From contig NZ_JAGKJJ010000001.1 of NCBI RefSeq assembly GCF_020329505.1, forward strand, positions 434,001 to 498,000: a DNA stretch of 64,000 bases, written 5' to 3'. The notes beneath the pieces are model-generated. The model saw only the letters and a program-made list of their open reading frames with translations. It did no database searches and was not told the DNA's origin. Positions 1 to 64,000 of this stretch are shown here, piece by piece. The position numbers were made by a program, and so were the translations under genes. Numbering within the stretch: the first letter of the stretch is position 1; each line of letters starts with the position of its first letter. The DNA comes from Bradyrhizobium semiaridum. Its GTDB lineage: Bacteria > Pseudomonadota > Alphaproteobacteria > Rhizobiales > Xanthobacteraceae.

Positions 1-263
1 CCGACCGTCGAGATCACCGACTTGGCTTGCACGACCATCGCCTTCAGGGCGGCGGCATCGCCGGAATCCGCGACGATCAGCGGTGTATCCGACGGCGCGC
101 CGATCGCATCGCGAACCGCGGCGAGCTTGTCCTTGCTGCGCCCGGCCATCGCCCATGTCAGCGCACGATCAGCCTTGTAATGAGCGGCGAGATACTCGGC
201 GACGAGCTGACCGGTGAAGCCGGTGGCGCCGTAAACGATGATGTCGAATTTCGACGAAGCCAT
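1..263 (-). CDS. Saccharopine dehydrogenase-like / trans-acting enoyl reductase family protein (5' part only)
   Basis: The gene starts with ATG at 263 and runs off the left edge, so only the first 87 residues are present. The N-terminus reads MASSKFDIIVYGATGFTGQL, a Rossmann nucleotide-binding start with the GATGFTG glycine loop at about residues 12-18. It is followed by an AGRSKDKL stretch typical of saccharopine dehydrogenase-like proteins and the trans-acting enoyl reductases related to mycobacterial lipid enzymes. The substrate cannot be told from this fragment. It is probably a cytosolic NAD(P)-dependent oxidoreductase. The family call is fairly firm; the specific activity is open. Confidence 0.75.
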   Translation of the reverse strand, partial: MASSKFDIIVYGATGFTGQLVAEYLAAHYKADRALTWAMAGRSKDKLAAVRDAIGAPSDTPLIVADSGDAAALKAMVVQAKSVISTV

Positions 264-299
264 AAATCGGGTTCCTGGAGAGCGGATACTGTTCGTTCT

Positions 300-411
300 G
301 TCATTACGAGCGAAGCGAGGCAATCCATTATCTCCAAGCGCGCAGATGGATTGCTTCGTCACTTCAGCGCAAACTTGCTGTGCAATTTTGTCGCGAGCGC
401 CTCGCAATGAC
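300..411. repeat. Palindromic intergenic repeat, family A (degenerate copy)
   Basis: The left arm begins GTCATTACGAGCGAAGCG and is followed by GCAATCCA. The right side carries TGGATTGCTTCGTCAC and ends CTCGCAATGAC. The same element, in better shape, is at 40711-40786 and 48089-48168. This copy has a longer and less symmetric right side. It fills the gap between two minus-strand genes and could fold into a long hairpin. Confidence 0.8.
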
Positions 412-422
412 GGATGGTTGGA

Positions 423-1208
423 CTATTTCTTCGCGTACGACACGCCCATTCCTGCGCGCACATCGGCCTGGATGCCGTAAGGCGCGATCGGATAGCGGAG
501 GCCGTTCTTGGCGAGCTGCTTCATGCCGGCGATCGCCTTGACGAGATAGGCCGGCGGCAGCGCCATCAGCATCTCCTCGTCCGGCACGCCGCCATAGCGG
601 CGCTCGGCGAAGCACGGCAGCGACAGGCTCGGCTCGCCGGTCTTCAGCGCCCGGCCCCACGAATCCGCGCATGCGGTTTCGCCGACAACGCCCCATTCGA
701 ATTTCTTGTAGCCGGTATACTGCAGTCCGTTGATCAGGATGATCATCTGCCCCGGTGTCGCATAGACGAGGCAGATGTCGGGCGGATTGAGCCGGCCCGA
801 GGTGAGCGGGCTCACCGCCATGGCCTGGTACCGGCCGTAAGGCACGACGTCGAGCGCCTCCTGGCGCTTGCGCGCGTCCTCCGCGGTGCCGTGCCAGACG
901 CCGACATAGCTTTCGCCGGCGAGCCACTTCTCGTCCTGCGGCGCCAGCCCGATCACCGCGCGGCACTGCGCGCCGACCAGATCATCGCCGGTGATGCCGA
1001 CGGTCCAGCCGAGCCGCGAGGCCATGCTGACGATCTGGTCGGTGGTGTGCACCGCGCTGGGCCGGCGGATTTTCGGGATCGCCTCCATGTCCTCGACCCG
1101 CGCAAACATCTTGATGCCGATCACCGTGGTCTTCAGCCGCAACAGGCTGTTGAGATCGGCGACGATCGCGGCGAGATCGAACTGTTCCGGCGGTGTCTGC
1201 TGTTGCAT
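423..1208 (-). CDS. DUF169 domain protein
   Basis: This is a 261-residue protein. I chose the ATG at 1208 (MQQQTPPEQFDL) because a GGGAG ribosome site lies about 7 bases upstream; the frame stays open further upstream but that part looks non-coding. The sequence fits the DUF169 family: LKTTVIGIKMF near the N-terminus, cysteines in AQCRAVIGL and ETACADSW, and a C-terminal YGGVPDEEMLMALP segment. The biochemical role of DUF169 is not established. No membrane segments or signal peptide are visible. It is transcribed away from the elyC-like gene's end, in the same direction, with about 90 bases between them. Confidence 0.75.
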   Translation of the reverse strand: MQQQTPPEQFDLAAIVADLNSLLRLKTTVIGIKMFARVEDMEAIPKIRRPSAVHTTDQIVSMASRLGWTVGITGDDLVGAQCRAVIGLAPQDEKWLAGESYVGVWHGTAEDARKRQEALDVVPYGRYQAMAVSPLTSGRLNPPDICLVYATPGQMIILINGLQYTGYKKFEWGVVGETACADSWGRALKTGEPSLSLPCFAERRYGGVPDEEMLMALPPAYLVKAIAGMKQLAKNGLRYPIAPYGIQADVRAGMGVSYAKK

Positions 1209-1299
1209 GCGTGAGCTCCCGTGACCAGCGGCTCTAGCGCCGCCTGTTTGCATCGATGTTAGCCGGATTGGCCGGCGGAGGCGACCCGCGCGTCGCGCT

Positions 1300-2100
1300 T
1301 CACGGCGCGTCCGGCCCGGGGAACAGGGCGTCGGTCTTGCCGTTCAGCCGATAGGCGACGAGCCCGAGCCATTCGCGGATCGCGATCTCGGTGCGCGACA
1401 GCCCGTCCATGCCCATGTTGATGATGAACAGATCGTCCACCCCGCCGACGCGCCAATCGACTGGATAGGGCTCGACCGCAAATCCCGCCTTGCGAAACAA
1501 CCCGACCGAACGCGGCATGTGATAGGCCGACGTGACCAGCAGCCAGCGTTCGTTCGGCTTCGGCTTGATCAGCTCCTTGGAGAATTCGGCATTCTCCACC
1601 GTGTTGCGCGACTGCCGCTCGATGATCACGCGCGGCCCCGCGATGCCGAGGCCCGCAAGCAGCTCGCCGGCGTAGTCGCCTTCCTTGGCATCGTGCGAGA
1701 TCAGATTGGCGTTGCCGCCGGTGAAGACGATACGGGCATCGGGATATTTGCGCGCCAGCTCGGCCGCGACGATGATGCGGTCGGGGGCCTGCCGCACCAC
1801 CGGCGTCCGATGTGCGCGCGAGATATCCGGATCGATCGATCCGCCGAGCACGATGATGCCGTCGGGCGCGCCGTGCGCCGGATTCCATGGCGGGAAGCGC
1901 TGCTCCAGCGAATAGATCAGGACATTACCTACCGGCGAAAAAGCGCTCAGCGCCAGCACAGCCGCTACCGTGACCATCAGCCTGCGGCCAAGCGTAGCGA
2001 ACCGCGTCAGCAGCAACGCGGCGCCGAGCACGCCAAGGCCGATCAAGAGATTCACCGGCAGCAGCATGATGCCGAGCGTCTTGGAGAGCACAAAAAACAA
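1300..2100 (-). CDS. ElyC/SanA/YdcF family (DUF218) envelope protein
   Basis: The protein has 266 residues and a TTG start at 2100. The N-terminus MFFVLSKTLGIMLLP is what this family usually shows, and AGAGG lies a suitable distance upstream of the TTG, so I prefer it to the ATG twelve codons in. Two membrane segments come first (about residues 5-30 and 38-55). The DUF218 domain follows, with DGIIVLGGSID, IVFTGGNAN and LLVTSAYHMPRS. Relatives (E. coli ElyC, SanA) act at the inner membrane in envelope and peptidoglycan-precursor homeostasis. The role here is inferred from the family. Confidence 0.85.
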   Translation of the reverse strand: MFFVLSKTLGIMLLPVNLLIGLGVLGAALLLTRFATLGRRLMVTVAAVLALSAFSPVGNVLIYSLEQRFPPWNPAHGAPDGIIVLGGSIDPDISRAHRTPVVRQAPDRIIVAAELARKYPDARIVFTGGNANLISHDAKEGDYAGELLAGLGIAGPRVIIERQSRNTVENAEFSKELIKPKPNERWLLVTSAYHMPRSVGLFRKAGFAVEPYPVDWRVGGVDDLFIINMGMDGLSRTEIAIREWLGLVAYRLNGKTDALFPGPDAP

Positions 2101-2166
2101 GGGAAGCCTCTGCGAAGTTCTGCTACAGCGTCATACGCTGCCGGACAAGCAATCAAAAGACGTCAC

Positions 2167-3108
2167 ATGCCCCATCATCACCTGAAGTCCAGCCCCGAAA
2201 CCTGCCATTGGGGCTTCTTTGAAGCCAGGCTGAAGCCGGTGCTCACCATTGCGAGCGGCGACGAGGTCACGATCGAGACCGTCAGCGGCGGCCCCGACGT
2301 GGTGCCGGACCGCGGCAAGTTTCACGTCCCGCCCGAACTCGACGATATCCATGCGAAGAACGAGCGGATGGTGCCCGGGCACATCCTCACCGGCCCGATC
2401 GCAGTGGATGGCGCTTTCCCCGGCGACGTGCTCGAGGTCGACATCCTCGACGTGCAGCTGCGCCAGGACTGGGGCTACAATCTGATCAAGCCGCTGTCCG
2501 GCACCCTGCCCGACGATTTCCACGAGACGCGCATCCTCAACATCCCGCTCGATCGCGACCGCATGGTCGGCCGCATGCCGTGGGGCCTCGACCTGCCGCT
2601 CAAACCGTTCTTCGGCGTGATGGGCGTGTCGCCGCCGCCGGCCTGGGGCCGCATCTCCTCGCTGATCCCACGCGCGATGGGCGGCAATCTCGACAACAAG
2701 GAGCTCGGCGCCGGCGCAAAGCTCTATCTGCCTGTGTTCGTGCCGGGTGCGCTGTTCTCCTGCGGCGACGGCCATGGCGTGCAGGGCGACGGCGAGGTCT
2801 GCGTCACCGCGATCGAGACCGCGCTCACCGGCCGCTTCCGCCTGACCTTGCGCAAGGACCTCAAGCTCGCTTATCCGCGCGCCGAGACTTCAGACCATTA
2901 CATGACCATGGCGATGGATCCCGATCTCGACCAGTGCGTGGTCAAGGCGCTGCGCGACATGATCGTGCTGCTCGGCGAGAAGCGGAATCTCTCGGGCGAG
3001 GACGCCTACACGCTGTGCAGCCTCGCCGCCGACCTCCGGGTGACGCAGACGGTGAACGGCTCCAAGGGCATTCACTGCATGATCGCGAAGTCGGTCGTGC
3101 ACGGCTGA
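2167..3108 (+). CDS. Acetamidase/formamidase family protein
   Basis: The protein has 313 residues and starts with ATG at 2167. Family hallmarks are GHILTGPIAVDGAFPGDVLE, the glycine- and histidine-containing CGDGHGVQGDGEVC stretch around residues 200-213, and the C-terminal half in which a zinc-dependent amidase fold is expected. Members hydrolyse formamide, acetamide or related short amides to ammonia and a carboxylate. No signal peptide is visible, so it should be cytosolic. It is divergent from the elyC-like gene (66 bases apart), so the short gap must hold both promoters. The substrate is not predictable from sequence. Confidence 0.88.
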   Translation: MPHHHLKSSPETCHWGFFEARLKPVLTIASGDEVTIETVSGGPDVVPDRGKFHVPPELDDIHAKNERMVPGHILTGPIAVDGAFPGDVLEVDILDVQLRQDWGYNLIKPLSGTLPDDFHETRILNIPLDRDRMVGRMPWGLDLPLKPFFGVMGVSPPPAWGRISSLIPRAMGGNLDNKELGAGAKLYLPVFVPGALFSCGDGHGVQGDGEVCVTAIETALTGRFRLTLRKDLKLAYPRAETSDHYMTMAMDPDLDQCVVKALRDMIVLLGEKRNLSGEDAYTLCSLAADLRVTQTVNGSKGIHCMIAKSVVHG

Positions 3109-3116
3109 CGACCCGC

Positions 3117-3244
3117 CGTCACTCCGGGGTCATGCGCAGCGTCGACCCCGGAATCCGTTCGTCTACGGAGCCTGCGACCTGGTGGATTCCGGGTTCTCGC
3201 TTCGCGAGCCCTCAGGTGCGCAAATTGCGCACCGGGGAATGACG
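3117..3244. repeat. Intergenic repeat, family B
   Basis: The element begins GTCACTCCGGGGTCATGCGC and continues with GACCCCGGAATCC. It then carries GGATTCCGGG, TCGCTTCGCGAG and GTGCGCAAATTGCGCAC, and ends GGGGAATGACG. The ends are roughly inverted copies of each other, with two internal small hairpins. A related element is at 25160-25266. It lies between two plus-strand genes. Confidence 0.7.
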
Positions 3245-3326
3245 AAGTGCCAAATGGCCGCACTTGTGTTCCGCGCGAACGCCTCGATACACTCCGTCCC
3301 AACGAACACAAACGGATGGGACGGAC

Positions 3327-5150
3327 ATGCTGAAGGAGAGGCTTTCGCCGGCCGACGAGGCCGCGCGCGACAAGGAGATGCAGGAGACGCTCGCCGCCTG
3401 CCCGCGCATCCTCGATCTGATCGCCCGCGGCCCGCAGGGCGCGCCCGAGGCGGAAGCCGTGATCTACTTGCGCGCGCCGCTCGATCCCAACCCGGTCGTG
3501 ATCTCGAACGATCATCTGATGGGCTGCGTCAAGGCGGCGGAGACCTATTTCCGCGCGCAAGGGATCGGCAAGGACGATCCGGTCGCCATCCTGTTGCCGG
3601 CAAGCCCGGTCGCCGTGGTCGCGATCTTCGGCGCGGCCGCCTGCGGCGTCGCCGAGCCGCTCAACCTGTTGTTCACGCGCGAGGCGATCGTCGCCCAGCT
3701 CAATGCCATCAAGGCCAAGCTGCTGCTGGCGCCGCCGCCGGGCATGCCGGGCGGGCTTTACGAGAAGGTCGATGGCCTGCAGCGCGAAGTGCCCTCGCTG
3801 AAGCGCATCGTGATCGCGCCGCTCGACGGCAGCATCGCGTTCGACGGCGAGGTGCTGAAGCCCGATCCGGCCTGGCGCAATGATTACGGCAAGTCGACCG
3901 ATATGAGCGAGGCCGACCGTGTCGCCGTGATGCTGCCGACCGGCGGCACCACCGGCCATCCCAAGGTGGCGCGGCTCACCAACCGCGCGATGATTGCCTC
4001 CACCCTGTCCTCGCGGATGGCGCTCGACTTCCATGGCGGCGAACGGGCGATGATCACGCTGCCGCTGTTCCATGTCGGCGGCCTGTTCTGCACCACGGCC
4101 AATTGCCTGTCGGCCGGCACGACGATCTTCATCCCCGGCCCGGCCGGCGCGCGCGATCCGGCGCTGATCACGAATTTCTGGCGGATCGTCGAGAAGTATC
4201 AGGTCAACATCGCCGGCAACGTGCCGACCACGCTCGGCGCGCTGGCCGACGTGCCGGTCGCCGACAGCGACATCTCGTGCCTGCGCGTCACCGCGACCGG
4301 CGCCTCGATCTGTCCGCCGGAGATCGAACGACGCTACCTCGCCACCTGGGGCGGCGACTGCATCCAGCAGCTCTACGGCATGACCGAGCTCGCCGGCGCC
4401 ATCACCCACGACGTGCACGGCGTGAAGCCGCGCCCCGAAAGCGTCGGCACCCGCAATCCAATGGTCGAGCTCGCGATCCTCGAGGGCGGCAAGTTGCACA
4501 CCGGACCATGGCCCTCGCCGGTCGGCGAGCTCTTGACGCGCGGGCCGCAGGTGTTCGCCGGCTACGTCGACCAGAAACAGACCGAAGAGGCATTCCGCGA
4601 CGGCTGGCTGCGCACCGGCGACATCTGCCGGATCGACGCTGACGGCTTCGTCTACATCCTGGGCCGCGCCAAGGACGTCATCATCCGTGGCGGCCACAAC
4701 ATCGACCCACGCGCGATCGAGGACGCGGCGCTGCAATTCCCCGGCGTGGCCCTCGCCGCCGCGGTCGGCCGTCCCGACGCCTATGCCGGCGAAGTGCCGA
4801 TGTTGTTCGTCTCGGCGCAGCCCGGCGCCCAAATCGATGCGCAGGCACTCGCCGCCTTCGTGCAGGACAACATTCTGGAACCGCCGGCGCGGCCGCGCGT
4901 GGTCTCGGTGATTCCGGACATGCCGGTCACCCCGGTCGGCAAGATCTTCAAGCCGAAACTGCGCGAGATCGCCGCCGGCGACGCCGCGCGCGAGCTGCTG
5001 AAGCTGGAAGGGCTCAGCGAGGTCAGCGTGGACGCGATCACCGATCCGTCGCGCGGCCTGTATTTGAGTGTGACCGCGCCGCCCGGAAAGGCCGAGGCCG
5101 CTGAGCGGCTGCTCAAGAAGTTTCCGGTCAAGGTTGAATTACGCGCCTAA
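3327..5150 (+). CDS. Acyl-CoA synthetase (AMP-forming, adenylate-forming superfamily)
   Basis: The protein has 607 residues and starts with ATG at 3327 (MLKERLSPADEAARDKEMQE). The P-loop-like phosphate-binding motif LPTGGTTGHPK sits near residue 215. Downstream are QQLYGMTELAG (A5-type motif), GWLRTGDICRIDADGF (A7) and GRAKDVIIRGGHNIDP (A8, hinge). The last catalytic-lysine motif is in PVGKIFKPKLRE near the C-terminus. It should activate a carboxylic acid to its acyl-AMP and then the CoA thioester in the cytosol. The chain length or aromatic specificity cannot be told. It follows a repeat element and stands alone rather than in a clear operon. Confidence 0.9.
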   Translation: MLKERLSPADEAARDKEMQETLAACPRILDLIARGPQGAPEAEAVIYLRAPLDPNPVVISNDHLMGCVKAAETYFRAQGIGKDDPVAILLPASPVAVVAIFGAAACGVAEPLNLLFTREAIVAQLNAIKAKLLLAPPPGMPGGLYEKVDGLQREVPSLKRIVIAPLDGSIAFDGEVLKPDPAWRNDYGKSTDMSEADRVAVMLPTGGTTGHPKVARLTNRAMIASTLSSRMALDFHGGERAMITLPLFHVGGLFCTTANCLSAGTTIFIPGPAGARDPALITNFWRIVEKYQVNIAGNVPTTLGALADVPVADSDISCLRVTATGASICPPEIERRYLATWGGDCIQQLYGMTELAGAITHDVHGVKPRPESVGTRNPMVELAILEGGKLHTGPWPSPVGELLTRGPQVFAGYVDQKQTEEAFRDGWLRTGDICRIDADGFVYILGRAKDVIIRGGHNIDPRAIEDAALQFPGVALAAAVGRPDAYAGEVPMLFVSAQPGAQIDAQALAAFVQDNILEPPARPRVVSVIPDMPVTPVGKIFKPKLREIAAGDAARELLKLEGLSEVSVDAITDPSRGLYLSVTAPPGKAEAAERLLKKFPVKVELRA

Positions 5151-5334
5151 CGCCTTCGTTCAACTGGATAATCCGTCAGCGTCGATGCCGCCGGCGGCCG
5201 GAATGGGTCTCCGGCGGATGGCGGCGCGCGGCCCGCACAGACCGCAATAGCCCGGCTTGACGGGCAGGCCCAATCCTAAATAGAGTCTAAATAGATACTT
5301 TTCAGTAACTGCGTTCAAGGTTAAGCGTTTCCTT

Positions 5335-5535
5335 ATGGCTACGGAAAAGGCCGAAACCGACCGCGTCCCGGTCACGCTGGCACTCTCGACCATCGGTTAT
5401 CTCGAGAAGCTGGTGCGGCAGGGCACCCACGGCACGAGCGTCCCGGGCGTCGCACGGACATTGATCGAGGAAGGCATTCGGCTCGCCATCAAGGACGGGT
5501 TGCTTGCAATCCGCGACAACGGACGCACGCCCTGA
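5335..5535 (+). CDS. Small conserved protein, possibly ribbon-helix-helix-like
   Basis: This ORF encodes 66 residues with ATG at 5335. The pattern RVPVTLALSTIGYLEKLV followed by VPGVARTLIEEGIRLAI has a short strand then two amphipathic helices, the order found in ribbon-helix-helix DNA-binding proteins. It ends 46 bases before gcrA on the same strand, so the two may be co-transcribed. I do not recognise a named family; the fold is an inference from the pattern only. Confidence 0.65.
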   Translation: MATEKAETDRVPVTLALSTIGYLEKLVRQGTHGTSVPGVARTLIEEGIRLAIKDGLLAIRDNGRTP

Positions 5536-5581
5536 CGGGTGTACCGGCGCGGCGGTTCAACACAGAACGTGGAACCGTCAA

Positions 5582-6046
5582 ATGATTGCCCTTCAAGCGA
5601 CCTGGACGCCCGAGCGCGTCGAACAACTCAAAAGCTATTTCGCAGCCGGCCTCTCCTGCCGCGACATTGCCGTCAACATCGGCGTCAGCCGCAATGCCGT
5701 GATCGGCAAGCTGTCGCGGCTCAACCTCACCCGCACCACGCCCGAGGAGCGCCGGGCACGGCGGAAGAAATCCGCCGGGCGTGCCGCACCGGCGCCGACT
5801 ACAAAGCAGCAGTTCCGGATGCTCCAGGAGGTCTACGAGCAGGCCGACGATGCACCGATCGTCAGCACCAACAATTGCTCGCTGTTCGAGCTGAGCGAGC
5901 AGCGCTGCCGCTGGCCGATCAGCACGCCCGGCGCCGAGGATTTTTGCTTCTGCGGCAACACCCCGCTCGGCGGCATGCCCTATTGCTCAGGACATTACCG
6001 CCTCGCCTATCAGGTCGGGTCGCGGCAGCGCGCGATGCGCGGCTAG
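5582..6046 (+). CDS. gcrA: GcrA-family cell cycle regulator
   Basis: The protein has 154 residues and starts with ATG at 5582. The N-terminal DNA-binding part TWTPERVEQLKSYFAAGLSC continues into RDIAVNIGVSRNAVIGKLSR, the GcrA signature. The C-terminal half is cysteine-rich (NNCSLFELSEQRCRWPI, CFCG, PYCSGH), as in GcrA's sigma70-contacting domain. In Caulobacter GcrA is a sigma70 cofactor acting at promoters with CcrM methylation sites. The C-terminal domain here is shifted in spacing relative to Caulobacter GcrA, and alphaproteobacteria often have paralogues, so this may be a GcrA-like paralogue rather than the main cell-cycle copy. Confidence 0.85.
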   Translation: MIALQATWTPERVEQLKSYFAAGLSCRDIAVNIGVSRNAVIGKLSRLNLTRTTPEERRARRKKSAGRAAPAPTTKQQFRMLQEVYEQADDAPIVSTNNCSLFELSEQRCRWPISTPGAEDFCFCGNTPLGGMPYCSGHYRLAYQVGSRQRAMRG

Positions 6047-6070
6047 GTGGGCCGAGACACCTCCCCAAGC

Positions 6071-6096
6071 GTCGTCCCGGCCTTCGCCGGGACGAC
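6071..6096. terminator. Perfect hairpin between convergent genes (repeat-type terminator)
   Basis: GTCGTCCCGGC (6071-6081) and GCCGGGACGAC (6086-6096) form an 11-base-pair stem with a CTTC loop. It lies in the 83-base gap between the convergent gcrA and SDR genes. There is no T-run on either side. This hairpin sequence is a common dispersed element in Bradyrhizobium-like genomes, so it may be a repeat that doubles as a transcription end. Confidence 0.6.
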
Positions 6097-6129
6097 ACCG
6101 AATGTTTGGCGCCGCTTGCGACGCAGATA

Positions 6130-7098
6130 TCAGCCGACCTTCCAGCCGGTCTCGGCGACGATACTCTGATAGAACTCCGGCGTGTAGGCCTGCTCCGGCG
6201 TCTTGCGCACGCGCTCATCGAGCAGGTGCGCATCGTCGCCGACCAGGATGCGCCAGCGGTCGGCCTTGACGCCGTCGAGGATGATCTTGGCGGCGGCGGC
6301 CGCCGAGGTCGGCGCCTCGTCGTGGAAGATGCGGGCGCGGTCGAGCGCGAGCTGCTGGATATCGGCATCCGACATCCTGGCGACGTCGAGGCCCTGCCCC
6401 TTCAGCCGTTGGCGCGCCTGCGTCAGCTCGTCGGCGCTGAGCTGGTCGGAGGTAGTGCCGAGCTGCACCTTGCGCGAGTTCGACACGATCGAGGTGCCGA
6501 TATGGCCGGGCATCACCACCGAGCATTTGACGTGCGGCGCGTTGAGGCGAAGATCATTCATCAGCGCTTCGCTAAAACCCTTTACGGCGAATTTCGCGGA
6601 GCAGTAGGCGGTGTGCGACACGCCGGGGCCGACCGAGGCCCAGAAGCCGTTGACGCTCGAGGTGTTGACGATGTGCGCCTCGTCGGCCTTCACCAGCAGC
6701 GGCAGGAAGGTGCGGACGCCGAGATAGACGCCACCCCAGCAGATGTTGAAGGTGCGCTCCCACTGCTCGCGGGTATTGGTGAACAGGCTGCCGCCGCCGC
6801 CGATACCGGCATTGTTGAACAACAGATGGATCTTGTCCGTCGCCTGCTGCTCGATCAGCTCGTCGCGAAACCGCTTGTAGTGATCCTCGATCGAGACGTC
6901 GGCGACGTGGGTGGTGATGCGCAGGCCCTGCGGCAGCTTCTCGACCTCGCAGAGCCGCTTGGTCTCGGCCATCGCCTCGGCCGAGACGTCGCACATTGCG
7001 ACGTTGCAGCCCTCGGCGACGAGCTGGCGCGCCAGTTCGCGTCCCATCCCCGTGCCGCCACCGGTGATGACGGCAATCTTTCCGGCAAAATCCTTCAT
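6130..7098 (-). CDS. SDR family NAD(P)-dependent oxidoreductase
   Basis: The protein has 322 residues. ATG at 7098 gives MKDFAGKIAVITGGGTGMGR; the upstream extension is unlikely. All classical short-chain dehydrogenase marks are present: TGGGTGMG at 12-19, NNAG at 95-98, a serine in NTSSVNG near 148, and the YxxxK catalytic pair at Y165/K169. It is longer than the usual 250 residues because of an extended C-terminal part, as in several longer-chain alcohol or ketone reductases. The substrate is unknown. It is a cytosolic enzyme. Confidence 0.9.
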   Translation of the reverse strand: MKDFAGKIAVITGGGTGMGRELARQLVAEGCNVAMCDVSAEAMAETKRLCEVEKLPQGLRITTHVADVSIEDHYKRFRDELIEQQATDKIHLLFNNAGIGGGGSLFTNTREQWERTFNICWGGVYLGVRTFLPLLVKADEAHIVNTSSVNGFWASVGPGVSHTAYCSAKFAVKGFSEALMNDLRLNAPHVKCSVVMPGHIGTSIVSNSRKVQLGTTSDQLSADELTQARQRLKGQGLDVARMSDADIQQLALDRARIFHDEAPTSAAAAAKIILDGVKADRWRILVGDDAHLLDERVRKTPEQAYTPEFYQSIVAETGWKVG

Positions 7099-7314
7099 GT
7101 GAGATCCGTTTCGTCCCTGTTTTTTTCTTCGGATCAGTGGGCGCGCGGATCGCGGTCCCAACCGTTTCGCGCTGCACTCTACATCACGGATTTGTCGGCC
7201 ATCAACGCCGCGCGCCGCTCACGCGCTGGTGAGCCGCGGCCGACGTAACAAGCTCATTCCGCGTCGCGAACAAACCGTCATGGAAGCTCTCTCGGGCAAT
7301 CGGAGACAACAATC

Positions 7315-7452
7315 ATGGTGGTTCTCAACAAGGCGGTCGCAGCGATGCTGATGGCGATCGCGGCCGGCATCTCGGGCTCGGCCGCGGCCGCCGAGGCGGC
7401 ACCGCAGCCGCGCAGCGTCCGGGGCGTGCCGCCGGCGCGGGCGAGTTGGTAG
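7315..7452 (+). CDS. 45-residue predicted secreted microprotein
   Basis: ATG at 7315 is preceded by GGAG eight bases upstream. The protein begins MVVLNKAVAAMLMAIAAGIS and continues through an alanine-rich stretch to a likely signal peptidase site after SAAAAEA, leaving a mature tail of only about 18 residues (PQPRSVRGVPPARASW). I do not recognise it. The ribosome site and the textbook signal peptide support it being real. The very short mature part could mean a signal-anchored or non-functional product. Confidence 0.5.
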   Translation: MVVLNKAVAAMLMAIAAGISGSAAAAEAAPQPRSVRGVPPARASW

Positions 7453-7559
7453 GCGCCCCCGCCAGCAAGCCGGGAACCGAAATCGCTCGTCATGGTTGAA
7501 CCTTGTCCCTGCGGCCGAGACCTACCCGACAGGGAGTGCTTTCTTCCAGGGAGGTTGGA

Positions 7560-7688
7560 ATGACCCACTGGCATGATTCGATGGTCGATCAACCCGACAC
7601 TTCAGGCGCGGCCTATGCCGCCGGCTGGACCATCAGCGGACTGGCGGTTCTCGGCGTCGTCCTCGGCGTCTGGCTGCTCGGGATCTGA
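7560..7688 (+). CDS. 42-residue single-pass membrane microprotein
   Basis: ATG at 7560 lies just after GGGAGG, a strong ribosome site, which favours this start over an earlier in-frame codon. The product has a short hydrophilic N-terminus (MTHWHDSMVDQPDTSGAAYA) and then one membrane helix (GLAVLGVVLGVWLLGI) that runs to the end. No family is recognised. It lies 107 bases after the 45-residue secreted ORF on the same strand, in a gap between divergently placed larger genes. Confidence 0.55.
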   Translation: MTHWHDSMVDQPDTSGAAYAAGWTISGLAVLGVVLGVWLLGI

Positions 7689-7798
7689 GCCGGCTACCGG
7701 TCCTCCAGCGCAGAGCGCATCCGGCGCGATGACCCCGCGCCTGAACCGTTTCGGCCGAACGCCGATTTGCAAATAAGACGCAAAGTTTAAGCGTCCGC

Positions 7799-8707
7799 CT
7801 ACTCCGCCGCCTCGACGCGCTTGCCGGTGAATGCCCCCAATCCTTCCAGCGCTTTCGCAATTGCGGCTTGCTGCGCCATGGATGCCTCCGGCATCGGCGT
7901 GCGCGGATAGGTCTGCGGCAGGCCCTGCAATATCTGGGCATAGCGCGTGCAGGCCGGCAGATTGTCGGCGATGACGGCATTCCACAGCGTCAGCAGTTTC
8001 TTGTGCAGGTCGAGCGCGCGCGGATGATCGCCGGCCTTCACGGCGTCCCACAGCGCCACCGATGCATGCGGCGCGGCGGTCAGGATCGCCGCGATCGAGC
8101 CGTGGGCGCCGAGCGTGTAGGACGGATACATCAGCGCATCGACGGCGCTGTAGATCAGTTTGTCCGGCGCCATCATCATCAGATCGGCGAACAGTTTCAG
8201 GTCGCCCGCGCTCTGCTTGACGCCGATCACCAGCGGCACCTCCGTCATGATCCGGGTCAGCAGCGCCGGCGACAGGTAGGACCACGGCACCACGTTATAG
8301 ATGATGATGGGCATGCCGGTGTCGTCGGCGATGCGGCGGAAATGGCCGACCATCGCCTCCTCGTCCGGCTTGAACAGATAATGCACCGGCGTCACCTGCA
8401 GCGCCGCGACACCCATGTCGCGCACCAGCCTGCCGCGCCTGACGGCGTCGCGCGTCGAATCGACGATGATGCCTGCGATCACGGGCGCGCGGCCCCTCGC
8501 CGCCTCCACCGTCGCCGCGATCAGGTCGCGATATTCCTCGTGGTCGAGCGCGTGGCCCTCGCCGGTCGAGCCGCCGGCGGCCATGCCGTGGCAGCCGGCG
8601 CCGAGCAGCCAGTCGACCTGCGGCCCCACCAGCTTGAAATCGATCTCGCCGTCCTTGCGGAACGGCGTCGTCATCGGCGGTATCACGCCCGTCGGACGCA
8701 TCGTCAT
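7799..8707 (-). CDS. Dihydrodipicolinate synthase family aldolase (DapA-like)
   Basis: The protein has 302 residues. The family's GxxGE motif is present as GGSTGE (45-50). The catalytic tyrosine is Y137 in IIIYNVVP and the Schiff-base lysine is K164 in VIGVKQSAGDL. It is therefore a complete class I aldolase of the DHDPS/NAL superfamily. It is not next to lysine-biosynthesis genes, and the PWSY and QSAGD contexts differ from housekeeping DapA. A catabolic or other keto-acid aldolase is thus more likely than lysine synthesis. It is cytosolic. Confidence 0.85.
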   Translation of the reverse strand: MTMRPTGVIPPMTTPFRKDGEIDFKLVGPQVDWLLGAGCHGMAAGGSTGEGHALDHEEYRDLIAATVEAARGRAPVIAGIIVDSTRDAVRRGRLVRDMGVAALQVTPVHYLFKPDEEAMVGHFRRIADDTGMPIIIYNVVPWSYLSPALLTRIMTEVPLVIGVKQSAGDLKLFADLMMMAPDKLIYSAVDALMYPSYTLGAHGSIAAILTAAPHASVALWDAVKAGDHPRALDLHKKLLTLWNAVIADNLPACTRYAQILQGLPQTYPRTPMPEASMAQQAAIAKALEGLGAFTGKRVEAAE

Positions 8708-8785
8708 CGGCTGGCCCTCGCTGTTTCATCCCGCAGATCCGATCCCCGCTCTCGAGGGCGGCGGTGTCGATCCGGCCAGCCAAGC

Positions 8786-9040
8786 CTACTGATTGTCGTT
8801 GCGGCGTCCAGCGGCCGCGACGGCGGAACTGGTGCCCGATCCGGACATGGCCAAGGCGCGCGGCGCGGCGGGACGCCCGAGCGACGGGATTAGCAGCCGG
8901 AGCAGGCCGCGCCACGAGAGGTCGAGGACCACCTCATGGTGCCGCAATCCCTTGCCCCCCTTCACCGGCCCGAGATCGCGTATCAGGCAGTAATGGCCAC
9001 TGCTCATGCGCGCCAGGCGGCTGTCCTTCAACCGTCGCAT
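8786..9040 (-). CDS. Possible small hypothetical protein
   Basis: An 84-residue frame opens with ATG at 9040. It contains a basic N-terminus (MRRLKDSRLARMSSGHYCL), then a central stretch ending VVLDLSWRGLLRLLIP, and a low-complexity A/S/G tail. No ribosome site is clear and no family is recognised. It could be a real orphan gene, a decayed gene, or chance coding in GC-rich DNA. Confidence 0.25.
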   Translation of the reverse strand: MRRLKDSRLARMSSGHYCLIRDLGPVKGGKGLRHHEVVLDLSWRGLLRLLIPSLGRPAAPRALAMSGSGTSSAVAAAGRRNDNQ

Positions 9041-9189
9041 GCCGGCGAGAATGCATTGCGGATTGATTCCGTCAAATCTTGACGGCTCCGAATCGACGGA
9101 ACGGCGGCCGTCGGCTCACGTCATCGGGGCGCGCAGTGGCAGAACGCGACGCAAGCCGGCACGAGGAATGTAGCTGATGTGATGGGCCC

Positions 9190-9271
9190 GGAATCAAAAA
9201 CCTCCGGCAGGGCATTGCCGGAGGTTTGGGAGGCTTAGCTGAAGCTAAGAGCCATCATTCAATTGTTGGCC
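9190..9271 (-). ncRNA. Candidate small RNA with anti-Shine-Dalgarno-like linker
   Basis: A predicted transcript of about 80 bases starts near 9271, just after a good promoter (9278-9306), and ends at a strong terminator (9198-9227). It contains a small hairpin (CTTAGC, loop, GCTAAG; plus-strand 9234-9249). A single-stranded CCUCCCAAA linker follows, then the terminator stem. A CCUCC run between two hairpins resembles anti-ribosome-site sRNAs of alphaproteobacteria. It also contains a seven-codon frame (AUG AUG GCU CUU AGC UUC AGC UAA), so a tiny peptide is an alternative. No protein gene is close downstream. Confidence 0.5.
9198..9227 (-). terminator. Rho-independent terminator of the candidate sRNA
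   Basis: AAACCTCCGGCA (9198-9209) pairs perfectly with TGCCGGAGGTTT (9216-9227) around a six-base loop. Read on the minus strand the stem is followed by a run of five T. It cannot serve the porin, which has its own terminator about 200 bases earlier. Confidence 0.8.
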
Positions 9272-9277
9272 GGAACC

Positions 9278-9306
9278 TATATAGTTTAGTAGATCAGCTA
9301 AGTAAA
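9278..9306 (-). promoter_or_regulatory. Sigma70-type promoter of the candidate sRNA
   Basis: On the minus strand the -10 region reads CTATAT, a full match to the rhizobial consensus CTTGAC-N17-CTATAT. The -35 region (ATTTAC) matches four of six positions at 17 bases spacing. In the classical register this is TTTACT (9301-9306) and TATATA (9278-9283), also 17 apart. Confidence 0.55.
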
Positions 9307-9422
9307 TAAGTTTGCGGCGAATGAATCGCATGGCACGTCTTCGTGATCGGCAGGAGGCGACGTTGTCGCAGCCGCATTTGCCGCTTTCTTCACCTGAGAA
9401 GAACCACGCCTCGCCAAAGAAA

Positions 9423-9448
9423 AACCCCGGCAGTTGCCTGCCGGGGTT
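9423..9448 (-). terminator. Rho-independent terminator of the porin gene
   Basis: AACCCCGGCAG (9423-9433) and CTGCCGGGGTT (9438-9448) form a perfect 11-pair stem with a TTGC loop. On the minus strand it is followed by TTTCTTT. It lies 31 bases after the porin stop codon. Confidence 0.88.
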
Positions 9449-9479
9449 CTGTTTTGTGCCGTGATCAGTTCAACCGGTA

Positions 9480-11039
9480 TTACCAGTTGCGCTGCGCGCG
9501 CAGCAGCAGCATCACGGTGTTCTGATCCTTCAGCTCGTAGGTCGCGCTCGGCTTGCCGATCGAGCCAGCGGAGGTCGTGATCGTGCCAGCATACTTCTGA
9601 TCGAGCATGGTGTAGGTCACGTCCGCCGAGAAGGTGAGGTTCTTGACCGGGGTCCAGCGGGTGATCAAACCGAGCTGGGCAATGTTGTAGTCGGGGTTGC
9701 AGGTGGTCACGCCAGCGCCGCCACCGAAGGCAGTGCGGAACGAGCCACCGACGCCACCGACGCCACAGATGAGGGTCTTCGCCGTGTCGTTGTACATGAC
9801 CGCGGCATAAGCACCGTAGATGCTGGTGTTCCAGTAAGGATCCCAGTTGTGGGTGTACGCACCGCGCATACCCCAGGTCTTGACGGTCTGCTGCTGCGTG
9901 CCAGCCGCGAACACAGTGTCAGGCGCCGTGCCGAAGCCGACGCTGCCATAGGCAAACGGGAGGCTCGAGCCGCTGTAGATCGCGACCGCACCGGCCTGGT
10001 TGGCCAGGTCCTGGATGTTGTAGCGGGTCGCACCATCCGTGTAGACGCCCTGGACGTTGATCGTGTCGCCAGGTCCAGTCGGGATGTTCTTGATCGACAG
10101 GGCCAGCTGACCAGCCCAGCCCCACTTGTCGTCCGGATGACCGGTCAACTCGGTGGCGCCGTAGTAGGCAGCGTGGTTGTCATGCGCAGCGAACGACGCC
10201 TGGAACAGACCCCAGGCCTGCTCGACCTTGAGGGCTGCGACGAAGTCCGGCGAGATCGTGCCGGCATAGTCGCTGGCGCCGTAAGCACCACCGGCGCTGA
10301 GGTTGTTCACGCCAGCCTGGTAGTAGGCGGCCTGATCCTGAGCCGACAGCGAGAGCGACACGCCGTTGCCGAACTGCGCGGTGTAGGTGAACTGGTTGAC
10401 ACCAGTGACCGTGCCGCCGCCGCCGACGAGACCGTCGAAGTTGTTGCCGGGATAGTTGGTCCACGGAGCCGAGAACTGCGACACCGCCTTACCGATGGTG
10501 AAGCCGGCGAACTGGATGAAGGCGAAGTAGACGCCGACCGTGCCGTAGGAACCGTTGCCGGCGCCCGCGTTGTTCGGAGCCGAAGCCGGGGCAACCGTGC
10601 CGCCGCCGCCGAGCGGAGCGTAGACGGTCGCGCCGGGAGCCGCACCGTTCACGCCGTAATTGTCGGTGGTCCAGGTGAACACCGCATCGAAGTAGGTGCG
10701 GACCACGCCGTACTCGGTCGCGGTGCGCGTATCGATGTTCAGGTCTTCACGCGAACGCCAGGTGTAGCCGTTGGTGAAACGGTTGTTGGCGCCGCCAGGG
10801 CCGTTGTAGTTCGGACCGGCAACGCTGTTCGCGTTCGCGACGACGTCGACGCGCAGATAGCCGCCCAGCTTGATACAGGTGTCGGTGCCCGGGATGTAGT
10901 AGAAGCCGGGACCGTACAGGGAGCAGACCTTCACGTACTCGACCGCTTTGGCCTTGACGGGAAGATCAGCCGCCTGCGCTCCGCCGACCGCCATCAGAGC
11001 AGCCGCCGAGCCCAGGATAAGGCTCTTCACCAATTTCAT
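9480..11039 (-). CDS. Outer-membrane porin (Porin_2 family)
   Basis: The protein has 519 residues. ATG at 11039 has GGAGG seven bases upstream. The signal peptide MKLVKSLILGSAAALMAVGG ends with cleavage after AQA. The mature start ADLPVKAKAVEYVKVCSLYG, the paired cysteines (in KVCSLYG and TDTCIKLGG) and the C-terminal aromatic end RAQRNW are typical of rhizobial porins. It should form a trimeric beta-barrel channel for small hydrophilic solutes. Its extracellular loops are rich in G, A and P. Several paralogues per genome are usual in Bradyrhizobium. A MarR regulator is divergently placed, but a regulatory link is only a guess. Confidence 0.93.
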   Translation of the reverse strand: MKLVKSLILGSAAALMAVGGAQAADLPVKAKAVEYVKVCSLYGPGFYYIPGTDTCIKLGGYLRVDVVANANSVAGPNYNGPGGANNRFTNGYTWRSREDLNIDTRTATEYGVVRTYFDAVFTWTTDNYGVNGAAPGATVYAPLGGGGTVAPASAPNNAGAGNGSYGTVGVYFAFIQFAGFTIGKAVSQFSAPWTNYPGNNFDGLVGGGGTVTGVNQFTYTAQFGNGVSLSLSAQDQAAYYQAGVNNLSAGGAYGASDYAGTISPDFVAALKVEQAWGLFQASFAAHDNHAAYYGATELTGHPDDKWGWAGQLALSIKNIPTGPGDTINVQGVYTDGATRYNIQDLANQAGAVAIYSGSSLPFAYGSVGFGTAPDTVFAAGTQQQTVKTWGMRGAYTHNWDPYWNTSIYGAYAAVMYNDTAKTLICGVGGVGGSFRTAFGGGAGVTTCNPDYNIAQLGLITRWTPVKNLTFSADVTYTMLDQKYAGTITTSAGSIGKPSATYELKDQNTVMLLLRAQRNW

Positions 11040-11489
11040 ATTAAACCTCCAAGTTGCTCATATGCGGAGAGTCCGGACCGTTACCGCCCCGTGATCCCCC
11101 CGCACTGTCGCTGACCGCCGGGCCGCCTCGCCCCCCTCAAAAAAAACCGGGCCCGACAACCTGAAACGACCAACGCAACGGGACGATCGAGATTCCCCTA
11201 CCGCCGGGTTCAATATGCATTGCCCAATTCCCTAATCAAAATAGTTTATAAAGTCAGCTATACGAATGCTGCCACACTGTGTCTCACCAGCAACGCTGGC
11301 CCGCTAAGCCCCTTGGATGCACGAGCGAAAACTTGCCGCACCCGGAAAAGCCCCGCCGTCATACAGCCATCATAATTGCTTCAATGTCACTTGCGTTCGT
11401 AGGCGAGTTGCGAGAAGAATTTACCTACGCCGCGAGAGAAAAAAGAATCAAAGCAGCGCAAAGCTGCGTCGGCGAGAGGAGAGGAATTC
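11040..11489. other. Intergenic region, porin / marR divergent promoters
   Basis: The 450-base gap is markedly AT-richer than the flanking genes between about 11215 and 11280 and again before 11490. It must hold the promoters of both divergent genes. A GGAGG site near 11046-11050 serves the porin. No convincing ORF, RNA or repeat is visible in it. Confidence 0.6.
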
Positions 11490-12002
11490 GTGTCAGTGAC
11501 CAGGAAGGACGCGACGCGCCAACGCGCCACCGCAAATCTCGATATCATTAAACGCTTTACGCTTGAAATATCTTCCATCAACTCGCACCTCGAAGACGTG
11601 CGCCAGTTCTGGGGCAAGGCGCTCGGCGTCAGCGGCCCGCAATGGATGATCCTGATCGCCGTCTCCGATCTCGACAAGGATGACGGCGTGCCGATCAACG
11701 TCGTCTCGAAGGCGCTGCATGTCGATCCGTCGTTCGTCACCACGCAGTCCAAGCTGCTCGAGCAGAAGGAACTGCTGCGCCGCACGCCCTCCCCGGCCGA
11801 CGCGCGCGTGGTGCGGCTGTCGCTGACCGACAAGACAAGAAAGCATCTGGCGAGCCTCGCCGATCAGCACCAAGCCTTCCGCAAGACGGTGTTCGAGGAG
11901 TTCAGCGAAAAGGAGCTGGCCGAGTTCACCACCAAGCTCGCCACGCTCAATAGCCGTCTTCAGAAAGCCTGCCAGCGCGTCGCGCTGGATTTCAATTTTT
12001 AG
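11490..12002 (+). CDS. MarR-family winged-helix transcriptional regulator
   Basis: The protein has 170 residues and a GTG start at 11490, with AGGAG just upstream. The core WGKALGVSGPQWMILIAVSD, the recognition region VSKALHVDPSFVTTQSKLLE and the wing KELLRRTPSPADARVVRLSL form the MarR fold. A basic N-terminus and a C-terminal dimerisation helix flank it. MarR proteins usually bind palindromes near their own promoter and respond to small phenolic or oxidising ligands. The divergent porin is a possible target, but no clear operator was found. Confidence 0.88.
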   Translation: MSVTRKDATRQRATANLDIIKRFTLEISSINSHLEDVRQFWGKALGVSGPQWMILIAVSDLDKDDGVPINVVSKALHVDPSFVTTQSKLLEQKELLRRTPSPADARVVRLSLTDKTRKHLASLADQHQAFRKTVFEEFSEKELAEFTTKLATLNSRLQKACQRVALDFNF

Positions 12003-12090
12003 AGGTCCGCGATTGCATCTCGGTTCAGCTGCGAACGACGCGCCATGGCTGTCCGGCCCGAGATGCTCCAGCAGTTGCTATGAGGAAAAA

Positions 12091-12168
12091 TGGTCGGAGC
12101 GAGAGGATTTGAACCTCCGACCCCTAGTCTCCCAGACTAGTGCGCTAACCGGGCTGCGCCACGCTCCG
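12091..12168 (-). tRNA. tRNA-Pro (anticodon GGG)
   Basis: Read on the minus strand, the acceptor stem CGGAGCG pairs with CGCTCCG, followed by the discriminator A and an encoded CCA. The D-arm is GCGCAGCCCGGTTAGCGC. The anticodon arm is CTAGT-CTGGGAG-ACTAG, giving anticodon GGG (proline). The T-arm contains GGTTCAAAT. All four stems pair well. It stands alone between the marR and merR genes. Confidence 0.97.
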
Positions 12169-12262
12169 ATGCCGTTCCATTAGCTGCGATCCGGCGTTCG
12201 CGCAAGGCGGCCGCAGGGTCCAGCAAGGCCTAAAGCACAGGTCGCGGCGCGGTTCCGCGGCC

Positions 12263-12868
12263 TCAGCCGTCCTTCAGCGCCGCGTCGATCATCTGCCGGC
12301 AGGCGACGAGGTCCTGCAGCACGCGCTCGAGCCGGGCCCGATCGGCGGCCGTCACCCCGGCCCGCGCCGCAGGCGCCATGGCCGGCTCCTTGAGCTGGAC
12401 CTTGGGCTGGGCGCGCGCCTTGTAGGTCGACAGGATCGGGTCCTCGTCGGGATCGACGAAGCGGTAGTCGATGCCGCCCTCGTCGCCGTCGCCCTCCTCG
12501 CCGTCGAGATCGAGACCGTCGTTGAGCTCGGCATCGTCGGGCTCGGCCATGCTATGGCCGACCGCTTCCTCGACCGCGCCGAACGAAATCGCCGCGGACT
12601 GATCGGCGATGCCCTGCACCGACTTGATGCCGTGTTCCTTCAGGATCCGCTGCACGCCGCGGATGGTATAGCCCTCGCCGTACAGCAGCCGGCGAATGCC
12701 CTTGAGCAGGTCGACGTCGTCAGGCCGGTAATAACGGCGGCCGCCGCTGCGCTTCATCGGTTTGATCTGCGCGAAACGGGTCTCCCAGAATCTCAGGACA
12801 TGCTGGGGAATGTCGAGTTCGTCAGCGACTTCGCTGATGGTACGGAACGCATCCGGCGCCTTGTCCAA
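12263..12868 (-). CDS. MerR-family transcriptional regulator
   Basis: The protein has 201 residues. The start appears to be TTG at 12868, because GGAG lies seven bases upstream and the MerR helix-turn-helix begins soon after ([20 protein letters not shown], then WETRF and [17 protein letters not shown]). After this N-terminal domain (about residues 8-80) comes an acidic linker rich in D and E and a short C-terminal helix. There are no metal-binding cysteines, so it is not a classical MerR metal sensor. Its place directly after ihfA is conserved in related alphaproteobacteria. Confidence 0.87.
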
Positions 12869-12899
12869 ATGCTGGCTCCTCTGACCTCAGTTCAAATGT

Positions 12900-13232
12900 T
12901 CATTCGGCCTTGGCGCTGCCATTGGCAGCCAGGTGGCCGTTGATGCGCTGCTTGAGAATCGCCGACGGCTTGAACACCATGACACGGCGCGGCGAGATCG
13001 GCACCTCGGTGCCGGTCTTCGGATTGCGCCCGATGCGCTGCCCCTTCTTGCGCACCATGAACGAGCCGAACGACGACAGCTTCACCGTCTCGCCCCTCTC
13101 CAGGCAATCGGTGATCTCCTTCAGCACAAGTTCGACGAACGCCGACGATTCGGTGCGCGACAGACCTACCTTCTGATAGACCGCCTCACATAAATCGACG
13201 CGCGTAACTGTTTTCCCGGTTCCATTGGTCAT
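12900..13232 (-). CDS. ihfA: Integration host factor subunit alpha
   Basis: The protein has 110 residues from ATG at 13232 ([20 protein letters not shown]). An in-frame extension upstream is unlikely. The DNA-binding beta-arm region [20 protein letters not shown] carries the conserved RNPKTG turn whose proline intercalates into DNA. The family-typical [13 protein letters not shown] follows. IHF bends DNA as an alpha/beta heterodimer in nucleoid organisation, recombination and sigma54 promoters. It precedes the merR gene on the same strand by 31 bases, so the two are probably co-transcribed. Confidence 0.95.
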
Positions 13233-13362
13233 CGCCTGCCCCGCACTCTCGGCGAACAATTTCTTGACTGAAATTAAAAGCTTAGCGCGCAATGGTCAAC
13301 AGCGACCAACATGCAGTCGCATGAAAGGCACCGGCAGATATCAGCGCTTTTGAGCGATCGGC

Positions 13363-14340
13363 CTACCAGCGCACGAGCGCCGAACCCCAGGTGAAGCCGC
13401 CGCCCATCGCCTCGAACAGCACCAGGTCGCCCTTCTTGACGCGTCCGTCCTTCACCGCGACCGCCAGCGCCAGCGGGATCGAGGCGGCCGACGTGTTGCC
13501 GTGCAGGTCAACCGTCAGCACCACCTTCTGCGGCGCAATATGCAGCTTGTGCGCCGAGGCATCGATGATTCGCTTGTTGGCTTGGTGCGGAATGAACCAG
13601 TTGATGTCCTCGGCATTGAAGCCGGTGGCGTTGAAGGCGTCGACGATCACGTCGGTGATCATGCCGACGGCGTGCTTGAACACCTCGCGGCCCTCCATTC
13701 GGAGGTGCCCGACCGTCTTGGTCGAGCCGGGGCCGCCATCGACGAACAGTTTCGACTTGTGGCGTCCGTCGGAGCGCAGATGGGTGGTCAGCACGCCGCG
13801 ATCGGCGGTCGTGCCGGTCCCCGGCTGCGCCTCCAGCACCACGGCGCCGGCGCCGTCGCCGAACAGCACGCAGGTGCCGCGGTCGTTCCAGTCGAGGATG
13901 CGCGAGAAGGTCTCGGCGCCGATCACCAGGGCCCGCTTGTGGCTGCCGGCACGCAGGAAATTGTCGGCCGTCGTGAGTGCGAACACGAAGCCGGAGCACA
14001 CCGCCTGGAGGTCGAACGCGACGCCGTGATTGATGCCGAGCCCGTGCTGGACCGCGACCGCGGTGGCCGGGAACGTATTGTCGGGGGTCGAGGTCGCCAC
14101 CACGATCAGGTCGATCGACTGCGCGTCGATCCCGGCATCGGCGAGCGCGGCCTGCGCCGCCTTGATGGCCAGATGCGAGGTGAACTCACCGTCCGCGGCG
14201 ATGTGGCGCTCGCGGATGCCGGTGCGCTGCACGATCCAGTCATCCGACGTGTCGATCCGGCTGGCCAGTTCGGCGTTGGTCAAAACCCGCTCCGGCAGAT
14301 AGGAGCCGCAGCCGAGCACTACCGAACGTATCGCAGTCAC
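13363..14340 (-). CDS. fabH: Beta-ketoacyl-ACP synthase III
   Basis: The protein has 325 residues and a GTG start at 14340 that overlaps the plsX stop in GTGA, indicating coupled translation. The catalytic triad is complete: C115 in QAVCSGF, H252 in IPHQAN and N282 in HGNTSAAS. FabH condenses acetyl-CoA with malonyl-ACP to start fatty acid synthesis in the cytosol. The plsX-fabH order puts phospholipid and fatty acid initiation in one operon. ihfA follows 130 bases downstream. Confidence 0.97.
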
Positions 14341-15398
14341 GAGACAGCCTCCTGCGCGGTCTGCGCCTGCACCAGCGCACTGCCGTCGCGATTGAGCATC
14401 TGATTGATCTTGGTGAGGAGATCGTAGTGGGCCATCTCATAGCCAACATCCACCGCATAGGCAAAGCCTTCCGCGCTGGTGCCGCCATGGCTCTTGACCA
14501 CCACCCCCTGCAGGCCGAGCAGCACCCCGCCATTCGACTTGTTGGGATCGAGCTTGTCGCGTAGCTTCTGGAACGCGCCGCGGGCGAGCAGATAGCCGAT
14601 CCGGGCCAGCCAGCTCGAGCTCATGGCCTCGCGCAGCAGGGTGAACATCTGGCGCGCCGTTCCTTCCGCGGTCTTGAGCGCGATGTTGCCGCAGAAACCT
14701 TCCGACACGATCACGTCGGCGTCCCCCTTGCCGATGCCGTCGCCCTCGACAAAGCCGATATAGTTGAATTGCGGCGAGTTCATCGCCCGCAGCATTCCGG
14801 CCGCCTCGCGGATCTCCTCATGGCCCTTGATCTCCTCGGACCCGATGTTGAGCAGGCCGACGGTCGGCCGTTCGAGGTTGAACAGCACGCTCGCCATGGC
14901 GCTGCCCATCACCGCCAGCGTCGCCAGATGGCGGGCATCGCCGCCGATCGTGGCGCCGAGGTCCAGCACGACCGAGTCGCCGCGCAGCGTCGGCCACACC
15001 GCGGCGAGCGCCGGGCGGTCGACGCCGGGCAGCGTTCGCAGATTGAGCCCGCCCATCGCCATCAGCGCGCCGGTGTTGCCGGCGGAGACCGCGACGTCGG
15101 CCTCGCCATGTTTCACGGCATCGATCGCCAGCCACATCGATGACGTCCTGCGGGTCCGCCGCAGCGCCTGGCTCGGCTTCTCGTCATTCTTCACCGCGAC
15201 ATCGGTATGGATCACCTTCGATACCGCCTTCAGCGCCGGATGCTTCGCAAGCTCCGGCTCGATCTGGGTCCGGTCTCCGACCAGCAGGAATTCGCTGCCG
15301 GGATGACGGCTCAACGAGATCGCGGCGCCGGGAATGACGACGGCTGCGCCGACATCGCCCCCCATGGCGTCAAGCGCGATTCGAACCTTTTGAGGCAT
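14337..15398 (-). CDS. plsX: Phosphate acyltransferase PlsX
   Basis: The protein has 353 residues from ATG at 15398 ([17 protein letters not shown]). The motifs ALDAMGGD near the start, [28 protein letters not shown] and [15 protein letters not shown] are all diagnostic. PlsX makes acyl-phosphate from acyl-ACP for PlsY, the first committed step of phospholipid synthesis; it is a soluble or peripheral membrane enzyme. It overlaps fabH by four bases. In many bacteria rpmF and a YceD gene lie directly upstream. Here the YceD/DUF177 gene is present, rpmF is not, and a 405-base gap with repeats intervenes. Confidence 0.97.
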
Positions 15399-15803
15399 GA
15401 ACGTCCCGGAAACCTGCTCTCCCGCAGCCTGTCGAACGCAAGCCGCAAGCTTGAAGTCACCGCCGCGAGCGGCGCGCGGCCAAACGCCAACTGACGTCCC
15501 GGCCGGGCCGCGACAATAGCGTGTCCTTGCTCCGACACAACCTCTTGAGCTTGGCCGGCCGAGTCGTTGAACCGACCAAGGAACAAGGTCGTTATATAGC
15601 AAAAATATACCGATATTTCAATATATTGATGGCGTTATTTCAAGTTCCGCCGGATACCGCTCGCGCGGCCGCGCAGGCAAGCCATCCCCGCAAATGTGAC
15701 GGCTAAAGCGTGATCCGGAAAGGTGCGAAGCGGCTTTCCGAAAAGATCATGCTCAAACAAAGAGCTAACGCGCGATGACGATTCAACCAAATCTCATCGC
15801 GCA
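15399..15803. other. Intergenic region with two adjacent repeats
   Basis: From 15399 to about 15700 I see an AT-rich stretch around 15590-15640 that may hold the plsX promoter, and no gene. From 15706 on it is filled by two adjacent palindromic repeats, listed separately. Confidence 0.6.
15706..15753. repeat. Palindromic repeat, family C
   Basis: The element runs from AAGCGTGATCCGGAAA to TTTCCGAAAAGATCATGCTC around a GTGCGAAGCGG centre. The arms are imperfect inverted copies. It resembles a very common dispersed element of Bradyrhizobium-like genomes. The element at 27556-27599 looks distantly related (TCCGG and GATC-rich ends). Confidence 0.7.
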
Positions 15804-15810
15804 TTAGCTC
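15762..15810. repeat. Palindromic repeat, family D, overlapping a stop codon
   Basis: GAGCTAACGCGCGATGA (15762-15778) and TCATCGCGCATTAGCTC (15794-15810) are inverted copies with one mismatch around a 15-base spacer. The right arm covers the last codon and the stop of the DUF177 gene, so the repeat contributes to that protein's end. It could also fold as a hairpin terminator. Confidence 0.7.
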
Positions 15811-16382
15811 CCCTTCGGCGTCTTGCCGTCCCTTTCCTTCAGGGCCTTGAGGGCGGCAAAGGGATGATCCTCAGGATCAGGTGCTTCAAGCTTTTGTTCA
15901 AACACCGCATCGGGTTTGCGCGGATACGGGTCGACGCCGAGAAACAGCGCGTCGGTGGCGAGCCGGCCGAGATCGATGAAGCCGCCCACGATCGGCTCCG
16001 GCGGATCCGGGGTATCCTCGTCGCTGTCCTCCGCGTCGTCGACCAGGTCGGCCATCTGCGGGATCTGCTCCGGTGGCGCGAACACGACGTCGATGTCTTC
16101 ATCGATGTCGTTCTCGATCGGATCGAGGGTCACCACGCAGGTCTGGCCGATCCGCGCCTGCACCCGGCCCGTGACGTGGTAGCTGCCGTCGCGCTTCGGC
16201 TGGACGTCGAACGCCGCGCGCGCGGAGATCACCTCGCGCAACTCGGCGATGGCGGCCATCGCCCGACGCGCCGCGGCGTCGGCCTCGATCTCGCGATGCA
16301 GCCCGGTCTCCGGGATCTGCGCCACATTGACGAGGACGCGCCACGGATCCCTTGAAGTATCATGTGAAGAATCGCCGCTCAT
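15804..16382 (-). CDS. YceD/DUF177 family protein
   Basis: The protein has 192 residues from ATG at 16382. The family motif for binding or folding, GRVQARIGQTCVVTLDPIEN, lies at about residues 90-110. It is followed by an acidic stretch (ENDIDEDIDVVF) and, at about 140, GGFIDLGRLATDALFLGVDP. DUF177 proteins (bacterial YceD, plant relatives) are linked to 23S rRNA metabolism and usually sit near rpmF and plsX. The start overlaps the stop of the upstream chaperone gene by four bases. The final serine codon and stop lie inside a repeat element, so the C-terminus may have been changed by its insertion. Confidence 0.88.
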   Translation of the reverse strand: MSGDSSHDTSRDPWRVLVNVAQIPETGLHREIEADAAARRAMAAIAELREVISARAAFDVQPKRDGSYHVTGRVQARIGQTCVVTLDPIENDIDEDIDVVFAPPEQIPQMADLVDDAEDSDEDTPDPPEPIVGGFIDLGRLATDALFLGVDPYPRKPDAVFEQKLEAPDPEDHPFAALKALKERDGKTPKGS

Positions 16383-16930
16383 GCCGTGGCCCTCGCGGTC
16401 TGCGGCGCCGGGAAACGCCAGGTGCCTGAACTCAGCCCGGCAAGGTCGGCGCGCCCCAGCGCCGCCAGCGCCTGCTTGGCGTAGGCGGCGAGCTCGCGCG
16501 CCTGCTCGATGTGCTGGCCGTTGAGGACATTCTTGCAGAGCGCCTGGGCCAGCGCCTCGTCGCTGTCGGTCAGCGCGAGGTCATAGGCCGCGGTCCGGCC
16601 GTAGAACGCCTCGCCGAAGGCCTGCATGCGCTTCGGCACCGTGAGATCGCCGACGCCCATCTCACGCAGATTGTCGTCCATGTCGGTGCAGAAATGGTCG
16701 AACAGGGCCTGCGACAGCTCCGGGGCCGCATCAAGGGATTTGAGCCGCCGCAGCACCAGCCAAAGGTGCAGCAAAAGCAGGTCAAAACGCCCGTCAACCG
16801 TGTCCGGGACGCCCAAGTCACGGTAAAATAACGGTTCTCGCGCCTGCGTCACGATCATGCCATAGATGGCCTCAATGGTGCTGCGCGCGGGCGCTTGGGG
16901 TTTCCTGAAGCGATTGAACGGCCAAAGCAT
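16379..16930 (-). CDS. Ubiquinol-cytochrome c chaperone (CBP3/UQCC1 family)
   Basis: The protein has 183 residues from ATG at 16930 (MLWPFNRFRKPQAPARSTIE). The family region contains YRDLGVPDTVDGRFDLLLLH, the DMDDNLREMGVGDLTVPKRM block and AFYGRTAAYD. Relatives of mitochondrial Cbp3 assist cytochrome b / bc1 assembly. It overlaps the DUF177 gene by four bases (ATGA), so these two are translationally coupled. bamE is divergent, 134 bases away. Confidence 0.9.
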   Translation of the reverse strand: MLWPFNRFRKPQAPARSTIEAIYGMIVTQAREPLFYRDLGVPDTVDGRFDLLLLHLWLVLRRLKSLDAAPELSQALFDHFCTDMDDNLREMGVGDLTVPKRMQAFGEAFYGRTAAYDLALTDSDEALAQALCKNVLNGQHIEQARELAAYAKQALAALGRADLAGLSSGTWRFPAPQTARATA

Positions 16931-17064
16931 GATGGGTTCCGGCTGCGGGCCCAAGGGTCGCCTGTTGAGGGCGGCCCGTCGGAGGCTCGGCAATATTGCA
17001 ATCCAGTGAGCTGCCCGGTACGTCAACGCCTCGCCCGATGCAAGGGGACGGATCAGTTCCGCCG

Positions 17065-17538
17065 ATGAGCCAAAGCATTTCAAGATCAACCCGCCCCGCC
17101 TCGCGCGGCCTGTTCTCGCGCTTGTGCGCGGTTGCCGCCGTCGGCCTCGTCTGCGCCGCCCTCGGAGGGTGCAGCGGCGAGCAGTTCCAGAAGGGCTATA
17201 TCCTTCCGCAGGGCGCGCTGGAGCAGATCCCGATCGGCGCCAGCCAGGACCAGGTTCTGATTGTGCTCGGCACACCGTCGACCGTCGCCACGCTGGACGG
17301 CGAGGTGTTCTATTACATCTCGCAGCGGACCTCGCGCCCGGTCGCCTTCATGAACCAGCAGGTGATCGACCAGCGCGTGATCGCGGTCTATTTCGACAAG
17401 AACCGCCAGGTGCGCCGGCTTGCGAATTACGGCCTGAAGGACGGCAAGATCTTCGACTTCGTCAGCCGCACCACGCCGACCTCGGGTCAGGAAATGTCGT
17501 ACCTGACGCCGCTGTTCAAGCTGCTGAGCTTCAACTAG
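17065..17538 (+). CDS. bamE: Outer membrane protein assembly factor BamE
   Basis: The protein has 157 residues from ATG at 17065. The lipoprotein signal ends in the lipobox LGGC with the acylated cysteine at residue 36. The SmpA/OmlA domain follows (GYILPQGALEQIPIGASQDQ, LGTPSTVATLDGEVFYYISQ, FDKNRQVRRLANYGL). BamE is a lipoprotein of the BAM complex that inserts beta-barrels into the outer membrane. The place divergent to the CBP3-type chaperone gene is conserved in alphaproteobacteria. Confidence 0.93.
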   Translation: MSQSISRSTRPASRGLFSRLCAVAAVGLVCAALGGCSGEQFQKGYILPQGALEQIPIGASQDQVLIVLGTPSTVATLDGEVFYYISQRTSRPVAFMNQQVIDQRVIAVYFDKNRQVRRLANYGLKDGKIFDFVSRTTPTSGQEMSYLTPLFKLLSFN

Positions 17539-17556
17539 CCCGCTGCGCCAAGTTGT

Positions 17557-17577
17557 CGCTTGCCCAGACGGCAAGCG
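17557..17577. terminator. Weak hairpin after bamE
   Basis: CGCTTGCC and GGCAAGCG form an 8-pair stem with a CAGAC loop 19 bases after the bamE stop. There is no T-run, so it is at best a weak terminator. Confidence 0.3.
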
Positions 17578-17624
17578 GTCCCCTACGGTCGTCTGCAAAG
17601 AACACCTGAGCAGGGGGTAAACGC

Positions 17625-18632
17625 ATGACCAGCAAGAGATTTTCCCGTCGTACGGTATTGTCGGGCGCGACCGCATTGTCGGCCGCTTCGATCCTGCCGC
17701 GCGCCAGCCTCGGCGCCGGCGACTGGCGGCCGACCGAGACGGTGCGGATCATCGTGCCGGCGGCGGCCGGCGGCTCGACCGACGTGATGGGCCGGCTGCT
17801 GGCGGCGCATCTGCAGCCGCTCTGGGGCCAGTCGGTAATCGTGGAGAACCGCTCGGGTGCAGGCGGCACCATCGGCACCTCGGAAGTCGCGCGCGCCAAA
17901 GGCGACGGCCACACCATCCTGATCGGCAATCCCGGACCGAATGCGATCGCCTACAGCATCTTCAAGAACCTGACCTACAAGGCCGACCAGCTCCAGCCGG
18001 TCTCCAACATGATCCGGATCCCGAACATCGTCTCGGCGCATCCCTCGACCGGCATCAAATCGATTCCCGGGCTGATCGACTACCTGAAAAAGAACCCCGA
18101 CAAGCTGACCTACGGCTCGTCCGGCACCGGACAGAGCCCTCACCTCACCGGCGCCTGGTTCCTGCAGCTCACCGGGCTGAAGATGACGCATGTGCCGTTC
18201 CGCGGCGCCGGCCCGGCGCTGCAGGCGGCCCTTGCCGGCGACATTCAGGTCCTGTTCGACAATCTCTATCCGTCGCTGCCGCAGGTGCAGGACGGCAAAC
18301 TCAACGGCCTCTGCGTCACCACGCCGGAGCGGAGCGATTCCGCGCCCAACCTGCCGACCATGCGCGAGGGCGCGCCGGAGCTCGCCAAGTTCGACGTCTC
18401 GTCCTGGTTCGGCGTATTCCTGCCGAAGAGCGTGCCCGCGCACGTGCTCGATGAGCTCAACCGGCAGGTCAAGGCGATGCTGGAGCGCGACGACGTCAAG
18501 AAGAACATCGCCGGCATGGGCGCCCGCGCCGACTACGGCTCGCCGCAGCAGTTCTCCGACTTCGTCGACGCGGAGACCAGGAAGTTCGCCGCCATCATCG
18601 AGAAGGAAGGCCTGCAGATGGAGGTGAAGTGA
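17625..18632 (+). CDS. Bug-family (TctC-like) periplasmic substrate-binding protein, orphan
   Basis: The protein has 335 residues. The N-terminus SKRFSRRTVLSGATALSAAS is a twin-arginine (Tat) signal rather than a plain Sec signal. The Bug signature follows: RIIVPAAAGGSTDVMGRLLA, VVENRSGAGGTIGTSEVARA-type text and the YGSSGTGQSPHLTGAWF and VPFRGAGPALQAALAGDIQ regions. These proteins bind carboxylates and similar metabolites for TTT transporters or for sensing. No membrane components are adjacent, unlike the complete tct operon at 33.8-36.7 kb, so it is an orphan binding protein. Confidence 0.9.
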   Translation: MTSKRFSRRTVLSGATALSAASILPRASLGAGDWRPTETVRIIVPAAAGGSTDVMGRLLAAHLQPLWGQSVIVENRSGAGGTIGTSEVARAKGDGHTILIGNPGPNAIAYSIFKNLTYKADQLQPVSNMIRIPNIVSAHPSTGIKSIPGLIDYLKKNPDKLTYGSSGTGQSPHLTGAWFLQLTGLKMTHVPFRGAGPALQAALAGDIQVLFDNLYPSLPQVQDGKLNGLCVTTPERSDSAPNLPTMREGAPELAKFDVSSWFGVFLPKSVPAHVLDELNRQVKAMLERDDVKKNIAGMGARADYGSPQQFSDFVDAETRKFAAIIEKEGLQMEVK

Positions 18633-18741
18633 CCGGATGCACGGGCGACGCCGGCCCCTCGCACCAGTTGATTGGACAGACGGTGAGGCCCATCACCGTC
18701 TCGCCGCCGCATTGGTAGCACTTCGTCATCTCGAACTTCAT
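18595..18741 (-). CDS. Cysteine-rich 48-residue microprotein (possible zinc ribbon)
   Basis: ATG at 18741 opens a frame starting MKFEMTKCYQCGGETVMGLT and continuing VCPINWCEGPA, giving four cysteines as CxxC then CxxxxC, which looks like a small zinc-binding knuckle. The rest is a P/S-rich tail ending at TGA 18595. AAAGG lies about 11 bases upstream of the start. The last part overlaps the end of the Bug gene tail to tail by 38 bases. I do not recognise the family. The regular cysteine spacing argues against chance; the overlap with another gene and the small size argue for caution. Confidence 0.45.
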   Translation of the reverse strand: MKFEMTKCYQCGGETVMGLTVCPINWCEGPASPVHPVTSPPSAGLPSR

Positions 18742-18787
18742 GGCGCGGCTGACCTTTCAGGGCGTCGCATGCCCGATCCGACAGCAA

Positions 18788-18813
18788 AAACCCGCGGCTT
18801 GCACCGCGGGTTT
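18788..18813. terminator. Bidirectional terminator hairpin
   Basis: AAACCCGCGG (18788-18797) and CCGCGGGTTT (18804-18813) form a perfect 10-pair stem with A-rich and T-rich flanks. It lies between the convergent Bug and heme peroxidase genes and could stop transcription from both sides. Confidence 0.8.
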
Positions 18814-18855
18814 GTCGTGGATCGACCGTGCCGGGTTTCAGCAAATCGCCGCTAG

Positions 18856-20403
18856 CTAGCCCGTGGTGACGCCGTCGATCGGGCTGATATCTCCGACGAA
18901 GCGCAAAAGGTCGCTCATCAGGAAGGAGCCTGGCGTCTTCGCCGGGAGCGTCGGTTTCCAGTTCGGATCGCTCAGATAGGACTGGCTGTCGCCGGCGACG
19001 AGGCCGATGAACACCTCGGCGACGATCCGCGCGCCGACCGGGCCGAGCCGCTGGCCGCCCTTCTTCACCGCCGCTTCCTTCAGGATGTAGTACCAGAGCG
19101 GAGTCTTCTTATCGAAGCCCTGGGCGGCCGCGACCGCGCCGTCGCTCCCGGTTGCGATCTCGGCCGGGGTGAGCGGCGGGATCCCCATCACCTTCGCGAC
19201 ATCCTGGCCCGACGGCAATCCGAGATTGACGCCGCGCTGCAGATTGCGGAACGGCAGGCTACCGCCGCCGCCCGGCAGATCGTGCAGTTGCGGGATCAGG
19301 AACGGATCGATCTTGCGCGAATGGTTGAACAGGAAGTTCGGCGTCGCCGCGACCGGCGGATCGAACTCGTAGAAGCGGCTCCAGTCGATGATCCAGTCGG
19401 TCGGCAGCGTGGCGACATTCGGCGGTACTCCCGGCGAATTCGGCAGCGCCGCGGCATCCTGGCCGAGGATGATTCCCGACAGCCCGGAGAACGCGAACTC
19501 CAGCTTCAGCGTCGCCGCCGTGAGGCCGCCGGGCGTGAAGACGCGGTTGTGGCTGTAGGCCTCGCGAACCATGCTGTGGCCGAGCCGGTAGGCCGCCGCC
19601 GAGAACTCGACCGGCATGTAGGGCACCTTCTCGAAGCGATAGAACTTGCGCCCCTCGTCCAGGATCTTCGCGACGATGCCGGGCTCGGTGAGCCGCTCGA
19701 CGAAGTCGTGCAGCACCATCCACTGATAGTGCCAGGTGACCTGCTTGCGCGCCTCGGTGAAAAGTCTGTCCGGTGCCGGCGGATTGGCGCCGCCGGCGAG
19801 CCGGTCGACCACCTTGTTGTGGAATTTGAGGAACGCGAGGTGGGTTTGCGCCACCAGCAGGTTCTCGTCGTTGCGATGATCGCCGATCAGCGCACGCCCC
19901 TGCGCGTTGCGTTGCAGGTCGTTGGGCGGGTCGCCGGCCGCACGCGGCGTCGCAGCGGTCTTGCCGAGCAAGAGTTTCGGACTCGGCTGCGTGACGTTGT
20001 TGGGGTCGCGCGCATAGAGCTGCGGGCTGCCGTCAGGCCCGAGCCCGTAGACGCTGTCGAGATCGAGCCGCGGGGTGCGGAAGTTCGTCGTGGCATGCGG
20101 GTCTTCCTGCTTCTCGGCGAGCGAGGTCAGGTCGAGCGTGATGTCATGGTCGACGAACTGGCCGAGATAGGTGAAGCCCGACGGGATATTGGGATTGTCC
20201 CCGGCGGCATTGTTGGGCTGGGCGTCGCGCATCGCGTCGGCCAGCGCATGCAGTGATGCTTCGGACGGCGCAAAGGCCGGAAGATCGAACATCCGGCCGA
20301 ACATGCCGGGGTCGGCGTTGTCCTTGAACGGCCGCAATCCGGCCTTGGTCGGCTGACGCCCTGCTCTGCCATGCTTTGGGTTGATATTCGCAATCTGTGT
20401 CAT
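18856..20403 (-). CDS. Animal-type heme peroxidase family protein
   Basis: The protein has 515 residues. ATG at 20403 with GGAGG six bases upstream gives MTQIANINPKHGRAG. The distal-histidine motif GQFVDHD puts the histidine at residue 86, next to the aspartate that can link heme. FLKFHNKVVDRL matches the region of the catalytic arginine loop. The proximal histidine is H276 in AYRLGHSMVREAY. It belongs to the peroxidase-cyclooxygenase superfamily, also found in bacteria as stand-alone proteins. No signal peptide is visible. The substrate is unknown; halide oxidation or oxylipin-type chemistry are possibilities from relatives. It stands alone between two terminators. Confidence 0.85.
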   Translation of the reverse strand: MTQIANINPKHGRAGRQPTKAGLRPFKDNADPGMFGRMFDLPAFAPSEASLHALADAMRDAQPNNAAGDNPNIPSGFTYLGQFVDHDITLDLTSLAEKQEDPHATTNFRTPRLDLDSVYGLGPDGSPQLYARDPNNVTQPSPKLLLGKTAATPRAAGDPPNDLQRNAQGRALIGDHRNDENLLVAQTHLAFLKFHNKVVDRLAGGANPPAPDRLFTEARKQVTWHYQWMVLHDFVERLTEPGIVAKILDEGRKFYRFEKVPYMPVEFSAAAYRLGHSMVREAYSHNRVFTPGGLTAATLKLEFAFSGLSGIILGQDAAALPNSPGVPPNVATLPTDWIIDWSRFYEFDPPVAATPNFLFNHSRKIDPFLIPQLHDLPGGGGSLPFRNLQRGVNLGLPSGQDVAKVMGIPPLTPAEIATGSDGAVAAAQGFDKKTPLWYYILKEAAVKKGGQRLGPVGARIVAEVFIGLVAGDSQSYLSDPNWKPTLPAKTPGSFLMSDLLRFVGDISPIDGVTTG

Positions 20404-20542
20404 GCACGCCTCCGTGAGGGCAAAATGAATGATCGCGCTGATCGGCCACGGAGTTACGTTATATTTATCCTGCAATCTGTAATTGACCCCACAGTCGGCT
20501 GCGACATAACGACAGCCGCGACGACGTGAGCCAAAGCAAAAA

Positions 20543-20565
20543 GCCCCGCGGCGATGCCGCGGGGC
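20543..20565 (-). terminator. Rho-independent terminator of hppA
   Basis: GCCCCGCGGC (20543-20552) and GCCGCGGGGC (20556-20565) form a 10-pair stem with a GAT loop. On the minus strand it is followed by TTTTTGC. It lies 43 bases after the hppA stop. Confidence 0.88.
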
Positions 20566-20608
20566 CTGTGTTTGCCTTGTCAGCGCGCGATGCGTGACCG
20601 CATCACGT

Positions 20609-22729
20609 TCAGTGCGCGAGGATCGCGAGCAGCAAGAGCGCCACGATGTTGGTGATCTTGATCATCGGGTTCACCGCGGGGCCCGCCGTGTCCTTGTAGG
20701 GATCGCCGACGGTGTCGCCGGTCACTGCTGACTTGTGAGCGTCGGAGCCCTTGCCGCCGTAGTGACCATCCTCGATATACTTCTTGGCGTTGTCCCAGGC
20801 GCCGCCGCCCGAGGTCATCGAGATCGCGACGAACAGGCCGGTGACGATCACGCCGAGCAGCATGGCGCCGACCGCGGAGAACGCCGCCGACTTGCCGGCC
20901 GCGCCGCCGCCCGCGATCGCGTAGATCACGAAGTAGACCACGATCGGCGACAGCACCGGCAGCAGCGACGGGATGATCATCTCCTTGATCGCCGCCCGGG
21001 TCAGAAGGTCGACCGCCTTGCCGTAATCCGGCTTGTCGGTGCCCTGCATGATGCCGGGCTTCTCGCGGAACTGGCGGCGCACCTCCTCGACGATCGCGCC
21101 GGCGGCACGGCCGACGGCCGTCATGCCCATCGCGCCGAACAGGTACGGCAGCAAGCCGCCGAACAGGAGGCCGACCACGACGTAGGGGTTGTTCAGGGAG
21201 AAGTCCGGATTGACGCCCTTGAAATAGGCATGGGCGTTGGAGTCGCTGATGAAGAATTTGAGATCCTGGTTATAGGCCGCAAACAGCACCAGCGCGCCGA
21301 GACCGGCGGAGCCGATCGCGTAGCCCTTGGTCACCGCCTTGGTGGTGTTGCCGACCGCATCGAGCGCGTCGGTCGACTTGCGCACCTCCTTCGGCAGCCC
21401 CGCCATCTCGGCGATGCCGCCGGCGTTGTCGGTGACCGGGCCGAAGGCGTCGAGCGCGACGATCATGCCGGCGAGCGCCAGCATGGTGGCGGTCGCGATC
21501 GCGATGCCGAACAGGCCGGCCAGGCTGTAGGTGACGAGGATGCCGGCGATGATGACGATCGCGGGCAGCGCGGTCGCTTCCATCGAGACCGCGAGGCCCT
21601 GGATCACGTTGGTGCCGTGGCCGGTGACCGAGGCCGAAGCGATCGACTTCACCGGGCGATAGTCGGTGCCGGTGTAGTACTCGGTGATCCAGATGATCAG
21701 GCCGGTGACGACGAGGCCGACCACGCCGCACCAGAACAGCGCCATGCCGGTGTAGTCGACACCCTCGAGCTTGCCGAAGCCGACCAGCCACTGGATCGCG
21801 AGCGCGACGCCGAACAGCGACAGCACGCCGGTGGCGATCAGGCCCTTGTACAGCGCGCCCATGATCGACTGGCTGGCGCCGAGCTTGACGAAGAAGGTGC
21901 CGACGATCGAGGTGATGATGCAGATGCCGCCGATCGCCAGCGGCAGCGTCATCATGTTCTCCAGGATCGCCGTCTTGGCGAAGAAGATCGCGGCGAGCAC
22001 CATGGTGGCGACCGCGGTCACCGCATAGGTCTCGAACAGGTCGGCGGCCATGCCGGCGCAGTCGCCGACATTATCGCCGACGTTGTCGGCGATGGTGGCC
22101 GGGTTGCGCGGATCGTCCTCGGGAATGCCGGCCTCGACCTTGCCGACGAGATCGCCGCCGACGTCGGCGCCCTTGGTGAAGATGCCGCCGCCGAGACGGG
22201 CGAAGATCGAGATCAGCGAGGCACCGAAGCCGAGCGCCACCATGGCGTCGATCACAGTGCGGCTGCTCGCCGCCAGACCCATGAACTTGACCAACACCAT
22301 GAAGTAGATGGTGACGCCGAGCAACGCGAGGCCGGCCACCAGGAGGCCGGTGATCGCGCCCGCCTTGAAGGCGAGTTCGAGTCCGCCGGCGAGCGAGGTG
22401 GTCGCCGCCTGCGCGGTGCGGACGTTGGCGCGCACCGAGACGTTCATGCCGATGAAGCCGGCGGCGCCGGACAGCACGGCGCCGATCAGGAACCCGATGG
22501 CGACCAGCACGCCCAGGAAGTAGGCGAGCAGCAGGAAGATCACGATACCGACCATGCCGATCGTGGTGTATTGCCGGCGCAGATAGGCCTGCGCGCCCTC
22601 GCGCACGGCGCCTGCGATCTCCTGCATGCGCGGTGTGCCCGCATCCGCGTTCAAGACCGACTGCGTCGCCCAGATCGCGTAGACGATGGAAAGCGCCCCG
22701 CAGAGCACAATCACCCATAAAGCTGTCAT
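20609..22729 (-). CDS. hppA: K+-insensitive proton-pumping membrane pyrophosphatase
   Basis: The protein has 706 residues with about 15-16 membrane helices. The pyrophosphate-binding motif [20 protein letters not shown] and [18 protein letters not shown] are intact, as is the C-terminal [14 protein letters not shown] block. In [16 protein letters not shown] a lysine occupies the position that is alanine in K+-dependent enzymes, so this is the K+-independent H+-pumping class. It couples PPi hydrolysis to proton export at the inner membrane, useful under low energy or acid conditions. It ends in its own terminator and is likely a single transcript. Confidence 0.96.
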
Positions 22730-22953
22730 TGAATGTTGCCTCAGATCCTTGATGTAACCCCCGCGCCCTTTTTTGTGCCGCTCAGGGCGGCAGGCGCTTG
22801 TTTCTTGAGGACCGATCCCTCCCCAAAAAGGGATCGCCTCAAATCGGGCGCGACCTTGCCAAAATCGTTACCGCGGCGCAACGCCACCCAAGGCTGAAAA
22901 CGCCGATTTCGGCAGGTATTTAGATCGAAAGCCGGTCCACGCCGGAATGAAGT

Positions 22954-23955
22954 CTAGAAATGGCTGTAGGACAGCCGCTTCAGTGCCAGTTCCCCGCCCT
23001 GCCCGTCGAGGAAACGGGGAAGAGCGCCGCCCGTGACAATCTGGCCGATCGCGGTGACGACGACGCCTGCGCCCTGCGCGGCCTCTGCGAACGCGTCGGC
23101 GCGCGCCGCTGGCACCGTGCAGAGGATTTCGTAGTCGTCTCCGCCCGCGACCAGCGCCTCGATGCCGACGGTGCCGCGCGCCAGCAGCGTGGCGGCGGCA
23201 GGGGAATGCGGGATGCGCGGCAGCGCGATCTCGGCCGAGACGCCGGAAGCCGCGCAGAGTTTTGCGAGGTCGCCCGCCAATCCGTCCGAGACGTCCATGG
23301 CCGCGCTGGCATGCTCGCGCACCACCAGCGCCAGCGCGTTGCGCGGCTGCGGCACGCGGTAGCGGGATGCGAGCCAGTCTCGCGCGGCGGCATCGCCGGC
23401 CAGCGCCGCCGCGGCCGCGCCACCCCGGAGCACGTCGAGGCCGAGCGCGGCATCGCCGATGGTGCCGGTCACGAACACGCGGTCGCCGACGGCAGCGCCT
23501 GAGCGATGCACCATCCGCCCCCGCGGCAGCCGGCCGAAAGCGGTGATCGAGATCATCAGCGGGCCCGGGGTCGACACCGTGTCACCGCCGAGCAGCGGGC
23601 AACCGTAATTGGCGGCATCCTCGCCGAGCGCCTGCGCAAACGGCACAAGCCATTGCTCGCCGGCGCCGCGCAGCGCGAGGGTCAGCACGAAGCCGGCCGG
23701 CACCGCGCCCTTGGCCGCGATGTCGGACAGGTTCACCCGCAGCGCCTTGCGCGCCAGCGTGTCCGGCGGATCGCCGGCCAGGAAATGTACGCCCTCGACG
23801 ATCGCATCGGTGGTGACCACGATCTCCTCGCCGCCCGCTTGCAGCGCGGCCGCATCGTCATCGAGACCGAACGCGCCAGCATCGGTCGCCAGCGGCTTGA
23901 AGAAGCGCGCGATCAGGGAGTCTTCGCCGGAGGCTATGTGTTGACGATCAGCCAT
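22954..23955 (-). CDS. thiL: Thiamine-monophosphate kinase
   Basis: The protein has 333 residues from ATG at 23955 (MADRQHIASGEDSLIARFFK); a start nine codons earlier is possible. Family motifs are GLDDDAAAL, VTTDAIVEGVHF, RKALRVNLSDIAAKGA, GGDTVSTPGPL, SDGLAGDLAKL and GGDDYEIL. ThiL phosphorylates thiamine monophosphate to the active pyrophosphate cofactor. It follows nusB on the same strand, separated by a repeat, an arrangement (nusB-thiL) common to many proteobacteria. Confidence 0.95.
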   Translation of the reverse strand: MADRQHIASGEDSLIARFFKPLATDAGAFGLDDDAAALQAGGEEIVVTTDAIVEGVHFLAGDPPDTLARKALRVNLSDIAAKGAVPAGFVLTLALRGAGEQWLVPFAQALGEDAANYGCPLLGGDTVSTPGPLMISITAFGRLPRGRMVHRSGAAVGDRVFVTGTIGDAALGLDVLRGGAAAAALAGDAAARDWLASRYRVPQPRNALALVVREHASAAMDVSDGLAGDLAKLCAASGVSAEIALPRIPHSPAAATLLARGTVGIEALVAGGDDYEILCTVPAARADAFAEAAQGAGVVVTAIGQIVTGGALPRFLDGQGGELALKRLSYSHF

Positions 23956-23977
23956 GATGCTCGCAGCACCCTCAGTT

Positions 23978-24078
23978 GTCATCGCCCGGCTTGACCGGGC
24001 GATCCAGTACGCCGGGTCGCCTGTAATCTATCATGACCGCCGCAGCGTGCTGGATCACCCGCCTTCGCGGGTGATGGC
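23978..24078. repeat. Intergenic repeat, family E
   Basis: The left end reads GTCATCGCCCGGCTTGACCG with GGGCGATCCAGTA. The right end reads CTGGATCACCCGCCTTCGCG with GGTGATGGC. Both ends contain a small perfect hairpin (CGCCCGG...CCGGGCG and CACCCGC...GCGGGTG), and the whole element is an imperfect inverted repeat. It fills the nusB-thiL gap. Confidence 0.75.
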
Positions 24079-24092
24079 AGCGAAATGCGCGG

Positions 24093-24587
24093 TTAACCCC
24101 GTACGAACTCGTCGCCGCGGAACTGGCGCGCGATCTGGTCGAGCACGGCGTTGACCATGCCGGTCTCGTCCTTCTCGACGAAGGCGTGCGCGACGTCGAC
24201 ATATTCCGACACCACGACGCGGCCGGGCACGTCCTTGCGATGCTCGAGCTCGTAGGAGCCGGCCCGCAGCACGGCGCGCAGGATGGCGTCGATCCGCTTC
24301 AGCGGCCAGCCCTTCGACAGCGCATCGTCGATCAGCGGATCGAGCCTCGCCTGGTCGCGCACCACGCCGGAGACGACGTCGCGAAAGAACGCGGCCTCGG
24401 CGGGAAGATATTTCTCGCCCTCGACCTCGTTGCCGAGCCAGTGGCTTTCGAACTCGGCGAAGATGTCGTTGATCCCGGCGCCGCCGATGTCCATCTGGTA
24501 GAGCGCCTGCACCGCCGCGAGCCGCGCGGCGCCGCGCCGGTTGGCCTTGCGTTCGGGAGGTTTGCCGGGCTTGTTGCTGTCTGCCAT
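24093..24587 (-). CDS. nusB: Transcription antitermination factor NusB
   Basis: The protein has 164 residues. The all-helical NusB domain is recognisable by ANRRGAARLAAVQALYQMDI, the central LIDDALSKGWPLKRIDAILR, LRAGSYELEHRKDVPGRVVV and EYVDVAHAFVEKDETGMVNAVLD-type end. NusB binds boxA RNA with NusE (S10) for rRNA antitermination. It starts two bases after ribH ends, so ribH and nusB form one transcript. Confidence 0.96.
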   Translation of the reverse strand: MADSNKPGKPPERKANRRGAARLAAVQALYQMDIGGAGINDIFAEFESHWLGNEVEGEKYLPAEAAFFRDVVSGVVRDQARLDPLIDDALSKGWPLKRIDAILRAVLRAGSYELEHRKDVPGRVVVSEYVDVAHAFVEKDETGMVNAVLDQIARQFRGDEFVRG

Positions 24588-24589
24588 GG

Positions 24590-25081
24590 TCAGGCCTTTG
24601 CCAGACGGCGTTTGATGCGCAGCATCGCGAGCGCCGCCCGCGCCGCATCGCCGCCCTTGTTCAGTTCGCTCACGCGCGCCCGTGCCCAGGCCTGCGCTTC
24701 GGTGTTGACGGTGAGGATGCCGTTGCCGAGCGGGAATTTGCGCGCGACGGCCAGCTCCATCAGGCCGCGCGAGGATTCCTGCGAGACGATCTCGAAATGG
24801 ATGGTGTCGCCGCGCACCACGCAGCCGAGCGCAATCGCCGCATCATAGGGCCTGCCGTTGGCCTCCGCCGCATCGATCGCGATCGCGATCGCGGCCGGGA
24901 TTTCCAGCGCGCCCGGCACGGTGAGGATGTCGTGGCTGACGCCGGCAGCCTTCAGCTCGGCCAGCGCGCCCTCCAGCAGCGCGTCCTGGATATCATCATA
25001 GAACCGCGCCTCGACGATCAGCGCGCGCGCGCCTGATATGTCGGTCTGGTCCTTCAGGGGTGCGCGCCGCGCGTCAGCCAT
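24590..25081 (-). CDS. ribH: 6,7-dimethyl-8-ribityllumazine synthase
   Basis: The protein has 163 residues. The substrate-binding parts [11 protein letters not shown] and [20 protein letters not shown] are intact, the latter with the catalytic histidine. [15 protein letters not shown]-type text completes the fold. It condenses the pyrimidine from RibA/D with dihydroxybutanone phosphate to give lumazine, the substrate of RibE. Many rhizobia carry two lumazine synthases; this is the copy in the rib-nusB cluster. A repeat lies between it and ribE. Confidence 0.96.
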
Positions 25082-25159
25082 TATTCGATCCGTTTCGTTC
25101 TGGTACCGGACGCTATGTAGTCGCCGGCGGTAATCAAGCCAAGCAGGGAATGCTGCCTG

Positions 25160-25266
25160 GTGCGGTTATTCCGGGGCGATGCGCCAACATCGAACCCGGA
25201 ATCTCGAGATTTTCGGACGCCATCACGTATCTCAGCGTTCACGCTTTCGCGTGCTTCGGAATGACG
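25160..25266. repeat. Intergenic repeat, family B (second copy)
   Basis: The element begins GCGGTTATTCCGGGGCGATG and GAACCCGGAATCTCGAGATT and ends GTGCTTCGGAATGACGG. It shares the CCGGGG, CCCGGAATC and GGAATGACG blocks with the copy at 3117-3244 but differs in the middle. It occupies the ribE-ribH gap. Confidence 0.65.
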
Positions 25267-25298
25267 GCCTTGCGACGCCTGCGTGACGCCCTATGCCG

Positions 25299-25907
25299 TC
25301 ACTTCATCTCCGCCAGCCGCGCCGCATAGCGGGCCATCAGATCGACCTCGATATTGACCTCGCTTCCCGCCTTCCAGCCGCTCAGCGTCGTCACGGCAAG
25401 CGTATGCGGGATGATCAGCACCGAGAACGTGACGTCGTCGACCGTGTTCACGGTCAGCGACACGCCATCCAGCGTCACCGATCCCTTGGCCGCGATGAAC
25501 CGCGCCAGCTCCCGCGTGGTTTTCAGCTCGAAGCGCGCCATGTCAGGCAGATCGTCGCGCCTTGTGATGGTGGCGATGCCGTCAGCGTGGCCGGCCACGA
25601 TATGGCCGCCGAGCTCGTCGCCGATCTTGAGCGCGCGCTCGAGGTTGAGCCTGCCGCCCTCGCGCCAATGCTTGGCCGTGGTCATGCCGAGCGTCTCGGC
25701 GGCGGCATCGACATCGAACCAGGTCTTGCCGCCTGACGTGCCTGAGGCCACCACCGTGAGGCAGACGCCGTTGCAGGCGATCGAGGCGCCGTCGGCGATC
25801 GTGGCCTGGTCGTAGTCGCAGGCGATCCGCATCCGGTGCAACTGCCCCTGCGCGACCTGCTTCAGGCTGGTGATCTCACCGACATCGGTGACAATTCCGG
25901 TAAACAT
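25299..25907 (-). CDS. ribE: Riboflavin synthase (alpha subunit)
   Basis: The protein has 202 residues and starts [12 protein letters not shown], as nearly all riboflavin synthases do. It has the two internally repeated lumazine-binding domains (ADGASIACNGVCLTV in the first; AKGSVTLDGVSLTVNTV in the second). It dismutates two lumazines to riboflavin. The ATG shares its last-first base with the ribD stop (TGATG), so they are translationally coupled. No FMN riboswitch is visible near it. Confidence 0.96.
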   Translation of the reverse strand: MFTGIVTDVGEITSLKQVAQGQLHRMRIACDYDQATIADGASIACNGVCLTVVASGTSGGKTWFDVDAAAETLGMTTAKHWREGGRLNLERALKIGDELGGHIVAGHADGIATITRRDDLPDMARFELKTTRELARFIAAKGSVTLDGVSLTVNTVDDVTFSVLIIPHTLAVTTLSGWKAGSEVNIEVDLMARYAARLAEMK

Positions 25908-27055
25908 CAGGCACGCTCGTAGATTTCGAAATGGTCCTTGCCGAGCATCTCGCTAGCATGAAGGCGGAAAGCCGGCGACTGCGTGATTGCGGCCAGCGGC
26001 AATGCGTCCAGCGCGGGAACACCGCCGGCGCCGATCGTCTCGGGCCCGCGCAGCAGCCAGGCTTCGTCGACGAGACCTTCGGCCACGAAGGATGCGGCGA
26101 CCCGCGCGCCACCCTCGACCATCAGCCGCGTGATCCCCTTCTCCGCCAGCGCGTGCAGCATGGCCGGCAGATCGAGCCCGGCCGGCGCGGTCGAGGCGAT
26201 GCGGATCACCTCGGCGCCGGCAGCGCCGAGCTTCATCGCGGCAGCCGCCTCGGCGATATCCGAGGTCATCACCCAGAGCGGCGTCTGCCGCGCCGAATGC
26301 ACGAGGCGGCTGTCGCCCGGCATCCGCAGCGCCCGGTCCAGCACCACGCGGACCGGCGAGCGCGGCGCCATGCCCGGCAGGCGGCAGGTCAACAGCGGAT
26401 CGTCCGCCAGCACCGTGCCGATCCCGACCAGGATCGCATCGCTCTGCGCCCGCAGCAGGTGCACGCGGGTCCGCGCGATATCGCCCGTGATCGCGACCGG
26501 CCGGTGGCCGGCGGCAGCGATCCTGTCGTCGGCGGAGACGGCCAGCTTGAGGATCACATGCGGGCGCTTGTCCCTGACGCGGCGGAAATGCCCGGCATGG
26601 TCGCGCGCGGCCTCCGCGGCGCACATCCCGATATCGACCGCGATGCCGGCGGCGCGCAGCTTGCCATGGCCCTTCCCGGCGACTTCCGGATTGGGATCCT
26701 CGATCGCCGACACGACACGGGCCAGCCCGGCCGCGACCACGGCATCGGCGCAGGGCGGCGAGCGGCCGAAATGCGAACAAGGCTCTAACGTCACATAGAG
26801 CGTGGCGCCACGCGCGGCATCACCGGCACGCCGGAGCGCCTCGACCTCGGCATGCGGGCGTCCACCTGCTTGCGTCCAGCCGCGCCCGACGATCACGCCG
26901 TCCTTGACGATGACCGCGCCGACCGCCGGATTGGGCCAGGTGCGCCCCAGCCCGCGCCGGCCAAGCGCCAGCGCCAGCTGCATGTAGCGCAGGTCGGCGG
27001 CTTTCGCGTCCTTGGACTTCTGCGCGAACTGGTCTTCCAGGATCCGGAAGATCAT
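25907..27055 (-). CDS. ribD: Bifunctional deaminase/reductase RibD
   Basis: The protein has 382 residues. The N-terminal cytidine-deaminase-like domain has the zinc site H68-A-E70 ([10 protein letters not shown]) with C93 and C102 in [15 protein letters not shown]. The C-terminal reductase domain begins near residue 160 ([14 protein letters not shown]) and has the [12 protein letters not shown] end motif. It carries out the second and third steps of riboflavin synthesis. It overlaps nrdR by four bases upstream and ribE by one base downstream. Confidence 0.96.
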
Positions 27056-27534
27056 TTTCGCAACGTCGCCACCCGCGGGTCCTCTTCGCCGGTCAACTCG
27101 TCGAGCACGGCTTCAAAGTCCTTGGCCTCGCGGAAATTGCGGTAGACGGAGGCGAAGCGCACATAGGCGACGTCGTCGAGCCCGCGCAGATGCTCCATCA
27201 CGATCTCGCCGATCGCCTCCGAGGACACCTCGGCTTCGCCGCCGCTTTCGAGCTCGCGCACGATGGTCGAGACCATCTTCTCCAGCCGTTCGGAATCCAC
27301 CGGGCGCTTGCGCAGCGAGATCTGCAGCGAGCGCACCAGCTTGTCGCGGTCGAACGGCACGCGGCGGCCGTTGCGCTTGATCACGGTGAGCTCGCGCAGT
27401 TGCACCCGCTCGAAGGTCGTGAAGCGGAAATTGCAGGCCATGCAGACGCGCCGGCGGCGGATCACCGAGGAGTCCTCGGTCGGACGCGAGTCCTTGACCT
27501 GCGTATCGAGAGAATTGCAGCTCGGACAACGCAT
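27052..27534 (-). CDS. nrdR: Transcriptional repressor NrdR
   Basis: The protein has 160 residues. The N-terminal zinc ribbon uses C3, C6, C31 and C34 (MRCPSC and RRVCMAC). The ATP-cone domain follows, with [20 protein letters not shown]. NrdR represses ribonucleotide reductase genes when (d)ATP is high. Its place between glyA and ribD is conserved in alphaproteobacteria. It overlaps ribD by four bases. Confidence 0.97.
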
Positions 27535-27555
27535 CCAACCCAGCCCTTACGTTGC

Positions 27556-27599
27556 GCACGATCTATTCGGAAACCGGTGCCCGCTTTTCCGGATCGTGC
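27556..27599. repeat. Palindromic repeat between glyA and nrdR
   Basis: GCACGATC (27556-27563) and GATCGTGC (27592-27599) bracket a TTCGGAAACCGG / CTTTTCCGG interior. It lies directly after the glyA stop and could end or stabilise the glyA transcript. It belongs to the same broad class as the repeat at 15706. Confidence 0.7.
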
Positions 27600-27603
27600 G
27601 GTC

Positions 27604-28905
<1,302 letters not shown>

Positions 28906-29538
28906 CGGCGAAATATCTCCACCGCCGCAAGCCCTTAAGACGGGTGCGGACGGTCCAAAGTGGCGGTCGAAGCTGGTCCCAGAGCGTTATCACATCACCC
29001 CACAACGGCCAAGCCATTGCGGTGTCCCCCCGCCAATTATGCCAGATATGGTGGGGATGGCGGGGATTGCGAGGGGCGGTCCCTGCCCGCGTCCAACCAC
29101 CCCCGGGCCAGCAGGTCGATATCGCCTCCCCGTCTCTACAGGCAGGGATCGACATCGTTCCTCGCCGTCGCGCGACCGGGCAGCCTCGCCACCGGCAAGA
29201 GCTCGCATGGCCAATCCTGACCACACTTTCAGTTTCGCCAGGCCAATTCTGTCCTACAGAATATGAACTCTGTTTGTACCTCACTCATCTCGTGCGCGTC
29301 CGGCGTCTTCGATCATGGCGCAAAATGTCGCAGCGGAATGATTTTGAATCGCTCCAGTCTGGATCGATTCAAAACTTTCGCGCGCTGCATGCGATAATGC
29401 TGGATACAACGTTGTCGTTCGGTCACACACGCAAGCTTTGCGCACGGCTTGGATGGGTTCTAAGCGCCACAAGCCTGTTCGCCGAAATCAACATGATAAC
29501 GACTCGCTCGAAGATTTTTTTGAACGAGCGGGGAATAA
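28906..29538. other. Intergenic region, glyA / TonB receptor divergent promoters
   Basis: The 633-base gap contains no convincing gene. The half near glyA is GC-rich; the half from about 29220 to 29538 is AT-richer and should hold the receptor promoter. It also contains the palindrome at 29342-29374 and a small inverted repeat ACAGA...TCTGT near 29254-29271. No clear Irr-type (TTTAGAA-type) or RirA-type box was found by eye. Confidence 0.6.
29342..29374. promoter_or_regulatory. Near-perfect 33-base palindrome upstream of the TonB receptor
   Basis: TTTTGAATCGCTCCAG (29342-29357) and CTGGATCGATTCAAAA (29359-29374) are inverted copies with a single mismatch around one central base. It lies 165 bases before the receptor start. 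It could be an operator for a dimeric regulator, a transcript hairpin, or a dispersed repeat; the sequence alone does not decide. Confidence 0.45.
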
Positions 29539-31824
29539 ATGTCGGGCACGTGGTTGCGACCGGCGCGGTTTGCTGCGTCGGGTCTGGTGGTGCTGTCAGT
29601 GATCGGTACGGACGATGCGTTGGCGCAATCGCAATTGCCGTCGGTCACCGTCGACGCGCCGAACCAACAATCCGCCAGATCGACGCGGCCGTCGCAGGCG
29701 CAACGCGCCGCGCGCACGCGAAGCGCCCCGCGGCGCGCCGCAGCCGTTCCCGCAGCAGCCGCAACACAGACCGCGCAACCGGCCGCCGGAGCGGTGCGCG
29801 GCGCGCGCGAAACCGCCACTGGTCCGGTGAACGGCTATCTGGCGCGCCGCAGCGCCAGCGGCACCAAGACCAACACGCCGATCATCCAGACCCCGCAATC
29901 GATCACCGTGGTCGGCGCCGAGCAGATCCGCGATCAGAAGATCGTCAGCAAGTTCGACGAGGTGCTGCGCTACACGCCGGGCGTGATCGGCGGCACCTAC
30001 GGCACCGATTTCCGCAACGACTGGTTCCTGATCCGCGGCTTCCCGGCGCAGAACGAGTCGCTGTTCCTCGACGGATTGCAGCTGTTCTACACCTCCTATG
30101 CGAGCTGGAAGCTGCAGCCGTTCAACCTCGAGCGCGTCGAGATCCTGCGCGGCCCGTCCGGCATCCTGTACGGCGGCTCGGCGCCCGGCGGCCTCGTCAA
30201 TGCCGTGAGCAAGCTGCCGCAGGCGGAGCCCGTGCGCTATATCGAGGCCGGCATCAACAATTTCGGCAACGGCTACACCGCGTTCGATATCGGCGGCGTC
30301 GTCCCGCAGGCCGGCAACGCGCAGCTGCAATACCGGATGGTCGGCCAGGTCCAGGGCGGCGGCACCCAGACCGACTACATCTACGACAACAACTTCTTCT
30401 TCGCCCCGTCGGTGACCTATAGACCGGACGCCGACACCCGCCTCACCGTCTACGCCACCGCCGCGCACAACAACACGCGGGCGCTGAACTTCCTGCCCTA
30501 TGTCGGCACCGTCACCAACGCGCCGTTCGGCCGCATTTCGACCAGCCAGTTCATCGGCGATCCCAGCGCCGACCAGTTCCGCCGCGAGCAGGAGACGCTG
30601 GGCTACCAGTTCGAGAAGAGCCTCACCGACAACGTCGACTTCCGGCAGAACGCGCGCTTCGGCCATGTCGACGTCTACTACACCGGCCTCTACGGGCTCG
30701 GCTGGGCGACGACGCCGGCCGCCGGCGACATCAGCCGCGGCAATTTCTATGCCCGCGGCGTCGCCAACCAGTTCAACCTCGACAACCAGCTCGAATATCG
30801 CTTCACCACCGGCATACTGCAGCACACCGCTCTCATTGGCGTCGACCTCAAGCACTATGCCATCGACGACCGCCAGGGTTTTGGCATGGGCACGAATTTC
30901 AACGTGTTCAATCCGGTCTACGGCACCAACGCGCCCTACAGCGGGCCGCTGTATCAGGACACCTACCTCACCCAGGGCATGGCGGGCCTCTATCTCCAGG
31001 ATCAGGTCAAGCTCGACCGGCTGACCGTGGTGCTGTCCGGCCGCCAGGACTGGGTTGGGCTGAACAACCAGAACCGGATCGGCGCCGACCAGAGCCGCGA
31101 CGACAGCAAGTTCTCCGGTCGCGTTGGCGCGATCTACAATTTCGACAACGGCATCGCGCCCTACGTCTCCTACATGACCGGCTACAACCCGATCATCGGC
31201 GTCAATTCCGCCGGACAGCTGCTGCTGCCCGAGACCTCCGAACAGAGTGAGGTCGGCGTGAAGTACGAGCCGGCCGGGCTCAATGCGCGGTTCGGCATCG
31301 CCTACTTCGACCTCAAGCGCAAGAATGCGCTGACCACGGATCCGAACAACGTCCTGTTCCAGACCCAGAACGGCGAAGTCACCTCGCGCGGCATCGAGCT
31401 CGAGGCGGTCGCGAACATCACACCGGATTTCAAGCTGGTGGCGAGCTACACCAACTACGACCTGTTCGTCAGCAAGGACCTCAATCCCGCGCTGATCGGC
31501 ACCGTTCCGACCAACGTACCGCGCGAATTCGCCTCGGTCTGGACCGACTATACGTTCAGCGACGGCCCGCTGCGCGGCTTCGGCCTCGGCGGCGGCATCC
31601 GCTATGTCGGCTCGTCCTTCGCCGATCAGGCCAACACCGCGGCGGTCCCCGCCTTCGTGCTGGGCGACCTTGCCGTGCACTATGAGTGGGACAACCACTG
31701 GCGCGCCGCGCTCAATGTGCTGAACGTGACCGACAAGACCTATGTCGCGAGCTGCGCGACCGTCAGTTCGTGCTATTACGGCGATCGCCGCCGCATCACC
31801 GCGAGCATTGGCTACAAGTGGTGA
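29539..31824 (+). CDS. TonB-dependent siderophore receptor
   Basis: The protein has 761 residues. The signal peptide is cleaved near DALAQS at residues 27-32. A long A/R/P-rich linker (about 45-95) precedes the plug domain, which begins [17 protein letters not shown] and contains [20 protein letters not shown] and [20 protein letters not shown]. The beta-barrel ends with GYKW, the usual terminal aromatic. Family features point to the ferrichrome/hydroxamate-type receptors (FhuA/FpvA group). It would bring ferric siderophores into the periplasm using TonB. No siderophore synthesis genes or ABC importer are adjacent. Confidence 0.92.
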
Positions 31825-31852
31825 ACCGCGCCGGCGCATACCGGAGCAGTTC

Positions 31853-32206
31853 ATGGCGAAACATCGGATCTATACGACCAGCTTCGCAAGCGTCTATCCG
31901 CTCTACGTTGCGAAGGCGGAGAAGAAGGGACGCACCAAGGCCGAAGTCGACCAGGTCATCACCTGGTTGACCGGCTACGGTGCGAAGGACCTGAAAACCC
32001 AGCTGGACAAGAAAACCGACTTCGAAACCTTCTTCGCAAAGGCCCCCGAGCTCAATCCGTCGCGCGCCCTGATCAAGGGCGTGGTGTGCGGCGTCAGGGT
32101 GGAGGAGATCGAAGAACCGACGATGCGGGAGATCCGCTATTTGGATAAGCTGATCGACGAATTGGCCCGTGGCAAAGCCATGGACAAGATCCTGCGGCAA
32201 CAATGA
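31853..32206 (+). CDS. DUF2200 domain protein
   Basis: The protein has 117 residues. ATG at 31853 has GGAG eight bases upstream. [20 protein letters not shown], then [37 protein letters not shown] and [19 protein letters not shown] match DUF2200 along the whole length. The family has no established function and is widespread in diverse bacteria. It lies 28 bases after the TonB receptor and may be co-transcribed, though DUF2200 genes are not usually linked to iron. Confidence 0.88.
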
Positions 32207-32512
32207 TGTCGAGCGAGCGGCCTGATCCGTCTCCTTGACCGGGTCAAGGGACGAAACAGGTTGGGGCCGCTCGTGACTGGGTTATCCGAACGGCCCCAGC
32301 CGGCTCGTAGGACCATTGGAAGAAATGGGCCGGCGGTCCAGCTACGGGACAGCAGCCGCATGGTTTCACGACCACCGGTTTCACGAGCCCGATCGGTTTC
32401 TCGACGGAACAGGGAACGTGACCATTTGTTCACGATGAAACTTCGCGTTCCCCGCAACATCTCCCCTCGTCTGTCGTTGGCTCATGCAAAACGACGACGA
32501 AAGGAGTCGACA
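32207..32512. other. Intergenic region before small secreted protein
   Basis: About 306 bases. A small hairpin CCTTGAC/GTCAAGG at 32233-32249 may end the receptor-DUF2200 transcript. The rest should hold the promoter of the next gene; AAGGAG just before 32513 is its ribosome site. Confidence 0.5.
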
Positions 32513-32851
32513 ATGGAACTGAAGAGGCTTGTAGCCGCGGCTGCGTTGACGGCGGCGGTGGCGACACCGGCGTTTGCCCAGGACCCGGCGGCGCGATCAG
32601 CGCCGGTTCAGCATCCGCGAACCCAGATCTATCATCAGCACTACAACAGCGGCTTCTGGCCGGGTGATGTTGCGGCAGGCGTGGTGGGCGGCGCCATCGG
32701 CACGGCCGGCGCAATCGCAACGGCGCCGTTCCGCAACGATTACGGCTATGACCGCTATGCCTACAATGACGGTTACTACCGTCAGGGCTTCGTCTGTCAG
32801 CCCGGCACCGTATTCAGAGGTGCCGATGGACAGCGGCACCTCTGCCAGTAA
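32513..32851 (+). CDS. Small secreted protein, paralogue of 33217-33696
   Basis: The protein has 112 residues. ATG at 32513 is preceded by AAGGAG. The Sec signal peptide MELKRLVAAAALTAAVATPA ends at AFAQ. The mature part has a glycine/alanine segment VVGGAIGTAGAIATAPF and a Y/D/N-rich stretch. It ends with VCQPGTVFRGADGQRHLCQ, with two cysteines likely to form a disulfide. The last two blocks recur in the neighbour at 33217. It is probably periplasmic or surface-attached; the function is unknown. Confidence 0.75.
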   Translation: MELKRLVAAAALTAAVATPAFAQDPAARSAPVQHPRTQIYHQHYNSGFWPGDVAAGVVGGAIGTAGAIATAPFRNDYGYDRYAYNDGYYRQGFVCQPGTVFRGADGQRHLCQ

Positions 32852-32871
32852 TTGCAATCGGCATAAGTATC

Positions 32872-32899
32872 GAAGAGGCAGCCTCGCAGCTGCCTCTTC
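32872..32899 (+). terminator. Rho-independent terminator
   Basis: GAAGAGGCAGC (32872-32882) and GCTGCCTCTTC (32889-32899) form an 11-pair stem with a six-base loop, followed by TTTT. It lies 20 bases after the stop of the small secreted protein gene. Confidence 0.92.
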
Positions 32900-33216
32900 T
32901 TTTGCGCGCAAGACACGTCCATGGTGGCGCGGGTTTTCGACCTGGTTTTCACAACAATGGTGTTCGTCGGCCGGCCCGCCGCGAACTTCAACGAGCCGAT
33001 CATGGTGTGGCCGGAAGGATCAGTGTTCTCCGATCACCCCGTTCCCTGGCCCTGGTAACTCATCCTTGCCAGCATTGGCGACTTGGCCCGTTCCCTCATG
33101 TTCCCAGCTTCCAAGAACTCGGTGTCCGATCACATGGGTGTGAGGAGGGGCGCCAGGAACATACGTCGCTCCTCCGCGCTTGCCTCGGTCGCAAATCATG
33201 GAAAAGGGAGCGTCCA
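32900..33216. other. Intergenic region between the two secreted-protein genes
   Basis: About 317 bases with no convincing ORF or repeat. AAAGGGAG at about 33204-33211 is the ribosome site of the next gene, so a promoter must lie in the preceding part. Confidence 0.5.
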
Positions 33217-33696
33217 ATGACGAAACTGAAGGCTGCAAGTCTTGCCATCCTCGGCACCACGGCCATTGTCGCTTCGGTGCTCTCGAGCCCGGCGATGGCC
33301 GAGGGCAAGATGGCCAAGGAGGCCAAATACACGCAGGCGAGGTACACGCAGACCCAAGGCAAGAGCAAGGGAGCTCACGCTCTCGCCACCGGACAGCGCC
33401 ACGCGACCTATCGCAGCCACCGGATGCGCAGCGCCAACGCCGCCTTGCCGAGCGAAAGAGCGTACCGCAGGCCTGCCGGGCCTGCTGAGGCGGCGGGCAA
33501 TGTCGTGGGCGGCGCCGTCGCGACCGCGGGGGCGATCGCAACCGCCCCGTTCCAGGCCTTCGATGGCAGCTACAGCTACCATGGCTATGGCTATGGCGGC
33601 CGCGACTGGAAGACCTACGCGTCCCGCAACAACCTCTCCTGCACGCCCGGCACCACGTTCAAGGGGCCGGACGGCCGGCAACATCTCTGCCAGTAG
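33217..33696 (+). CDS. Small secreted protein, paralogue of 32513-32851
   Basis: The protein has 159 residues from ATG at 33217. The signal peptide MTKLKAASLAILGTTAIVAS continues to a cleavage site after AMAEG. A lysine/threonine/arginine-rich central part (about 30-85) is specific to this copy. The C-terminal module is shared with the upstream gene: NVVGGAVATAGAIATAPFQ and CTPGTTFKGPDGRQHLCQ. The basic middle part suggests contact with anionic surface polymers, but that is speculative. The function is unknown. Confidence 0.75.
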   Translation: MTKLKAASLAILGTTAIVASVLSSPAMAEGKMAKEAKYTQARYTQTQGKSKGAHALATGQRHATYRSHRMRSANAALPSERAYRRPAGPAEAAGNVVGGAVATAGAIATAPFQAFDGSYSYHGYGYGGRDWKTYASRNNLSCTPGTTFKGPDGRQHLCQ

Positions 33697-33717
33697 CTCC
33701 TCGCACCAGGGAAGCGA

Positions 33718-33744
33718 AGAAGGCGGCCGTAACGGCCGCCTTCT
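33718..33744. terminator. Bidirectional terminator between convergent genes
   Basis: AGAAGGCGGCCG (33718-33729) and CGGCCGCCTTCT (33733-33744) form a perfect 12-pair stem with a TAA loop. It lies 22 bases after the plus-strand gene and 16 bases after the minus-strand tctA stop, so it probably serves both. Confidence 0.85.
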
Positions 33745-33759
33745 TTACTCGGCGCAAGG

Positions 33760-35259
33760 TCAATCCTCGTTCGCCTTGAACCGCCCCAGCCCCTTAAGCA
33801 CGAACGGCGCCAGCAGCGCGATCAGGGCTATGCCGAGCAGCGTCGCCGACATCGGGCTTTGCAGCAGCACCATGGGGTCGCCGAGGCTGATCGCCAGCGC
33901 CCGGCGCAGCTGGCTTTCGGCGATCGGCCCCAGGATTAATCCGATCACGACCGGCGCGATCGGGAAATCGAACCGGCGCATCAGAAAACCCATCACGCCG
34001 AACGCGGCCAGCATCGACAGTTCGGCCACCGACGGTTTTGCCGCGATAGTGCCCATCGTCGCGAACACCAGGATGCCGGCATAGAGCCAGGGCTGCGGGA
34101 TCGCGAGCAGCCGCACCCATAGTCCGACCAGCGGCAGATTCAGCACCAGCAGCATGCCGTTGGCGATGAACAGGCTGGCGATCAGGCCCCACACCAGGTC
34201 CGGCCGTTCGGCGAACAGCAGCGGTCCCGGGTTGAGGCCGTATTGCTGAAAGCCCGCCAACATCATCGCGGCAGTTGCTGAGGTCGGCAGCCCCAGCGTC
34301 AGCAGTGGCACCAGCGTTCCGGCGGCGGACGCATTGTTGGCGGCCTCGGGCCCGGCGACGCCTTCGATCGCGCCCTTGCCGAATTCCTCGGGATGTTTTG
34401 TGAGCCGCCGCTCCGTCGAGTAGGACAGGAAGGTCGGGATCTCGGCGCCGCCGGCAGGCAGCGCACCGATCGGAAAGCCGAACAGCGTGCCGCGCAGCCA
34501 CGGCTTCCAGGAGCGCTTCCAGTCCTCCTTCGTCATCCACAGCGAGCCGCGCACCGGCTCGAGCTTCTCCTCGGCGTGATGGCGGCGCGAGGCGACGTAG
34601 AGCGCCTCCCCCACCGCGAACAGGCCGACGGCCAAGGTCGTCACCTCGACGCCGTCGAGCAGCTCGGGGATGCCGAACGCGAGCCGCGGCTGCCCCGTCA
34701 GCTTGTCGATGCCGATCAGCCCGAGCGTCAGCCCGATGAACAGGCTGGTGAGGCCGCGGATCGGCGAGTCGCCGAAGGTCGCCGACACCGTGACGAAGGC
34801 GACGCACATCAGCGCGAAATAGTCCTCGGGCCCGAAGCGCACCGCGAAATCGACCAGCCAGGGCGCGAGGAACGCGAGCCCGATGGTGGCGATAGTGCCG
34901 GCGACGAACGAGCCGATCGCCGAGGTCGCCAGCGCCGGCCCGCCCCGGCCGGCCTTGGCCATCTTGTTGCCCTCGAGCGCGGTCGCCATCGAGGCGCTCT
35001 CGCCAGGCGTGTTGATCAGGATCGCGGTGGTCGAGCCGCCATACATGCCGCCATAGTAGATGCCGGCGAACATGATCAGCGAGCCGCCGGGATCGAGCTT
35101 GTAGGTGACCGGCAGCAACAGTGCGACGGTCAGCGCCGGGCCGATGCCTGGCAGCACGCCGACCGCGGTGCCGAGGAACACGCCGATCAGCGCGTACAAC
35201 AGGTTCATCGGTTGGACGGCAACCGCCATGCCATGCGCCAGCGCGGCAAAGGTGTCCAT
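33760..35259 (-). CDS. tctA: Tripartite tricarboxylate transporter, large membrane subunit TctA
   Basis: The protein has 499 residues from ATG at 35259 ([20 protein letters not shown]). It has about 11-12 membrane helices. Diagnostic are [40 protein letters not shown] with TPGESASM, and the repeated half containing [20 protein letters not shown]. It is the main permease of a TTT carboxylate importer. The start shares one base with the tctB stop (TGATG). Confidence 0.95.
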
Positions 35260-35759
35260 CACAGCAGTCGCTCCAGGGGGCCGGCGGGAAGGCTCAGCGT
35301 CAACAGCTTGTCGAACGCCAGATAGATCAGCGTGGTCATGACCAGCGCGATCGCGGTGTCGGTCAGGATCGCACGCCGGCCGAATGCTGCCGACGTCGTC
35401 ACGAACAGCGCCGAGGTCGCGAGGATGAAGCCGCCGCCGAAGCCGATGATGCCGATCAGGAGCGCCAGGCCCGCGAGGATCAGCCACACCGGTTTCGGAT
35501 CCATGCTCTCGCGCGGCGGCAGGTTTCCGCGCAGCGCGTCGATGAGATTGCCGATCGCCAGCAGCACGAGACCGACGGCGATGACGACCGGCATCGCCTC
35601 CGGCCCCATGCCGTACATCGAGGTCGCCGGCAGCTTGCTGGCGTCCCACACCAGCACGGCGGCGAGCGCGGCAAGCGCCGCCGCGATCACAAGGCCGGCG
35701 CGATCGACGTGATGCGCCGGCTCTGCCGGACGATCGCCGGGAGCGTCCTCGGAGCTCAT
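35259..35759 (-). CDS. tctB: Tripartite tricarboxylate transporter, small membrane subunit TctB
   Basis: The protein has 166 residues and four predicted membrane helices, starting near residues 22-42 and ending with [17 protein letters not shown]. The [13 protein letters not shown] segment is typical of TctB. It overlaps tctC by four bases and tctA by one base, so all three are translated as a unit. Confidence 0.92.
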
Positions 35760-36724
35760 GACTTCACGAGGCCGACCGACTTCAGCACGTCGGTGACGCG
35801 GACGATCTCCTTCTTGAGGAAATCGGCGAACGCATCGCCGCCGAGATAGGCGTCATCCCAGCCCTTCTGCTTGAGGATCTCCTTCCAGGCGTCAGACTTT
35901 GCCATTTTCTCCACGGCGTCGCTCAGCGTCTTGCGCTGCTCCGGTGTGATGCCGGGAGGCGCGACCACCGAGCGCCAGTTCGCCAGCACGAGATCGATGC
36001 CCTGCTCCTTGAAGGTCGGAATATCCGACCCCGGCAGGCGCTTCTCCGAGGTCACGCCAAGCGCGCGCAGCTTGCCGGCCTTGATCTGGCCCTCGTACTC
36101 GCTGAGCCCCGAGATGCCGGCCGTGACCTTGCCGCCGAGAATCGCGGCAAGCGACTCGCCACCGCCGGAGAACGGAATGTAATTGATCTTCTTGGCGTCG
36201 GCGCCGATCGTGCCGGCGAACAGCGCGGCCATCACATGGTCGACACCGCCGGCCGAGCCGCCGGCAAACGTCACCTTGGCGATATCGGCCTTGACCGCCG
36301 CGGCGAGATCCTGCGCCGTCTTCAGCGGAGAGTTCGCCGGCACCACGATGACTTGGATCTCCTCAGTGAGCCGCGCGATCGGCGTCACCTGCTCGAGCGT
36401 CACCGGCGACTTGTTCATCGCGAGCGCGCCGACCATGACGAAGCCGTTGACCATCAGCTGGTTGCCGTCGCCCTTGGCGCCGTTGACGAACTGCGCGATG
36501 CCGACGCTGCCGCCGGCGCCGGCGACATTGGTGACCTGGACGCTTCGCGCGATGCCGGAGGCCACCAGCGCCTGCTGCATCGCGCGCGCGGTCTGATCCC
36601 ATCCGCCGCCGGGCGCGGCCGGCGCCATCACCTTCAGCTCGAGCTGCTGCGCGGCCACAGGACCGCCCGCCCCGAGCAACAGCGCGACGACGGCGCCGAA
36701 CAGGCGCTTGTGGGACGGGATCAT
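35756..36724 (-). CDS. tctC: Tripartite tricarboxylate transporter substrate-binding protein TctC
   Basis: The protein has 322 residues. ATG at 36724 with AGGAGG eight bases upstream gives [20 protein letters not shown] and a Sec signal cleaved near VAAQQ. The Bug/TctC fold is shown by [49 protein letters not shown] and [16 protein letters not shown]. It captures the substrate in the periplasm and delivers it to TctAB. The likely substrate is a citrate-like tricarboxylate or related acid; this is not resolvable by eye. It is the first gene of the operon. Confidence 0.93.
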
Positions 36725-37147
36725 TGGGCTTCCTCCTGATTTTCGCGAAAGGCAGCGCGCTGGCGGCGCTTTCGTCACGTGGCTGGATCGTCAACCGGCG
36801 GCGCCGTCTGCTGGCAGCGCCGCCGATCTCGGATTCCTCTAGCGACCATTTGACACAGCCGTCGGCAAGCCAACGAGGGCGACAAGCTTATGCAGCAAAT
36901 CGTCGCACCCATCGCTCCGTTTTTTCGCTTGCTTTTATGAGGCCCGCGCCGGTTGCGGCGCTTGCCCAGGAATGACGCCGCATCCCCGCTGCACTGTCAT
37001 CGCCCGAGCTGAACATCAAGCCGGGCGGATGATAGCGGTAGATGAGGACAAAGTTTCACACCCTCCTAGGGTGACGGGTCCTAAAGCTGCAGCGTTGCCC
37101 CTATTCAAAGCAGGACAAGACAGCGGCATTCCGCATGCGGCAGACGC
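36725..37147. other. Intergenic region upstream of tctCBA
   Basis: About 423 bases. The part near 36725-36800 should hold the tct promoter; AGGAGG at about 36733-36738 is the tctC ribosome site. No ORF, repeat or RNA stands out in the rest, and no two-component tct regulator genes are adjacent. Confidence 0.5.
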
Positions 37148-37369
37148 CTACAGCCCGGTATACCCGGCCTTCACGTGGTCGGTGCTGCCGTCGAGCTGGC
37201 GCAGATAGGTCAGGCCGCACACGGTCAGACGGTGCGTGTCGGTCTCACCCGCCTCGACCAGCGTCCGCACATACTCGGTCACCTTGGCGCGCGCTTCGTC
37301 GCTCGCTGCTGCCGTGCGGTTGAGCAGCAGGTCATAGGTCTGCATGATGCGATCGATCGCGGCTTCCAT
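37148..37369 (-). CDS. Small conserved hypothetical protein
   Basis: A 73-residue protein from ATG at 37369, with GGAG six bases upstream (an alternative TTG start lies ten codons earlier). The sequence is mostly helical: MEAAIDRIMQTYDLLLNRTA, then EYVRTLVEAGETDTHRLTVC and GLTYLRQLDG. It has no signal or membrane segment. I do not recognise a named family. It lies 22 bases after the next small gene on the same strand, so they likely share a transcript. Confidence 0.6.
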   Translation of the reverse strand: MEAAIDRIMQTYDLLLNRTAAASDEARAKVTEYVRTLVEAGETDTHRLTVCGLTYLRQLDGSTDHVKAGYTGL

Positions 37370-37391
37370 TGCGGTCTCCGGGAGTTGAAGC

Positions 37392-37622
37392 TCAGGCAAC
37401 CACCAGCGTCTCGGCCTCGAACCTGGCGATCGCCTTGTTGGCGAGGCGGATTCGGTTCATCTCGCCGCGCTGGGCGAGCTTGACGATGATGCCGAGCAGG
37501 CGCTCGTTGGTCGCGAAATTGTCGGGAATGGCGCCGGATTTGCGCAGGTAATTGGAGGCAATCGCGTAGGCGTCACCGACCACCTCGACACTGACCACCT
37601 CAATTCCACGCTCGACCAGCAT
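37392..37622 (-). CDS. Small conserved hypothetical protein
   Basis: A 76-residue protein from ATG at 37622 (MLVERGIEVVSVEVVGDAYA), with GCAGGGAT directly upstream. It contains ASNYLRKSGAIPDNFATNER and a basic helical C-terminus LAQRGEMNRIRLANKAIARF. No domain is recognised. It is followed by the 73-residue gene, and preceded by ldtR about 200 bases upstream on the same strand. Confidence 0.6.
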   Translation of the reverse strand: MLVERGIEVVSVEVVGDAYAIASNYLRKSGAIPDNFATNERLLGIIVKLAQRGEMNRIRLANKAIARFEAETLVVA

Positions 37623-37821
37623 ATCCCTGCGTCTCCATTGGACATGGGATAAGTCGCCGGGAATGTCCTGGTTCCCTGTCTGGGGGCGTTTTTCTCGCAG
37701 TTGCAGCATGACAGTGCGCACCGGCCGGGCATGGCCGATGCGCTGTCTGGAGGAAGGCTGCCAGTCTTCTGCTCGGCCGGCTTGGCCCATCAGGCGAAGA
37801 AAGGAAGGCCGAAAAGAAAGA

Positions 37822-38340
37822 TCAGAGCCGATACAGGATCTGGTCGGTCCAGAACCGCTCGAGGCGGTGCAGCGACTTGTTGAGGCTGGCGAACTCCTCG
37901 TTCGAGATGCCACCGACCTGCTCGACCGTCTTGACGTGCTTCTGGTAGAGCGCCTCGACGATGCGGCGGACCTCCTGGCCCTGCGCGGTGAGGCGAATGC
38001 GAACCGAGCGGCGGTCGACGCGCGAGCGCTGGTGATCGAGGAAGCCGAGCTCGACGAGCTTCTTCAGATTGTAGGAGACGTTGGAGCCGAGATAGTAGCC
38101 GCGGGTGCGCAGTTCGCCGGCGGTCAGCTCCTTGTCGCCGATGTTGTAGAGAAGCAGTGCCTGCACCGAGTTGATGTCGGCGCGACCGCGACGATCGAAC
38201 TCGTCCTTGATCACGTCGAGCAGCCGGCGATGCAGCCGCTCCACCAAGGTCAAAGCTTCCAGATAGAGCGGCTGCACCGGCGATTGACCGGCAGCGCGAT
38301 CAGCGGCATCCACCGCCGTTGATGCAACGGCTTTCATCAT
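37822..38340 (-). CDS. ldtR: MarR-type regulator LdtR
   Basis: The protein has 172 residues. The winged helix is in INSVQALLLYNIGDKELTAG with the recognition helix YYLGSNVSYNLKKLVELGFL and the wing HQRSRVDRRSVRIRLTAQGQ. This text is highly characteristic of LdtR of Rhizobiales, which in Liberibacter and Sinorhizobium controls an L,D-transpeptidase and osmotic stress tolerance. The target transpeptidase gene is not in this window. The neighbouring DUF6163-like gene and hemB order is also seen in related genomes. Confidence 0.88.
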   Translation of the reverse strand: MMKAVASTAVDAADRAAGQSPVQPLYLEALTLVERLHRRLLDVIKDEFDRRGRADINSVQALLLYNIGDKELTAGELRTRGYYLGSNVSYNLKKLVELGFLDHQRSRVDRRSVRIRLTAQGQEVRRIVEALYQKHVKTVEQVGGISNEEFASLNKSLHRLERFWTDQILYRL

Positions 38341-38979
38341 GACACTTCCCCTGTTGTCGTTTTTATCGACTTATTCGACGAAACTTGTGTCCCGCCTGAT
38401 AGGTCCAACGTAACGGGGCCGTTTGAATATCCGCTTAAATAAGAGAATAAAGAGATCATGAATTTAAGACAGTGAATCGCGGATTAAGCCCATGGATCAA
38501 GGACTTTTCGCAACTTTTCATTGACGGTGCAACGCCGTTGTTCACGCTTCGTCTGCGTGTCCTGTCGCATTCGGAAACAGCTTCGTTTGAAATCGAAACG
38601 GCCGCGTAACGGGTGTGAGGGAACCCTTACCGCTGCGCAAAAGGCGGCCGGAAAATTCTTCGAAAATTTTATGGGACCGCCCCGCCCGGGTCGCGACGTC
38701 ACCGATGGAGTGAGGTGGGCTGGCCGTTCGGATCAGACCGGTCCCGCCGTCGGCCAGCGCAACGCCGGCTGACACAGATGCCGAGACCGGGAATATCGGT
38801 CCCGACGGCGGTTCCGCAGAAGCGCTCCGCGACCGAGGTCTTGGGTGCGCGGTCTGTGGCCGCTCACCTACCAGACCGGCATGTCCTGTCTTCTCATTGC
38901 GCGCACGCACGCCACTATCTTGGCGGCGATGGCAAGGATTCATTGGCAGCGTCCGCGTGGCCGTCGCGGCGGCCGGCTG
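38341..38979. other. Intergenic region upstream of ldtR
   Basis: About 639 bases. The first 140 bases are AT-rich (for example TTAAATAAGAGAATAAAGAG near 38434) and likely contain the ldtR promoter. Beyond that the sequence shows GC-rich stretches with no ORF that looks coding and no clear repeat. Confidence 0.5.
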
Positions 38980-40696
<1,717 letters not shown>

Positions 40697-40710
40697 CGAC
40701 CGTTTCCTCC

Positions 40711-40786
40711 GTCGTAGCGAGCGAAGCGAAGCAATCCATCTCTCGGCTCGGGGAAGCGTGGATTGCTTCGCTTCGCTCGCAATGAC
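40711..40786. repeat. Palindromic intergenic repeat, family A
   Basis: GTCGTAGCGAGCGAAGCGAA with GCAATCCA on the left and GGATTGCTTCGCTTCGCTCG with CAATGAC on the right form a long nearly perfect hairpin. It lies 14 bases after hemB and may also act as a transcript end. Confidence 0.88.
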
Positions 40787-40914
40787 GCGGTGGAGGCAGC
40801 GCCGCTCCACCCGCCGCCGAATCGCCGGAATATTTCGGCAAGTTAATGTTTGCCCGGCTTGGCAGGCGAGCCTCCAGTTCCCATGTCCTGCCGGGACCGG
40901 AATTGGAGGATGCG

Positions 40915-41496
40915 ATGTCCTACAGCAATGACGGCGACCGTGGGCGGAACGATGCTTCTCGCAACAATACTCGCAACGATACTTGGCGCAGCGACGGTGG
41001 CATTCCCCCGCATGCGTTTGATCCGATGTCGCAGCCGGAGTTGTTCCGCGGCGTGCTGACCCGGCGGGTGTTCGCGTTCCTGATCGACCTCGTGGTGATC
41101 GCGGTGCCGGTGATCCTGGCGGTGATCTTCATCTTCCTGCTCGGCTTCGTCACCTTCTTCCTGGGCTGGACATTGTTCGGCCTGCTCTCCCCGCTCTCGA
41201 TCATCTGGGCGATCGTCTATTATGGCTGGTCGATCGGCGGGCCGCATTCGGCGACCATCGGCATGCGGATGATGGATCTGGAACTGCGCACCTGGTACGG
41301 CGCCCGCGGCTACTTCGTGCTTGGCGCCGTCCATGCGGTGCTGTTCTGGGCGACGATCTCGTTTCTGACGCCGCTGGTGCTGCTGGTGAGCCTGTTCAGC
41401 CGCCGCCGTCAGTTGCTGCACGACGTCATCCTCGGAACCGTCATGATCAACAGCTCGGTCCGGGCCTCGGTGGCGCCGGCGGCGCGGGCCTATTAG
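40915..41496 (+). CDS. RDD family membrane protein
   Basis: The protein has 193 residues from ATG at 40915 with GGAGG seven bases upstream. A polar N-terminus (about 1-45, rich in N, D and R) precedes the RDD domain: RVFAFLIDLVVIAVPVIL (helix 1 with the R..D pattern), FGLLSPLSIIWAIVYYGW (helix 2) and a third helix near residues 135-160. RDD proteins are of diverse or unknown function; some are linked to Na+/H+ exchange. It is followed 104 bases later by bpt. Confidence 0.85.
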   Translation: MSYSNDGDRGRNDASRNNTRNDTWRSDGGIPPHAFDPMSQPELFRGVLTRRVFAFLIDLVVIAVPVILAVIFIFLLGFVTFFLGWTLFGLLSPLSIIWAIVYYGWSIGGPHSATIGMRMMDLELRTWYGARGYFVLGAVHAVLFWATISFLTPLVLLVSLFSRRRQLLHDVILGTVMINSSVRASVAPAARAY

Positions 41497-41545
41497 GTCC
41501 GCTTAAACCAATTGACCGTTAACCTTCGGGAGGCGATGCTGACCG

Positions 41546-41589
41546 GTATTGTTGTGGAGCCTTTGGCTGCCTGTATTGTTGTGGAGCCT
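41546..41589. repeat. Short tandem duplication in the bpt leader
   Basis: GTATTGTTGTGGAGCCT occurs at 41546-41562 and again at 41573-41589, a 27-base period. The second copy ends 11 bases before the GTG start of bpt. Confidence 0.85.
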
Positions 41590-41600
41590 GACGATCTGAC

Positions 41601-42377
41601 GTGACCCAGCACTCGCGTGATACCCCCCAGTTCTATTTGACGGCGCCATCGCCCTGCCCCTACCTGCCGGGCCGCCATGAGCGCAAGGTGTTCACGCATC
41701 TGGTCGGTGAAAAGGCCGGCGATCTCAACGACCTCCTGACCCATGGCGGTTTCCGCCGCAGCCAGTCGATCGCCTACCGCCCGGCCTGCGACCAGTGCCG
41801 GGCCTGCGTCTCGGTCCGGGTGGTCGCCAACGAATTCCGCCCCTCGCGCAATTTCCGCAAGATCCTGGCCCGCAACGCCGACATCATCGGCGAGCAGCGC
41901 AGCGCGGTGCCGACCTCAGAGCAATATTCGGTGTTCCGCGCCTATCTCGACCGCCGCCACCGCAACGGCGGCATGGCCGACATGACCGTGCTCGACTACG
42001 CGATGATGGTCGAGGACAGCCATGTCGAGACCCGGATCATCGAGTACCGTCGGCGCAACGCCGACAGCGCCATCACCGGCCGCGGCGACGAACTGCTGGC
42101 GGTGGCGCTGACCGATGTGCTCAGCGACGGGCTGTCGATGGTCTATTCGTTCTTCGAGCCGTCGCAGGAGAGCCGCTCGCTCGGCACCTTCATGATCCTC
42201 GACCACATCGCCCGCGCCCGCCGCCAGGGCCTGCCTTACGTCTATCTCGGCTACTGGATCGAGGGCTCCAAGAAGATGGACTACAAGGGCCGCTTCCTGC
42301 CGCAGCAGCGCCTCGCCCCGAGCGGCTGGCTGCGCGTCGACGCAACAGGCGAGGCGCTGGCGGAGCCGCAGGATTGA
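41601..42377 (+). CDS. bpt: Aspartate/glutamate leucyltransferase
   Basis: The protein has 258 residues and a GTG start at 41601. The N-terminal ATE-type domain contains [16 protein letters not shown] and [16 protein letters not shown]; the C-terminal part contains [18 protein letters not shown] and [20 protein letters not shown]. Bpt adds leucine to proteins with N-terminal Asp or Glu, making them substrates of ClpS-ClpAP in the bacterial N-end rule pathway. The two tandem leader repeats lie just before the start. Confidence 0.95.
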
Positions 42378-42382
42378 AGAGG

Positions 42383-42450
42383 GCGAATGGCGAGTAGCCA
42401 ATAGCGAATGGTCGCGACCCTATTCGCTACTCCCTATTCACTATTCGCCG
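42383..42450. repeat. Intergenic inverted repeat, family F
   Basis: GGCGAATGGCGAGTAGCCAA with TAGCGAATGG on the left and TATTCGCTACTCCCTATTCA with CTATTCGCC on the right are imperfect inverted copies built from GCGAATAG-like units. It lies between convergent bpt and mntH and differs from the other repeat families in the window. Confidence 0.75.
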
Positions 42451-42453
42451 CGC

Positions 42454-43830
42454 TCAGCCGAAGAACGTATCGATCAGCAGCTTCACGTTCAAAATCACGA
42501 TCACTCCGGCGACCGTCCACGCCGCCATCGCAACCGGCAGCGGGATCGCGAACGCGCCCATCTTGCGCTTGTCGGAGACGAAGCGAACCAGGGGGATCAC
42601 TGCGAACGGCAGCTGCATCGACAGCACCACCTGGCTGAACACCAGAAGCTGCGCGGTGCCGCTCTCGCCGTAGAGTGCAGTCACGGCGATGACCGGGACG
42701 ATGGCGATGCCGCGCGTCACCAGCCGCTGCGCCCAGTCCGGCAGCCGCAGGTCGAGGAAGCCCTGCATCACGATCTGGCCGGCCAGGGTTGCCGTCACCG
42801 TCGAGTTGAGGCCGGAGGCCAATAGCGCCACCGCGAACAAGGTCGAGGCGATGCCGAGGCCGAGCAGCGGCGACAACAGCTCGAAGGCCTGGTCGATCTC
42901 GGCGACGTCGGAATGGCCGCTCTTGTGGAAGGTCGCGGCCGCCACCACCAGGATTGCGGCGTTGATGAACAGCGCCAGCATCAGCGCGATGGTGGAGTCG
43001 GTGGTCGCCCATTTGATGGCGTCCCGCCTGCCCTCCTCGGTGCGCGGATAGGCGCGGGTCTGCACGATCGAGGAATGCAGATAGAGGTTATGCGGCATCA
43101 CGGTGGCGCCGATGATGCCGATCGCGATGTAGAGCATCTCCGGATTGGTGACGATCTCGCGCGACGGGATGAAGCCGCCGAGCACGGCGCGAACCGGCGG
43201 GGCCGCAGCGGCGATCTGCACCACGAAGCAGACCGCGATGACGATCAGGAGCGCGATGACGAAGGCCTCCAGGAAGCGGAAGCCGCGGTTCATCAGGAGC
43301 AGCAGCAGGAACGCGTCGAGCGCCGCGAGCAGCGCGCCGCCGATCAGCGGAATGCCGAACAACAGCTTCAGCGCGATCGCGGTGCCGATCACCTCGGCAA
43401 GATCGCAGGCGATGATGGCGGCTTCGCAGGCCAGCCACAGCATGAAATTGACCGGGCGCGAATAGGTGGCGCGGCAGGCCTGTGCAAGATCGCGGTCGGT
43501 GGCGATGCCGAGCCGCGCCGCCAAGGCCTGCAGCAGGATCGCCATCAAATTGGAGAGCAGGATGACCGACAGCAGCGTGTAGCCGAACTTGGAGCCGCCC
43601 GCGAGGTCGGTGGCCCAGTTGCCGGGGTCCATGTAGCCGACCGACACAAGATAGCCGGGCCCTGCGAAGGCCAGCAGCCGGCGCCACCACAGCCCCCCCG
43701 AGGGCACCGCAACCGTCGAGTTCACTTCCGGGAGGCTGCGGGCACGCCCGGCGTCGCCGCGCCAGCCGGATTCGGCCGGCAGCGCCGCAGACAGGGAAGC
43801 CGGGGGCATTTCAGGCGTGCGAGCGTCCAT
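42454..43830 (-). CDS. mntH: Nramp-family Mn2+/metal transporter
   Basis: The protein has 458 residues with 11 predicted helices. The metal-binding motifs are DPGN at 68-71 ([12 protein letters not shown]) and MPH in [14 protein letters not shown]. It imports Mn2+ (and some Fe2+) with protons. An N-terminal 45-residue polar extension precedes helix 1. In B. japonicum mntH is repressed by manganese through the Fur-type regulator Mur, and a matching site lies 31 bases upstream here. No strong ribosome site is seen before the ATG. Confidence 0.95.
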
Positions 43831-43860
43831 ACTGAAAAGATGGCTGATCCGCCCCGTTAA

Positions 43861-43883
43861 TGCAACTCATTTGCAACTGCATC
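43861..43883 (-). promoter_or_regulatory. Probable Mur/Fur operator of mntH
   Basis: The sequence TGCAACTCATTTGCAACTGC followed by AT contains TGCAA-N5-TTGCA as a perfect inverted repeat and an extra TGCA at the end, much like the Fur/Mur sites described in rhizobia. It sits 31 bases before the mntH start, where it would overlap the promoter and block transcription when occupied. Confidence 0.6.
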
Positions 43884-44180
43884 TGGACTCACGATACCGC
43901 TACCGGCGGAAGCTGCCCGTTCCCTGGCCTGCCTGCGGCGTTGGAGCTTCCGTCAGCCTAATACCGCTCGACGACAGGTTGTCTGCGATCGACGGCCCAA
44001 CTTCACCGACCATTAGCATTGTCGTCCGACACATCTTGAGATGCCCAGGATTATGACGCTCGGCAACGAAACCAGCTGAGCCCCATGGGCGACAAAGAGC
44101 TGAGTGCTTGCGCAGCATGGCGGCGATCGCCGGATCACCGGAGTTCCCGCGGCGCGGCCTGAAAGGATCAAGTCACGGCG
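43884..44180. other. Intergenic region, mntH / yqiJ divergent
   Basis: About 297 bases that must carry the yqiJ promoter and part of the mntH promoter. GAAAGGA at 44160-44166 is the likely yqiJ ribosome site. No other signal is recognised. Confidence 0.5.
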
Positions 44181-44843
44181 ATGAGTGCAATTGGCGACCT
44201 TCTGCTCGCCCCCGACGTGCGGCCGTTCGCGGTGGCGGCCGCGATCATGGTTGCGCTCGGCGGCATCGAAATCCTCTGCATGCTGGTCGGGTTCTCGATC
44301 AACGACATGTTCGGCAAGGAAGTCGCCGTCGAGGGCGAGCACCCCGGTGTCCTCGAAGGGCTGTTCCTCTGGGTCAATACCGGACACCTGCCGCTGCTGA
44401 TCCTGATCATCCTGGTGCTCGGCTATTTCTCGATCCTCGGCTTCTTCGTCCAGGGCATCGCCCATGGCATCGGCCTTTCCGTGCCGGCCTGGGTCGCCGC
44501 GCTGGTCGCGGGCGTCTGGAGTCTGCCGATGACGCGCGTCACCAGCCGGCGCATCGCGCGCATCATCCCGCGCGACGAGAGCTATGCGGTGGATGAGGCC
44601 GATTTCGTCGGCCATATCGGCGAAGTCTCGGTCGGCCCGCTCGACCACGGGTTGCCCGGGCGCGTCCGCGTCAAGGACGTCCACGGCAACTGGCACACGG
44701 TGGTGGCGCGGGCCGGCCCGGAGTCCGATGCGCTCCCGGTCGGCGCCGACGTGCTGCTGGTCAATCGCGACGCCAAGAGCTTCATCGCGGTTGCCGCAAG
44801 CGGCGGCCTCATCGAGCAACGACAATCCTTCAACAGGACATAA
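44181..44843 (+). CDS. yqiJ: YqiJ-family OB-fold membrane protein
   Basis: The protein has 220 residues. Three membrane helices (about 15-40, 65-90 and 98-115) are followed by a soluble OB-fold (DEADFVGHIGEVSVGPLDHG, RVRVKDVHGNWHTVVARAGP, LPVGADVLLVNRDAKSFIAV). It resembles E. coli YqiJ and the NfeD-like partners of flotillins. It ends three bases before the flotillin gene, so they form an operon. Confidence 0.82.
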   Translation: MSAIGDLLLAPDVRPFAVAAAIMVALGGIEILCMLVGFSINDMFGKEVAVEGEHPGVLEGLFLWVNTGHLPLLILIILVLGYFSILGFFVQGIAHGIGLSVPAWVAALVAGVWSLPMTRVTSRRIARIIPRDESYAVDEADFVGHIGEVSVGPLDHGLPGRVRVKDVHGNWHTVVARAGPESDALPVGADVLLVNRDAKSFIAVAASGGLIEQRQSFNRT

Positions 44844-44846
44844 CAC

Positions 44847-46619
44847 ATGTGGGAATTTGCTATACCCGTCCTCATTGCCGTCATCGCCATCCTCGTCATC
44901 GGCGTGTTGTTCGCCAGACTCTACAAGCGATCGACGCGCGACGAGGCCTATGTCCGCACCGGGCTCGGCGGCCAGAAGGTCGTGCTCGACGGCGGCTCCG
45001 TCGTGCTGCCGATCTTCCATTCCACCGCCGCGGTGAACCTGAAGACGCTGCGGCTCGAGGTCGCGCGCGGCGGCCCGGATTCGCTGATCACCAAGGACCG
45101 CATGCGCGTCGACATCGGCGCCGAGTTCTATCTCCGCGTCAAACCGGACTCGTCGTCGATCGCGCTCGCCGCGCAGACGCTCGGCAACCGCACCAACGAT
45201 GCCGCCGAGCTGCGCGAGCTGGTCGAGGCCAAGTTCGTCGACGGCCTGCGCTCGGTCGCCGCAACCATGAACCTCGAAGAATTGCAGGAGCAGCGCGCGA
45301 CTTTCGTCAAGGCGGTGCAGGACGCGGTCGGCGCCGACATCCAAAACAACGGCCTCGAGCTCGAATCGGTGTCGCTGACGAGGCTGGACCAGAGCGACAT
45401 CAAGCACTTCAACCCGAGCAATTTCTTCGATGCGCACGGCCTGACCACGCTGACGCAAATCACAAAACAGCGCGAGCAGGAGCGCAACCAAATCGTCCGC
45501 ACCACCGAGGTGAACATCGCCCAGCAGGACCTGGTGGCGCGGCAGACCACGCTGCAGATCGAAAGCACCAAGCGCGAGGCCGAGCTGGCGCAGCAGCGTG
45601 ACATCGCCAACAAGACAGCGGCGATGCGCGCGCAGACCGCGCAGGTCGAACAGGCCGCGCTGCAGAACGAGGCCGAGTACCGGATTCAGCAGGAGCTTGC
45701 GGTCGCCAACAAGCAGACCGAGGCCAACCAGGCCCGCGACACCCGCAAGATCGAGGCCGATCTCGCAGTGAAGCGCCGCACCACCGAGATGGAGCGCGAG
45801 TTGCAGATCGTGGCGCAGGAAGCCGCCATCGCGGTCTCGACCAAGAGCAAGGAACAGTCGGAGGCGCAGACCATCGCCGAAACCGCGCGCGCACTGGCGA
45901 TCGCGGCCGAGGAAAAGGTCACCACCGCGCGCGCCACCGAGGTCGCCGAGCGCGACAAGATCATCAACGTGATCGCCGCGCGCAAGGTCGCGGAAACCAA
46001 CGCGATGCCGATCACGGTGATGGCCGAAGCCGAACGGCTGGCCGCGGCCAACAAGGCCGAAGCCACCAACGTGCTGGCCAAGGCCGACGCCGATGCGGCC
46101 ACCACCCGCGCCGCCGGCGTCAAGGCACTCGGCCAGGCCGAGGCGGAAGTGGCGCAGTTGAAGGCGGAAGCGCGCAACAAGCTCAGCGCGGCGATGGTGG
46201 ATTACGATCTCACGCTCGCGCGCATCAACATCATCCCGAACGCGCTCGCCGAAGCGGTGAAGCCGATCGAGAAGATCTCCGACATCCGCATCTTCGACAC
46301 CGGCGGCCTGCTCGGCCGCGGCAATGGCAGTGCCAATGGCCATGGTGGCGGCAATGGCGGCCTTGGGCTCGGCGACGGCCTCGCGGCGCAGCTGCTGTCG
46401 GTGTCGGCGTTCAAGCCGATCATCGACAAGATCCTCGACGAGGCTGGTTTCGCGCCCGGACAGGACAACATGCTGAGCCTGTTGAGCGCGCTGCGTGCCG
46501 CAACTGGGCCGATCGACCCGACCGAAACGCAAGCCAAGGGCGCACTTGCCGATAGCGCAACGCCGCAGCCCGCGGCCATCTCGGGGATCGGCAAGGCGAC
46601 GCTTGGCCCGAAGTCCTGA
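44847..46619 (+). CDS. yqiK: Flotillin-family protein (YqiK-like)
   Basis: The protein has 590 residues. A single N-terminal membrane helix (about 4-22) is followed by an SPFH/band-7 domain (RTGLGGQKVVLDGGSVVLPI to about 180) and a long coiled-coil region rich in A, E, Q and K (about 200-470). The C-terminus has a G/N-rich linker (GRGNGSANGHGGGNGGLGLG). Flotillins organise membrane microdomains. The order yqiJ-yqiK matches E. coli. A hairpin follows 112 bases downstream. Confidence 0.9.
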   Translation: MWEFAIPVLIAVIAILVIGVLFARLYKRSTRDEAYVRTGLGGQKVVLDGGSVVLPIFHSTAAVNLKTLRLEVARGGPDSLITKDRMRVDIGAEFYLRVKPDSSSIALAAQTLGNRTNDAAELRELVEAKFVDGLRSVAATMNLEELQEQRATFVKAVQDAVGADIQNNGLELESVSLTRLDQSDIKHFNPSNFFDAHGLTTLTQITKQREQERNQIVRTTEVNIAQQDLVARQTTLQIESTKREAELAQQRDIANKTAAMRAQTAQVEQAALQNEAEYRIQQELAVANKQTEANQARDTRKIEADLAVKRRTTEMERELQIVAQEAAIAVSTKSKEQSEAQTIAETARALAIAAEEKVTTARATEVAERDKIINVIAARKVAETNAMPITVMAEAERLAAANKAEATNVLAKADADAATTRAAGVKALGQAEAEVAQLKAEARNKLSAAMVDYDLTLARINIIPNALAEAVKPIEKISDIRIFDTGGLLGRGNGSANGHGGGNGGLGLGDGLAAQLLSVSAFKPIIDKILDEAGFAPGQDNMLSLLSALRAATGPIDPTETQAKGALADSATPQPAAISGIGKATLGPKS

Positions 46620-46730
46620 CATGGGGCGGCTGCGTGAATGCGGATCATGTCGGGTTACATCCCACGTAACGACCGGAGACGAATGCCCCGTCAAAGCGTA
46701 GTCCGCGCGTTCGTTGACGGTGCTCCAAGC

Positions 46731-46754
46731 GCCCGCTGCAATTGCGCAGCGGGC
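46731..46754 (+). terminator. Hairpin after yqiK, likely terminator
   Basis: GCCCGCTGC (46731-46739) and GCAGCGGGC (46746-46754) form a 9-pair stem with the AATTGC loop, followed by TTGCCTT. It is the first strong hairpin after the yqiJK operon and lies before the MFS gene. Confidence 0.7.
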
Positions 46755-46834
46755 TTGCCTTGTCGGGAAACGGGTGGGATCGGGCCTCCTCCTCCCCCAC
46801 ACTGTGGCAGATTTAAATTCCAAGGGATTCTGCC

Positions 46835-48076
46835 ATGTCCGCCGACACGCCTCGCCTGCCCGCGACCTTCAACCGCCTCGCCTGGTCCAATCTCGCCGCG
46901 CAATCGGCCGAGCAGATCGCGCTTGCGGCAGCGCCGATCGTCGCGGTGCTGCTGCTCGGGGTCGGCGAAGGCCAGACCGGCCTGTTGCAGACCGCGCTGA
47001 CGCTGCCCTTCATCCTGTTCGCGATCCCCGCCGGCCTGCTGGCCGACCGGGTGTCGCGACGCTGGGTGATGGCAGGCTCCGAGGCGCTGCGCGCGGCGGC
47101 GCTGGCGGCGATCCTGCTGCTGCTCTGGCTCGGCCTGATGACCCTGCCGCTGCTGGCTCTGCTCGGCTTTGTCGCGGTCTGCGGCACGGTCGCCTACAGC
47201 GTCGCAGCGCCGGCGCTGGTCCCATCGCTGGTCACCGCGCAGCAATTGCCCGCGGCGAACGCCCGCATCGAACTGGCGCGCACAGTCGCATTCGCCAGCG
47301 GCCCGGCGCTCGGCGGCGTACTGGTCGGCTGGGTCGGCGCCGCGCCGGCCTTCGGTTTCGCCGCTGCATTGTCCGCGATCGCGGTCGTGCTGCTCGCCGG
47401 CATCTACGAGCCCGCGCGCGCGCCGGCGCCGCAGCGCCATCCGTTGCAGGACATCAAGGAAGGCGCCGCCTTCGTGCTGCATCACGCGCTGCTGCGGCCG
47501 GTGTTCGTCACCCAGTTCATCTTCAACACCGCATCGTTCCTGCTGCTCGCGGTGTTCGTGCCCTACGCCGTGCGCCATCTCGGCCTCAGCGCCACCGGCG
47601 TCGGCACTGTGCTCGCGATGTACGGCGTCGGCATGGTGGTCGGCGCGCTGTTCGCGACTCGCGTCATGAAGCGGCTGGCGTTCGGCACCGTGATCGGACT
47701 CGGCCCGGTCACCGGTTTCGTCGCCGCGGCGGTGATGGCGCTGACCACCTGGATTCCGACGCCGCTGCTCGCCGGCCTCAGCTTCTTCCTGCTCGGCGTC
47801 GGCCCGATCCTGTGGGTGATCTCCACCACCACGCTGCGGCAGTCGGTGACGCCGCCCTCGCTGCTCGGCCGGGTCTCGGCGATCAACATCATGAGCTACG
47901 GCGCCCGCCCGCTCGGCTCCGCGCTCGGCGCCGTCGTTGGCGGCCTCTACGGCGCCGAAGCCTGCCTCTATCTGGCAGCCGCGATCTTCGCCGCCCAGGC
48001 GCTGGTGATCCTGATGTCACCGGCGGTGTCGCTGACCCGGCAGCCCGACATGGTCGGCGAACCGGCGCGGTGCTGA
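46835..48076 (+). CDS. MFS transporter (EntS-like group)
   Basis: The protein has 413 residues with 12 predicted helices. The loop 2-3 motif is present as AGLLADRVSRRWVM (about 67-80), and RIELARTVAFASGPALGGVL matches the MFS_3/EntS-type exporters. Relatives export siderophores, macrolides or other small molecules. The substrate is unknown. It is preceded by AAGGGA and a terminator hairpin, so it is likely transcribed separately from yqiJK. Confidence 0.88.
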   Translation: MSADTPRLPATFNRLAWSNLAAQSAEQIALAAAPIVAVLLLGVGEGQTGLLQTALTLPFILFAIPAGLLADRVSRRWVMAGSEALRAAALAAILLLLWLGLMTLPLLALLGFVAVCGTVAYSVAAPALVPSLVTAQQLPAANARIELARTVAFASGPALGGVLVGWVGAAPAFGFAAALSAIAVVLLAGIYEPARAPAPQRHPLQDIKEGAAFVLHHALLRPVFVTQFIFNTASFLLLAVFVPYAVRHLGLSATGVGTVLAMYGVGMVVGALFATRVMKRLAFGTVIGLGPVTGFVAAAVMALTTWIPTPLLAGLSFFLLGVGPILWVISTTTLRQSVTPPSLLGRVSAINIMSYGARPLGSALGAVVGGLYGAEACLYLAAAIFAAQALVILMSPAVSLTRQPDMVGEPARC

Positions 48077-48088
48077 TCCACTGCCTCC

Positions 48089-48168
48089 GTCATTGCGAGC
48101 GGAGCGAAGCAATCCATTTTCTCCGCTTGCGGATGGATGGATTGCTTCGTCGCTTCGCTCGCAATGAC
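48089..48168. repeat. Palindromic intergenic repeat, family A
   Basis: GTCATTGCGAGCGGAGCGAA with GCAATCCATTTT on the left and TGGATTGCTTCGTCGCTTCG with CTCGCAATGAC on the right. It is the best-preserved of three copies and lies between the convergent MFS and cyclase genes, where it can act as a transcript end for both. Confidence 0.9.
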
Positions 48169-48184
48169 GGGGTCAGAGCCGACT

Positions 48185-49441
48185 TCAGCTCGCCAGATAC
48201 CGTTCGTATTTGCCGCCGACCACTTCGTCGGCGGCGACCGCCGGATCGAGGGTGTAGAGATCCTGCGCATGGCTGATGCCGCGCAGCACGAAACGGCCGG
48301 TGGAGACCAGATAGTTGCGGCCCGCGGCGTCGAGCCCGGTGCGGAACGCGGTCGAGGTCAGCAATTCGCGGTCGACCGAGGCGCACATCGAGGCAATGCG
48401 ACTGACCTCGTTGACGGCGGGGCCGACGACGGTGAAATCGAGCCGGTCCTCGCTGCCGATATTGCCGTAGAACACCTCGCCGACATGCAGGCCGACATAG
48501 GCCGTGGTGGTCGGCCGCCCCTCGTTCTCGCGGCGATCGTTCAGCACCCGCATATTGTGCCGGAATCTGTGTTCGGCGCGCAGCGCCGCCCGCTTGGCGC
48601 CGCCCATGTTCTCGCCGGTGAACATCGCCAGCACGCCGTCGCCGATCAGCTTCAGCACCTCGCCGCCGGCGTCATGGATCGCGTCGATCGAGGCCTGCGC
48701 ATAATCGTTGAGGAACGGGATGATCTCGTCCGGGCCGATGCGTTCGCTGATCGCGGTGGAGCCGCGGACGTCGGAGTACCACAGCACGGCCTTGATCTTC
48801 TCGGTGACGCCGCGCTGCATGCGGCCGCGCAGCACCTGCTCGGCGGTGTCGCGGCCGAGATAGACCCGGCCGAGTGTGCGGGCGATCTCGACCTGCGCCG
48901 CGGATTTGACCGCGAGCCCGAGCACCGGCACCAGCTCGCGCAGCGCATCCATATGGGCCTGCTCGAAGCCGTTCGAATGCCGCGTGGTCCAGTAGGAGTA
49001 GAAGCAGTCCATCTCGCCGATCGTGCCGGCCTCGCCGAAGCGATGCACGAAGGCGGCGAAGTGCTTGTGGCCCTTTTCGGCAAGCTCGCCGATCATCGAG
49101 AAGCCGTGAGACGTGTCGGCGAGATCGATCAGCATCTCCTCATGGCCATTTTCGAGCATGTGGTAGAAGGCCGATCTGCGCCAGTTCTGGTTGGCGTCGC
49201 CGGTGCTGGTCGAGCCGTATTCGAACATGTCGGCCTCGTTGCTCTCGCCGTCGTTCCAGCGGAAGCCGCGGCCCTCGAAGATCGGATGCAGGGTGTCGAT
49301 GAAGACGATGGCGCGCGACAGCGGCATGCCGGCGGCCCGGCAGCGCTCGCAGAAGCCGCGCAGCAGGTCGTTTTCGGGCAGGCCCGTGAGACCCTGCCGG
49401 ACCAGCCAGTTCGAAAGGCGCAAACGGGGCGTCAGTTCCAT
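48185..49441 (-). CDS. Class III adenylate/guanylate cyclase
   Basis: The protein has 418 residues from ATG at 49441. The first 210 residues form a domain without recognised family (ENDLLRGFCERCRAAGMPLS; WTTRHSNGFEQAHMDALREL). The catalytic domain follows, with metal-binding D224 (WYSDVRGST) and D268 (LIGDG), substrate-selecting K264 and D335 (LDFTVVG), and N344 and R348 of the transition-state pair (PAVNEVSR). The K/D pair points to ATP, so it should make cAMP. Bradyrhizobium genomes encode many such enzymes. No membrane segment is visible. Confidence 0.9.
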   Translation of the reverse strand: MELTPRLRLSNWLVRQGLTGLPENDLLRGFCERCRAAGMPLSRAIVFIDTLHPIFEGRGFRWNDGESNEADMFEYGSTSTGDANQNWRRSAFYHMLENGHEEMLIDLADTSHGFSMIGELAEKGHKHFAAFVHRFGEAGTIGEMDCFYSYWTTRHSNGFEQAHMDALRELVPVLGLAVKSAAQVEIARTLGRVYLGRDTAEQVLRGRMQRGVTEKIKAVLWYSDVRGSTAISERIGPDEIIPFLNDYAQASIDAIHDAGGEVLKLIGDGVLAMFTGENMGGAKRAALRAEHRFRHNMRVLNDRRENEGRPTTTAYVGLHVGEVFYGNIGSEDRLDFTVVGPAVNEVSRIASMCASVDRELLTSTAFRTGLDAAGRNYLVSTGRFVLRGISHAQDLYTLDPAVAADEVVGGKYERYLAS

Positions 49442-49686
49442 GGGCTGAGTATGCCGGGCAATTGCTGCGGGAGAAAGGGCTGGTCCGTCGACGTGGCCTT
49501 GCCGTGGCGACGGTCCGCCTACAGATGCAGATGCGGATACGGCATTGCAAGACCGGCCGGTTTCACCATTTGCGCACCGATCACGCCCATCGAGCAGCGG
49601 CGATTCCGCTTCCCTTTGCCGCGGCCTTCGCGCACAAAGCTGCATAGACAGCGACCCCCGGCCCAGCAAACCCGATCCGGCGCCTC

Positions 49687-49833
49687 GTGCAATGGGCGAT
49701 CACCCCGCCGCAATCCTATGGGGTCTACCTCGTCGCCCTGGTCGTGGTGTTCATCTTCTCGTTCTACGCCGGCACGCTGAAGCCCAAGCAGGCGCCCGCC
49801 CCGGCACCGACGACGTCGGCGCCGCGGAGCTGA
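49687..49833 (+). CDS. 48-residue predicted membrane microprotein
   Basis: GTG at 49687 opens a frame reading MQWAITPPQSYGVYLVALVV, then VFIFSFYAGTLKPKQ and a P/A/T-rich tail APAPAPTTSAPRS. It has one clear membrane helix and a short cytosolic or periplasmic tail, a composition unlikely by chance. There is no strong ribosome site. No family is recognised. Confidence 0.5.
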   Translation: MQWAITPPQSYGVYLVALVVVFIFSFYAGTLKPKQAPAPAPTTSAPRS

Positions 49834-49839
49834 CGGGCT

Positions 49840-49988
49840 CGCTACTCAGCACGCGCCGACTGTCCCAATTGTCCTTGAATGGACGGTGTCGCCCGACAGC
49901 ACGATTGCGTCGGTTTTCGGCAACTTCACCAGCAGCGACTGGCGGCCGAGCGTATGGCCAGGCGCCGACAGAATGGTCAACACTGCCC
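49840..49988 (-). pseudogene. Remnant of an AHL-lactonase-like metallo-beta-lactamase gene
   Basis: The minus strand reads VLTILSAPGHTLGRQSLLVK then LPKTDAIVLSGDTVH. The frame then shifts by one base, after which KDNWDSRRVLS continues the homology. PGHT-x-GxQS and SGD-x-VH are zinc-site segments of the AHL-lactonase-like MBL hydrolases, and the text after the shift is also family text. Both ends are truncated, at the dmeF-like gene and near 49840. It has no start codon and a stop in each frame. It is a decayed fragment of a once intact gene. Confidence 0.75.
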
Positions 49989-49990
49989 GC

Positions 49991-50971
49991 TTAATGCGCG
50001 TGATCGTGATGCGGGCAGAGCTGCACCTCGACCGTGATGTGGCTGAGGCCGCGCAGCCCGGCGAGCCGGTGCTTGTAGGCCGCCGGCGCCAGCGGATGAT
50101 CCGACACCAGCGAGATCACGGCGGCGCGGTGGCCGGGGCCGACCTGCCACAGATGCAGATCGGTGACGCGGTCGCCCTCGGCCTCAATCCGCTCGCGGAT
50201 GGTGGTTTCCAGACGATCGTCGGCGCTGACGTCGAGCAGCACGGCGCCGGCCGCGCGGATCAGGCCGTAGGCCCAGCTCGCGATCACGATGCTGCCGACG
50301 ATGCCAACGAGCGGGTCGGCCCAGACCCAGTTCGCACCCATCGCCACCAGCAGCGCGCCGATCGCCAGGATCGAGGTCGCGGCGTCGGCCAGCACATGGA
50401 CATAGGCGGCGCGCAGATTGTTGTCGTGATGATGGTGGTGGTGGTGATCATGATCGTGGTGATCGTCATGATCATGATCGTGGCCGTGCGCGTGGCCATG
50501 ATGATGGTGGTCATGGTCGCCGCGCAGCAGCCAGGCGCTGGCGAGGTTGACGACGAGGCCGAGCGCCGCGACGGCGATCGCCTCGCTGTAGGCGATCGGC
50601 ACCGGGTGCAGCAGCCGGTCGACGCTTTCCCAGGCGACCTGGATCGCGACCATGGCGAGGATGATGGCGCTGGAGAACGCTGCCAGGTCGCCGAACTTGC
50701 CGGTGCCGAACGAGAAGCGCGCGTTGCGCGCCTGCCGCCGCGCCAGCAGGTAGGCCAGCCCGGCAATCCCGAGCGCGGCCGCATGGGTTGCCATATGCCA
50801 GCCGTCGGCCAGCAGCGCCATAGATCCCGACAGCCATCCGGCGACGATCTCGCCGACCATCATCGCCGCCGTCAGCGCCACCACGATCCAGGTGCGGCGC
50901 TCGTTGCGGGTATGCGTATCGCCGAGGAAGACGTGCTCGTGGGTCCATTGGTCGATCGAATGCGAGTGCAT
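49991..50971 (-). CDS. dmeF: CDF-family divalent metal exporter, DmeF-like
   Basis: The protein has 326 residues. The N-terminus MHSHSIDQWTHEHVFLGDTH is characteristic of DmeF-type (Co2+/Ni2+) CDF proteins. Six helices are predicted. TM2 carries LLADGWHMATH and TM5 AYVHVLADAATS, the metal site. Between TM4 and TM5 lies a histidine/aspartate-rich loop at residues 151-183. The usual dmeR regulator is absent. It lies 36 bases downstream of a second CDF gene on the same strand, so they form an operon. The Co/Ni specificity is inferred. Confidence 0.88.
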   Translation of the reverse strand: MHSHSIDQWTHEHVFLGDTHTRNERRTWIVVALTAAMMVGEIVAGWLSGSMALLADGWHMATHAAALGIAGLAYLLARRQARNARFSFGTGKFGDLAAFSSAIILAMVAIQVAWESVDRLLHPVPIAYSEAIAVAALGLVVNLASAWLLRGDHDHHHHGHAHGHDHDHDDHHDHDHHHHHHHDNNLRAAYVHVLADAATSILAIGALLVAMGANWVWADPLVGIVGSIVIASWAYGLIRAAGAVLLDVSADDRLETTIRERIEAEGDRVTDLHLWQVGPGHRAAVISLVSDHPLAPAAYKHRLAGLRGLSHITVEVQLCPHHDHAH

Positions 50972-51007
50972 GAGAATTCTCCGGTACGTGCTTTGCTGGC
51001 GATGCTG

Positions 51008-51955
51008 CTACACCATTTCAGCCGGCGCCAGCCGGCAAGTCTCGCTGCTGATCTCGACCTGCAATGTCGCATGGTGGATGCTGAAGCGGTGCGAGAGTTC
51101 CGCGCAAACCAGATGCAGGAAGGCATCGTCATGGCCGCCGGGGCGGACCAGATGCGCAGTCAGCGCGGTCTCGCTGGTGCTCATCGCCCAGATGTGCAGG
51201 TCGTGCACCTCGGTGACGCCTTCCAGCGTGATGAGGTAGTCCCTCACCTGTTTGAGATCAATGCCTTTCGGCACGGCGTCAAGCGCAAGGTTGACGCTGT
51301 CGCGCGCCAGCTCCCAGCCGCTCAGCAGCACGACCACGGCGATGACGAGGCTGATCGCGGGATCGAGCCATTGCCAGCCGGTCGCCATGATCAGCAGCGC
51401 GGCGACCACGACGCCGAACGAGACGCCGGCATCCGCCGCCATGTGCAGATAGGCGCCGCGGACGTTGAGGTCGGTGTCGCGGCCGCGCATGAACAAGAGC
51501 GCCGTGCCGCCATTGATCAGAATGCCGAGCGCGGCAACCCAGACCACCGTCCAGCTCGCGACCTCGGCCGGCTCGCGAAAGCGGTTGATCGCCTCGACCG
51601 CGATGCCGCCGACCGCGATCAGCAGCAGCCCGGCATTGGCCAGCGCGGCCAGGATCGAGGCGCGGCGATAGCCATAGGTGTGGGTATCGGTCGGCCGCCT
51701 GCCCGCCAGCCAAACCCCGCCCCAGGCCAGCAGCAGCGCGATCACATCGGAGAGATTGTGAACCGCGTCGGAGACCAGCGCCAGCGAATTGGCGGCATAG
51801 CCGAAGATCAGTTCCGCAACGACGAACGCCGTGTTCAGCGACGCGCCGATTGCAAACGCGGTGCCGAAGCTCGCCGGCGCGTGGCTGTGCCCGGCATGGG
51901 AAGGATCGTGGGAATGAGAATGACCGGTGTGGTCGTGGTCGTGATTGTGCGCCAT
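51008..51955 (-). CDS. CDF-family zinc/cation exporter (CzcD/ZitB group)
   Basis: The protein has 315 residues. A histidine-rich N-terminus (MAHNHDHDHTGHSHSHDPSH) is followed by six helices. The metal site residues appear in ALVSDAVHNLSDV (TM2) and YLHMAADAGVSFG (TM5). The cytosolic C-terminal domain contains EVHDLHIWAMSTSETALTAH. It exports Zn2+ or similar ions in exchange for protons. It is the upstream gene of a two-gene CDF operon. Confidence 0.9.
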   Translation of the reverse strand: MAHNHDHDHTGHSHSHDPSHAGHSHAPASFGTAFAIGASLNTAFVVAELIFGYAANSLALVSDAVHNLSDVIALLLAWGGVWLAGRRPTDTHTYGYRRASILAALANAGLLLIAVGGIAVEAINRFREPAEVASWTVVWVAALGILINGGTALLFMRGRDTDLNVRGAYLHMAADAGVSFGVVVAALLIMATGWQWLDPAISLVIAVVVLLSGWELARDSVNLALDAVPKGIDLKQVRDYLITLEGVTEVHDLHIWAMSTSETALTAHLVRPGGHDDAFLHLVCAELSHRFSIHHATLQVEISSETCRLAPAEMV

Positions 51956-52029
51956 GGCAACCGTCGCCCGCTATCGCTGGCGACGGTTATAGCGCGGCAG
52001 AATGTGGATACTATCACACCGCGATCGGT

Positions 52030-52070
52030 CCCGTAGCCCGGATTGCGCTGCGCTCCATCCGGGCTACGGG
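52030..52070. repeat. Perfect palindromic repeat, family G
   Basis: CCCGTAGCCCGGAT (52030-52043) and ATCCGGGCTACGGG (52057-52070) form a perfect 14-pair stem with a TGCGCTGCGCTCC loop. It lies just after the parC stop and is a common dispersed element in this group. It can end the parC transcript. Confidence 0.9.
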
Positions 52071-52075
52071 TCTTC

Positions 52076-54331
52076 TTACTCCACGCCGCGGTTGAACTTG
52101 TTCGACGTCGGCAGGCCGTGGGCGAGCCGGCCGGCGTCGGCGCGGCTGCCGCGCCAGTCGGCCAGTTCCTTCATGGTCATGCTGCGCTCGCGGCCGGCGG
52201 AATCCCTCCAGGTCAGACCGGTCTTGGAGTCGAACACCGCGACGTCCGACAGCGTCGCGCTGGTGTATTTCTGCAATCGCACGCCGCGGCCGCGGGCCAT
52301 TTCCGGCACCTGGTCGAGACCGAACAGCACCATCTTGTGATTGCTGCCGATCACGGCGACGGTATCGCCCGATACGGTCGCGATCGCGCGGGCCTCGTTC
52401 GGCATCTCGACATTGAGCACCTGCTTGCCCTTGCGGGTATTGCCGACGCAGTCCTCTTCCTTGACGACGAAGCCCTGGCCCTCGCTGCTCGCGATCAGGA
52501 ACTTGCGTTCGCCCTTGTTGACGAATAGCGCGACGATCGCCGCGTCCTGCTCGAGGTCGATGAACATCCGGATCGGCTCGCCATGGCCGCGGCCGCCCGG
52601 CAGCTTGGCGACATCGAGCGAGTAGAACTTGCCGTTGGTCGCGAACAGCAGCAGCTTCGAGGTCGTCTCGGCAAAGAACGAGTGTTCGAGCTTGTCGTCG
52701 GTCTTGAAGGCGAGCCCCGAGAGATCTTCGACATGGCCCTTCAGCGTCCGCACCCAGCCCTTCTCGGACACCACGACGGTGCAGGGCTCGCGCTCGACGA
52801 ACGCCTCCTCGATGGCCGCGAGATCGTGCTCGGGGGCGTCGGCGAAGGTGGTGCGGCGCTTGCCGAGCGGCGTCTTCGGCCCGAACATGTCGCGGACCTT
52901 CGTCACCTGCTCGGCGACCTTGGCCCATTGCTGCGGCTCCGAGCCGAGCAGGCCTTCGATGCCCTTCAGCTCCTTGCGCAGCTCCTTGTCCTCGCGGTTG
53001 ATCTCCATTTCATCCAGCCGGCGCAAGTTGCGCAGCCGCATGTTGAGGATGGCTTCCGCCTGGACGTCCGAAAGCTTGAAGGTCTTCATCAGGACCGGCT
53101 TCGGCTCGTCCTCGGTGCGGATGATCTTGATCACCTTGTCGACGTTCAGATAGGCGATCAGCTGTCCGCCGAGGATTTCCAGCCGATGCTCGATCTGGCC
53201 CTTGCGGAAGTTGGTTCGGCGGATCAGCACGTCGCGCAGATGGTCGAGCCATTCGCGCAGGCACTCGGCGAGGCCGATCACCTTGGGGATGCGGCCCTGC
53301 ACCAGCACGTTGAGGTTCAGCGATATCTTGCTTTCCAGCTCGGTCAGCCGGAACAGCGATTCCATCATCAGCGCCGGATCGACGGTGCGAGATTTCGGCT
53401 CGATGACGAGACGGACGTCGCCCGCCGATTCATCGCGGACCTCAGCGACCAGTGGCAGCTTCTTCTGGTCGATCAACTCGGCGATCTTCTCGACCAGCCG
53501 CGATTTCTGCACCAGCCAGGGGATCTCGGTGACCACGACGACCCAGGTGCCGCGGGCGCCCTCTTCCTGGCTCCAGCGCGCGCGGGTGCGGAACGAGCCG
53601 CGGCCGGTGGTGTAGGCCTCGATGATCGCTTCCTTGGAATCGACGATGATGCCGCCGGTCGGGAAATCCGGACCCTTGACCCAGCGCAGCAGCGCCTTCG
53701 ACTTGGCGTCGGGCTTTTCGATCAAGTGGAGCGCAGCGTCGCAGAGCTCGGCCGCGTTGTGCGGCGGAATCGAGGTCGCCATGCCGACTGCGATGCCTTG
53801 CGCGCCGTTGGCGAGCAGGTTCGGGAAGCCACCGGGCAGCACCACCGGCTCTTTCGACTGGCCGTCATAGTTGAGACGAAACTCGACGCCGTCCTCATCG
53901 ATGCCGTCGAGCAAGAGCCGCGCGACCTCGGTCATGCGCGCTTCGGTATAGCGGTAGGCAGCGGGGTTATCGCCGTCGATATTGCCGAAATTGCCCTGGC
54001 CGTCGACCAGCGGATAGCGCGAGTTGAAGTCCTGGGCCAGGCGCACCATGGCGTCATAGATCGCCTGGTCGCCGTGCGGATGGAACGAGCCCATCACGTC
54101 GCCGACGATCTTTGCAGATTTCTTGAAGGCGGTGCCGGGGTCGAGCCGCAGCAGCCGCATGCCGTAGAGGATACGCCGGTGCACCGGCTTCAGCCCGTCG
54201 CGGGCGTCCGGCAGCGCGCGATGCATGATGGTCGAGAGCGCATAGGCGAGATAGCGCTCCTCGAGCGCGTCACGCAGCGGCACCTCGTGGATTTCGGCCG
54301 GCTCTTCCGGCGGTTTCTGTCGTTTTCCCAT
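52076..54331 (-). CDS. parC: DNA topoisomerase IV subunit A
   Basis: The protein has 751 residues. The catalytic tyrosine is Y128 in [11 protein letters not shown]. The N-terminal winged-helix domain, tower and coiled-coil (about residues 330-470) and C-terminal beta-pinwheel are present. The start [20 protein letters not shown] and the single C-terminal region point to ParC rather than GyrA. The quinolone-resistance region reads [12 protein letters not shown], with Q89 and D93 where E. coli has S80 and E84. It decatenates sister chromosomes with ParE, which is encoded elsewhere. It lies 72 bases after recO. Confidence 0.96.
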
Positions 54332-54403
54332 GGGCAGGCGTTAAACCGAGACGATGAATCGGGCAAGACGCGAATCACCGGCAATTTAGGGTGCGAATCG
54401 GCC

Positions 54404-55153
54404 CTACGGAACCGCCGTGCGGCTCCGTCGCCTGGTCACGGCGTTGATAAATCCATCGCGGGCGTCGGAATGGCCCTGGCCGCGCGGCTCCAGCACGTGG
54501 CGCAGCAGGAACAGGCCGGTGATCTCAAAGCCGTCGCGCAGATCCTGCTCCGACCAGCTGTTGGTGGCTACTTCGCCTTCGCGCAGGAAGGCCGGCAATG
54601 GCAAGAGCCGATCGGCCCACGGCTCGCCGGCCGCGCGTGACACCGCGCCGCCGGATTTCGGCGAGACGTAGATCAGGTCGCTGGTCGCGCCCGTCGCGGC
54701 GCAGTTTTCGAGATCGAGCCCGAAGCCGAGCTCGGCCAGCATGGCCAGCTCGAAGCGGATCAAATGCACCGCGGCTGTGCCGGCATCCTCGAAATCGTCG
54801 AGCGTCCATTGCAGCATCTCGTAGATGTCCTCGTGCGGATCGCGCTCCGGCAATAGCCGCGCCAGCGCGGCTAGATGCGTCACGCCGTAGACCGCGAAGG
54901 ACGAGCCGAGCAGCGTTGCGGCGCGCAGCCGCGTCCCCTCCACCGTGTACATGCCGAGATGCTCGTCGAGCCGCGCCCGCCATACCGCGGTAACGCTGTT
55001 GCCGGGCTGCAGCAGCGGCCGCATCCGCGAGCCGGCGCCGCCGCGCACGAGGCCGAGGTGGCGGCCGTGCTCGCGCGTCAGGAGCTCGACGATGGCGGAG
55101 GATTCGCCATGCCGCCGCACGCCCAGCACGATGCCTTCGTCGGTCCATTCCAT
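54404..55153 (-). CDS. recO: DNA repair protein RecO
   Basis: The protein has 249 residues. The N-terminal OB-fold begins [20 protein letters not shown] and contains [15 protein letters not shown]. The helical part has [20 protein letters not shown] with C in NCAATG, and the C-terminus has [11 protein letters not shown]. RecO loads RecA onto gapped DNA with RecR. It is the gene before parC in the rpoZ-to-parC block. Confidence 0.95.
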
Positions 55154-55375
55154 GAGGGATAGATTACAGGATTCCAGCGTATCGCGCAGTCACGATGCGC
55201 CGGTATCCCGTGAACGGGGGCGTCTGCACGATTTCGGAATATTGGAATAACAGGGTTGAGTTGCCCGACGTGTCAAGGGCCTGGCGAGTTGCCTGGCCGG
55301 GCGCGGCCGCCGCCGACTCCTTTGCATGGGGTTGTTTTCGCCATTTTGACGGCGCGCCCCTGCGGCGGCCGTCGC

Positions 55376-55756
55376 CTACGCGTCGAACCAGCCGTGCGCG
55401 TCGCCGGTGAAGGAGAAATATAGCCCTGCCGTGGTCAGGATGCAGGATACCACCTCGATGCCGCTGTCGAGCTCCAGCCCGCGGTCGCCGATCACCTGGA
55501 TCAGCGACATCACCGACAGCACCAGCACCGCGGCCAGCACCCAGCGCGGCCAGTTCTTGCGATGCTGCGCGGCGAGCCAGACGAAATACATCAAAAGCAG
55601 GATCATGCCGCCCGCCATCAGCGCCGCAACCATGACCATCTGCTCGGTCATCTCGCCGTGCGGCGTGCGATCCTGGAACGCCACCGAGAGCGCGTCCAGC
55701 GCCAGCGAGAGATAGAGCAGGATTTCAAACCACAGCACGTTTCTGGGCACGTTCAT
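55376..55756 (-). CDS. Small membrane protein of unknown function
   Basis: The protein has 126 residues with four predicted helices (about 5-27, 40-63, 70-89 and 100-117). It is MNVPRNVLWFEILLYLSLAL at the start and ends YFSFTGDAHGWFDA. No family is recognised. It lies 15 bases after era and on the same strand, so it is likely in the same operon. Confidence 0.72.
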   Translation of the reverse strand: MNVPRNVLWFEILLYLSLALDALSVAFQDRTPHGEMTEQMVMVAALMAGGMILLLMYFVWLAAQHRKNWPRWVLAAVLVLSVMSLIQVIGDRGLELDSGIEVVSCILTTAGLYFSFTGDAHGWFDA

Positions 55757-55771
55757 CGCAGGACGCCGGCT

Positions 55772-56692
55772 CTATTCCTTGGGGAATTCCAGCCCCATTT
55801 CCCGGTAACGGTCCGGGTCGTCGCCCCAGTTCTCGCGCACCTTGACGAACAGGAACAGGTGCACCGGCACGCCCATGATCTCGGCGAGCTCGGCACGCGC
55901 CTGCGCGCCGATCGACTTGATGGTGGCGCCGCCCTTGCCGAGCACGATCTTGCGCTGGCTCTCGCGCTCGACATAGATCGTCTGCTCGATGCGGATCGAC
56001 TTGTCCTTGCGGTCGGTCCAGCTGTCGGTCTCGACCGTCGACTGGTACGGCAGCTCCTGATGCAGATGGCCGTAGATCTTCTCGCGGGTGATCTCGGCCG
56101 CCAGATGCCGCATCGGCGCGTCCGACATCTGGTCCTCGGGATAGTGGAACGGCCCCGCCGGCACCATCTGCGCCAGCGTGCGCCTGAGATCGTCGACGCC
56201 GTCGCCCGACAGCGCCGAGATCATGAAGGTGTGCTCGAAGCGCATCCGTTCGTTGGCCGCCTGCGCCAGCGCCAGCAGCTTCTCGCGCTGGACGAGGTCG
56301 ACCTTGTTCAGGACCAGGATCTTCGGATGCGCGACGGATTCGAGCTTGGCCAGGATGGCCTGCGCCTCCTCGTCGAGCCCGGCCTTGGCATCGATCAGCA
56401 CGCAGACGAGATCGGCGTCATGGGCGCCGCTCCAGGCGGTCGACACCATGGCGCGGTCGAGCCTGCGCCGCGGCGCGAAAATGCCGGGCGTGTCGACCAG
56501 GATGATCTGCGCATTGCCTTCGATGACGATGCCGCGGATCAGCGCGCGCGTCGTCTGCACCTTGCGCGAGACGATCGTGACCTTGGAGCCGACCAGTGCG
56601 TTGACCAGCGTCGACTTGCCGACATTGGGCGCCCCGATCAGCGCGACGAAGCCGCAGCGCGTCGCGTCCGGCTGCCCTTTCGTGTCAGTCAT
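55772..56692 (-). CDS. era: GTPase Era
   Basis: The protein has 306 residues. G1 is GAPNVGKST (20-28), G3 DTPG and G4 NKVD; the C-terminal KH domain contains LGKGGATIKSIGAQARAELA. Era helps 30S ribosome maturation and 16S rRNA processing. It overlaps rnc by eight bases, a coupling common in bacteria. Confidence 0.97.
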   Translation of the reverse strand: MTDTKGQPDATRCGFVALIGAPNVGKSTLVNALVGSKVTIVSRKVQTTRALIRGIVIEGNAQIILVDTPGIFAPRRRLDRAMVSTAWSGAHDADLVCVLIDAKAGLDEEAQAILAKLESVAHPKILVLNKVDLVQREKLLALAQAANERMRFEHTFMISALSGDGVDDLRRTLAQMVPAGPFHYPEDQMSDAPMRHLAAEITREKIYGHLHQELPYQSTVETDSWTDRKDKSIRIEQTIYVERESQRKIVLGKGGATIKSIGAQARAELAEIMGVPVHLFLFVKVRENWGDDPDRYREMGLEFPKE

Positions 56693-57506
56693 GGGTACCG
56701 ACGCCTTCGCGCTCGATCATCACGGATGCCGCGGCCTTCTCGGCCGCGCGCTTGTTGCCGCCGAGGCCCTCGGCGGGCGCCAGTCCCGGCAGATCGACGG
56801 CGACACGGAATTGCGGATCGTGATGCGGCCCGGTGCGCTCGACCTCGCGATAGACCGGCGTCGGCAGTCCCTTGCCCTGCGCCCATTCCTGCAGCACGGT
56901 CTTGGGATCGCGCAGCGGCCGGCGCGGCTTGTTCATCCGCTCGGTCCAGTTGCGTTCGACGAACTGGCGCGCGGCCTCGACGCCGCCGTCGAGGTAGATC
57001 GCCCCGATCACCGCCTCGCAGATGTCGCCGAGCACGGATTTGCGCAGGCGCGCGCCCTCCACCGCCTTCACCATGCCGAGCTTGATGTCGTCGAGCAGTC
57101 CGAGCGACTTGGCGACGTCGGCGCAGCTTTCCTTGCGCACGAGGTCGGCGAGCCGCTTCGACAATTCGCCCTCGTCGGCCTTCGGGAAGGCGCGGAACAG
57201 CATGTCCGAGACGATCAGGCCGAGCACGTGGTCGCCGAGGAATTCCAGCCGCTGGTAGCTGTCGGCGCGGTTGCGGCTGGCCGGCTTGAGCGCGGAGACG
57301 TGGGTGAACGCGGTGGTCAGCAGTGCCGGATCGGAGAAGCTGTAGCCGAGGCGCGCCTCGATCCCCGCGATCGCGGCCTTCTCCTCCGCGACCTTGGCGG
57401 CCTTGCTGCGCCGCTTTCTGGGCGCAGCCGTGCCGCCGGCGGCAGGGGTCTGGCTCGGCTCGCCGGGCGGCTGTTGATTCTCGATGGCTGTCGTCTCGTC
57501 GATCAT
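56685..57506 (-). CDS. rnc: Ribonuclease III
   Basis: The protein has 273 residues from ATG at 57506 (MIDETTAIENQQPPGEPSQT). The first 50 residues are a P/A/K-rich extension. The catalytic signature is YQRLEFLGDHVLGLIVSDML, with the second acidic site in GDICEAVIGAIYLDGG. The double-stranded RNA-binding domain ends the protein (GLGGNKRAAEKAAASVMI). It processes rRNA and some mRNAs. It overlaps lepB by four bases upstream and era by eight downstream. Confidence 0.96.
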   Translation of the reverse strand: MIDETTAIENQQPPGEPSQTPAAGGTAAPRKRRSKAAKVAEEKAAIAGIEARLGYSFSDPALLTTAFTHVSALKPASRNRADSYQRLEFLGDHVLGLIVSDMLFRAFPKADEGELSKRLADLVRKESCADVAKSLGLLDDIKLGMVKAVEGARLRKSVLGDICEAVIGAIYLDGGVEAARQFVERNWTERMNKPRRPLRDPKTVLQEWAQGKGLPTPVYREVERTGPHHDPQFRVAVDLPGLAPAEGLGGNKRAAEKAAASVMIEREGVGTHD

Positions 57507-58261
57507 CGCACGATGGAGAATAGGCGATTCCACCGCACTGCGGTGGGCCAGCGCCAGAACATCCAGGCCTGCTCGCCCTCGGCAATCGAGAAGAAGATCA
57601 TCTGGGCCCGGCCGATGACATTCTCGAGCGGCACGTAGCCGACCGCCGACAGCACCCGGCTGTCGGTCGAATTGTCGCGGTTGTCGCCCATCATGAAGAA
57701 ATGGCCTTCGGGCACGGTGTAGACGTTGGTGTTGTCGTAGAAGCCGTTGTCGACGCAATCGAGCGTCTCATAGCTGACGCCGTTCGGCAGCGTCTCCTTC
57801 CAGCGCTTGACCCGCGCCACGGCATCCGAGCCGCAGGGATCCTCGCCGACGAAATCGCTGACGCGCTCGCGCTTGACCGGGACGTCGTTGATGTAGAGCA
57901 GCCCCTCCTTCATCTGGATGCGGTCGCCCGGCAGGCCGATCACGCGCTTGATATAGTCGGTGGTGTCGTCCTTGGGCAGGCGAAACACGACGATGTCGCC
58001 GCGGCTCGGGTTGGAGCCGAAAATGCGCCCGGAAAACAGCGGCGGCGACAGCGGGATCGAGTAGTGGCTGTAGCCGTAGGAGTATTTCGACACAAACAGA
58101 TAGTCGCCGACCAGCAGCGTCGCCTTCATCGATCCCGAGGGGATGTTGAACGGCTGAAACAGGAAGGTCCGGATCACGAGCGCGATCAGAAGGGCATGGA
58201 TGACGACGCGGATGGTCTCGCCCAAGCCGCTCTCAGATTTGGTCCCGGTGGTCGCGCTCAT
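57503..58261 (-). CDS. lepB: Signal peptidase I
   Basis: The protein has 252 residues from ATG at 58261. One membrane helix (about 17-36) is followed by the catalytic serine S44 in PSGSMKATLL and the general-base lysine K105 in DYIKRVIGLPGD. The GDNRDNSTDSR box (C-terminal third) is also present. It cleaves Sec signal peptides at the periplasmic face. It is part of the coupled lepB-rnc-era run. Confidence 0.96.
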   Translation of the reverse strand: MSATTGTKSESGLGETIRVVIHALLIALVIRTFLFQPFNIPSGSMKATLLVGDYLFVSKYSYGYSHYSIPLSPPLFSGRIFGSNPSRGDIVVFRLPKDDTTDYIKRVIGLPGDRIQMKEGLLYINDVPVKRERVSDFVGEDPCGSDAVARVKRWKETLPNGVSYETLDCVDNGFYDNTNVYTVPEGHFFMMGDNRDNSTDSRVLSAVGYVPLENVIGRAQMIFFSIAEGEQAWMFWRWPTAVRWNRLFSIVR

Positions 58262-58550
58262 TGCTATCCCAATTCCCGCAAGCCCAGAGCCCGCGCGGTG
58301 GCAGAACGTTCTCACCACGCGAAGCGTTCGGCCCTCGCGTGAGGAAAATGGCCTTGAATTCTGATCTTGAGGGCAAATTCCGGCGTAAACCCGAAATCCG
58401 CGTCTCGCTCGATGTCTATCCCTGCGGCGTTTTAGACGGTTGTTCGCAAGGGTGCAATCAATCGCCGCCTCAAAACTTCGCAATCCATTGAAATATCAAT
58501 GACTTTTTAGTTTTCTGAAGTTTTCCGGCGACGCCGCGGGGCCACCCGAC

Positions 58551-58967
58551 TCATTTACCTGGGGTAACCGCCGAAATGATGACGAAAGCCTGCGCCAACG
58601 GCCAGTCATCCGTGATCGAGAGGTCGATCCGGGCTTCCATTCCCTCGGGGGTAAGTTCCTGCAGCCGCGCCAGGGCCCCGCCGGTCAGCCGCATGGTCGG
58701 CCGCCCCCCAGGCAGGTTCACGACGCCCATGTCCTTCCACCACACCCCGCGCCGGATACCGGTGCCGAGGGCCTTGGAGCAGGCCTCCTTGGCGGCGAAG
58801 CGCTTGGCATAGGTCGCGACCACCATCTTCTCGCTGTTGGCGCGGCGCATCGCCTTGGCACGCTCGGTCTCGGTGAAGATGCGCTCGAGGAAGCGCTCGC
58901 CATGGCGGTCGATCACCTTGGCGACGCGGGTGATGTCGATCAGGTCAGAGCCGATGCCGATGATCAT
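58551..58967 (-). CDS. acpS: Holo-[acyl-carrier-protein] synthase
   Basis: The protein has 138 residues. The metal-binding D8 in [10 protein letters not shown] and E61 in [15 protein letters not shown] are in place. It transfers 4'-phosphopantetheine from CoA to ACP. It overlaps pdxJ by four bases. About 290 bases separate it from lepB; that gap shows no gene. Confidence 0.96.
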
Positions 58968-59728
58968 GCGCCGGCGGCCTTGGCGCGGCCGCGGTCCATC
59001 GCCGCCCGCATGGCGCGCACGGTCTCGGCGATGCCGACGAACAGCGCCTCCCCCATCATGAAGTAGCCGATGTTGAGCTCGCGAATCTCCGGCAGCGCCG
59101 AAATCGTCTCTGATGTCTCATAGTCGAGGCCGTGGCCGGCATGGACCTCGAGCCCGGCCGAATGCGCCAGCTTCGCCCCTTCGACGATGCGCGTCCATTC
59201 GGCCTCGGCCTTGTCTGTGTGGCCGTCGACCACCGCGTCGCACCAGCCGCCAGTGTGGATCTCGATCACCGGCGCCTTCAGCTTGGCAGCCATCTCGATC
59301 TGCCTGACATCGGCGGCGATGAACAGCGACACCCGGATGCCGGCGTCGCTGAGCCGGGCGATGAACGGCGCCAGCGCATTGTGCTGGCCGACCACGTCGA
59401 GGCCGCCCTCGGTGGTGAGTTCCTGGCGCCGCTCCGGCACCAGGCAGACCGCATGCGGCTTGGTGGCGAGCGAAATCCGCAGCATGTCGTCGGTCGCCGC
59501 CATCTCGAAGTTCAGCGGCTTGGAAATCTCGGCCTTGAGCCGCGCCATGTCTTCATCCCGGATGTGACGGCGATCCTCGCGCAGATGCGCGGTGATGCCG
59601 TCGGCGCCTGCCGCGATCGCGGCCAGTGCCAGCCGCACCGGATCGGGCCGCGCCCCGCCCCGCGCATTGCGCAGGGTCGCGACGTGATCGACATTGATAC
59701 CGAGACGCAGCGGAGGAGGCTTTGACAT
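58964..59728 (-). CDS. pdxJ: Pyridoxine 5'-phosphate synthase
   Basis: The protein has 254 residues from ATG at 59728. [20 protein letters not shown] and [24 protein letters not shown] and [11 protein letters not shown] are diagnostic. It makes pyridoxine phosphate, the last ring-forming step of vitamin B6 synthesis. It overlaps acpS by four bases (ATGA), so they are coupled. It follows rsh by about 100 bases. Confidence 0.96.
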
Positions 59729-59828
59729 GTCCCTGACCTGCAATTCCAACCAATGACGCGCGGACATCAGCCGTGCAGCCATTGCCATGAAAGATGGGTT
59801 GCCGGGTCCGCCCGGCAACGACGAGAAC

Positions 59829-62120
59829 CTAGCCGTTGACGCGCTCGACCCGCGCAACGACGGCCTTGGCGCGCAACTGCGCGATGATAGCGCTGAGATG
59901 CTTGAGGTCATAGACCTCGAGATCGATGGTCAGCTCGGTGAAGTCGGGCGAGCGGCGCGACATATGGATGTTGTCGATATTGCCGTCGTGCTCGGCGATC
60001 ACCGTGGCGATCTGGGCAAGGCTGCCGGGCTCGTTGACATTGTGCACCAGGATGCGCGCCGGGAAACGCTGCGGCATGGTCTCGTCGATATCCCAGCGCA
60101 CATCGAGCCAGCGCTCCGGCTCCTCCTCGAAATCCTTCAGCGCCGGCGACTGGATCGGATAGATCGTGATCCCCTCGCCCGGCGTGACGATGCCGACGAT
60201 GCGGTCGCCCGGCACCGCGCCGCCGTTCGGCGCGAACTTCACCGGCAGGTCGGAATTGATGCCGCGCACCGGGATGACCGAGGCGACGCGGGTCGGATGC
60301 GGCGCGGCCTCCGTTTTCGGCTTGGCGCCGGCGCCCTTCTTGGCACCGTAGCGGACTAGCCGCTCTTCCTTGTAGTCGGGGTACATCGCCCGCGCGACGT
60401 CGGAAGCCTTGATCTCGCCGCGCCCAACCGAGGCCATCACGTCCTCGATCGATGTGCGGGCGAGCCGCGGCAGCGCGCCCTTCAGCTTGTCGTCGGCATA
60501 TTCGATCTTGGCGCGGGCAAACAGGCGGTCGACGATGCGGCGGCCGAGGCCGGCATACTGGTCGCGCACCGCATTGCGGGTGGCGCGGCGGATCGCGGCG
60601 CGCGCCTTGCCGGTGACGGCGAGCGCCTCCCAGGCCGATGGCGGCGCCGACTGCGCCTTGGAGGTCAGGACCTCGACCTCGTCGCCGTTCTGCAGCTCGG
60701 AGGACAACGGCGCGAACTTGCCGTTGATCTTGCAGCCGACCGCACTGGCGCCGACGTCGGTATGCACCGCATAGGCGAAATCGATCGCGGTGGCCTGGCG
60801 CGGCAGCGCGATCAGCTTGCCCTTCGGCGTGAAGCAGAACACCTGGTCGTGGAACAATTCGAGCTTGGTGTGCTCGAGGAATTCCTCCGGGTTGGCGCTT
60901 TCCGAGAGAATGCCGATGGTGTGGCGCAGCCAGGCAAACGCGTTGGATTCGTGCTTCAGCCGCTCGTTCGGCGAGCCCATCCCTTCCTTGTAGAAGGCGT
61001 GCGCCGCGATGCCGAACTCGGCGATCCGGTGCATCTCCTCGGTGCGGATCTGCAACTCGACGCGCTGCTTGCCCGGCCCGATCACCGTGGTGTGGATGGA
61101 GCGGTAGTCGTTCTGCTTCGGCGTCGAGATGTAGTCCTTGAAACGGCCCGGCACCACCGGCCAGGTGGTGTGGACGATGCCGAGCGCGCGGTAGCAGGCG
61201 CCGATGTCGTCGAGGATGATGCGGAAACCGTAGATGTCGGACAGCTGTTCGAAGCCGACCGACTTGCGCTCCATCTTGGTCCAGATCGAAAACGGCTGCT
61301 TGCGGCGGCCCACCACGCGCGCGGTGATGCCGTTCTTCTGCAGGTTCTTGGAAAGCTGTGTTTCGATCTCGCCGATCAGGTTGCGGTTGCGGTCGGCCAG
61401 CGCGTCGAGGCGCTGCTTGACCACCGCATAGGCCTCCGGATCGAGCACGAAGAAGGACAGGTCCTCGAGCTCCTCGCGCATCTCCTGCATGCCCATGCGG
61501 CCGGCCAGCGGTGCGTAGATGTCGAGCGTCTCGTCGGCGATGCGGCGGCGCGATGCCGGCGGCACGAACTCCAGCGTGCGCATGTTGTGCAGGCGGTCGG
61601 CGAGCTTGATCAGCAGCACGCGGACGTCGTCTGCGATCGCAAGCAGGAGCTTGCGAAGGTTCTCGGCCTGCTTGGCCTCGCGCGAGACCAGTTCCAGCCG
61701 CTTCAGCTTGGTCAGGCCCTCGACCAGTGCGCCGATCTCGTGGCCGAACACATGGTCGATCTCGGCCCGCGTCGCCTCGGTGTCCTCGATCGTGTCGTGC
61801 AGCAGCGCCGCGACGATGGTGGCGTCGTCGAGCTTGAGGTTGGTCAGGATCGCGGCGACCTCGAGCGGATGCGAGAAGAAGGGATCGCCGGAGGCCCGGG
61901 TCTGGGTGCCATGCGCCTTCATGGCATAGACATAGGCGCGGTTGAGCAGGTCCTCGTTGGTATCGGGGTTGTAGGAGCGGACACGCTCGACGAGGTCATA
62001 TTGCCGCATCATCCGGGCCCGCGGCCTGGCCGGCTTTTCGGTCATGGACGAAGCCGGCGCCACCGCGACCGTCTCGGTCGCAGCCTGCATCTGGCTGGAA
62101 CTGCGGCGTCGGTACGCCAT
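59829..62120 (-). CDS. rsh: Bifunctional (p)ppGpp synthetase/hydrolase
   Basis: The protein has 763 residues. After a short N-terminal extension come the HD hydrolase domain ([14 protein letters not shown] and [11 protein letters not shown], about 85-120), the synthetase domain ([11 protein letters not shown] and [20 protein letters not shown]), a TGS domain near 420-490 and a C-terminal ACT domain ([20 protein letters not shown]). All parts appear intact, so it should both make and degrade the stringent alarmone. Rhizobia usually have this single long RSH protein. It follows rpoZ, as in most proteobacteria. Confidence 0.96.
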
Positions 62121-62276
62121 GGACTATGATGCCTCCCACGCGGGGCCCAATGGCCCCTGCCTGCTCAATCTAGTGCGTCTTCGAATGAAGCAGCACCCCG
62201 CGCGAGAGCAGAACCGTTCAATTTCCCGCGCCCGCATAGGACGCATCTTAACTGCAAAATTGTCAACAAAAGCAAA

Positions 62277-62298
62277 GGCCCGGAGCGATGTCCGGGCC
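62277..62298 (-). terminator. Terminator after rpoZ
   Basis: GGCCCGGA (62277-62284) and TCCGGGCC (62291-62298) form an 8-pair stem with a GCGATG loop, followed on the minus strand by TTTGCTTTTG. It lies 40 bases after the rpoZ stop and before rsh, so rsh probably has its own promoter or is reached by readthrough. Confidence 0.75.
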
Positions 62299-62337
62299 GT
62301 GCCATATTGATTGCGAAAGTTTGCGGGGCTGGAAGCC

Positions 62338-62730
62338 TTACTCGTCTTCCTCGGGCTGCTCCTCCGGCGGCGCGAGGCCCTCGAGCCCCTTCAGCAGCTC
62401 CTCCTCGGTCATCCGCTCGACCGCGACCTCGGTATCGTCGGCATCGACGCTGGCGCCGGCGGAACCGATCAGCGGCACGGTGTCGGGCTCCGGCTCGTCC
62501 ACCTCGACGAACTTCTGCAGGGAGTGCACGAGTTCCTCTTTGAGGTCTTCCGGCGAGATCGTGGAGTCGGCAATTTCCCGCAACGAAACGACCGGATTCT
62601 TGTCGTTGTCGCGATCAACCGTCAGTTGTGAGCCCGACGAGATCATCCGGGCGCGATGGGCCGCCAGCAGAACGAGGTCGAAGCGATTGTCGACCTTATC
62701 AATGCAATCTTCGACGGTGACGCGAGCCAT
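62338..62730 (-). CDS. rpoZ: RNA polymerase omega subunit
   Basis: The protein has 130 residues. The N-terminal [20 protein letters not shown] followed by [15 protein letters not shown] is the conserved omega core. The C-terminal half is an acidic tail, typical of alphaproteobacterial omega. It promotes RNA polymerase assembly and ppGpp sensing, fitting its position next to rsh. Confidence 0.96.
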
Positions 62731-63093
62731 TGCGAGGCGCTCCGTGGTAAAAGGGACCGAACATGTTGGTTATGAGGGTTAGTTATAGGGCCGGGTTCGG
62801 TTTCGCAAGGTAAAATTTGTGATTTGCCTTCCGAACAGGCTCTGATAACCGGGTATATTGGGGGCGGGACGGCCGAGGCAGCAGGCTACATGCATGGCCA
62901 GGTTGCCGAGCCAGAGAAGTAAATCTCTCATTGCGATGTCAAAAGTCTGGGCTTTTTGCCCTCGCCTCACCATAATTCCAGTGGTGACTGTCGTGGGGAA
63001 AGATTCACCGAACTTTAGGCAGCGACTAAGGAAATTGCGCGCGGTCCGTTGCCGCTGCGCTAAGAACACTAACAACCACGCGAGAACACTTTG
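62731..63093. other. Intergenic region, rpoZ / NYN divergent promoters
   Basis: About 363 bases with no convincing gene. On the minus strand a CTTGCG and CTATAA pair near 62790-62816 could be an rpoZ promoter, but its spacing of 15 is shorter than usual. Confidence 0.5.
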
Positions 63094-63726
63094 ATGTCGT
63101 CACCTGTTTCCAACAAGATCGCGCTCTTCATCGATGGCGCGAATCTTTACGCAACCGCAAAGACGCTGGGATTCGACATCGACTACAAGCGCCTGCTCAA
63201 GGAATTCCAGGGCCGCGGCACGCTGCTTCGAGCGTTCTATTATACGGCGATCATCGAGGATCAGGAGTATTCGTCGATACGTCCGCTGATCGACTGGCTC
63301 GACTACAACGGCTACACCGTCGTCACCAAGGCGACCAAGGAATTCATCGACGCCAGCGGCCGCCGCAAGGTGAAGGGCAACATGGACATCGAGCTCGCCG
63401 TCGATGCCATGGAACTCGCCGAGCACATCGACCAGATGATCCTGTTCTCCGGTGACGGCGATTTCCGCTCGCTGGTCGAGGCGGTGCAGCGCCGCGGCGT
63501 CCGCGTCACCGTGATCTCCACCATCGCCAGCCAGCCGCCGATGATCGCCGACGAGCTGCGCCGCCAGGCCGACGTCTTCACCGACCTGGTCGAGCTGCAA
63601 TCCAAGCTTGGCCGCGATCCCTCCGAGCGTCCGGCGCCGCGCGAGCCCCGCCACCACTCCCCGCAATTCCTGCAGCGCGCGACCACCATGGCCCCACGGG
63701 GAGCCGATGACGATTTCGACGAGTAA
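63094..63726 (+). CDS. NYN-domain protein (LabA/DUF88 family)
   Basis: The protein has 210 residues from ATG at 63094; a TTG just before is less likely. The PIN-like NYN fold is shown by KIALFIDGANLYATAKTLGF, the acidic KGNMDIELAVDAMELAE and LFSGDGDFRSLVEAVQRRGV. The conserved aspartates suggest a metal-dependent RNase. A basic, proline-rich tail follows (about 175-210). It overlaps the next gene by 20 bases. Confidence 0.88.
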   Translation: MSSPVSNKIALFIDGANLYATAKTLGFDIDYKRLLKEFQGRGTLLRAFYYTAIIEDQEYSSIRPLIDWLDYNGYTVVTKATKEFIDASGRRKVKGNMDIELAVDAMELAEHIDQMILFSGDGDFRSLVEAVQRRGVRVTVISTIASQPPMIADELRRQADVFTDLVELQSKLGRDPSERPAPREPRHHSPQFLQRATTMAPRGADDDFDE

Positions 63727-64000
63727 TCTCGTCACCGCCTCCACCCGCCCCGACAGCAACTGTCCGCTCTGTCCACGGCTCGCCGCCTTCCGTGCCGAGG
63801 CACGGGCGCGGCAGCCGGGCTGGTTCAACTCACCGGTGGACTCGTTCGGCGAGGCGAATGCGCGGCTGCTGATCGTCGGGCTCGCTCCGGGCTTGCAGGG
63901 CGCCAACCGCACCGGCCGTCCCTTCACCGGCGATTACGCCGGTGACCTGCTCTACGCGACCTTGCTCGAATATGGCTTTGCCAGCGGGGTCTATCAGGCG
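63707..64000 (+). CDS. Type 5 uracil-DNA glycosylase (UdgB family), 5' part
   Basis: The gene starts with ATG at 63707 and runs off the right edge; 98 residues are seen. CPLCPRLAAFRAEARARQPG supplies the first iron-sulfur cysteines, and LLIVGLAPGLQGANRTGRPF with TGDYAGDLLYATLL contains the catalytic motif of UDG superfamily 5. It removes uracil or hypoxanthine from DNA. The 20-base overlap with the NYN gene suggests translational coupling. Confidence 0.88.
   Translation, partial: MTISTSNLVTASTRPDSNCPLCPRLAAFRAEARARQPGWFNSPVDSFGEANARLLIVGLAPGLQGANRTGRPFTGDYAGDLLYATLLEYGFASGVYQA

Follow-up and report, generated by a model that had tools for sequence, protein, structure and literature searches.

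Does the short stretch behind a porin gene of Bradyrhizobium semiaridum form an RNA gene of its own and, if so, on which mRNA could such an RNA act? We analysed the locus within a window of 64,000 nt (assembly GCF_020329505.1, contig NZ_JAGKJJ010000001.1, positions 434,001-498,000 of the forward strand), and positions given below are those of the window unless another sequence is named. The features discussed are collected in Table 1.

Table 1. Features of the candidate sRNA locus and of the neighbouring genes in the window.
Feature	Position	Strand	Basis or remark
Candidate sRNA unit (promoter, RNA and terminator)	9307-9196	minus	
Candidate sRNA promoter: -35-like ATTTAC 9307-9302, 17-nt spacer, -10 CTATAT 9284-9279	9279-9307	minus	sequence and alignment
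Predicted sRNA, about 78-80 nt	9196-9273	minus	5' end (about 9273) placed from the -10
Hairpin 1 (GGCCA...UGGCU)	9250-9271	minus	fold; column pair 20-36 changed on both sides in 14 rows
Hairpin 2 (CUUAGC-UUCA-GCUAAG)	9234-9249	minus	fold; column pair 42-57 changed on both sides in 3 rows
CCUCCC single-stranded linker, core of the predicted Shine-Dalgarno pairing	9228-9233	minus	sequence and fold
Segment antisense to porin translation starts	9229-9253	minus	
GGCUCUU	9253-9247	minus	against AAGAGCC, porin codons 5-7
GCUAAGCCUCC	9239-9229	minus	against Shine-Dalgarno and spacer; AGCUUCA loop lies between GGCUCUU and this segment
Intrinsic terminator of the candidate sRNA, 12 pairs	9196-9227	minus	sequence
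Upstream block CGAAGACG(A/T)GCYATGCGATTC	9323-9343	minus	alignment of relatives, copies of the window's group
Terminator of the neighbour porin (hairpin with T-run), lying between that gene and the candidate sRNA	9418-9448	minus	
Neighbour porin gene, Porin_2 (PF02530), 519 aa	9480-11039	minus	
Neighbour porin translation start, secondary predicted target: CUUGGAGGUUUAAUAUG...AAGAGCC	11021-11053	minus	
Second occurrence of the sRNA promoter motif, in the promoter region of the neighbour porin: TAGCTGACTTTATAAACTAT	11235-11270	minus	
Gene of a MarR-family regulator, oriented divergently to the porin	11490-12002	plus	

A candidate sRNA gene downstream of a porin gene

An initial annotation of this DNA had proposed a minus-strand promoter with a full CTATAT -10 and a 17-base spacing, and both elements are found in the sequence at 9307-9279, together with a -35 that reads as weak. 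In the alignment, this promoter sits within a conserved motif, TTATTTACTTAcCTGAgTTACTaAGCTATATAG, and among the 143 copies for which 140 nt or more of upstream sequence is available, 102 carry the TTTACTYA motif. The terminator consists of the hairpin AAACCTCCGGCA/ATGCCC/TGCCGGAGGTTT at 9227-9198 and of a T-run ending at 9196, and its loop-closing pair is AU in 39 of 53 aligned rows and GC in 14. It had been placed about 80 bases past the promoter; hairpin and T-run were found as described, but, counted from the expected start site, the terminator begins after about 45 nt and ends after about 78 nt. The view that the unit stands apart from the porin also agrees with the sequence, since it has its own promoter and the porin's own terminator hairpin lies between them. 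Further upstream, the block at 9323-9343 of the minus strand (CGAAGACGAGCYATGCGATTC) is conserved in the window's group, yet it belongs neither to the promoter nor to the transcript, and it is perhaps a second regulator site.

A generic promoter and terminator scan flagged neither the sRNA promoter (0 found, 0.3 expected) nor the sRNA terminator. Its sole terminator match was the porin hairpin at 9423-9448, listed on the plus strand, with 1.2 matches expected by chance; read by eye, this hairpin would also terminate the porin on the minus strand, with the tail TTTTTCTTTG. The scan misses the sRNA promoter because its rule demands an E. coli-type -35, and it appears to miss the T-run because three U would pair into the stem. 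Therefore, the case for the unit rests on conservation and not on consensus matching and, on this comparative evidence, the unit is a predicted sRNA gene.

Conservation and distribution of the unit

A DNA search of 60 genomes retrieved the block from promoter to terminator in 28 of 36 genomes of the same genus (own genome included) and in none of 24 genomes outside the genus; conservation of promoter and terminator in close relatives, which the initial annotation had named as a test, was therefore observed. When up to one mismatch was allowed, the terminator signature was present in 194 of 265 genomes of the genus (own included) and absent at that threshold from the other 71, and a reversed control pattern gave no match. 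The own genome holds a single copy of the sRNA, even at three mismatches. With strict filters, a covariance model trained on 53 copies extended the distribution to the family, in which 158 of 391 genomes, from 15 of 47 genera, gave a match. In named genomes at least 118 loci were obtained, and among the matches listed the labels are nearly all Bradyrhizobium, Rhodopseudomonas or Afipia. In an order-wide sample of 297 genomes, of which two only came from the family's other genera, the pattern occurred in six genomes, all of the own genus.

For the counts of gene context given below, 13 of 146 copies were dropped as duplicates of the 94-nt segment or as lying too close to the end of their locus, leaving 133 distinct copies; L028 and L030, which do not have the exact core, were also dropped. 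One locus (L145, JAUEPE010000055.1) is labelled Frankia sp. RB7 and carries a typical Bradyrhizobium MarR-porin-sRNA arrangement, and its label or its assembly is probably wrong.

Structure of the predicted RNA

The predicted RNA folds at -34.5 kcal/mol (z -5.07), a value equalled by none of 200 shuffles. The opposite strand also folds well (z -4.29) and, because an inverted repeat must fold on both strands, fold energy alone cannot pick the strand; this choice is settled by the promoter, the T-run and the conservation. One hairpin had been described ahead of a single-stranded linker. The hairpin at 9249-9234 and the CCTCCC at 9233-9228 are indeed there, but according to the fold two hairpins precede the terminator. 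CCTCC precedes the terminator in 52 of 53 aligned rows.

In the alignment of 53 copies, 95.8% of the helix cells of hairpins 1 and 2 are paired. Changes on both sides affect 17 cells (6.2 in shuffles), and covariation scores 0.152 (0.121 in shuffles); neither value was reached by any of 500 shuffles. Two further measures are unexceptional, namely the double-change pairs (2, matched by 109 of 500 shuffles) and the pair types (8, matched by 494 of 500), and the kinship of the sequences inflates counts of this sort. Invariance of the terminator within the set of exact-pattern copies is no evidence, because the pattern used to collect this set itself fixes part of the terminator. Judged by these comparisons of sequences, the unit is under selection as an RNA.

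Linkage to a porin gene and to a MarR-family gene

For 117 distinct copies, 900 nt or more of upstream sequence is in view, and 116 of these are preceded by a porin gene of the same orientation; 16 shorter copies are omitted from this count. A looser count, which judged 128 of the 133 distinct copies and took in short ones only if a porin was visible, gave a porin upstream in 127 of 128, with 37-647 nt from the end of the porin match to the terminator. The only judged exact copy that has no upstream porin (L060, 4899-4927, a metagenome-assembled genome labelled Hyphomicrobiales bacterium) is preceded by a 185-aa ORF on the opposite strand.

A covariance search for conserved copies next to porin genes had been suggested as a check, and it bore the suggestion out: 16 of 20 model matches in other genera lie directly behind a porin. 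In three more of these 20 the porin is about 2.2 kb upstream, with a TPR-like ORF of about 660 aa in between in two of them, and the last one has a TPR-like ORF of about 660 aa upstream and no porin in view. Four loci (L216, L219, L223 and L232) form a subtype, with CCACCGG...CCGGTGG in three of the four and a distance of about 2.2 kb behind the porin in three cases; L216, L219 and L223 have an ORF of about 660-700 aa just upstream that resembles a TPR protein by reading alone.

Where the upstream view reached 3.2 kb or more (62 distinct copies), a divergent MarR-family gene was found upstream of the porin, within 3.3 kb, in 60, and at the USDA 110 locus a MarR gene is likewise divergent upstream of the porin. 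Judged by this position, it is likely but unproven that the MarR protein regulates both the porin and the sRNA. Just past the MarR gene of the window lies a tRNA gene (12094-12168, minus strand; Rfam RF00005).

Resemblance of the sRNA promoter to that of the adjoining porin

The window carries TAGCTGACTTTATAAACTAT upstream of the porin and TAGCTGATCTACTAAACTAT at the sRNA promoter, identical at 16 of 20 bases. A matrix derived from the sRNA promoters placed its best second site no more than 400 nt ahead of the neighbour porin, often at about -230, in 43 of 44 loci; the test used only those 44, which had both a site and sequence of sufficient length. Column-shuffled matrices gave 27, 11, 8, 13 and 11 of 44 loci and, therefore, AT-rich upstream DNA explains part of the signal. 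In the four genomes in which a distal porin was also scored, the best score upstream of the neighbour ranged from -1.7 to 3.8, at -231 to -237, while upstream of the distal porin it ranged from -14.9 to -30.2 (4/4 genomes). Since the sRNA promoter resembles that of the adjacent porin, both are probably under the same control.

Complementarity to porin translation starts

The RNA ahead of the terminator reads GGCUCUUAGCUUCAGCUAAGCCUCCC, and its reverse complement corresponds to a porin start, that is GGAGG, a spacer, UGAAG and then UAAGAGCC. Duplexes computed between the sRNA and its neighbour porin (78 distinct pairs) averaged -27.4 kcal/mol, versus -18.0 kcal/mol with dinucleotide-shuffled sRNAs, and for 64 of the 78 pairs at most 5 of 100 shuffles were equally good. 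Pairing involved the Shine-Dalgarno region (-13 to -4) in 72-97% of pairs, the start codon in 50-83% and the AAGAGCC of codons 5-7 (+12 to +18, the A of AUG being 0) in 67-85%. Forms outside the window's group mostly have no GGCUCUU. The CCUCCC had been described as an anti-ribosome-site linker. It is unpaired and forms the core of the predicted Shine-Dalgarno pairing, but a general role of this kind is not its best reading: the linker sits in the middle of a longer stretch that is antisense to porin translation starts.

Within its locus the own porin ranked first in only 48 of 71 cases, and of 360 other genes in the vicinity, whose starts are mechanical guesses and not annotated genes, 40 pair as well as the own porin. 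In a ranking of 916 candidate ORFs, likewise with mechanically guessed starts and covering part of the own genome, one unrelated ORF outscores the distal porin, which is entered twice because two of the stretches overlap, and the neighbour porin comes tenth in the list. The start pattern TTGGAGGNTTN{0,6}ATG has five matches in the 6.7-Mb own genome, two of which are its two full porins, and in four other genomes 7 of the 8 matches to its ATGA version are porin starts. A preference of the sRNA for its own neighbour over the porins of other loci was absent (720 of 2000 permutations were as good), and therefore no co-evolution of sRNA and neighbour porin is claimed.

Preference for a distal porin paralogue

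In its own genome, in USDA 110 and in two other genomes, the sRNA pairs better with the start of a distal porin, GGAGGUUUAACAUGAAGnUGGUUAAGAGCC (general form GGAGGUUUAACAUGAAG(U/A)UGGUUAAGAGCC), than with that of the neighbour, with distal/neighbour duplex energies of -38.9/-36.0, -38.7/-32.6, -41.1/-32.3 and -39.0/-32.6, respectively. In USDA 110 the two starts lie at about 5,633,064 (distal) and about 5,528,808 (neighbour), both on the minus strand. The distal duplex was also the stronger one in 20 of 20 further genomes, hence in 24 of 24; this comparison covers forms of the window's group, and the 20 genomes are related and hold 17 distinct sRNAs, 14 neighbour starts and 4 distal starts. 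In these 20 genomes, the conserved distal orthologue taken alone wins 20/20, with a mean advantage of 6.28 kcal/mol, and the best distal porin likewise wins 20/20 by duplex energy. Shuffled sRNAs gave an advantage of 0.06 (standard deviation of set means 0.74, maximum 1.88) and favoured the distal porin in 9.9 of 20 genomes on average and in at most 15. Four of 44 distal porin regions have no recognisable start.

When both partners were folded (two-strand fold), the distal porin won in 23 of 24 genomes (3/4 and 20/20, the latter with two window sizes). In one genome, G020, the two-strand fold favours the neighbour (-16.3, versus -12.1 for the distal porin). Across the 20 genomes, the means for distal versus neighbour were -14.4 versus -9.8 or -13.3 versus -6.6, depending on window size. 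Over all the two-strand folds, the net gain is smaller than by duplex energy, at -2.6 to -19.5 kcal/mol.

Relation to known sRNAs

At the gathering score, Rfam release 15 recognised only a tRNA in the window, so that the sRNA matches none of its families, among which we take AbcR/suhB, MicF and BjrC to be included. Relaxing the threshold gave 19 weak matches; 18 of them fall at the porin terminator or close to it, and the remaining one (10.9 bits, E 2.9) covers the sRNA stretch but on the opposite strand.

In E. coli and Salmonella, the MicF sRNA gene is linked to one porin gene, from which it diverges, is controlled by OmpR, and its product pairs with the translation start of another porin. 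The sRNA of the window is similarly linked to one porin (116/117 copies) and complementary to the translation start of another, and it is probably co-regulated with the linked one, given the promoter motif shared in 43/44 loci and absent from the distal porin in 4/4. Unlike MicF, it lies downstream of its porin and in the same direction, has a MarR-family neighbour, belongs to a different bacterial class, and bears its antisense internally, against the Shine-Dalgarno, the AUG and codons 5-7. Homology to MicF was rejected, with no match at the Rfam gathering score and the pattern in 6 of 297 genomes of the own order, the order searched. By analogy, the sRNA would be MicF-like in action; it is no recognisable homologue of MicF and appears to have arisen separately.

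The initial annotation had compared the arrangement with anti-Shine-Dalgarno sRNAs of alphaproteobacteria. According to the excerpts used of PMC10746234 and PMC7143759, the alpha-r14 cuckoo RNAs, with NfeR1, are alphaproteobacterial sRNAs that have three hairpins, each with an unpaired CCUCCUCCC, and pair with translation starts through such anti-Shine-Dalgarno stretches. The comparison holds for the unpaired anti-Shine-Dalgarno stretch but not for membership in the cuckoo group: none of 107 aligned rows, representing 99 distinct loci, contains CCUCCUCCC, and the window sRNA has two hairpins plus a terminator and an extended, porin-directed antisense. AbcR1 and AbcR2 also aim unpaired CU-rich anti-Shine-Dalgarno motifs at ribosome-binding sites, in their case those of transport and metabolic mRNAs, and form a tandem pair of 114-120 nt (excerpts of PMC7143759), whereas the window sRNA is single-copy, about 80 nt long and has no Rfam match at the gathering score.

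BjsR1-BjsR10 of B. japonicum USDA 110 resemble the window sRNA in being intergenic sRNAs of Bradyrhizobium, and most of them have start sites of their own (excerpts of PMC5082802). Their published coordinates were read in G080, taken as USDA 110. The copy of our sRNA in USDA 110 has its terminator at 5,527,037-5,527,009 (minus strand), which is no BjsR position listed in the excerpted text of PMC5082802, and identity with one of them was rejected, the best BLAST match to the BjsR stretches having an E of 0.78. Within this set, the Northern-verified BjsR1 (L210, G080:C1:1133500-1135500; start 1,134,665, minus strand) has the 5' end UUUUGCUUAAACCUCCCAAG, which by eye also looks antisense to porin starts, of the CUUGG-AGGUUUAAGCA type, and BjsR1 may be a second porin-directed RNA. 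In the partial texts that our literature search covered, no porin-directed sRNA was recognised in the Bradyrhizobium lineage. A start site for the window sRNA may already stand in the USDA 110 table of PMC4842269, where it would be expected near 5,527,087 on the minus strand.

Proposed mechanism and alternative readings

The unit, its conservation, porin linkage, structure and complementarity, the distal preference and the shared promoter motif were computed here, and from them we infer transcription, repression, mRNA decay, a regulator and a physiological cue. The reading that we hold to be probable is that of a trans-acting, porin-silencing sRNA, made together with the neighbour porin and silencing the distal paralogue preferentially, the neighbour being a weaker target. 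The neighbour porin and the sRNA would be co-produced, perhaps under the divergent MarR protein. The RNA of about 80 nt would pair with the porin mRNA at the Shine-Dalgarno through its CCUCC linker and flank, while its hairpin loop would cover the region of the start codon and GGCUCUU codons 5-7. On the distal porin mRNA this duplex would block ribosome binding and end translation, and mRNA decay would probably follow the pairing. With the neighbour porin on, the sRNA would turn the other porin off.

The strongest competitor is a feedback in which the RNA mainly represses the adjoining porin, as an incoherent feed-forward, and its match to the distal porin is a by-product of conserved porin starts. 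The constant linkage, the clear pairing with the neighbour porin and the two-strand fold of G020 speak for it, as do the Rhodopseudomonas elements situated in the porin 3' end, with a terminator 37-46 nt on, where feedback by an sRNA derived from the 3' UTR would be natural. We nevertheless consider it unlikely, though with a real chance of being right: the distal advantage in 24/24 duplexes and 23/24 two-strand folds arises at positions where the two starts are not the same (UUAAGAGCC, AACAUGAAG).

Silencing of the distal porin must also be weighed against a regulator of wide reach that would bind the Shine-Dalgarno of many transport mRNAs, like the cuckoo (alpha-r14) or AbcR RNAs; the unpaired CCUCC and the equally good pairing of 40/360 background genes speak for it. 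Because the antisense extends to codons 5-7, we reject this as the main explanation and find it improbable. The conservation reaches well past CCUCC to match porin codons, the longer start signature occurs for the most part at porins across five genomes (2/5 in the own, 7/8 in four others), and CCUCCUCCC is missing from all 107 rows. It is very improbable that the stretch is no regulator at all, being a back-up second terminator or a neutral inverted repeat behind the porin, even though the generic scan flags neither of its ends, since the promoter, two upstream helices and the target-matching segment are all conserved and the porin already has its own terminator hairpin. Hardly any weight is left for a tiny coding RNA, raised initially because of a seven-codon AUG frame (MMALSFS) that is present in the window, as just 13 of the 53 aligned copies contain ATGATGG, and the reading frame that follows is not conserved, varying in length and sequence.

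Origin and significance

The distance between the porin and the terminator bears on where the preferred porin-silencing sRNA may have come from. In 116 of 127 copies the terminator lies 147-647 nt behind the porin, in three Bradyrhizobium copies 86-92 nt, and in eight Rhodopseudomonas loci (L035, L079, L103, L113, L117, L122, L138 and L148) 37-46 nt, eight other Rhodopseudomonas copies being 304-381 nt away. No separate promoter of the layout described fits into the forms at 37-46 nt and, therefore, the element lies there within the porin 3' UTR. This suggests a passage from a 3' UTR to a free gene, with the direction unproven. Somewhat short of an even bet, we propose a family of porin-switch RNAs of the Bradyrhizobium, Rhodopseudomonas and Afipia lineage that would have evolved from the porin's own 3' end; in Bradyrhizobium it would have become a free gene whose promoter was copied from that of the porin and whose body is in effect an inverted porin translation start, tuned to the paralogue and not to the neighbour.

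Porins determine what passes the outer membrane in soil bacteria and nodule symbionts. If the proposed silencing is true, the locus would provide a MicF-like porin switch, of separate origin in Alphaproteobacteria, with a predicted target and predicted bases, in a lineage whose model strain, USDA 110, already has start-site data. If the proposed origin is true as well, it would present a staged origin of MicF-like regulation, reached independently in Alphaproteobacteria, along a suggested route from the 3' end of a porin gene to an independent gene for a trans-acting sRNA.
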